Virus record (IMG/VR): IMGVR_UViG_3300040801_003456
Span: 1-22,405 of that record
Length of the DNA stretch: 22,405 nt
Direction: 5' to 3' (one strand)
Source of the DNA: a virus
Below are positions 1-22,405 of this stretch, piece by piece. The position numbers were made by a program, and so were the translations under genes. Every line of letters begins with the position of its first letter. The stretch's first letter is position 1. Below the pieces are notes generated by a model. That model was not told the origin of the DNA. It saw only the letters and a list, made by a program, of their open reading frames with translations, and ran no database searches.

Positions 1-1014
1 ACCGAGAAAACCGAGGCTCTTTTCTAGTTCAGGCTGCCATGCGTGAGATAGTGTCATAGTATCTTCGGCTACATTCTTTAACGCTATCCCGAACTCTTTG
101 GCTAGCCAATAAGAATCGTACTGTACTACGTTCTGCCCTATCTTGGGTATGTCTGATTCGCATACCATCTTCACAAAATCCCAGGCGGCCAACTCGGTTT
201 CCTTATCAGGCCACCAGGAACGGAAGCACTTATCCTCCTTCCACACAAAGGGTATGTGGAGTGCGTGGGTAGAGTCCGAGGCGAAACCGATCTCGGAGAT
301 CTGCTGCTGTTTGAGGGTCTCAATGTCTACTGCTAAGAGTTTCGAGTGCTTGCCGTGCTGATTCCACCAGGAATAGAGATCATCTATGGATGGCTCGGTC
401 CAGATGTAACGGGCTGTGGTTTTGAGGCCGGGACTGGCACTCTCGCGTAGGGCTTTGTGTAGGTCCAGCAGCGCTACCGTGCGGTGGCTCCATTTGCGAA
501 GAACCATAGAGGGGTGGTAGGTGGGGAGCACTTTCCCGTAAGGGGACTCGATTATGTTACCGCGGAGCTTAGAGATAGTGGCGGGTAAACCTAACGCCCA
601 CAGCGCTGTGTTGCCGAGGGCCACTATGACGTTTGGCTTGAGTGCTTCAAGGGCGGTGTATAAGGTGTCTAGGTGATAGGTGTACTCCTGTTTTAGATAG
701 TATGCGGAATTGTTAAACTTACGGGCGGGAAGATTACGGTTGATAGGGACGTTGTCTTTTGGGTGAGCATAGAAGTGCTCGACCTCACTGTTCTCGGGAC
801 GCTCGTTGAATACAGAGAGAAGTTGATACGGGAACCTGTCCCAGTAGCGGAGCATGCGGATAGAGGAGGAATAGTTATATGGGATCTGCTCGCAAGGGTA
901 GGATGCTTGGTGAAGCATTCGAGCTAATTCTTGCCCAGCCGGGCCGACAAATGGAGACTGGAGCCGGGCCTCTTCCTGACCCCAAGCCTCGCCGAGGATA
1001 ACTAGGTTGGTCAT
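1..1014 (-). CDS. Uracil-DNA glycosylase domain fused to family A DNA polymerase 3'-5' exonuclease (partial, runs off window)
   Basis: I translated this frame from the sequence: it is open for 338 codons from the ATG at 1014 to the window edge. Residues 1-175 look like a UDG-superfamily domain: GEAWGQEEARLQSPFVGPAG near the start (compare GEAPG..E...PFVG..G in family 4/5 enzymes), VALGNTALWALG at 131-142 and YHPSMVLR at 166-173. The family 4 Fe-S cysteines are not visible and the motif reads GEAWG, so catalytic activity is uncertain. Residues about 226-338 match a PolA-type DEDD exonuclease: AVDIET (Exo I, D230/E232), IGQNVVQYDSYWL (Exo II, N295, D300) and DTMTLSHAWQPELEKSLGFL. The polymerase domain should follow outside the window. 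The start overlaps the previous gene's stop (ATGA), so translation is probably coupled. It is the likely replicative polymerase. Confidence 0.85.
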   Translation of the reverse strand, partial: MTNLVILGEAWGQEEARLQSPFVGPAGQELARMLHQASYPCEQIPYNYSSSIRMLRYWDRFPYQLLSVFNERPENSEVEHFYAHPKDNVPINRNLPARKFNNSAYYLKQEYTYHLDTLYTALEALKPNVIVALGNTALWALGLPATISKLRGNIIESPYGKVLPTYHPSMVLRKWSHRTVALLDLHKALRESASPGLKTTARYIWTEPSIDDLYSWWNQHGKHSKLLAVDIETLKQQQISEIGFASDSTHALHIPFVWKEDKCFRSWWPDKETELAAWDFVKMVCESDIPKIGQNVVQYDSYWLAKEFGIALKNVAEDTMTLSHAWQPELEKSLGFLG

Positions 1015-1235
1015 TGTCTGTTAGCGAACTCTTTAAGGGCTTCCAGATCGGCGGCGAAACTAGAGTCGATAGGGTACTCTCGCGCATGTCGCCTCTCGTA
1101 GTGGATGGCAGCTAGTATACAGGCTTCGCGCAGTTCAGATGGGGTGAAACGAGCTTGTTCGATGAATGCCTCAAGAGTCTTTACCAAGTTATGGTACTCG
1201 GGGTCGTTGAGGTATTTGTCGTGAGGAGTTTTCAT
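1011..1235 (-). CDS. Small conserved-type phage protein, 74 aa, unknown function
   Basis: The protein is 74 residues, charged and mostly helical in appearance, with a central YHNLVKTLEAFIEQARFTPS and then ELREACILAAIHYERR. The pattern FTPSELREAxxLAAIxYE resembles small uncharacterised proteins I associate with the replication regions of tailed phages; this is an impression, not a search result. The ATG at 1235 follows the ThyX stop almost directly (TCATAATATG), with AAGAG as a weak ribosome site inside the thyX end. Its stop overlaps the polymerase start by 4 nt. The gene is therefore translationally coupled on both sides between thyX and the polymerase. Function is not known. Confidence 0.8.
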   Translation of the reverse strand: MKTPHDKYLNDPEYHNLVKTLEAFIEQARFTPSELREACILAAIHYERRHAREYPIDSSFAADLEALKEFANRQ

Positions 1236-1236
1236 A

Positions 1237-1905
1237 TTATGACTCTTGCTGGTCTAACAGGGCTGGCCAAGAGATAGGAAATAGGTTTGCCATAGTAGCT
1301 GATACTTGAGAGGCTAGGGTTCTAATTTCAGCTTGGGCATGCCCGTCCATGCGCTGGCGGCAGAGACGAGCCCAGTACATAAGGGAACCTGTCTCGATCC
1401 ACTCAGTCATAGTGGACACAGGAAGGACAAAGCGGGCCTGCTCTGGTGCTATGTTGAGGGAGAGGAGTTGGTTGTAGGTGTTCAGGGCTTGCCGCATAGC
1501 GTCGGCATAGAAGGCATCGGCAATAAGTTGATCCTCGATTGGACCGGCGCTGCCTTGCTTAATGGAGGCCTCAGGCCGGGACCGCCACTCGGTTGGGGAA
1601 TAAACTTGGGGCTGGGTGTCTACATACCGGCGGGAGACTTCGTTTTGATCATAAAGATCATACCCACGGATGGCTCCAATCCGATGCTTTTCCCACTGGC
1701 GCGCGATTACAAAGGGAATAGTGATACGGAACTGAACCTTGGGGTGAGAGAACGGGGACCAGTGCTGGGGATCTTGGGCTGCGAGCCATTTAATAAATGA
1801 GTGGTCTTTAGGAGTAAGAGCGTCTTGCCACTTGGCTAAGGACTCGCGGGCCACGTTGACTACCATAAGGTCGGAACCGAAGTGGTCAATGTATACTGCT
1901 TTCAT
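1237..1905 (-). CDS. thyX: Flavin-dependent thymidylate synthase ThyX
   Basis: ThyX methylates dUMP to dTMP using methylenetetrahydrofolate, with FAD/NADPH as hydride source. The 222-residue protein starts MKAVYIDHFGSDLMVVNVAR, a typical ThyX N-terminus (GsDl.vvn.AR.S). It carries the signature as RQWEKHRIGAIRGYDLYDQN followed by EVSRRYV, corresponding to RH(R)x7-8S with the following NExSxRY segment; the insert between R and NE is slightly longer than usual. C-terminal EWIETGSLMYWARLCRQRMD fits the substrate-binding region. I chose the ATG at 1905, not 1917, because GAGG lies 6 nt before it, and 1917 has no ribosome site. It supplies dTTP for the adjoining polymerase. Phages with a ThyX often lack a ThyA. 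Confidence 0.95.
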   Translation of the reverse strand: MKAVYIDHFGSDLMVVNVARESLAKWQDALTPKDHSFIKWLAAQDPQHWSPFSHPKVQFRITIPFVIARQWEKHRIGAIRGYDLYDQNEVSRRYVDTQPQVYSPTEWRSRPEASIKQGSAGPIEDQLIADAFYADAMRQALNTYNQLLSLNIAPEQARFVLPVSTMTEWIETGSLMYWARLCRQRMDGHAQAEIRTLASQVSATMANLFPISWPALLDQQES

Positions 1906-1924
1906 TGGATGCCTCATGTTAGGA

Positions 1925-1979
1925 GGCAGCGCCGGGGTGTATCCTATCCAGACGTTAATCGGGTAGACCCAGCGCTGCC
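1925..1979 (-). other. Intergenic inverted repeat before thyX
   Basis: GGCAGCGC at 1925-1932 is the exact reverse complement of GCGCTGCC at 1972-1979, with 39 nt between. It fills the gap between the Tad2-like gene and thyX and could form a long-loop stem in the leftward mRNA. There is no U-tract, so I do not call it a terminator. Confidence 0.4.
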
Positions 1980-1988
1980 GGAAAAATA

Positions 1989-2261
1989 CTACTCTACGAT
2001 CTCCCAGTCGTCTGCTAGCAAGTCAGATTGGGAAGCTACCCATGGCACGCAGTCGCCGCTGGCAGTACGCATGTCGATGTGAGGGCGATAAAAAATCTTA
2101 GTACCTTCGGGATAGACGTCGAGAAGTGGATGACGGTTTACCTCAAAAGTAGAGCTAGGAACGAGGTAAAGAAACATCTCTTTACCGTTCCAGCCCTGAC
2201 GGGCTAGTTTAAAGCCTAGTTTTAATTGGGCCAGTGCCCAACCGAAGTCATGAGATTCCAT
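1989..2261 (-). CDS. Tad2-like protein (DUF2829), candidate anti-Thoeris protein
   Basis: The whole 90-residue protein fits the DUF2829/Tad2 family: FGWALAQLKLGFKLARQGWN (compare FG.AL..LK.GkkvaR.GWNGK), then MFLYLVPSSTFEV, PLLDVYPEGTKIFYRPHIDM, and SGDCVPWVASQSDLLADDW near the C-terminus. Tad2 proteins described in the literature bind the Thoeris signal 1''-3' gcADPR and so stop ThsA activation; residues of that pocket cannot be judged here. Family length (about 70-100 aa) matches. The ATG at 2261 has a modest AGGT site about 7 nt upstream and a hairpin at 2289-2307 in its leader. Being in an early replication operon suits a defence inhibitor. Many DUF2829 proteins are untested, so the family call is strong but the activity is inferred. 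Confidence 0.88.
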   Translation of the reverse strand: MESHDFGWALAQLKLGFKLARQGWNGKEMFLYLVPSSTFEVNRHPLLDVYPEGTKIFYRPHIDMRTASGDCVPWVASQSDLLADDWEIVE

Positions 2262-2288
2262 AGGAGTACCTGTTAGGTTGTGGGTGGA

Positions 2289-2307
2289 TAGCCCGTCTCG
2301 TGGGCTA
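2289..2307 (-). promoter_or_regulatory. Leader hairpin before the Tad2-like gene
   Basis: TAGCCC at 2289-2294 pairs with GGGCTA at 2302-2307 around a 7-nt loop, about 30-45 nt upstream of the ATG. It belongs to the hairpin-before-ribosome-site pattern seen before many genes of this strand. The 135-bp gap 2262-2396 holds no gene that I can see. Confidence 0.45.
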
Positions 2308-2396
2308 GCCGGTCGGTTCCCGCAAAGGACGGTGAGGAGTCCCGGAGGCCTGCGTGCCGACTGCAGAAGTTAAACCACTATCTGCTGGGCGCGAAA

Positions 2397-3287
2397 CTAA
2401 AGTGGTAGATCGTCTGGATCACGGAGAGAGACCCATACTGGGTGGCGAGGCTTTTCCTTGGAACCAGTTGGAAAATACTTATAGGTACAGGGTTTGTTCA
2501 GCATGGCAAATCGATTCTCCCAGAACCAGATGCGCTCGTTGATAGTGAAGCCGGTGCCGACGTTGAACCTTACCTGGTGCTCGTAGTATGGGGATGGACC
2601 TTCGACTAGGAACGAGCCGAGCATGGGTAGCTCAACCTTTCCGTCTTTAGAGGCGGAGCGGTGGGTGTAGCCTAGTGCGTCAAGTTCTGGATCGTTGAGG
2701 TTCTTACGCCAGGGCTCGAACCCTATGATAATCCCTTCGGCTTGTCTGAACCGTTTGATCTTTACAAGATAGGACTCACGAAAGGTAGAGCGGCCGAACT
2801 TGTACAGTCCATCGGGCCGGCGAACGATCAGCCCCTCGTAGCCCTCGTCTAGTACACGGGCCTCGAGACTTTCAAGACTCTTTGTACTGTTGATCCGGCG
2901 CTGGTCTAGGACTTCTATGTTAGGGTGGTCGATGGAGTAAAGGTGATCGAGAACGTCAACGTACTTCCCGCCGGGCCGGTTCCATACGTCGAAGACGTAA
3001 AACTTCCAGTCCACCTGTTTGGACAAGGACATGATACCGGAGTTGGTTACGCGCATACAGTCGGATGCGTTTGGTTCACCTACAATCAGCTCACCATCGA
3101 GTCCATTGAGCGCGGGGTTGCCTAATACAGACTGGACCTCAGCATTACGGATGGGTTTAAGGCTGTTGGATAAGGCCGTGCTGTCTTTTATTATACACCT
3201 AATACCGTCTAGTTTGGCTGAGGCAAAGACAGGATACGGGAGCTTGTTTAAGTCCGCGGGTGTAGCAGCTGCACGCATTGGCCTCAT
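2397..3287 (-). CDS. ATP-dependent DNA ligase
   Basis: Seals nicks in duplex DNA, joining Okazaki fragments and repair gaps. The nucleotidyltransferase motifs appear in order: motif I AKLDGIR with AMP-accepting lysine K25, motif III around NGLDGELIVG and FYVFDVW, motif IV EGLIVRRPDG, and motif V YLVKIKRF. The C-terminal third (EGIIIGFEPW, then GKVELPMLGSFLVEG and VRFNVGTGF) fits the OB-fold domain. At 296 aa it has the size of a compact T7-type ligase without extra domains. The first ATG shares one base with the stop of the exonuclease gene (TAATG), and GAGG lies 10 nt upstream; a second ATG four codons in has its GAGG too close. It acts with the polymerase, exonuclease and helicase of this strand. 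Confidence 0.93.
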   Translation of the reverse strand: MRPMRAAATPADLNKLPYPVFASAKLDGIRCIIKDSTALSNSLKPIRNAEVQSVLGNPALNGLDGELIVGEPNASDCMRVTNSGIMSLSKQVDWKFYVFDVWNRPGGKYVDVLDHLYSIDHPNIEVLDQRRINSTKSLESLEARVLDEGYEGLIVRRPDGLYKFGRSTFRESYLVKIKRFRQAEGIIIGFEPWRKNLNDPELDALGYTHRSASKDGKVELPMLGSFLVEGPSPYYEHQVRFNVGTGFTINERIWFWENRFAMLNKPCTYKYFPTGSKEKPRHPVWVSLRDPDDLPL

Positions 3288-3892
3288 TATAGGGATACCT
3301 CACCGTGGGATTGAAGGGCGGTATAGATTTCCAGCACTGCGATCGTGTCCGCGTTGGCTGAGTGGGCGTTGTCTAGGGGGCGATTGAAAAAGAACTCATA
3401 GGCTTCGGAAAGCTTTGGGTACTTAAGGGCACCACGTTTGTTCTTAGCCTGGACTATGGGCTTGGATGCTTCCATAGTGCAGTACTGTTTCTTTTGTTGC
3501 CAGAGCAGTACAAGGTTGTGAGCTAGATCCTCGTCAGATTTCCAATAATTCCGGTAGATGGCCGCTGAAATAATCTTCTGATCGAAAGCACAATTGTGTG
3601 CGATGAGAAGGTCTGCTGAGTCAGCTAACCTAAGGAACGGAACAAGGGCAGCTTCGAGAGGGATACCTAAAGTGGACAAGGTTTCTGTGGTTAGTCCATT
3701 AACTGCGCCGGCCTCAGGAGGCATGAGCCAGTTGGTAGGCTCGATCATGACGTTGATGGAGGAGACGATGCGGTTAACCTCATTGTCGAACAAAATGCCA
3801 GTAAGCGCAGCAAGGTGAGGGTTATCGGGGTTGGTATAGTCGTGGCCGCGAGCGATACCTGTAGTTTCAGTATCATAGGCTAGGAGTAGCAT
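3287..3892 (-). CDS. DnaQ-like DEDDh 3'-5' exonuclease
   Basis: A 201-aa stand-alone exonuclease. Exo I is LLAYDTETTG at residues 3-12 (D7, E9), Exo II is LLIAHNCAFDQKII (N and D positions), and Exo III is NAHSANADTIAVLEIY, with the H-x4-D spacing of the DEDDh class. The overall plan resembles DnaQ/RNase T-type nucleases and removes 3' ends of DNA or RNA, for proofreading or end processing. The neighbouring polymerase has its own exonuclease domain, so this second enzyme may serve recombination or mRNA/DNA turnover; that is inference. It starts 8 nt after the stop of the methyltransferase gene and its stop overlaps the ligase start. Confidence 0.9.
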   Translation of the reverse strand: MLLLAYDTETTGIARGHDYTNPDNPHLAALTGILFDNEVNRIVSSINVMIEPTNWLMPPEAGAVNGLTTETLSTLGIPLEAALVPFLRLADSADLLIAHNCAFDQKIISAAIYRNYWKSDEDLAHNLVLLWQQKKQYCTMEASKPIVQAKNKRGALKYPKLSEAYEFFFNRPLDNAHSANADTIAVLEIYTALQSHGEVSL

Positions 3893-3900
3893 GACGGTAC

Positions 3901-5418
3901 CTATAGTGTAATGGGCTGAAGGTTGGAGTTGATGAACGAGATGCTTTTCTTATAAATCTCTGGGTCTCGCTCAAGGCCGACGATACGGGAAGCGTTTAAG
4001 TGGCTGGCTGCTATAAGGCTTGTGCCGGAGCCTGCGGTGGGGTCGAGGACTGAGGAGGAGTCGTCTACGAACATGGAGAGGAAATGGTTAAGGACTGCCA
4101 ATGGTTTTTGGCTACGGTGTATACGGGACTTGGATTCGCGGGGGTGGGCGAAAGATAGGGACCGTGGCGCTACGATCTTACGGTCGCCAAGGGTAACGAG
4201 CATGGCGGTCTCGTAGGTGCGTCGGCCGTAGCGTTGGGAGTCTGGTACAATACCATCTTGATCGGAGCAGTGCCAGATCATAAGATGGGACTGGATTGTA
4301 GCGTTTAGGTTATTTGTAAAGAAGTCCTCGGTTTCGCGGCGGAGGTTTTGAGAGAACCAGAAAAGGATATGGCAGGACTCTGCCAGGAGAGTGGATGAGT
4401 TTATGGCAAGGGTATTTAGAAGATTCCAGTAGACATCTTCGTCATCATCGTACTCACCGTGGATAGTACTGGCTACGCTGCGGGCTTGTTCACCTTTGTT
4501 AAAGGAGATCCCGTAAGGGAAATCGCAGTGGATAAAGTTGAAAGGTTGGCCAGTATAGGATGCTGCCCAGGTGGTGAAGTCCTCGTTGAGGAGGATAGAG
4601 TTTGCCAAGGAGGCCGGCTCTTGATCCTCATCCTCGGACCAGTCAGGGGAGGAGAGAGATAGGCCGGGAGAAGGAGAACCCTTGGGCGGGCCGGGCCGCT
4701 TTGCCAACGGGTCAGAGTCGGGTTTAGGGGGAATGCTACGAGTGGTTAAGGATACGGGGTCATCCTCGCGCCGGGTAATGTGGCGCTCGAGGTTTTGCTC
4801 GGCAGCACGAAGGGTGAGGGAATCTTTGATAATCGTTTGAAGGGCGGAGTTATCAGGATTCTCTAGAAAGGTTCGCCAGACCTTAAGATAGCGTCCGACA
4901 GCGCTGGGGGATATGCCTACGAGCTGCGCGGTGTTAGCATTGAACCACTCTTTGCCCTCTTCGGACATGCCGTGAGAGTGGATAGCAAAGATTGCCTTGG
5001 CTCTGTCTTGCCAGCACAAATCCTCGCGGTGGGCGTTCTCGATAAACTCGTAGACCGAGACTTCTTGAGGGGTTAGGTTGCGGCCGAACTGTACCGGGAC
5101 ACGAGACCAATTGCTCCAAGAGTCTACCTTGCAGGTGCAGACCGGAAACAGAGTGGTGCGAGCTTCCATGGGATTGGAGAACCCGTCATAGTTGCCTGCC
5201 ATTGCGTCGCAGAGTGCTTTGACTGCGGTTAGGCGGCGCTCGCCGGCAACGATGAAGTTGGTAGACTCGTCTACTAGAAGAGGAGAAATCCACTGGTTGC
5301 GGCCAATGGAGTAAGCGAGGTCAATGATTGAGTCGTAGGTTATGATAGATCGCTGCCGAGTTTCGCGGTCTATATGGATCGAGTCAATGGGCACCTGACA
5401 GATACGGTTGGCGAACAT
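3901..5418 (-). CDS. ParB/Srx-like nuclease-type domain fused to a beta-class DNA methyltransferase
   Basis: A 505-aa fusion. Residues 1-75 form a ParB-N-like domain: VPIDSIHIDRETRQRS, then SIGRNQWISPLLVDESTNFI and VAGERRLTAVKAL. The middle (about 115-225) resembles the helical HTH part of ParB (LTPQEVSVYEFIENAHREDL, WQDRAKAIFAIH, VGISPSAVGRYLKVW). After a Pro/Ser-rich linker of about 50 residues, the methyltransferase has motif IV as FIHCDFPYG (a DFPY variant of DPPY) and later motif I as LDPTAGSGTSLIAA with ASRIVGLERDPE. The order IV before I marks the beta class, which methylates adenine N6 or cytosine N4. No restriction partner is visible, so it is an orphan enzyme, perhaps masking phage DNA from host restriction. 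The start has GGAGG 4 nt upstream and a leader hairpin at 5431-5448. Confidence 0.9.
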   Translation of the reverse strand: MFANRICQVPIDSIHIDRETRQRSIITYDSIIDLAYSIGRNQWISPLLVDESTNFIVAGERRLTAVKALCDAMAGNYDGFSNPMEARTTLFPVCTCKVDSWSNWSRVPVQFGRNLTPQEVSVYEFIENAHREDLCWQDRAKAIFAIHSHGMSEEGKEWFNANTAQLVGISPSAVGRYLKVWRTFLENPDNSALQTIIKDSLTLRAAEQNLERHITRREDDPVSLTTRSIPPKPDSDPLAKRPGPPKGSPSPGLSLSSPDWSEDEDQEPASLANSILLNEDFTTWAASYTGQPFNFIHCDFPYGISFNKGEQARSVASTIHGEYDDDEDVYWNLLNTLAINSSTLLAESCHILFWFSQNLRRETEDFFTNNLNATIQSHLMIWHCSDQDGIVPDSQRYGRRTYETAMLVTLGDRKIVAPRSLSFAHPRESKSRIHRSQKPLAVLNHFLSMFVDDSSSVLDPTAGSGTSLIAASHLNASRIVGLERDPEIYKKSISFINSNLQPITL

Positions 5419-5430
5419 GGAACCTCCAGG

Positions 5431-5448
5431 GGAGGGCTTATGCCCTCC
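5431..5448 (-). promoter_or_regulatory. Leader hairpin before the ParB-methyltransferase gene
   Basis: GGAGGGC at 5431-5437 pairs with GCCCTCC at 5442-5448 around TTAT. It lies immediately upstream of the GGAGG ribosome site and is the same hairpin-then-ribosome-site arrangement as in the 15.8-20.7 kb leaders. Confidence 0.5.
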
Positions 5449-5469
5449 TGAAAAGTTAAAGGATACGTT

Positions 5470-6066
5470 TTACGCTTGGGTTACTGACTCGATGGTCAGG
5501 TTTGGTGGACGGGTAGGATCGTTCACGTTGGGCTCGTAGACGAATGACAGCATGAACTTCTTGCCCACGGTGTCCTCGATGATGTCGCCAATCTCCGCGT
5601 TCTCGGGGTAAGATAGGCCAAGGATGTCAGCCACGAAACCCTGTTCAGTCCCGTCGTCTTCGCGCTGGTAAAAGCGCCAGGTCATCTTGTCAAGCATACC
5701 CTGGGGTTCGCCCGCGTCATCCAGCTCGATGAGTGGGAAGTTGATCTCGCTGATCGTGGCCATGCGCTGGTTGGTGTCGCGGGAGGTGTAGGCGAACTGG
5801 AAGGTCTTGGAGGTCCAATCGCCATACTTCTCGAGAAGCTCCTGCTGTTCCTTCTGGAGTTCCGGGTTCGAGTCGTCGTCGGCCTCGATGCAAGAGAGAG
5901 GGCGAATGGTCGGGACATAGGCCAGACCGCGAGTGCCGGACTTCTTCCAGAAGAACTCAAGCATGTCGTATGACTCGATCACGACGACGTAGTTGCCCGC
6001 CGGGAACCGAGGTGGTGCCTTGAAGGTGGAGGCGGAGGTGCGGAGAAGATCTTTGATTGAGGGCAT
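5470..6066 (-). CDS. Candidate phage single-stranded DNA-binding protein
   Basis: A 198-aa protein I do not recognise by a signature motif. It opens MPSIKDLLRTSASTF and continues with beta-rich segments (AGNYVVVIESYDMLEF, SKTFQFAYTSRD, KKFMLSFVYEPN). It is acidic, and its basic and aromatic residues (FFWKK, TWRFYQ) lie in the strands. Size, acidity and its place between the methyltransferase/ligase block and a Sak4-like annealase fit a phage SSB, since Sak4 recombinases are usually encoded near an SSB; that context is the main argument. A classic acidic C-terminal tail is lacking (it ends NLTIESVTQA), which weakens the call. The start at 6066 has AGGA 7 nt upstream. Confidence 0.5.
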   Translation of the reverse strand: MPSIKDLLRTSASTFKAPPRFPAGNYVVVIESYDMLEFFWKKSGTRGLAYVPTIRPLSCIEADDDSNPELQKEQQELLEKYGDWTSKTFQFAYTSRDTNQRMATISEINFPLIELDDAGEPQGMLDKMTWRFYQREDDGTEQGFVADILGLSYPENAEIGDIIEDTVGKKFMLSFVYEPNVNDPTRPPNLTIESVTQA

Positions 6067-6079
6067 GATAGTATCCTAT

Positions 6080-6727
6080 CTAAATGTTGAGTTCGGTTGT
6101 GAAGTGTTTTTGCTCGAGCTTTTTTCGAGCTGCGATTGCGTCATCTTTATTATAGAAGACTCCTCCGTGTATGGTTTTGCCGTGAACGGTTATGGAGGCC
6201 ATCCACTTATTGAGTGAGCGGTTCCAGTAAACCCCTTTTACCCCAGAGGTATTGTTACGATTTAAGTTTTTTCGGTTGCGCTGATTCTCCACTTGGCTGA
6301 CTTCGCGTAAATTGAGGATCGAGTTATTAGCCCTGTCCCCGTCTATATGATCTATGATACCCGTAGGCCATACACCATAATACAGACACCAAGCTAGCAC
6401 ATGAGCCAGATAAGGCGTTCGCTGATAGTTGATTATTAAATAACCATCTGGCCTTACGCAACCTGGCAATCTATCTCTAGATACGCCAGGCCTAATCTCG
6501 ATTCGAGAAATCTCCCCATCATTAGTAATGCTAAAAGCACTAGCTATCTGCTCTGGCGTGTGGTAATACTTCCTCGACGTGAGCTTCGGGGTCGAGCTTG
6601 TCTCGGTATTCGAGGAGGGCGTGGCGGAAGCCCAGGCTAGCGTTAGATCGTCCGATTCGCTCAGCGTATTTGATGAGCGAGGGCTCGACGGTGATTGTGA
6701 TTCTGGATTTGCGTTCAGGCTGGTCAT
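6080..6727 (-). CDS. HNH homing endonuclease with AP2-like C-terminus, start unclear
   Basis: Homing endonucleases cut alleles lacking them and spread by repair. The recognisable part begins about residue 56 (HTPEQIASAFSITNDGEI). It continues with the HNH core (LAHVLAWCLYYGVWPTGI, IDHIDGDRANNSILNLREVS, VENQRNRKNLNRNN) and an AP2-like DNA-binding segment (SGVKGVYWNRSLNKWMASI, then GGVFYNKDDAIAARKKLEQK). The first 55 residues (Ser/Pro/Thr-rich) are simply the +1 reading of the overlapping small gene 6540-6737, and no ATG, GTG or TTG occurs between that part and the domain. Either translation starts at the internal ATG 6727, it arises by frameshift from the small gene, or the endonuclease inserted and lost its start. 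Its homologous neighbour at 8372 starts just before the matching segment. Confidence 0.82.
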   Translation of the reverse strand: MTSLNANPESQSPSSPRSSNTLSESDDLTLAWASATPSSNTETSSTPKLTSRKYYHTPEQIASAFSITNDGEISRIEIRPGVSRDRLPGCVRPDGYLIINYQRTPYLAHVLAWCLYYGVWPTGIIDHIDGDRANNSILNLREVSQVENQRNRKNLNRNNTSGVKGVYWNRSLNKWMASITVHGKTIHGGVFYNKDDAIAARKKLEQKHFTTELNI

Positions 6728-6737
6728 TGGTGTTCAT
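6540..6737 (-). CDS. Small ribbon-helix-helix-like DNA-binding protein (possibly truncated)
   Basis: A 65-aa basic protein with RKSRITITVEPSLIKYAERI followed by GRSNASLGFRHALLEYRDKL. A short beta strand (RITITVEPSL) and two helices around an SNASLGFRHAL turn match the ribbon-helix-helix plan, so it is a likely small regulator. It has the best promoter of the window: TTGACA and TATAAT with 16 nt between (6764-6791), about 25 nt before the ATG at 6737. The ribosome site is weak. Its last 63 codons are read in another frame by the HNH gene, so its C-terminus (about from VEEVLPH) may be altered by an endonuclease insertion. Autoregulation of its own promoter would be typical, but no operator is proven. 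Confidence 0.65.
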   Translation of the reverse strand: MNTNDQPERKSRITITVEPSLIKYAERIGRSNASLGFRHALLEYRDKLDPEAHVEEVLPHARADS

Positions 6738-6763
6738 GGCTATCTCATTGGTTGGGTCATACC

Positions 6764-6791
6764 ATTATACGCTGTTGGGTGATGGTGTCAA
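6764..6791 (-). promoter_or_regulatory. Sigma70 promoter, perfect -35 and -10 boxes
   Basis: On the minus strand TTGACA (6786-6791) and TATAAT (6764-6769) are separated by 16 nt. It drives the small RHH-like gene and genes downstream to the left (HNH, candidate SSB and beyond). A copy of the 31-bp palindrome lies about 55 nt upstream. Confidence 0.8.
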
Positions 6792-6840
6792 GGTGTGATT
6801 GCGTGAATACGATTACCTACGTCCTTGTAGGGAATCGACT

Positions 6841-6872
6841 TTACAAATGATCCAGGATCATTCGTACTTACG
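6841..6872. repeat. Dispersed palindrome, copy 1
   Basis: Core AATGATCCAGGATCATT with partly degenerate outer arms (TTAC left, CGTAC right). It directly abuts and includes the stop codon of the Sak4-like gene and precedes the promoter at 6764-6791. See the other copies at 14182, 17214, 19413 and 19762. Confidence 0.85.
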
Positions 6873-7761
6873 TTTGGGCTGCGAGCTTGAAGTACTCCAC
6901 CATCGCTTTGTCTAAGCTATAGCGGTCCTCGCACAGCCCGTATAAGGGAGTCTTGGTTGTTACTCCGACACGCGGGGTAGTGTAAACGTAGCGGCGGACT
7001 GCAGCGCCTTTGCCCTCGGAGGATGCCACGAGAAGGTGGTTCATTTTAGAGGGCAGTTTAACTCGCCCGGCTCGACCGACGGATACCGGAGCCATGATTA
7101 CGTCTACGACTTCCTCAACGGGGTTGCCCTTTTCATCGAGCTGGGTAGTGGGCTTGACGATCTCTAGGGGATCTTGGTGCGCGGTGACTACGGCATGGGT
7201 GGGCAGGTCTGCGGCCATGTACATCAGGGTCTCGGCCAAGTGCTGTGGGCCTTGGTAATCGCGCCACTCGAGCGCTTGGTTGAGCTTACCATTGAGTTCC
7301 TGAGAAAAGTTTGTGATGGCACGGACTGCGTGGGTGAAAGAGTCTACCACTAGGATGGTGTTAGGTCCAAAGGACGAGGACCACTTATCCAGCTGGCGGA
7401 CTGCGTTATTCCATGCAGTAGCCGTACCATCTACGCCGAGCTTCTTAATGGTACGTTTACCCTCGCGGGCGGAGACTACGCCAACCGTTTCGGAGCATAC
7501 CATGATGTCGTAGTTTTCGTACAACGCGGTATCGTGCTGGGACTGGGAGATAGTCTTTTCCTTGAGCATCCGAGCCAGGGTAGAGCGCACGACCTCCTCG
7601 AACTTCCCGTCGAAGTCCAGTATTCGTAGTTCGTAACCAGGGTTGTCGAGGTATCCGGGGATGCCCAGGGGTACGAGGGAAGAACTCTTGCCTTCACCAG
7701 ACAGGCCAAGGAAGAGCATCTTGACTAGTGGGGGCTTGGATTCTTTGGTTAGCTTAGGCAT
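6868..7761 (-). CDS. Sak4-like RecA-family ATPase (single-strand annealing recombinase)
   Basis: A 297-aa P-loop ATPase. Walker A is GLSGEGKSSS at residues 19-28. Next comes YELRILDFDGKFEEVV (a phage Sak4-type strand with DFDG), and Walker B is NTILVVDSFTHAVRA near 155-168. TLMYMAADLPTHAVVTAHQD carries the sensor-like H/Q segment. Phage Sak4 proteins resemble a shortened RecA/Rad51 core and stimulate single-strand annealing together with a phage SSB. Plain phage AAA ATPases are the alternative. The ATG at 7761 has GGAGG 9 nt upstream, and it overlaps the upstream small gene by 8 nt. Its neighbours, a RecB-like nuclease and a candidate SSB, form a plausible recombination set. Confidence 0.8.
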   Translation of the reverse strand: MPKLTKESKPPLVKMLFLGLSGEGKSSSLVPLGIPGYLDNPGYELRILDFDGKFEEVVRSTLARMLKEKTISQSQHDTALYENYDIMVCSETVGVVSAREGKRTIKKLGVDGTATAWNNAVRQLDKWSSSFGPNTILVVDSFTHAVRAITNFSQELNGKLNQALEWRDYQGPQHLAETLMYMAADLPTHAVVTAHQDPLEIVKPTTQLDEKGNPVEEVVDVIMAPVSVGRAGRVKLPSKMNHLLVASSEGKGAAVRRYVYTTPRVGVTTKTPLYGLCEDRYSLDKAMVEYFKLAAQT

Positions 7762-7960
7762 TAACGAAGGCCTCCGAGAATGAAGCTGCGGTGCGGGAAA
7801 AGGTAGAGGAGGAGATAGAATTTGCGGGCCGATAGATTATCGCCGCTTTCCATTCTCCTTTATCGTCGCGCTGCAGGTGAGCAGTTGACTCGATGATGTA
7901 GATGTTGTCGGTTTTGAGGTGCCGAACTTTTTGGCCCTCGATGAAGGTAAGCTTAGACAT
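7754..7960 (-). CDS. Small DUF1653-like protein
   Basis: A 68-aa protein: GQKVRHLKTDNIYIIESTAH, a hydrophilic turn QRDDKGEWKAAI, then IYRPA and TFSRTAASFSEAFV. The pattern VRHxKtgxxYxv...A...d.....vvYrp.......R....F.e.F resembles DUF1653-type small beta-barrel proteins, whose role is unknown. It is the first gene after the promoter at 7991-8019 and is translationally coupled to the Sak4-like gene (stop overlaps the next start region by 8 nt). Confidence 0.65.
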   Translation of the reverse strand: MSKLTFIEGQKVRHLKTDNIYIIESTAHLQRDDKGEWKAAIIYRPANSISSSTFSRTAASFSEAFVNA

Positions 7961-7990
7961 ACGGCCTCTGTTGGGGTTGGGTGATCAGGT

Positions 7991-8019
7991 AGCGTACCAT
8001 ATTGGTACGGTGCTGTCAA
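7991..8019 (-). promoter_or_regulatory. Sigma70 promoter with overlapping operator-like palindrome
   Basis: Minus strand TTGACA (8014-8019), 17-nt spacer, TACGCT (7991-7996). The palindrome CGTACCA-TAT-TGGTACG (7993-8009, 7-bp arms) covers most of the spacer and part of the -10, an ideal position for a dimeric repressor. It would control the DUF1653-like and Sak4-like genes. Confidence 0.7.
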
Positions 8020-8023
8020 GCAC

Positions 8024-8362
8024 CTAATGGATTGTATCAGTGCTGGAATCGAACAGGTACCTCAAGGCTTCACCCATATCAGGGAGGATTTCTTCAACGT
8101 AAGAGATGAAGGCTTCCCAAGCCTCCTTAGAGGCGCCGACTGAATGGGCCAGGGAAAGCACCTGGCCCTCGTCCTCGTAGAAAGCGATAAGGGCGGAGAA
8201 GTCCGGGTACACTGCAACCAACGCGGTCTGATCCTTGGCGAACAGGATCGCGGTGGAGTCAGGGTGGATAAGGGACAAGGCCTCAACGCCGGAGGCGGGC
8301 TTGTTAGCCATTATCTCGTTGATACGGGTTTCAGCTATGGGGGAGGATGTAGAAAGGGTCAT
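8024..8362 (-). CDS. Hypothetical protein, 112 aa
   Basis: Not recognised. The protein is acidic, with beta-type segments early (HPDSTAILFAKDQTALVAVY) and helical segments later (SALIAFYEDEGQVLSLAHSV, EAWEAFISYVEEIL). The first ATG at 8362 has no good ribosome site; an internal ATG at residue 18 has GAGATA directly before it and may be the true start. It sits between the second HNH endonuclease and the promoter at 7991-8019, and its stop is 5 nt from that -35 box. No membrane or signal segment is seen. Confidence 0.65.
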   Translation of the reverse strand: MTLSTSSPIAETRINEIMANKPASGVEALSLIHPDSTAILFAKDQTALVAVYPDFSALIAFYEDEGQVLSLAHSVGASKEAWEAFISYVEEILPDMGEALRYLFDSSTDTIH

Positions 8363-8371
8363 AGAGATAGT

Positions 8372-8851
8372 CTATGTCAATGGGTTTGCAGCTTTGAATT
8401 TCGCTCGAGCTTCTAGGGCCTCTTGTAATGTTTCATAGGTGCCAACATGAATAGGCTTAGAGTTTCGTTGGAACCCGACTTGATAATTCCCTTTAGACGT
8501 TTCATGGATGTTCAGAAATCCCAGCTTATTTTTTGCTGTGTGTCGGTTAGAGCAGTTTATGCTTCGTGTCACGTCTCGGAGGTTTTCTTTTCTGTTATCT
8601 GTTTCAATACCATTGATGTGATCTATTACGTTAGTAGGCCATTCGTTGTAATAGAGTACCCAAGCTAAACGGTGAGCAAGGTACAAAATACCATCTAAAC
8701 GAACTACTAGATACCCTGCGTTATTTAAGCAGCCTACTTCACAATAAAGACGCCGTCCCCGTTTAGGCACTCGCCAGAACAATTTACCCTCAGGAGTTAT
8801 CCTGAGTTGTTCGTGAATCTCTGCTGGAGTATGCGCAATGTGCTCTGTCAT
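8372..8851 (-). CDS. HNH homing endonuclease with AP2-like C-terminus
   Basis: A 159-aa free-standing endonuclease. Residues 6-27 (HTPAEIHEQLRITPEGKLFW) match the start of the first endonuclease of this window. The HNH core reads YLAHRLAWVLYYNEWPTNV, IDHINGIETDNRKENLRDVT and SINCSNRH, the HNH_3 pattern with DHI.G...DN...NLR. An AP2-like tail follows (VGTYETLQEALEARAKFKAA). ATG 8851 has GAGG 10 nt upstream. It lies between the nuclease gene (12 nt away) and a hypothetical gene, so it looks like an intergenic homing insertion. Such genes move between phages and need not serve the host phage. Confidence 0.9.
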   Translation of the reverse strand: MTEHIAHTPAEIHEQLRITPEGKLFWRVPKRGRRLYCEVGCLNNAGYLVVRLDGILYLAHRLAWVLYYNEWPTNVIDHINGIETDNRKENLRDVTRSINCSNRHTAKNKLGFLNIHETSKGNYQVGFQRNSKPIHVGTYETLQEALEARAKFKAANPLT

Positions 8852-8863
8852 TACTTAATGGCC

Positions 8864-9868
8864 TCATCGTGATTGCAGGCAGTCCCAGGTTTGCTTTCCG
8901 AAGTTGCCTTCGAGGTAAGCTTCGCGGCGAGCGGCGGGCTTAGAGCAAATGTCTCTGAATACACAGCCACCGTACTTTTCACAGCTCTCCTCGTTTGCAG
9001 GAAAATAGTCTGCAGCACACGCGTCCATGGCTTGCTTGATCCAGTATTTGAGGCCTTCAAGGTACTCCTCAACCTCTTCAAGGGAGAACTCTACAACACC
9101 ACGGGCGTACCTGGAGAAGTTTACACCGAGCTGAATACCGTCGATGATGACTCCATTGGCGGAAGGTAAGTCTTGCGTCTCACCTGCAATGATGTGCGTA
9201 GCTGCGGTATAAAGGGGCATCTGGGTAGATGGCTTGAACTTGGCAAAGAACCTACGATCGAGACCATACTTGGTAGTCTTGTAATCCATTGTGTAAACTT
9301 TACCCTGCCACTTTACCATAAGGTCGATATGACCGCACAAGTAAACCTCTAGGTTTTGGTATTCCATGAGGGGAATGGTGAAGGAGTATTCGGAGGCTGG
9401 AGTACCGTTAGATAGGATAACGGGCTTTGCAGCATCATCCCAAAATTGCTCCAGGTACCAAACAATAGTACGAACGAGGGTTTCTTTAGTGCGGGAGGTG
9501 TCGCCAGCCGGAAGGGCCTCTCCAAACAAACCAGCCAACCGAACAATGCGGAGAAGGGAAGTTTCCTTATCTACACCAGCAGATAGAAGGTGATGCCAAG
9601 TTTGACAGAGAGAATGGAAATAGATTCCAAACGCTAGGGGTGGTGGAGTGACCTTAGCGACATACCCGAGGTGGATGGTGTAGTAGTACTTGCGCGGGCA
9701 AGTTTTGAATAGGGAGATACTGGTGTTATCCCATGCCTGCTGAATACCATTAACTATGGAGGTATTGGGTCCAGTTAGCTTTGGGATGCCGATGGGTACA
9801 GCGAAAGAATAGTTTTTAGCTGTCTCTTCGTCTACGATCTTGTCAACGAGAGGGAGGTAGTATTTCAT
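8864..9868 (-). CDS. PD-(D/E)XK nuclease of RecB/Cas4 type with Fe-S cysteines
   Basis: A 334-aa exonuclease-like protein. The N-terminal part has SISLFKTCPRKYYYTIHLGY, the usual S.l..y..CP.ky motif with the first cluster cysteine. FGIYFHSLCQTWHHL carries the helix with the conserved H. The catalytic core is YLCGHIDLMVKWQGKVYTMD then YKTTKYG, i.e. GhiD...v.DyKT, followed by STQMPLYTAA (the Q..lY motif). Near the C-terminus ESCEKYGGCVFRDICSKP gives C-x5-C-x5-C, completing a four-cysteine 4Fe-4S site as in AddB and Cas4. It likely resects DNA ends for annealing by the Sak4-like protein. It is translationally coupled to the 70-aa gene upstream (ATGA overlap). Confidence 0.9.
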   Translation of the reverse strand: MKYYLPLVDKIVDEETAKNYSFAVPIGIPKLTGPNTSIVNGIQQAWDNTSISLFKTCPRKYYYTIHLGYVAKVTPPPLAFGIYFHSLCQTWHHLLSAGVDKETSLLRIVRLAGLFGEALPAGDTSRTKETLVRTIVWYLEQFWDDAAKPVILSNGTPASEYSFTIPLMEYQNLEVYLCGHIDLMVKWQGKVYTMDYKTTKYGLDRRFFAKFKPSTQMPLYTAATHIIAGETQDLPSANGVIIDGIQLGVNFSRYARGVVEFSLEEVEEYLEGLKYWIKQAMDACAADYFPANEESCEKYGGCVFRDICSKPAARREAYLEGNFGKQTWDCLQSR

Positions 9869-10077
9869 AGTTTCAACCCCTCGAAGGCCAGGTCCAGAGA
9901 AGCCTTTTTAGCCACCACCTTCTTACTCGATACCCGCTTACGAGTACCAGCGGACTGTTCAGCGTTCCACCGCTCACGCTGCTCACGCAGCGCAGCGACC
10001 AGGGCCAAGCGGTCCTCTGGTGTCCATTCTGAGGCGGCCTTTGAGAGTAAGGCGTTAAGGGTTTCCGCTTGGTCCAT
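9865..10077 (-). CDS. Small basic-tailed protein, 70 aa, unknown function
   Basis: The N-terminal half is helical (AETLNALLSKAASEWTPEDR, LALVAALREQRERWNAEQ) and the C-terminal half is lysine/arginine-rich (TRKRVSSKKVVAKK), which suggests nucleic-acid contact or a nuclease partner. A strong site GAGGAG lies 8 nt before ATG 10077, inside the last codons of the upstream gene. Its stop overlaps the nuclease start, so the two proteins are probably made together. I do not recognise a family. Confidence 0.78.
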   Translation of the reverse strand: MDQAETLNALLSKAASEWTPEDRLALVAALREQRERWNAEQSAGTRKRVSSKKVVAKKASLDLAFEGLKL

Positions 10078-10079
10078 TG

Positions 10080-10370
10080 TTATTGCTCCTCTGGTGGGGT
10101 AGAAGTTGGTTTATCGGGGGCGTTGCCGCTCTGGCGAAGGGTGTCGTAGATGAGGTCTTCGGCTACGGTGAGATCTCTGGAGCTGGCCACCCTTCCGGTT
10201 TGGAGCTGCTCTTCGCAGTACAGGCCGAAACGGTAAAGCAGTTGACGGATAGCGTCGGAGCCGCGGATACCGGAAGGAGACAGGGCGAAGAACTCAAGGA
10301 TGGAGTTATAGGTTGGAATGTGAACCCGTACTGTGCGGGGTGCAACTTCACTCAGTTTTTTGCGGGCCAT
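10080..10370 (-). CDS. Hypothetical protein, 96 aa, possible DNA-binding
   Basis: Starts MARKKLSEVAPRTVRVHIPT and continues YNSILEFFALSPSGIRGSDA, then IRQLLYRFGLYCEEQLQTGR. The strand-then-helix-helix order (VRVHIP / SILEFFALSP / GSDAIRQLLYRFG) recalls ribbon-helix-helix regulators, but I cannot confirm it. I chose the ATG at 10370 because AGGAG sits 7 nt upstream. Longer readings to 10451 overlap the previous gene and lack a site. It precedes the 70-aa gene and the nuclease by 2 nt. Confidence 0.7.
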   Translation of the reverse strand: MARKKLSEVAPRTVRVHIPTYNSILEFFALSPSGIRGSDAIRQLLYRFGLYCEEQLQTGRVASSRDLTVAEDLIYDTLRQSGNAPDKPTSTPPEEQ

Positions 10371-10587
10371 CTGCATTCTCCTGTAAAGATCGGGCAAGGT
10401 TGAGGTCGATGGGCGCGGGAACCTGGCGCCACGTCCAGGCGGAGTCGTCACACCGAAGGATGAAACCGAGGGAGGTTAGCGCGTAAAGGGAATCCTTGTA
10501 GACTAGAAGCTGCGTGATGGAGTCATCGGGGAGCAGAGCGTTTACGGGTGGAGGGAGAGGAGATTGGGGAATGGGTTGGTCGGTCAT
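10348..10587 (-). CDS. Hypothetical protein, 79 aa
   Basis: A proline-rich start (MTDQPIPQSPLPPPVNALLP) is followed by ITQLLVYKDSLYALTSLGFI and LRCDDSAWTWRQVP, a strand-rich part that looks like one beta-propeller or WW-like repeat. I do not recognise a family. The ATG at 10587 is chosen because GGAG lies 5 nt upstream; an ATG farther up at 10638 falls inside the terminator hairpin 10623-10649 and is unlikely. It overlaps the next gene by 23 nt. Confidence 0.65.
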   Translation of the reverse strand: MTDQPIPQSPLPPPVNALLPDDSITQLLVYKDSLYALTSLGFILRCDDSAWTWRQVPAPIDLNLARSLQENADGPQKTE

Positions 10588-10622
10588 GGAAGCTCCGATT
10601 GCTAGTAGCAATGTCTGTAGTG

Positions 10623-10649
10623 AAAAAAGGAGCCGCATTGTGCGGCTCC
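10623..10649 (-). terminator. Rho-independent terminator
   Basis: On the minus strand a perfect 9-bp GC-rich stem (GGAGCCGCA / TGCGGCTCC) with a 3-nt loop is followed by six U. It directly follows the 213-aa gene and closes the unit driven by the promoter at 11374-11402, perhaps with read-through to the genes further left. Confidence 0.9.
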
Positions 10650-10664
10650 AATGGAGGGAGAGGG

Positions 10665-11306
10665 CTACAGTACGAGGCTAGAGAGTGAGTTCTCGGTAGC
10701 CGCCTGGGCCGCGCGGATACGCTCCTCTTCAGCCTTGGCCTCTTCGATCAGAGCGTTGCGGGCTGCGATGAAAGGCTCCTTCTCGGCCCAAGGCCCGGTG
10801 CCTTCCATGAGGTTGGCGATCTCGGATTCGAAATCCTCGTAGGAGATTTCGGTCTCTGACGGATCTTTGCCCTTCTTGGCCACGGTGACAGGAGCTGGCA
10901 TGTCCTGGTAGCCACGCTTTTTGAAGAGCTTACGAAGGAAGCCACCGGCGGCCTTGTAGAAGCAGCGGTCGAACAGAGAACCAATCGAAGCGGAGCTGGT
11001 ACGAATGCCGGTGAAGTCGTAAGAAGCATACAGGGCATCCATGTCCTCCTGGGTCGGCAGAGGTTGACCGGCAGCGGCGGCGCGCTTGATGCGGGTGGCC
11101 AGGTTATTGGACAGGTTCTCGGCCAAGACCTGGTTGAGCTGGGAAGCTACGCCAGTCGGGTCGGCGCCGAGTTCCTTCACGCCGGAGAACATGGAAGCCT
11201 CGAAGGGCTGAGGGATTTGGAAAGCGAAATCGCCCTGGCCGGCTTCTTCATAAACGGCAGCTTGAACCTGACGAGCGCGGGTTGGGGTGGAGTCGGTCTT
11301 TAGCAT
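10665..11306 (-). CDS. Hypothetical protein, 213 aa, own promoter and terminator
   Basis: Not recognised. Start MLKTDSTPTRARQVQAAVYE at 11306 has AGAGG 5 nt upstream. The sequence holds DPTGVASQLNQVLAENLSNN, then ATRIKRAAAAGQPLPTQEDM, a conserved-looking aromatic core (YASYDFTGIR, GSLFDRCFYKAAGGFLRKLF, KKRGYQDM) and an acidic helical end (ALIEEAKAEEERIRAAQA). Alanine/glutamate-rich helices and a lysine/arginine patch suggest a nucleic-acid or scaffold-type protein made in quantity. Codon use is GC-richer than that of its neighbours. It is bracketed by a strong promoter and a strong terminator, so it may be expressed at a different level from the rest of the strand. Confidence 0.8.
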   Translation of the reverse strand: MLKTDSTPTRARQVQAAVYEEAGQGDFAFQIPQPFEASMFSGVKELGADPTGVASQLNQVLAENLSNNLATRIKRAAAAGQPLPTQEDMDALYASYDFTGIRTSSASIGSLFDRCFYKAAGGFLRKLFKKRGYQDMPAPVTVAKKGKDPSETEISYEDFESEIANLMEGTGPWAEKEPFIAARNALIEEAKAEEERIRAAQAATENSLSSLVL

Positions 11307-11373
11307 GATAACCTCTTGGGGTTTTGGTTGCTGGGGTGGAGTAGTCGGCCGGGTTTCCTGACCGACGGGGGAT

Positions 11374-11402
11374 ATGATACCCGTATTGCAAACGGATGTC
11401 AA
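11374..11402 (-). promoter_or_regulatory. Sigma70 promoter for the 213-aa gene
   Basis: Minus strand TTGACA (11397-11402), 17-nt spacer, TATCAT (11374-11379). The spacer includes CCGTATTGCAAACGG read on plus, with CCGT/ACGG arms, a possible operator. The stop codon of the upstream gene lies inside the -35 box. Confidence 0.8.
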
Positions 11403-12028
11403 GTGCCTTTGGGAAATCTTTTCGGCAGTATCGGGATGGCAGCGACCGCGTTGTTTTCCGGTGTCGGGTTGGGGATTGGTCCCTTGGGGTCGGTGTCAAT
11501 ATCTACGATAGCTACCTCTCCTTTTGGCGCCGCTGCGTGGGCTACTGGAGGCTCTCCGGGTGTAATCCATACTTGATTAAAAATGGGGTACCTCTTACGA
11601 AGGCGAGTTAACAACGTCCGGGCCGACGCTGGACGGATGTCGAGAGGAAGGCTTTGTTTTGTAGCAAGAACTTGGATGATAGCCCAAATGGCAGTTTCCG
11701 GTTCCCACTCGGGAAGGACACTGAACACAAGGGTTGGACCTTGGGCCTCGACAAAGACATGAGCGTATAAACCTTTACCATGGAAGGGATGATCCGGGGT
11801 GTAGGCCTCAAGAGACTCAATGGCTGAGTGGTTGCGCAGGCCCATGAACATTTGTGCTAAATACCGGGCGCGTTTCGCGGTAGTGGTGTAGGTTATGGCT
11901 TGACCCGGCTCGGTATCAAAGACCTGATCAAGTAGAGGGATTAGCTCGTTTTCTACAGATGGTGGGAGGAAGGTGTCGTAGTAGTAGGGGTGACGGGTGA
12001 GCTTGTGAGGAGAGATTTCTTTGGGCAT
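11399..12028 (-). CDS. Hypothetical protein, 209 aa
   Basis: Not recognised. It starts MPKEISPHKLTRHPYYYDTF and contains a globular, mixed core (AITYTTTAKRARYLAQMFMG, GLYAHVFVEAQGPTLVFSVL, PETAIWAIIQVLATKQ), then RPASARTLLTRLRKRYPIF and a low-complexity Pro/Ala/Asp tail (PPVAHAAAPKG, DTDPKGPIPNPTPENN). No membrane segment. The leader has an 8-bp hairpin at 12048-12066 and an AAGG site. It follows the helicase gene by 74 nt, so it belongs to the same leftward unit. Confidence 0.75.
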   Translation of the reverse strand: MPKEISPHKLTRHPYYYDTFLPPSVENELIPLLDQVFDTEPGQAITYTTTAKRARYLAQMFMGLRNHSAIESLEAYTPDHPFHGKGLYAHVFVEAQGPTLVFSVLPEWEPETAIWAIIQVLATKQSLPLDIRPASARTLLTRLRKRYPIFNQVWITPGEPPVAHAAAPKGEVAIVDIDTDPKGPIPNPTPENNAVAAIPILPKRFPKGT

Positions 12029-12047
12029 GGGAATGGCCTTTAATAGG

Positions 12048-12066
12048 GGACAGGCAAAGCCTGTCC
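12048..12066 (-). promoter_or_regulatory. Leader hairpin before the 209-aa gene
   Basis: GGACAGGC (12048-12055) pairs with GCCTGTCC (12059-12066) around AAA. It is the hairpin-upstream-of-start pattern again; there is no U-tract. Confidence 0.45.
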
Positions 12067-12102
12067 TTGGTGGGTTTAGGTTTGAAGGTGGTTGAGCTGC
12101 GC

Positions 12103-13575
12103 TCAGCCTTCGAGTCCTTCGATGGATTTAGAGGGGCAGAAGATGAGCTCCTCCTGGGCACGGGTTACGCCTACATACCCCAGGTTAGCCTCTTGGGTTA
12201 GCTCCCAGTCCTGGGTGGCATATTTGCTTGGGAGCAGTTGGGGGTCGAGGAACAAGACCCTGGGCCACTCGCGGCCCTTTGCGCGGTGGATTGTAGAGAG
12301 TTGGCATTGTGCTGGCCGGTAGCCGGGGCCGCTGGGATCGGGATAGAGCTTGGTTAGATGGTGCTGGATACCCGAGAGGTCTTTGTGGGCTAGGGATAGC
12401 TCATACAAGGCGGAGTGTTTATCGTTAATGGTTGGCTCGCGCCGGGGGTAGCGTGTGATCTCGCGTTCGCGCCATTTAGCTAAGCGGTCGCGGAAGGCCT
12501 CGGAGGAGAGGTTCTTTTTGGTGATACGCTTGGTTAGGGCGATGAGGCCTTTGCCAATGTCCTTACCTGCAACCTCGACGGTAGTCCCGTGGACCAGAAG
12601 GGCTAAGGCCAGGCGGATTAGGGGCGCGTTGTTGCGGCAGAGGACAACGGGCGGGATCTCTGAGAGATCGAGGAAGGTAGGGTAGAGAACGGAACCCTGG
12701 GCGCAACCGGGCGCGGCCTCGATGTCGGGGACATAGGCCTGGGCGACCTTGATGACCTCCGAGGGACAGCGGAAGGACACGGTAAGGGGGAGCTCGGACA
12801 TGGAGAAGGTCTTGACGAGGGAGGTATAGGAATCGGAAAGGGCACCGCGGAAGGCGTAGATAGCCTGACGGTCGTCCCCGGCCGCTATGATGCGACCGTT
12901 AGGAAGAAGGCAGCGGCGGAGCATTGTGTGTTGGAGAGTGTTGAAGTCTTGTACCTCGTCTGCAAGAATGATGGGGTAGCGCGGGAAGCGGTAGCCATAG
13001 ATGAGAGGGATGTAGAGCATGTCATCGAAGGATACCTGGCCGTCTTTAAGGGCGAGCTTCGTGGACTGGTTCATTACCTGGATGGCGTAGGATAAGATCT
13101 CGGGGGAGAAATCTACATCGTACTGGTCAGCCAGGGACTCCCAGATGGCAGGAGAGTTGTGGGTAAGGCCCTCCGGCCCGGAGGAGTCGGGTTGGATGCC
13201 ATAGGTGAACCCGATGGTGGCGAGCTTACGGATTGGCTCCTGAAGCTCGAAGGAAAGATCAAGGTCGGACGCGAGGGCTTTGGTGATCTCGAAGATCTTT
13301 CCGTTTTCGATCTTAGTAGGGTTGCCCTTGGACTTGAGGGCCTGGAGGCCCATAGCGTGCAGGGTTTTGGCCTGGAACTTGGTGGGCATCTTCTTGGTTA
13401 GCTCCTGCACTGTGGACTTGGAGAAGCTAGTTGCGATACCGCCGCGCTTGGCGGTGGTGGCCCACTGGCGAAGGGAAAAGGTCTTGCCGGTGCCAGCGCG
13501 AGCACGGAGCGCGACTGAACCGGAAGAGTTTGCGGTGGCGATGAATGCCTTTTGTTGGGAGGTTAGCTCGGTCAT
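12103..13575 (-). CDS. UvrD/PcrA-like superfamily 1 DNA helicase
   Basis: A 490-aa SF1A helicase that unwinds 3'-5'. The motifs appear in order: Q motif LTSQQKAFI, Walker A/motif I ALRARAGTGKTFSL, motif II PIILADEVQDFN (DEVQD), motif III RIIAAGDDRQAIYAFRGA, motif IV LTVSFRCPSEVI, motif V QLSTIHRAKGREWPRVLFLD, and motif VI LGYVGVTRAQEELI. At 490 residues it is shorter than UvrD/PcrA (about 700), with reduced 1B/2B insertions, as usual for phage forms. It may act as the replication or recombination helicase with the RecB-like nuclease and Sak4-like ATPase. It starts 2 nt after the stop of the 115-aa gene; the ribosome site is weak, so coupling is likely. Confidence 0.95.
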   Translation of the reverse strand: MTELTSQQKAFIATANSSGSVALRARAGTGKTFSLRQWATTAKRGGIATSFSKSTVQELTKKMPTKFQAKTLHAMGLQALKSKGNPTKIENGKIFEITKALASDLDLSFELQEPIRKLATIGFTYGIQPDSSGPEGLTHNSPAIWESLADQYDVDFSPEILSYAIQVMNQSTKLALKDGQVSFDDMLYIPLIYGYRFPRYPIILADEVQDFNTLQHTMLRRCLLPNGRIIAAGDDRQAIYAFRGALSDSYTSLVKTFSMSELPLTVSFRCPSEVIKVAQAYVPDIEAAPGCAQGSVLYPTFLDLSEIPPVVLCRNNAPLIRLALALLVHGTTVEVAGKDIGKGLIALTKRITKKNLSSEAFRDRLAKWREREITRYPRREPTINDKHSALYELSLAHKDLSGIQHHLTKLYPDPSGPGYRPAQCQLSTIHRAKGREWPRVLFLDPQLLPSKYATQDWELTQEANLGYVGVTRAQEELIFCPSKSIEGLEG

Positions 13576-13577
13576 GA

Positions 13578-13925
13578 TTAATCCATTCTGGTGATGAGGT
13601 AAGGGCGATCGGGGGAATCCTTAATGGCAGCGAGGGCGTGCCAGTACATGAGGAAATGGGCGCCGGCGTGCTTTAGGGACACGAGAGGGGTTAGTGGATC
13701 GTCTCCTGGGAATAGGAAGGTTTCGGACTCGTCGATTTCTGCGCCGGGGATTTGGTAGAGGGGATACCCGTAGCACTGCTCAAGGTGGACGGAAAGGGGA
13801 ATGGGTGGGGAGGGCTCTTTCCAGTAGACCCACTCGAAGACCCAAGGAAGGACAAGACCGCAAGCCTCGATGGCCTGGACCTCGTTTATGGGGTACTTGT
13901 TATGGGGGTCGAAGGAGATTTCCAT
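13578..13925 (-). CDS. Hypothetical protein, 115 aa
   Basis: Not recognised. It holds EACGLVLPWVFEWVYWKEPS, a tryptophan-rich stretch, then VHLEQCYGYPLYQIPGAEID, a Pro/Asp loop FLFPGDDPLTPLVSL and HAGAHFLMYWHALAAIKDSP. Aromatic content is high but there is no clear membrane helix. The start has AGAGG 6 nt upstream. It lies between csrA and the helicase, whose start almost touches this stop, and so is probably co-translated with the helicase. Confidence 0.75.
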   Translation of the reverse strand: MEISFDPHNKYPINEVQAIEACGLVLPWVFEWVYWKEPSPPIPLSVHLEQCYGYPLYQIPGAEIDESETFLFPGDDPLTPLVSLKHAGAHFLMYWHALAAIKDSPDRPYLITRMD

Positions 13926-13934
13926 GGGGTACCT

Positions 13935-14123
13935 CTACTTGTTGCCTTTAGTGTCTTGTTCGGCCTGGATCTTCCGGTAGACTTCCTCGCGGTGGACCGG
14001 AAGGGAACGGGGCGCGGTAATGCCGAGACGGGTAGCGTTGGGCCGCTCGGATGGAAGGATAGTGATTTTGATGTCGTCGCCTATGATGATAGACTCGTTG
14101 GCGCGGCGGGATAGGATTAGCAT
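13935..14123 (-). CDS. csrA: CsrA/RsmA-family RNA-binding regulator
   Basis: A 62-aa protein that fits CsrA over its whole length: MLILSRRANESIIIGDDIKI, then VHREEVYRKIQAEQ. Key features are the N-terminal MLIL.RR, the glycine-aspartate of IIIGDDI, and the VHREEVY motif with the conserved arginine (R44 in E. coli CsrA) used to grip GGA RNA. The middle (PSERPNATRLGITAPRSLP) is a little variable. CsrA dimers bind ANGGA sites, often over a ribosome site, and block or stabilise the mRNA. Its mRNA has a GAGAG site and a hairpin near 14139-14171, and a 31-bp palindrome copy lies 60-100 nt upstream. Targets could be host genes, or the phage leaders with CGAACGGAGACC. Confidence 0.93.
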   Translation of the reverse strand: MLILSRRANESIIIGDDIKITILPSERPNATRLGITAPRSLPVHREEVYRKIQAEQDTKGNK

Positions 14124-14138
14124 GGAAGGGCTCTCTTG

Positions 14139-14171
14139 GTTAAGGGGCCAGGGCTAAAAGCCGAGGCCCTT
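14139..14171 (-). promoter_or_regulatory. Leader hairpin before csrA
   Basis: An imperfect stem formed by AAGGGGCC and GGCCCTTT around an inner GGC/GCC pair set. It is weaker than the other leader hairpins. Confidence 0.35.
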
Positions 14172-14181
14172 TAGTGGTTGA

Positions 14182-14228
14182 GGGAATTGGCTGTACAAAT
14201 GATCTAGGATCATTTGTACATACGATTA
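14182..14228. repeat. Dispersed palindrome, copy 2
   Basis: Core at 14192-14220, arms TGTACAAATGATC and GATCATTTGTACA around TAG. The outer flanks GGGAATTGGC and TACGATTAC extend the symmetry. It includes the stop codon of the 74-aa gene and lies upstream of csrA. Confidence 0.9.
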
Positions 14229-14450
14229 CTCCTCTTTGGGGGTAAACCTGATATGGTCGCCGTAGGTGGAGTATTGGGATAGATACGTTAGATCCTCTAG
14301 ACCGTCTCGGGTAAGTCGGATGGAGAAGGACTGGGCCTCTGAGGAAAGTTCTAAGATTACAATCTCGGGAGTGGTGGTTTCGTGGAGCGAGACCTTTTGG
14401 GATGGGTCTGCACCGGGGATATGGAAGGAACGAAGGATATGGTTAGGCAT
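14226..14450 (-). CDS. Hypothetical protein, 74 aa
   Basis: Not recognised. Strand-rich, with SFHIPGADPSQKVSLHETTT, then PEIVILELSSEAQSFSIRLT and RDGLEDLTYLSQYSTY. It resembles a small beta-sheet protein that ends in a short helix. The start is coupled to the 56-aa gene just upstream (TAGCATG). The palindrome copy 2 begins at its stop codon. Confidence 0.7.
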   Translation of the reverse strand: MPNHILRSFHIPGADPSQKVSLHETTTPEIVILELSSEAQSFSIRLTRDGLEDLTYLSQYSTYGDHIRFTPKEE

Positions 14451-14451
14451 G

Positions 14452-14622
14452 CTAGTTGGCCTCTATGGTTAGTGGGGTGGTAGGAAAACGAGAAACCCAA
14501 AGGAGAATCCCTTGCCAGGAAGATGCTGGGATGGGATAGGTCTCTCGTTGCTCGGCACTTCCATCCCACCAGAGAATGGTAAGGGTGGAAGCTTTTTTAG
14601 GATTACCAGAAAGCTTAGGCAT
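14452..14622 (-). CDS. Small hypothetical protein, 56 aa
   Basis: I read this frame directly. It starts MPKLSGNPKKASTLTILWWD, continues with GSAEQRETYPIPASSWQGIL and ends LTIEAN. The first part is basic and the rest a tryptophan-rich strand segment. The ATG at 14622 lies 8 nt inside the end of the upstream gene, in the same ATGCCTAA overlap seen at the Sak4-like start, and its stop is 1 nt from the next ATG. Coupling on both sides supports it as a real gene. Function unknown. Confidence 0.7.
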   Translation of the reverse strand: MPKLSGNPKKASTLTILWWDGSAEQRETYPIPASSWQGILLWVSRFPTTPLTIEAN

Positions 14623-14824
14623 TGGGGGAACCCTGAGATATAAAGTCTAAGATAGCCTGGAGCCGTTCCGTATCCCTCGGGGAAGCGTCACGGAGGCAAT
14701 CGGAGATCTCGGCCTCAAGGCCAGGCTCGATGGTGCCCGTACTGGCAAAGGCGTAAAGGGGCGACCATTGGCCGCTATGCCATTCTGAGGCGGTCTGGCG
14801 AAGGGACTGACTAGGGGTTTTCAT
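14615..14824 (-). CDS. Small hypothetical protein, 69 aa
   Basis: Starts MKTPSQSLRQTASEWHSGQW and continues SPLYAFASTGTIEPGLEAEI, then SDCLRDASPRDTERLQAIL. The helical, acidic C-terminal half and the pattern SGQWSPLYAFASTG recall small phage proteins of unknown role. I chose the ATG at 14824 over the longer reading because it lies just within the upstream gene's end and gives a coupled start. Confidence 0.65.
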   Translation of the reverse strand: MKTPSQSLRQTASEWHSGQWSPLYAFASTGTIEPGLEAEISDCLRDASPRDTERLQAILDFISQGSPNA

Positions 14825-15026
14825 TGGAAGGTTTCTCCCAAGACACGAGCTGGCCGCCGGTACGGATAGAACCGCACTTTGCGTCATAGAATGAAAGGGG
14901 GACGGATAGCTGGAAGGTTGGTTGATCGGAGTAACCCAGGGTTAGGATGGCCCAGAAACGCTGAGCGCGAAAGCGGAATAGGGTTGTGGGCTTTCCGTTA
15001 ACGTAGAGGGTTTTATTGTGGGGCAC
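14811..15026 (-). CDS. Small hypothetical protein, 71 aa, GTG start
   Basis: I take GTG at 15026 as start, since AGGAG lies exactly 7 nt upstream inside the end of the previous gene and the next few codons follow its stop closely. The ATG further up would overlap the previous gene by about 100 nt. The protein begins PHNKTLYVNGKPTTLFRFRA and contains FWAILTLGYSDQPTFQLSVP, then FYDAKCGSIRTGGQLVSW. It is beta-rich and not recognised. Confidence 0.65.
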   Translation of the reverse strand: MPHNKTLYVNGKPTTLFRFRAQRFWAILTLGYSDQPTFQLSVPLSFYDAKCGSIRTGGQLVSWEKPSNENP

Positions 15027-15030
15027 TGGA

Positions 15031-15342
15031 TTACTCCTGTGGAGTGCGGCGGGACTGGCGAAGGAGGCGGACGATGGAAAGGAAATCCTGGCGCTGGGCA
15101 GCAGCAGTGTTGTTGTGGAGACCTTCTTCGTCAAAAGAGTAGGATGAAGCAGGGGACGGACCTTGGAGGGCGCGAAGGGCTCGGCGGCAACGAGCGTGGT
15201 TGCGCTGGTAGGATAAGGCGAGGTGGTCGCTGTCTACGAGGATGCTATGTTGAGTCTTACGTTGGGAGAGGGCACGCTCGCATTCGCGAGCGGAGTCAAC
15301 GTAGACGTTGAACCAGGCTAGGGGGAGACCGGATAGAGGCAT
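15031..15342 (-). CDS. Hypothetical protein, 103 aa
   Basis: Begins MPLSGLPLAWFNVYVDSARE and has an arginine-rich helical middle (HLALSYQRNHARCRRALRAL), then SFDEEGLHNNTAAAQRQDFL and SIVRLLRQSRRT. The charged helical character suggests a nucleic-acid or protein-binding role. The start has AAGGA 8 nt upstream. No family is recognised. The stop is followed at once by the GTG-start gene. Confidence 0.65.
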   Translation of the reverse strand: MPLSGLPLAWFNVYVDSARECERALSQRKTQHSILVDSDHLALSYQRNHARCRRALRALQGPSPASSYSFDEEGLHNNTAAAQRQDFLSIVRLLRQSRRTPQE

Positions 15343-15429
15343 TAGTTTTCCTTTTGGGCTAATTCGAGGTAGGGGTAAAGGTTATGTGGAGCATAAGCCG
15401 TTACCACTGGCTCGCGGTGGGGGGAAGGG

Positions 15430-15813
15430 TTACTCGTCTTCGTCGATAGATGACGAAAACTCTTCTTTTACCTCGTCCAGGATTTCCTGCTCCAGGGGAC
15501 AGGTGGTGGAGAAGGAAAAGAGCCGGTGAAGGGGAAGGTTTTCGAAGGCGATGCGGACAGCTTTTTGGCGCTCTTCGATCTCGTAGTCGAGGGCTTCCCA
15601 GGCGGATTTCCATGCGGCGTGGGCAGCGCGGTAGATGTGCGAGGGCATCTCGTCATCGGGTTCCTGGTAGGCCAGGGTGGCTTTCTCGTCCTCGAGTTCG
15701 GACAGGGATTTGTCTGCAAGGGACTCGATGTAAGAATCGGTGGGGGATTCCTCTGGTCCGTTGATCCAGGACTGTTCCCAGGATTCCTGGGCGCGGGAGA
15801 AGGAAGATTTCAT
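15430..15813 (-). CDS. Hypothetical acidic protein, 127 aa
   Basis: Strongly acidic and helical: SRAQESWEQSWINGPEESPT, KSLSELEDEKATLAYQEPDD, then AAHAAWKSAWEALDYEIEER, and it ends in a run of Asp/Glu/Ser (EEFSSSIDEDE). The helical repeats of W and A at regular spacing suggest a coiled coil. Acidic proteins of this type in phages may mimic DNA, but nothing proves that here. It has a conserved-type leader: hairpin 15835-15862 followed by GAACGGAGACC. Confidence 0.75.
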   Translation of the reverse strand: MKSSFSRAQESWEQSWINGPEESPTDSYIESLADKSLSELEDEKATLAYQEPDDEMPSHIYRAAHAAWKSAWEALDYEIEERQKAVRIAFENLPLHRLFSFSTTCPLEQEILDEVKEEFSSSIDEDE

Positions 15814-15819
15814 TGGGAA

Positions 15820-15862
15820 GGTCTCCGTTCAGGGGGAGGAGTAGCGCTTGCGCTACTCCTCC
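15820..15862 (-). promoter_or_regulatory. Leader: hairpin plus GAACGGAGACC ribosome site
   Basis: Perfect stem of 13 bp (GGAGGAGTAGCGC at 15835-15847 with its complement at 15850-15862), loop TT, followed at 15820-15830 (minus) by GAACGGAGACC, the ribosome site 6-8 nt before the ATG. The ANGGA core matches the CsrA recognition sequence. Confidence 0.75.
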
Positions 15863-15905
15863 TCGGGTTTAACGTCCTGTTCCTTTTCAACCGCGTCCAG
15901 GCGGG

Positions 15906-15929
15906 ATAGGTCGGGCAAGCCCGACCTAT
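15906..15929. other. Perfect 11-bp intergenic hairpin
   Basis: ATAGGTCGGGC (15906-15916) and its complement (15919-15929), loop AA, lying downstream of the 145-aa gene. It has no U-tract, so it is more likely a processing or stability stem than a terminator. Confidence 0.5.
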
Positions 15930-15940
15930 TTCGATGGCCC

Positions 15941-16378
15941 TTAGGTGTTACATGCGAGGTAGGTGCGGGTGGACGTTTCGTGCTGGAGCTTGCCAAGCGC
16001 GAGCAAGGTCTCTTTGTCCGACGCGGGGAAGTCGAAGTAGGCGTTTATGGATAAGTGGATCTTTACTTCGTCTGTGGTTAGGAGGTAAGATGTATAATGG
16101 ATAGTATATCCATCATTGTCGCAGTCGGTTGCGGAGAACGCTATGCTTTGTGTCGATGGTACTTCTACGGTCCGGGTTTCGGAATCGTAGAAGTAGGAGG
16201 AGAGATAAATGGTGCAAAGATTCTCCGCAAAGTACACGTTTGCGCTGCAATCGGGGTGGAGGGATAAAATCCGGTTTACCTCAGGGTCAAGGGATACCAG
16301 GAACTCGGCCTCGGTGCGAAGCTTTTTAGCGTGGAGTTCTTCGAGGGAGGAGAGGGAAGATTTGGTCAGGTTGTTCAT
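15941..16378 (-). CDS. Hypothetical protein, 145 aa
   Basis: Not recognised. The N-terminal 40 residues are helical and charged (SLEELHAKKLRTEAEFLVSL), followed by a strand-rich part (NVYFAENLCTIYLSSYFYDS, DNDGYTIHYTSYLLTTDEVK, IHLSINAYFDFPASD) and a short helix ETLLALGKLQHETS. It may be a small beta-sheet domain. It has its own sigma70 promoter (16435-16463) and a conserved-type hairpin leader ending CCGAACGGAGACC. Confidence 0.75.
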   Translation of the reverse strand: MNNLTKSSLSSLEELHAKKLRTEAEFLVSLDPEVNRILSLHPDCSANVYFAENLCTIYLSSYFYDSETRTVEVPSTQSIAFSATDCDNDGYTIHYTSYLLTTDEVKIHLSINAYFDFPASDKETLLALGKLQHETSTRTYLACNT

Positions 16379-16385
16379 GCGGGAT

Positions 16386-16429
16386 GGTCTCCGTTCGGGG
16401 TTGAAGGTCGGCGCGAAGCGCGACCGACC
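16386..16429 (-). promoter_or_regulatory. Leader: hairpin plus CCGAACGGAGACC ribosome site
   Basis: Stem GGTCGG-CGCG / CGCG-CCGACC at 16406-16429 with one bulged base, then CCGAACGGAGACC on the minus strand (16386-16398), 7 nt before the ATG. Confidence 0.8.
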
Positions 16430-16434
16430 GGGAT

Positions 16435-16463
16435 ATTATGGCATATTGGCAATGGCTTGTCAA
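16435..16463 (-). promoter_or_regulatory. Sigma70 promoter for the 145-aa gene
   Basis: Minus strand TTGACA (16458-16463), 17-nt spacer, CATAAT (16435-16440). Transcription would begin close to the leader hairpin, giving a short structured 5' untranslated region. Confidence 0.75.
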
Positions 16464-16495
16464 TGCCCTACAGGAAATAGTCTGAGGGTGTTTAT

Positions 16496-16765
16496 TTAAT
16501 CTCCGAATACCACAAGGGCAGATTCGGGGATAAAGGTTTGGGGTGGTTGGGCTAGATACTGGGGTGGGGTTAGGTTACGAACAGATGGGTCGAGGTGTTC
16601 TTTCCCGGCAGCCTTTATGCGGCGGGCCAGCTCACGGTCGAGAGCCAAATACTCGTACTTAAGGATCTCGGCGCGGGTCCAGGCGATGGAGTCGATGCGG
16701 CCGAGGTGGCGGCATAGGGTTGATTGCTGGAGGGCGGAAAGGTTATGGATGTTTTGCTCGAACAT
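16496..16765 (-). CDS. Hypothetical protein, 89 aa
   Basis: Starts MFEQNIHNLSALQQSTLCRH and is helical: RIDSIAWTRAEILKYEYLAL, DRELARRIKAAGKEHLD, with a proline-rich tail (PPQYLAQPPQTFIPES). Not recognised. Leader ribosome site CCGAAAGGAAACC is a variant of the conserved one. Confidence 0.72.
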   Translation of the reverse strand: MFEQNIHNLSALQQSTLCRHLGRIDSIAWTRAEILKYEYLALDRELARRIKAAGKEHLDPSVRNLTPPQYLAQPPQTFIPESALVVFGD

Positions 16766-16769
16766 GGGT

Positions 16770-16817
16770 GGTTTCCTTTCGGATTGGGGTTATGCGCTAT
16801 GATGATTGTCATAGCGC
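16770..16817 (-). promoter_or_regulatory. Leader: hairpin plus CCGAAAGGAAACC ribosome site
   Basis: GCGCTATGA (16794-16802) pairs perfectly with TCATAGCGC (16809-16817) around TGATTG. The following ribosome site is CCGAAAGGAAACC (16770-16782, minus), a variant of the motif with AAGGA in place of ACGGA. Confidence 0.7.
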
Positions 16818-16837
16818 CTCGCTTCGCTCGCTCTTAG
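16816..16837. repeat. Repeat GCGCCTCGCTTCGCTCGCTC, first copy
   Basis: The same 20-plus base word occurs at 17160-17181. Both copies lie in leader or intergenic DNA next to small genes. Purpose unknown. Confidence 0.6.
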
Positions 16838-17115
16838 GGTTTGGAGTTTAGCACTGCACCGATGCTAAATGGGTGGTGCATTGGCTCGTCGGGGACTTCC
16901 TGTAGGGTGTATTGCTGGCCCCGGCCGGGACCAAGAAAGATCTGGAACAGCTCGGCGCACGCGGGGCAGAAATTTCCCCAGGTGCCGGAGCGGGTTGCTG
17001 CGTCGTAGAAGACCTCTTGTATGGAACCCTGGCACAAATCGCAGTGGGTTGGTGGGTGGAGGTGGGCTTTGCCTGGGGTGGAGCCACCTGCGGTTTGGAT
17101 GTACTTTTTGGGCAT
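16834..17115 (-). CDS. Small zinc-ribbon-like protein, 93 aa
   Basis: Two CxxC pairs: HCDLCQGSIQEVFYDAATRS then GTWGNFCPACAELF, spaced about 24 residues apart, a typical zinc-ribbon arrangement, with a basic N-terminus (MPKKYIQTAGGSTPGKAHLH). It resembles transcription- or replication-associated zinc proteins, but no family is certain. The start at 17115 has AGGAA 6 nt upstream. A longer reading to 17241 uses codons inside the palindrome copy 3 and is not real. Confidence 0.75.
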   Translation of the reverse strand: MPKKYIQTAGGSTPGKAHLHPPTHCDLCQGSIQEVFYDAATRSGTWGNFCPACAELFQIFLGPGRGQQYTLQEVPDEPMHHPFSIGAVLNSKP

Positions 17116-17159
17116 GGGAGTTCCTGTGAGAGGTGATAAGGCTATGGGTTTCTTCCCAG

Positions 17160-17181
17160 CGCCTCGCTTCGCTCGCTCTTG
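17160..17181. repeat. Repeat GCGCCTCGCTTCGCTCGCTC, second copy
   Basis: Duplicate of the word at 16816-16837, here in the leader region of the zinc-ribbon gene. Confidence 0.6.
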
Positions 17182-17213
17182 GGTGGGTGGTGGTGTAGGT
17201 AAGGGTATGGCGG

Positions 17214-17245
17214 AATGATCTAGGATCATTTGTGCATACAATTAC
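17214..17245. repeat. Dispersed palindrome, copy 3
   Basis: Core AATGATCTAGGATCATT at 17214-17230, right flank TGTGCATACAATTACC, left flank diverged. It lies between the 94-aa and zinc-ribbon genes. Confidence 0.85.
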
Positions 17246-17314
17246 CTGCAGGGGTTTCGCGGGTGCTGGGCCGAAAGGTCCGGCCCGGCGCTGGGTTGGG
17301 TTATTGCGGTTTGG

Positions 17315-17599
17315 CTATCGGCCCCAGTAGGAATGGTTGGTGTAGTTGGTTTCCAAATAGTTCAGGGCTTTTGCGTTGTCGGGATCTTTTAGCGCCGAGG
17401 AGTAGGTGGTGCGGATCTCGGCCCAGGATTGGCCACTGGCCAAGCACAGGCCAATGGTGTTTACCCAGTTCAAGACCCATTTCTCGGGGTCTGGGATGAT
17501 GGATAACTGGGCGCAGATGCGCTCGTCGATTGTGATTAGGCCTTGGCCGGAAAAGACTTTTCCGGTGGACTTTTCTTTGAGGGCGAGGTATGCGGCCAT
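17315..17599 (-). CDS. Hypothetical protein, 94 aa
   Basis: Not recognised. Begins MAAYLALKEKSTGKVFSGQG and contains LITIDERICAQLSIIPDPEK, WVLNWVNTIGLCLASGQSWA and EIRTTYSSALKDPDNAKAL, a helical protein with a conserved-looking ASGQSWAEI turn. It is preceded by hairpin 17616-17642 and the CCGAACGGAGACC ribosome site, so it belongs to the shared-leader set. Confidence 0.75.
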   Translation of the reverse strand: MAAYLALKEKSTGKVFSGQGLITIDERICAQLSIIPDPEKWVLNWVNTIGLCLASGQSWAEIRTTYSSALKDPDNAKALNYLETNYTNHSYWGR

Positions 17600-17602
17600 G
17601 TT

Positions 17603-17642
17603 GGTCTCCGTTCGGAAAGGTCAGGTCGAAGACCTGACCTTT
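17603..17642 (-). promoter_or_regulatory. Leader: 12-bp hairpin plus CCGAACGGAGACC ribosome site
   Basis: AAAGGTCAGGTC (17616-17627) pairs perfectly with GACCTGACCTTT (17631-17642) around a 3-nt loop. The motif CCGAACGGAGACC on the minus strand (17603-17615) follows, with ATG 3 nt later (AACATG). Confidence 0.85.
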
Positions 17643-17648
17643 GGGGTT

Positions 17649-17882
17649 TTAGATCAGGTTAGCTTCGATCAGGTCTTGCTCGATTTGAACGGCCGCGGCC
17701 CAGTTGGGGTCATTTGCAGCCAGTTCTTCGATGGCATCTTGTAGGGTCATGGACAGCTCTATGGCGGAGTTGCTGTTGTTGCAGCTGTGTTGAAATTTTC
17801 GGGCCTCTAGCAGGTGTTGAAGTGCCCAGCCGGTGTGTAGGCGAGCGACGTTGGCGGACTTGGACTCAGGAGCTTGACTCAT
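17649..17882 (-). CDS. Hypothetical protein, 77 aa
   Basis: Begins MSQAPESKSANVARLHTGWA and is helical (LQHLLEARKFQHSCNNSNSA, LSMTLQDAIEELAANDPNW, AAAVQIEQDLIEANL). Not recognised. The leader is CCGAACGGAGACCAACATG, identical to that of the 94-aa gene, which marks them as co-regulated or duplicated control units. Confidence 0.75.
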   Translation of the reverse strand: MSQAPESKSANVARLHTGWALQHLLEARKFQHSCNNSNSAIELSMTLQDAIEELAANDPNWAAAVQIEQDLIEANLI

Positions 17883-17885
17883 GTT

Positions 17886-17973
17886 GGTCTCCGTTCGGGT
17901 TGAGGGGGTGCCACGTCTTGTGGCCTCGTCAGGGATGGTCCTTATCCGACGGAGGAACGTGGGATGTTCCTCC
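17886..17973 (-). promoter_or_regulatory. Leader with two hairpins plus CCGAACGGAGACC ribosome site
   Basis: Motif at 17886-17898 (minus). Hairpin 1: GCCAC/GTGGC at 17910-17924. Hairpin 2: GGAGGAAC (17951-17958) with GTTCCTCC (17966-17973). Confidence 0.75.
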
Positions 17974-17985
17974 CGTTTCGTTGCC

Positions 17986-18165
17986 CTATTTAATTGAGTC
18001 TTTTAGTTCTTTTAGGTTTCCGATGATAACGAAGTAATCTTCTAATTCATCCTCGGGTGCATAGTTTAATGCAGCACCTTCTAGGAGATTTATGGCCTGG
18101 GTCAGAATCCGCTCGGTGGATAAGGACAGGTCAACGGAACCTTTATGGATAATGGGCTGTAACAT
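17986..18165 (-). CDS. Small hypothetical protein, 59 aa
   Basis: Starts MLQPIIHKGSVDLSLSTERI and continues LTQAINLLEGAALNYAPEDE, then LEDYFVIIGNLKELKDSI. Acidic and helical. ATG 18165 is chosen because TTGAGG lies 6 nt upstream; the upstream TTG reading has no site. It overlaps nothing but starts within 10 nt of the previous stop, so it is coupled to the 96-aa gene. No family is recognised. Confidence 0.65.
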   Translation of the reverse strand: MLQPIIHKGSVDLSLSTERILTQAINLLEGAALNYAPEDELEDYFVIIGNLKELKDSIK

Positions 18166-18173
18166 GGTGGGCC

Positions 18174-18464
18174 TCAAAGAGAATGGATGCTCGGGCCATG
18201 CAGCCCGATGGGTGGGAATTGACCCAGCATGTGCTCTGGTTTGTAGGTGGCGGTTTCGAACACCTGTGCACGATACCGCTCACGTGCCAGGCCTGCGGGC
18301 GGGATTGCTGCCCAGCCGCGGGCGGGCTGACGGATTGGAGGTGTCTTTAGTTCGCGGAAAGGTGTTTTGGTTTTGGGCGCTTTAGCCTTTGACCCTTTGG
18401 TCTTTGGCTTGTCTATTAAAAGGTCATCTAATCCTGATAAATCTAGGTCGTCGATGCTTGACAT
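18174..18464 (-). CDS. Hypothetical protein, 96 aa
   Basis: Begins MSSIDDLDLSGLDDLLIDKP (acidic, repeated DLD/LDDLL), then a lysine/proline-rich part (KTKGSKAKAPKTKTPFRELK), and ends RYRAQVFETATYKPEHMLGQ followed by a proline/glycine segment. It looks partly disordered. It is the first gene after the promoter at 18540-18568 and carries the conserved leader with an 11-bp hairpin. Function unknown. Confidence 0.75.
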   Translation of the reverse strand: MSSIDDLDLSGLDDLLIDKPKTKGSKAKAPKTKTPFRELKTPPIRQPARGWAAIPPAGLARERYRAQVFETATYKPEHMLGQFPPIGLHGPSIHSL

Positions 18465-18467
18465 TAT

Positions 18468-18513
18468 GGTCTCCGTTCGGTTGATGGTAAGGTTATGCCG
18501 AAGGCATAACCTT
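18468..18513 (-). promoter_or_regulatory. Leader: 11-bp hairpin plus CCGAACGGAGACC ribosome site
   Basis: AAGGTTATGCC (18489-18499) pairs perfectly with GGCATAACCTT (18503-18513), 3-nt loop; motif at 18468-18480 (minus). It follows the promoter at 18540-18568 directly. Confidence 0.85.
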
Positions 18514-18539
18514 TGGGCGGGCGCGGTGTCCCAGGTATG

Positions 18540-18568
18540 AGTATGGTCGTAATATGGTCGGTTGTCAA
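18540..18568 (-). promoter_or_regulatory. Sigma70 promoter for the 96-aa gene
   Basis: Minus strand TTGACA (18563-18568), 17-nt spacer, CATACT (18540-18545). TATGGTCG occurs twice as a direct repeat within and beside the spacer, possibly a regulator site. Confidence 0.65.
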
Positions 18569-18619
18569 CGGGGCGCGGGTCCGTTGGGCGGGCGTGGTTG
18601 GGTGTCCCGTTGGATGATC

Positions 18620-18661
18620 CGCGTGCGCGTGCGCGTACACGTGCGCGTACACGCGCACGCG
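18620..18661. repeat. 42-nt alternating purine-pyrimidine tract
   Basis: Uninterrupted alternation of CG, TG and AC/GT steps, built on CGCGTACACGTGCGCG words. Such sequence favours Z-DNA and forms self-complementary stretches. Confidence 0.85.
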
Positions 18662-18746
18662 GGTGGTTTTGATGGTTGTGGGGCGGCCTGGGAGAACCGT
18701 GGCGGCGTTTCCGGTCGGCGGGCGGCGGGACCGTACCGGGTGCCCG

Positions 18747-18771
18747 TCAAAACGGCCCACGGACGTTTTGA
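18747..18771. repeat. Inverted repeat, 8-bp arms
   Basis: TCAAAACG (18747-18754) and CGTTTTGA (18764-18771) around a 9-nt loop, at the GC-rich end of the gene-free region. Confidence 0.6.
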
Positions 18772-18777
18772 ATGGCC

Positions 18778-18810
18778 AGCTGACCGCGAGCTGACCGCGA
18801 GCTGACCGCC
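18778..18810. repeat. Three tandem 11-mers AGCTGACCGCG
   Basis: Three head-to-tail copies (18778, 18789, 18800; the last differs at its final base). It could be a protein-binding array. Confidence 0.85.
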
Positions 18811-18820
18811 AGCCCGCAAT

Positions 18821-18831
18821 GCTGCCAATGT
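18821..18831. repeat. Inverted iteron-like copy GCTGCCAATGT
   Basis: Exact reverse complement of ACATTGGCAGC found at 19081-19144, followed by a G-rich tract (ttttttgggggg). Confidence 0.6.
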
Positions 18832-18858
18832 AGGTTTTTTGGGGGGAATCTCGGGGGT

Positions 18859-18893
18859 TGAAACGTATGTACGTTTCAGCCCGAAGGGCTGAA
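18859..18893. repeat. Two adjacent palindromes
   Basis: TGAAACGTA-TG-TACGTTTCA at 18859-18878, and TTCAGCCC-GAA-GGGCTGAA at 18875-18893. Overlapping stems could switch between forms. Confidence 0.7.
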
Positions 18894-18930
18894 GGGAATA
18901 GGCTAAGGGGAATATATTTACAAATGCCTG

Positions 18931-18976
18931 ATAATAGAAGATAACGTAGGCTGGAAGCCGAGTTATCTTCTATTAT
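18931..18976. repeat. 15-bp inverted repeat with inner stem, next to poly-T
   Basis: ATAATAGAAGATAAC (18931-18945) and its exact complement (18962-18976) surround an inner GGCT-GGA-AGCC stem. A run of eleven T follows at about 18984-18994 on plus, so it could also end rightward transcripts or act as an AT-rich unwinding element. Confidence 0.8.
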
Positions 18977-19080
18977 AAAATAATTTTTTTTTTTAAGATA
19001 GGGAATCGTATTGCTTAAATTACCTAGGGCAATTTTGGAGGGAAACGTACTGGCGTTTGACCCACTTTCCCGAAGGTGGG

Positions 19081-19144
19081 ACATTGGCAGCTTTGGCAGC
19101 AGGGGGGGTTTACATTGGAAGCAGGGGGGCTTTACATTGGCAGC
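19081..19144. repeat. Iteron-like G-rich repeats ACATTGGCAGC
   Basis: ACATTGGCAGC at 19081-19091, partial TTTGGCAGC at 19092-19100, ACATTGGAAGC at 19112-19122 and ACATTGGCAGC at 19134-19144, with runs of six to seven G between them that could form a quadruplex. Confidence 0.75.
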
Positions 19145-19235
19145 GGTCGTAAGTCATTGATTTTTAAGGAAAAATAGCGTCAATATGTCGTAGAAGCTGT
19201 GAGTTTTTGGGTATCTATCACGGTTTTTGTGCAGT

Positions 19236-19255
19236 GTAATTGTATGTACAAATCC
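19236..19255. repeat. Half-site of the dispersed palindrome
   Basis: GTAATTGTATGTACAAATCC matches the outer flank and left arm of the palindrome family, but the right arm is missing. Confidence 0.6.
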
Positions 19256-19342
19256 CGTAATTGTAACGAAAGTGTATCAGAGGTGGGTTTTTCGTGGAGA
19301 AATCGCTGTTTTTCATGGAGAAAAAACGGGATTTTCCTTGAG

Positions 19343-19378
19343 AAAAACGGGATTTTGCTTCAGGAAAATCCCGTTTTT
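19343..19378. terminator. Bidirectional terminator-like stem with A/T tracts
   Basis: AAAAACGGGATTTT (19343-19356) and its exact complement (19365-19378), loop GCTTCAGG. A tract on one side and T tract on the other would give a U-tail either way. The left arm is also repeated directly at 19322-19335. Confidence 0.55.
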
Positions 19379-19412
19379 GTTGGAGAAATGGGGGATTTTT
19401 GGAGGTAATTGG

Positions 19413-19443
19413 ATGTACAAATGATCCAGGATCATTTGTACAT
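19413..19443. repeat. Dispersed palindrome, copy 4 (perfect, 31 bp)
   Basis: Arms of 15 bp (ATGTACAAATGATCC and its exact complement) with a single central A. This is the best copy. The outer flanks GGTAATTGG and ACGGTTC are less symmetric. Confidence 0.9.
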
Positions 19444-19493
19444 ACGGTTCGGCTGTACCAATTTGGAGTGTTTCAACTGGCCTTTTCCCCATG

Positions 19494-19513
19494 TTTGCAT
19501 GTTATCATGCAAA
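19494..19513. repeat. Palindrome TTTGCATG-TTAT-CATGCAAA
   Basis: A perfect 8-bp inverted repeat with 4-nt centre, operator-like, between the two A/T stems. Confidence 0.6.
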
Positions 19514-19559
19514 TATGCTGGCAGGATAATTGTCGAAAAGCTTTTGGGTTTCCGGTGGG

Positions 19560-19592
19560 AAATGGGAAATTTCTGAAGGAAATTTCCCATTT
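19560..19592. terminator. Second terminator-like stem with A/T flanks
   Basis: AAATGGGAAATTT (19560-19572) and its exact complement (19580-19592), loop CTGAAGG. Same plan as the stem at 19343-19378; the loop word CTGAAGG recurs right afterwards. Confidence 0.5.
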
Positions 19593-19761
19593 TCTGAAGG
19601 AAATTTGGGGATTTCTGCGAGAAGTTTGGCGCAGAAATTATGATTATTTTTCAAATCATCATACCGTTGATTTTATTGGGATTTTTCTAAATGGGACACC
19701 TGTGGGAGGAAAGAGGCTGTTGCCTCTTTCCCAGGCCTCGTTTGTTTCTCCAGATAATCGG

Positions 19762-19792
19762 ATGGACAAATGATCCAGGATCATTTGTACAT
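19762..19792. repeat. Dispersed palindrome, copy 5
   Basis: Arms of 15 bp with one mismatch (GG instead of GT in the left arm), otherwise like copy 4; the left flank GATAATCG keeps the family pattern. Confidence 0.9.
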
Positions 19793-19860
19793 ACCATTTC
19801 CTGTGGGGTTTTCTCGTGGTCCTGTGGTGGGAAAGAAGGCTACCGCCATTTTTTAGGCAC

Positions 19861-19893
19861 AAAAAAAACCCGGCAGGTTAAACCTGCCGGGTT
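19861..19893 (-). terminator. Strong rho-independent terminator
   Basis: Minus strand: 13-bp perfect stem (AACCCGGCAGGTT and its complement around one base), followed by eight T. It closes the leftward unit of the two genes at 19898-20636. Confidence 0.92.
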
Positions 19894-19897
19894 CTAT

Positions 19898-20101
19898 CTA
19901 TCCCCTCGGGTAGTCTTTATTCACTGTGACCGAGGTCACGAAGCTCTGTTGGCTCTTATAGGGCCAGTCTCCCGCTTGCCAGATCTGTCTCCAAGTGCAG
20001 CCTCTATCTCTGGCGGCTTTGATCGCAACCAGCTCCTCCTTGGTCACGCCGGCTCTTGATCCTTCGGGTTTTAACCCGTTTAGTTTGTCCACGTTGGACA
20101 T
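19898..20101 (-). CDS. Hypothetical protein, 67 aa
   Basis: Starts MSNVDKLNGLKPEGSRAGVT, then KEELVAIKAARDRGCTWRQI and WQAGDWPYKSQQSFVTSVTV. The middle (TKEELVAIKAARDRGCTWRQI) looks like a helix-turn-helix (resolvase-type or small regulator), so it may be a DNA-binding protein; this is inference. The ATG at 20101 is chosen because of the conserved leader CCGAAAGGAGACC; a longer reading has no site. It ends just before the terminator at 19861-19893. Confidence 0.75.
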   Translation of the reverse strand: MSNVDKLNGLKPEGSRAGVTKEELVAIKAARDRGCTWRQIWQAGDWPYKSQQSFVTSVTVNKDYPRG

Positions 20102-20105
20102 TTCA

Positions 20106-20140
20106 GGTCTCCTTTCGGCCAGGGGGCTTGCGCCCCTGGC
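20106..20140 (-). promoter_or_regulatory. Leader: hairpin plus CCGAAAGGAGACC ribosome site
   Basis: GCCAGGGG (20118-20125) pairs with CCCCTGGC (20133-20140); the motif follows at 20106-20118 (minus) with AAGGA as the core. Confidence 0.75.
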
Positions 20141-20147
20141 TTGTTGG

Positions 20148-20636
20148 TTATAGGTCCAGATCACCCAGGCTTGGTTTCGTCACTTTGCCTGCCGTCCGAT
20201 ACTCCTTTAGCTTGGTCTTATACAGGTCACTTGCGACCAAGTGGGCCTTAACCTTCTCGACCATGCCTGCATCGAAGTCCTTTCCTTGGGCTTTGGCCAG
20301 CTCCTTGGTAATCCGTTCTAGGTGATCTTCTAGGCTTTCGCCTTTGAGCCTCTTCGCCTTCGCACTCAGACAATCCCTTAGTGCTTTGTCCTCTGGCGTT
20401 AGGCTTGATCCCCTTCCGCCACCTGCCGGGATCTTACCGGCCTTGATCTCCTCGGCCGTTTTAACCCGTTCAGCTTCCCGCTTTTCTTCCGTCTCGTCCT
20501 TCATGTTGGCGGTACACCTTTGCACTTTCACCCGTGCCGCCTGCTCTATCATGTGCTGCACGAACTCCGTGCTCCACTTCTCCGGGTCGATCTGCACGCC
20601 GTTCAGTTCAAACGTCTTTAGGGTATGAGTCGCCAT
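20148..20636 (-). CDS. Hypothetical protein, 162 aa
   Basis: Not recognised. Starts MATHTLKTFELNGVQIDPEK and continues WSTEFVQHMIEQAARVKVQR, then NMKDETEEKREAERVKTAEE, a charged helix, GKIPAGGGRGSSLTPEDKAL, and EDHLERITKELAKAQGKDFD near the end. Highly charged and helical with a Gly/Ser hinge at about 75; it could be a nucleic-acid-associated or scaffold-like early protein. I chose ATG 20636 with GGAGG in its leader; the reading up to 20756 passes through the hairpin and is unlikely. First gene of the leftward unit. Confidence 0.78.
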   Translation of the reverse strand: MATHTLKTFELNGVQIDPEKWSTEFVQHMIEQAARVKVQRCTANMKDETEEKREAERVKTAEEIKAGKIPAGGGRGSSLTPEDKALRDCLSAKAKRLKGESLEDHLERITKELAKAQGKDFDAGMVEKVKAHLVASDLYKTKLKEYRTAGKVTKPSLGDLDL

Positions 20637-20639
20637 AAT

Positions 20640-20685
20640 GGCCTCCGTTGAGAACCATTGGCTACCCAGCGCACCCGCGCTGGGT
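20640..20685 (-). promoter_or_regulatory. Leader: 9-bp hairpin plus CAACGGAGGCC ribosome site
   Basis: ACCCAGCGC (20664-20672) pairs with GCGCTGGGT (20677-20685); the motif at 20640-20650 is a relative of CGAACGGAGACC. Confidence 0.7.
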
Positions 20686-20770
20686 GCCGACTGGTTCAGA
20701 TTATTAAAGAACGCGGGCTGGTCCCGTCGGGGGCCGGCCCGGTGGGCCGGTAACACCGGACCACAGCCAC

Positions 20771-20799
20771 AAGATAGACGGTCTACAAAGGGGTGTCAA
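20771..20799 (-). promoter_or_regulatory. Sigma70 promoter with palindromic operator
   Basis: Minus strand TTGACA (20794-20799), 17-nt spacer, TATCTT (20771-20776). TAGAC-G-GTCTA (20774-20784) overlaps the -10 and spacer as a perfect 11-bp palindrome, likely a repressor site. It starts the leftward unit at the divergence point. Confidence 0.75.
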
Positions 20800-20829
20800 G
20801 TAACCGTATGGCAACGGGCAAGACCCTAG

Positions 20830-21200
20830 ACCTCGGCACCCAGGGAACCGTTACAATATAACATCAGCCCATTGAGCCGCACGAAGAGCAAAAAGTATGC
20901 CAACCTCCGCTCCTTCTCGGTCCTTCGCTTGCGGCAGCTCCTCCACGCGAGCCTCTTCCCCTTCGCCTGGCCGACCCCCCACCCTTCGTCATGTGTAGTG
21001 GTAATATACTATTGACCTACACGGATATACTAACCTAGTTTTCAAAACATAGCAATACGATTGCCTACAGCCGTGCCAAGGGCCGCCCATTCGGGCCACC
21101 CATTCGTGCCAAGGCACGAATGGGACAGGTAATCGAAGGGCCGTTTCCCACCACTCCTATTAGAAGGAACCGCGCCGGGCGGCGCGAATGGGCTTGCGCT
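20830..21200. other. Divergence region with no gene, CCCATTCG repeats
   Basis: About 370 bp between leftward and rightward modules. No supported ORF. It has a pyrimidine-rich stretch (about 20903-20995), a perfect 12-bp hairpin CCCATTCGTGCC-AA-GGCACGAATGGG (21099-21124), a stem GCGCC-GGGC-GGCGC near 21175 and four CCCATTCG/CGAATGGG words (about 21086-21191). No convincing promoter of the TTGACA type faces right. Confidence 0.5.
21099..21124. repeat. Perfect 12-bp hairpin at the divergence point
   Basis: CCCATTCGTGCC and its exact complement around AA; no U-tract on either side. Confidence 0.75.
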
Positions 21201-21222
21201 GGGGCGCGGGATGGAGTATACT
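21194..21222 (+). promoter_or_regulatory. Weak candidate promoter for the rightward module
   Basis: TTGCGC (21194-21199), 17-nt spacer, TATACT (21217-21222). The ATG at 21229 would lie at the start of the transcript. Only the -10 is good. Confidence 0.35.
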
Positions 21223-21228
21223 AGAAAC

Positions 21229-21393
21229 ATGAATACTCGAACCCCTCCACCAACCCCGCAGCGGGAAAGGCTGTTGATGCAGAACCGCCGTGCCCCGGCG
21301 CTGGCAGCGATTCGAGAGCGGCTGAGTAAAAATGATCCTGTTTTGAAATCTTCCCCTTTTACACGAGAGCGATTAGCGCAGAGTAACACTTAA
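21229..21393 (+). CDS. Small basic hypothetical protein, 54 aa, first rightward gene
   Basis: MNTRTPPPTPQRERLLMQNR then RAPALAAIRERLSKNDPVLK, a basic protein with a proline-rich start and one helix. Not recognised. The ATG at 21211 (six codons longer) is the alternative start; neither has a strong ribosome site. The stop overlaps the next ATG (TAATG), so translation is coupled to the 111-aa gene. Sequence and strand place it in the structural side of the genome. Confidence 0.6.
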   Translation: MNTRTPPPTPQRERLLMQNRRAPALAAIRERLSKNDPVLKSSPFTRERLAQSNT

Positions 21394-21728
21394 TGAGCGT
21401 GCTTACCGTTAAACGAGGGGATACTTGGGTCTGGCCTTTCACCTATAAAGACGAGGCCGGGACGCCAATCGACCTATCGGGCAGCTCGGTGCGCCTGCAC
21501 ATGAAGGCGAAGCGCGCCACGACCCCTGCAGTTTCCGCGAGCACGGCAACGGGAGAGATCACCCTCACGCCACTCGATGGTGTGGCGACGGTGCGCATCG
21601 AGCCCGAGATCACGGAAATAGTTGCTCCGGCCAAGTACGACGCCGACATCGAGGTCACCTGGGCCGACGGGACGGTGCAGAGTTCGGCGACCTTTATTGT
21701 CGATGTGAAGGAGGACATTACGGTATGA
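21393..21728 (+). CDS. Small beta-sandwich-like protein, possible baseplate/tail accessory (BppU-N-like)
   Basis: 111 aa, strand-rich: VKRGDTWVWPFTYKDEAGTP, IDLSGSSVRLHMKAKRAT, then GEITLTPLDGVATVRIEPEI and YDADIEVTWADGTVQSSATF. The RGDTW..pFt..d..G.piDLsG..v.....k start is the pattern of the BppU N-terminal-like domain used in phage tail and baseplate proteins. No enzymatic motif. Coupled to genes on both sides (TAATG before, ATGA after). The function is therefore likely virion attachment or assembly, with moderate certainty. Confidence 0.7.
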   Translation: MSVLTVKRGDTWVWPFTYKDEAGTPIDLSGSSVRLHMKAKRATTPAVSASTATGEITLTPLDGVATVRIEPEITEIVAPAKYDADIEVTWADGTVQSSATFIVDVKEDITV

Positions 21729-22405
21729 GCCCCCACGAGGTCAGTGTGGTGCAGACGGCCTCGCAGGTCGTCGTTACGCAGACGCCTATCCAGGTATCGG
21801 TGTCAAACACGCCCGTGGCTCAGGTTTCCATCACCCAGTCCGCTCCGGCGATCACTCTGACCCCGGAGCAGATCAGTCTCACGGTGTCTAGCCCGAGCAT
21901 CGAGCTGACTTGTCAACCGACGTCGTTCCGTTCGACGCTAATCTCTCTCGAGACGAACCCCCTTCTCGAGGTCCGCGTTCCGCCCCTTCCTACACTCTCA
22001 ATCACGACTCCCGAGCAAGGACCACCCGGCCCTCAAGGCGTACAAGGCCCAGCAGGTGGGCAGTTCGTCGTGATCGCGGGGCAGGCGCTCAGCGGACACC
22101 GCGTGATCGCGCTTGATGCAGACGGCCTCGCGGTCTACGCAGACAACACTTCCCCTTTGGCGCTTTCGGCGGTGGGCTTCTCATCAGGGGCGGCGGAACT
22201 CGGGTCTGCCTTTTCGCTCGTCTCTTCGGGCTCACTTGAGTACCCACCAGCGGATTTGACTCCGGACCAGCCCGTGTTCCTTTCGACCGAGGGGTTCATC
22301 ACGCAGACCCCTCCCCAAACCCACTGGCTTAGGGCAATTGGTGTAGCTGTAGCCCCAGGTCTTCTTTCTGTCGATATAGGACAGGCGTACTGGCTAGGTG
22401 AATAG
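21725..22405 (+). CDS. Collagen-like repeat protein, probable tail fibre/appendage component
   Basis: 226 aa. The N-terminal 95 residues repeat Val/Thr/Gln/Ser/Pro (VVQTASQVVVTQTPIQVSVS) with few charges, in a loose repeat of hydrophobic strand plus TQ/TP turn. Residues 99-111 are collagen-like GPPGPQGVQGPAG, which commonly trimerises phage fibres. The remainder (QFVVIAGQALSGHRVIALDA, then AVGFSSGAAELGSAFSLV, and LRAIGVAVAPGLLSVDIGQA) resembles capping domains common to phage tail-fibre-like proteins (FVVIAGQALSGHRVIAL is a recurring theme in such proteins, by memory). Start overlaps the previous stop (ATGA) and GAGG lies 10 nt upstream. The stop is exactly at the window's last base. Confidence 0.75.
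   Translation: MSPHEVSVVQTASQVVVTQTPIQVSVSNTPVAQVSITQSAPAITLTPEQISLTVSSPSIELTCQPTSFRSTLISLETNPLLEVRVPPLPTLSITTPEQGPPGPQGVQGPAGGQFVVIAGQALSGHRVIALDADGLAVYADNTSPLALSAVGFSSGAAELGSAFSLVSSGSLEYPPADLTPDQPVFLSTEGFITQTPPQTHWLRAIGVAVAPGLLSVDIGQAYWLGE

Follow-up and report, generated by a model that had tools for sequence, protein, structure and literature searches.

A repeated hairpin and ribosome-site leader ahead of eight small phage genes: a candidate modular cassette at gene interfaces

We analysed the gene leaders of the window, from an uncultured phage, i.e. the whole stretch of 22,405 nucleotides that makes up positions 1 to 22,405 of the IMG/VR virus record IMGVR_UViG_3300040801_003456. Eight genes of the minus strand (starts at 20636, 20101, 18464, 17882, 17599, 16765, 16378 and 15813) carry a ribosome-site element, GAACGGAGACC, which is exact at five of them and is found as a variant at the other three (CAACGGAGGCC at 20640–20650, GAAAGGAGACC at 20106–20116 and GAAAGGAAACC at 16770–16780). 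All eight copies are on the coding strand, with an ATG 3–8 nt downstream. The cassette runs in the following order: stop codon of the preceding gene, 6–16 nt, a short Watson–Crick hairpin, a short C/A-rich linker, the element, 3–8 nt and ATG. The 3' end of the hairpin lies 1 nt (g163, g68b), 2 nt (g94), 4 nt (g127), 9 nt (g145), 10 nt (g96b) or 13 nt (g77, g89) from the element, and the start codon follows about 16–28 nt past the hairpin (16 nt for g68b). The features are given below with coordinates and strand.

20652–20697, minus: g163 hairpin, 9-bp perfect core, 18 bp in all
20640–20650, minus: element variant CAACGGAGGCC
20148–20636, minus: gene g163, 162 aa, no Pfam match
20118–20140, minus: g68b hairpin, 8 bp, 7 nt past the g163 stop
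20106–20116, minus: element variant GAAAGGAGACC
19898–20101, minus: gene g68b, 67 aa
19865–19895, minus: ordinary intrinsic terminator past g68b, with the T-run that the cassettes lack
18540–18568, minus: sigma-70-like promoter, TTGACA-17-CATACT
18489–18513, minus: g96b hairpin, 11 bp, kin to the g94 hairpin
18468–18478, minus: element GAACGGAGACC
18174–18464, minus: gene g96b, 96 aa
17951–17973, minus: g59–g77 gap, hairpin 1, 8 bp, 12 nt past the g59 stop
17910–17924, minus: g59–g77 gap, hairpin 2, 5 bp, ahead of g77
17886–17896, minus: element GAACGGAGACC
17649–17882, minus: gene g77, 77 aa
17616–17642, minus: g94 hairpin, 12 bp, 6 nt past the g77 stop
17603–17613, minus: element GAACGGAGACC
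17315–17599, minus: gene g94, 94 aa
17139–17164, minus: g93 hairpin, diverged, cassette-like, flank in common with the g89 leader
16794–16817, minus: g89 hairpin, 9 bp
16770–16780, minus: element variant GAAAGGAAACC
16496–16765, minus: gene g89, 89 aa
16435–16463, minus: sigma-70-like promoter, TTGACA-17-CATAAT plus TG, expected first transcribed base about 16428, in the g145 hairpin
16406–16429, minus: g145 hairpin, 6+4 bp, one bulged base
16386–16396, minus: element GAACGGAGACC
15941–16378, minus: gene g145, 145 aa
15906–15929, minus: g145–g127 gap, hairpin 1, 10 bp, 11 nt past the g145 stop, g94-like stem by eye
15835–15862, minus: g145–g127 gap, hairpin 2, 12 bp, ahead of g127
15820–15830, minus: element GAACGGAGACC
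15430–15813, minus: gene g127, 127 aa
12048–12066, minus: g209 leader hairpin, 8 bp, no element
5431–5448, minus: ParB-methyltransferase gene leader hairpin, no element

Allowing up to three mismatches, the 13-mer has 19 matches, a number that no shuffle attained (7.8 ± 2.6). Six of the eight cassette genes have GGAG followed by ACC, whereas other phage loci have this combination in 3 of 579 cases, so the element exceeds an ordinary ribosome site; conservation also covers the bases left unpaired with rRNA. These bases, together with the ACGGA or AAGGA within the element, which fits the ANGGA core of CsrA, could point to a translational regulator site, e.g. for the phage's own CsrA, which is encoded in the window (Pfam PF02599, E 1.5e-21). 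We regard this as improbable: ANGGA is frequent in ribosome sites and absent from all cassette hairpins, and GGA is absent from their loops, its place in high-affinity CsrA sites. Also, the g94, g89 and g145 leaders have a single GGA in 90 nt, whereas CsrA dimers use two, and for another regulatory protein the stems and loops offer no common sequence.

The sequence-only reading described eight near-perfect hairpins of 8–13 bp joined to a common ribosome site. The element is indeed present at all eight genes, but a perfect run (8–12 bp) is found in six of the stems: the g77 stem has only 5 bp (shuffle p 0.18), that of g145 has 10 bp interrupted by one bulged base, and that of g163 has its perfect core within a longer stem interrupted by internal loops. 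Perfect stems of 8 bp or longer occur in seven of 35 gene leaders versus 0.16 in dinucleotide shuffles (maximum 2), and at 1.9% of random minus-strand positions; six of these seven leaders are those of cassettes. The cassette stems are GC-rich, with folding energies of −8 to −32 kcal/mol, and a search of the window against Rfam gave no family at gathering score. Concerning four further leader hairpins proposed earlier, two are real, one of 7 bp at 5431 (p 0.04) and one of 8 bp at 12048 (p < 0.01). By the perfect-stem measure, the 6-bp hairpin at 2289 (p 0.06) and the interrupted stem at 14139 cannot be told apart from chance.

The 84 base pairs of the cassettes comprise 56 GC, 28 AU and no G-U pairs. 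The stems had been described as mostly different in sequence; they have no common consensus, although some look derived from one another. The g96b and g94 hairpins are related (common CCCA flank, 19/25 identity), and three of their 11 pairs have changed in both arms, with no pair changed in a single arm, a full compensation with a chance of 1/4455 given three changes per arm. The evidence for compensation comes from this one clear hairpin pair, for which arm sliding is the sole useful control (the shuffle control is powerless with two sequences, as 64/500 shuffles attain the value); an alignment of four hairpins gave no usable columns. The three double changes and the absence of G-U pairs support, inside this genome, the earlier proposal that selection acts on structure and not on sequence.

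Among 383 sequences scanned for repeated ribosome sites with hairpins, the only comparable case is the pair L192/L196, in which the cassette design is alike and the phages are unrelated to that of the window. The two differ by a gene flanked by two copies of the ribosome site, and the breakpoint lies in the repeated ribosome site, outside the palindrome. Judging from these sequences, gene gain or loss with its seam at a repeated ribosome site is seen in this unrelated pair only. A rather unlikely explanation of the stems is that they are DNA palindromes maintained through recombination or by templated repair (quasi-palindrome correction) and not through selection on RNA, the cassette being chiefly a seam for gene shuffling. 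The lack of G-U pairs, the flank shared by the g89 and g93 leaders and the ends of the L192/L196 gene in the repeated ribosome site all fit this view, and templated correction would also give paired changes. However, the palindromes hold a fixed place relative to minus-strand stops and starts and are rare at random minus-strand positions, and the L192/L196 breakpoint is in the ribosome site rather than in the palindrome.

Gaps of 44–68 nt contain one hairpin, and those of 103 and 127 nt contain two, which suggests two roles, one at the 3' end of a message and one ahead of the next ribosome site. The hairpins could instead be partial terminators or attenuators after each gene, with read-through giving an expression gradient and the next ribosome site merely following; this is unlikely, though less so than the palindrome explanation. 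Their distance from the stops and their GC content and folding energies are typical of terminators, a true terminator of such a kind lies past g68b, and the promoter-early stem-loops (PeSLs) of T4-type phages are called promoter-terminator motifs in a title cited in PMC4503421. Against this, the 8 nt past each cassette hairpin contain 0 to 2 T, a terminator scan of the coding strand listed no cassette hairpin, and the start codon is only about 16–28 nt downstream. Without a T-tract, the cassette hairpins are therefore not intrinsic terminators. The hairpin after g245 is an ordinary terminator with a T-run. Sigma-70-like promoter hexamers are found upstream of three of the eight cassettes only (g145, g96b and g163) and outside the repeat; from the best promoter of the region, transcription would begin within the first bases of the g145 hairpin.

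Hairpins are known at message ends beside ribosome sites, as in the RNase III sites of the T7 early region and the 5' stabilising hairpin of ompA. RNase III processing between early genes, as in T7, would suit intercistronic hairpins in an early operon and the longer g163 stem with its internal loops. Most of the stems have 5–12 bp, which is short for RNase III and shorter than the T7 sites, so that of the roles suggested by the sequence-only reading this one looks least likely, and as an explanation of the whole it is very improbable. Transcript-end protection would be the best fit to the placement of the hairpins among those roles.

We tentatively favour, with confidence a little short of even, a modular leader cassette at gene interfaces that would combine an RNA shield, an insulator and a recombination seam. 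The cassette would act in the mRNA of the early minus-strand operon, where the hairpin would guard two messages against nucleases, the upstream one at its 3' end and the downstream one at its 5' end. It would also set the ribosome site apart from the sequence before it, and each small gene would thereby keep a strong, standard start regardless of what lies next to it. As pairing alone would matter, the stems would drift through changes made in pairs, with the ribosome element remaining fixed, and because the same element precedes many genes it could serve as a recombination seam for the gain and loss of small genes. In folding, the gain in ribosome-site openness with the hairpin is slight and non-significant at most (0.07–0.60 of shuffles are at least as open) and deletion of the hairpin does not impair it, so that insulation is weakly supported.

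Relatives of the window ATPase were found at 13 loci. Among the relatives none of the small genes was found, with two exceptions: g96b has a single weak match at 32%, and g90, a gene that lacks a cassette, has one at 47%. Cassettes are absent from the relatives found, as is the exact element from the two closest. No relatives of g163 or g145 were found in IMG/VR, none of the ATPase in genomes, and none of the window DNA or the ATPase in INPHARED. The leader of the ParB-methyltransferase gene keeps a hairpin with different stems (in the window and G001, and by position in G002); in four other relatives the leader of g198 carries one nearly identical hairpin, and orthologous gaps among relatives are mostly without one. 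IMG/VR scans for the element, with or without the linker, gave many unrelated contigs among the matches listed, in which hairpins of at least 8 bp accompany about 6% of elements versus 2–3% of other ribosome sites, a small difference. The linker and element together were found at 19 scattered loci in genome contigs. A record with 74% GC (G004) reuses GAACGGAGACC mostly without hairpins, and L018 reuses it downstream of promoter-like TAGACTAAC stretches.

In our best reading, the nearest known systems are the start-associated sequences (SAS) of cluster K mycobacteriophages and the stem-loop cassettes of T4-type phages. The SAS is a short repeat 3–9 bp from the start codon of many non-structural genes, with GGAG and conserved bases that do not pair with rRNA, in large intergenic gaps and with an inverted repeat upstream of about half of the copies (PMC3203893, PMC11373665). 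These inverted repeats (extended SAS, ESAS) have 17 bp, a shared consensus and SigA-like promoters, and their departures from consensus do not support RNA pairing (PMC3203893, PMC11373665). An asymmetric repeat with a Shine–Dalgarno core, in one orientation near starts, is common to both systems and is found here at eight sites, all on the minus strand; the 13-bp consensus there is GGGATAGGAGCCC, and the element here is GAACGGAGACC. In contrast to the ESAS, the stems studied here have no common consensus, keep their pairing and mostly lack a promoter. PeSLs resemble the cassettes as small stem-loop regulatory units between non-essential early genes that mediate gene shuffling. Going by the titles cited in PMC4503421, they differ in pairing a sigma-70 promoter with a terminator stem-loop where the window has a T-tract-free hairpin and a ribosome site; one sigma-70-like early promoter per cassette, a PeSL trait, is found at three of the eight. 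The 17-bp dyad repeats of cluster O mycobacteriophages are likewise many short palindromes spread over a phage genome, but their arms are invariant and they are unconnected with ribosome sites (PMC4351075).

It is possible, though doubtful, that unrelated phages independently built the same interface cassette, which would standardise the expression of small accessory genes and serve as a seam for their gain and loss; being defined by structure and position and not by sequence, it would be missed by homology searches. Phage genomes contain many small accessory genes of unknown function, and a leader reusable ahead of any gene would explain how these plug in and are still expressed. Accounts from 2011 and again from 2024 give no known function for the start-associated sequences of cluster K; stems that are paired but free in sequence set an RNA role apart from a DNA-binding role and make it testable with reporters. 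The cassette would also be a sequence-independent sign for locating accessory regions.

Perfect stems of at least 8 bp are found in 7 of the 35 gene leaders of the window (65-nt leaders), compared with a mean of 0.16 and a maximum of 2 in shuffles of those leaders. Six of the seven belong to the cassettes, which combine a hairpin and a ribosome-site element upstream of a small minus-strand gene (g163, g68b, g96b, g77, g94, g89, g145 and g127). The sequence-only reading had placed a near-perfect hairpin before all eight genes; this holds for the six, whereas g145 has a 10-bp stem with a bulge and g77 a stem of just 5 bp. Two of its additional leader hairpins (5431 and 12048) were borne out, but those at 2289 and 14139 cannot be told from chance by the perfect-stem measure. 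The cassette is a real, non-chance leader unit in which pairing is preserved.

The eight hairpins contain 84 base pairs, 56 G-C and 28 A-U, with zero G-U, and some are copies of one another. Those of g96b and g94 have a CCCA flank in common and 19 of 25 bases identical; the six differences are three pairs altered on both sides (T-A/C-G, T-A/G-C and C-G/T-A). This gives 3 double changes and 0 one-sided ones, with none at any slid position of the arms. By a simple count, the chance that three changes per arm compensate fully is 1 in 4455; a shuffle control of the pair count is powerless with two sequences. The proposal that structure is selected over sequence is thus supported within the genome by the stems free of G-U and by these double changes. 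On visual comparison the 15906-15929 hairpin looks like the g94 stem carrying two more double changes, a likeness that is only suggestive because automatic alignment did not recover it. The leader hairpins of g89 and g93 share an identical 21-nt stretch, GAGCGAGCGAAGCGAGGCGCT, at their foot (16813-16833 and 17158-17178), beyond which the stems differ.

Concerning the ribosome site, the eight genes do share one sequence, as had been noticed: GAACGGAGACC itself or a near match to it stands 3-8 nt upstream of each ATG. GGAG is followed by ACC in six of the eight cassettes versus 3 of 579 GGAG-type starts in phage loci that had not been selected for the element. GAAC in place of GAAA also lowers pairing with the 16S tail. 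This ACC excess and weaker pairing show that the element goes beyond a plain ribosome site, its conservation exceeding the needs of translation, as was also noted for the start-associated sequences (SAS) of cluster K mycobacteriophages (PMC3203893). Recent cassette duplication could add to this conservation. Two other phages (L018, 3062-5047, and G004) carry GAACGGAGACC before several genes, mostly without hairpins, one of them behind a repeated promoter-like TAGACTAAC.

Within the run of small genes, a gap's first hairpin starts 6-16 nt past the preceding stop codon. A single hairpin, lying both after the stop and ahead of the ribosome site, is present in gaps of 44, 49 and 68 nt; those of 103 and 127 nt have one at each position (the second in the 103-nt gap being 5 bp). 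This suggests two jobs, one where the upstream message ends and one where the next begins. The exception is the 117-nt gap before g145, where a promoter is accompanied by one hairpin close to the ribosome site. This promoter (TTGACA-17-CATAAT, 16463-16435) is the best in the region, and its transcript is predicted to start at the first bases of the hairpin, as expected for a 5' protective hairpin, in one of eight cases.

Ordinary intrinsic terminators were rejected, as no cassette hairpin has a T-tract; the hairpin downstream of g68b has one and is a normal terminator. The phage encodes CsrA (13935-14123; Pfam match, E 1.5e-21), but GGA is absent from the loops and occurs just once in each of three leaders, which speaks against a CsrA target. 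No sequence common to the stems and loops was found for a protein, Rfam gave no match in the window, and folding gave no clear opening of the ribosome site by the hairpin.

The window is a complete virus record of 22,405 bases, a linear fragment, and INPHARED gave no match to its DNA or its ATPase. Its UvrD-like helicase is ~30% identical to those of Bradyrhizobium, Sphingomonas and Pseudomonas phages. The minus strand carries replication-type genes and the run of small genes; structural-type genes occupy the plus strand from ~21,200 on. Translations point to putative ThyX, ligase, ParB-methyltransferase, Cas4-like and ATPase functions. A Tad2-like protein (1989-2261; Pfam match, E 4e-26) is likely a Thoeris anti-defence gene. 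At 6080-6737 a ribbon-helix-helix-like ORF runs into an HNH-like ORF, which from translations alone looks like a homing-endonuclease insertion. Between the early and late units, 18514-19890 is mostly non-coding, without a convincing gene and with many strong palindromes, possibly an origin or control region. The 27-bp palindrome GTACAAATGATCCNGGATCATTTGTAC has four copies (6841-6867, 14193-14219, 19415-19441 and 19764-19790; 0 expected), probably operators of a phage regulator, and there is a further degenerate one near 17217-17245.

Relatives of the ATPase (55-74% identity) were found in 13 loci, in which the small genes were not found except for weak matches to g90 (47%, G002) and g96b (32%, L139). 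One leader position is shared with relatives, that of the ParB-methyltransferase gene: it has the hairpin GGAGGGCATAAGCCCTCC in the window and a 9-bp stem of other sequence in G001; in G002 an 18-bp stem directly follows the same upstream gene, near the contig end.

An independent case was picked out among 383 sequences: L192 and L196 (G017 and G018), ~97% identical over most of their alignment, use GAGAGGAT repeatedly, upstream of about a dozen genes. Ahead of several of these copies stand a strong hairpin, whose stem varies, and after it a short one such as GATGCGATCCTGCATC:

G017rc 17640-20775, double-hairpin leaders with GAGAGGAT, phage unrelated to the window
G018 18500-21460, double-hairpin leaders with GAGAGGAT, phage unrelated to the window

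In the second hairpin, the left arm can base-pair with the flank preceding the first hairpin (ATCATCG, GTGTAGCG) and the loop (GATCCT) could do so with the ribosome site, a possible two-state RNA switch. L196 (9149-9395) has an extra gene of ~65-70 codons between two copies of the ribosome site, both of its ends lying in that repeated sequence, whereas in L192 (9375-9395) just one cassette precedes the next gene. A second site, beside hairpins, also differs in gene content. This shows that the cassette is a recombination seam for gene gain and loss in these two phages, and by analogy it may serve as one in the window.

The nearest known systems are SAS and their extended forms (ESAS) and the promoter-early stem-loops (PeSLs) of T4-type phages, but the cassette lacks defining features of each and is therefore set apart as a variant of its own. 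Its best-supported reading, which we hold tentatively as falling a little short of probable, is that it acts as an mRNA end shield and start insulator.
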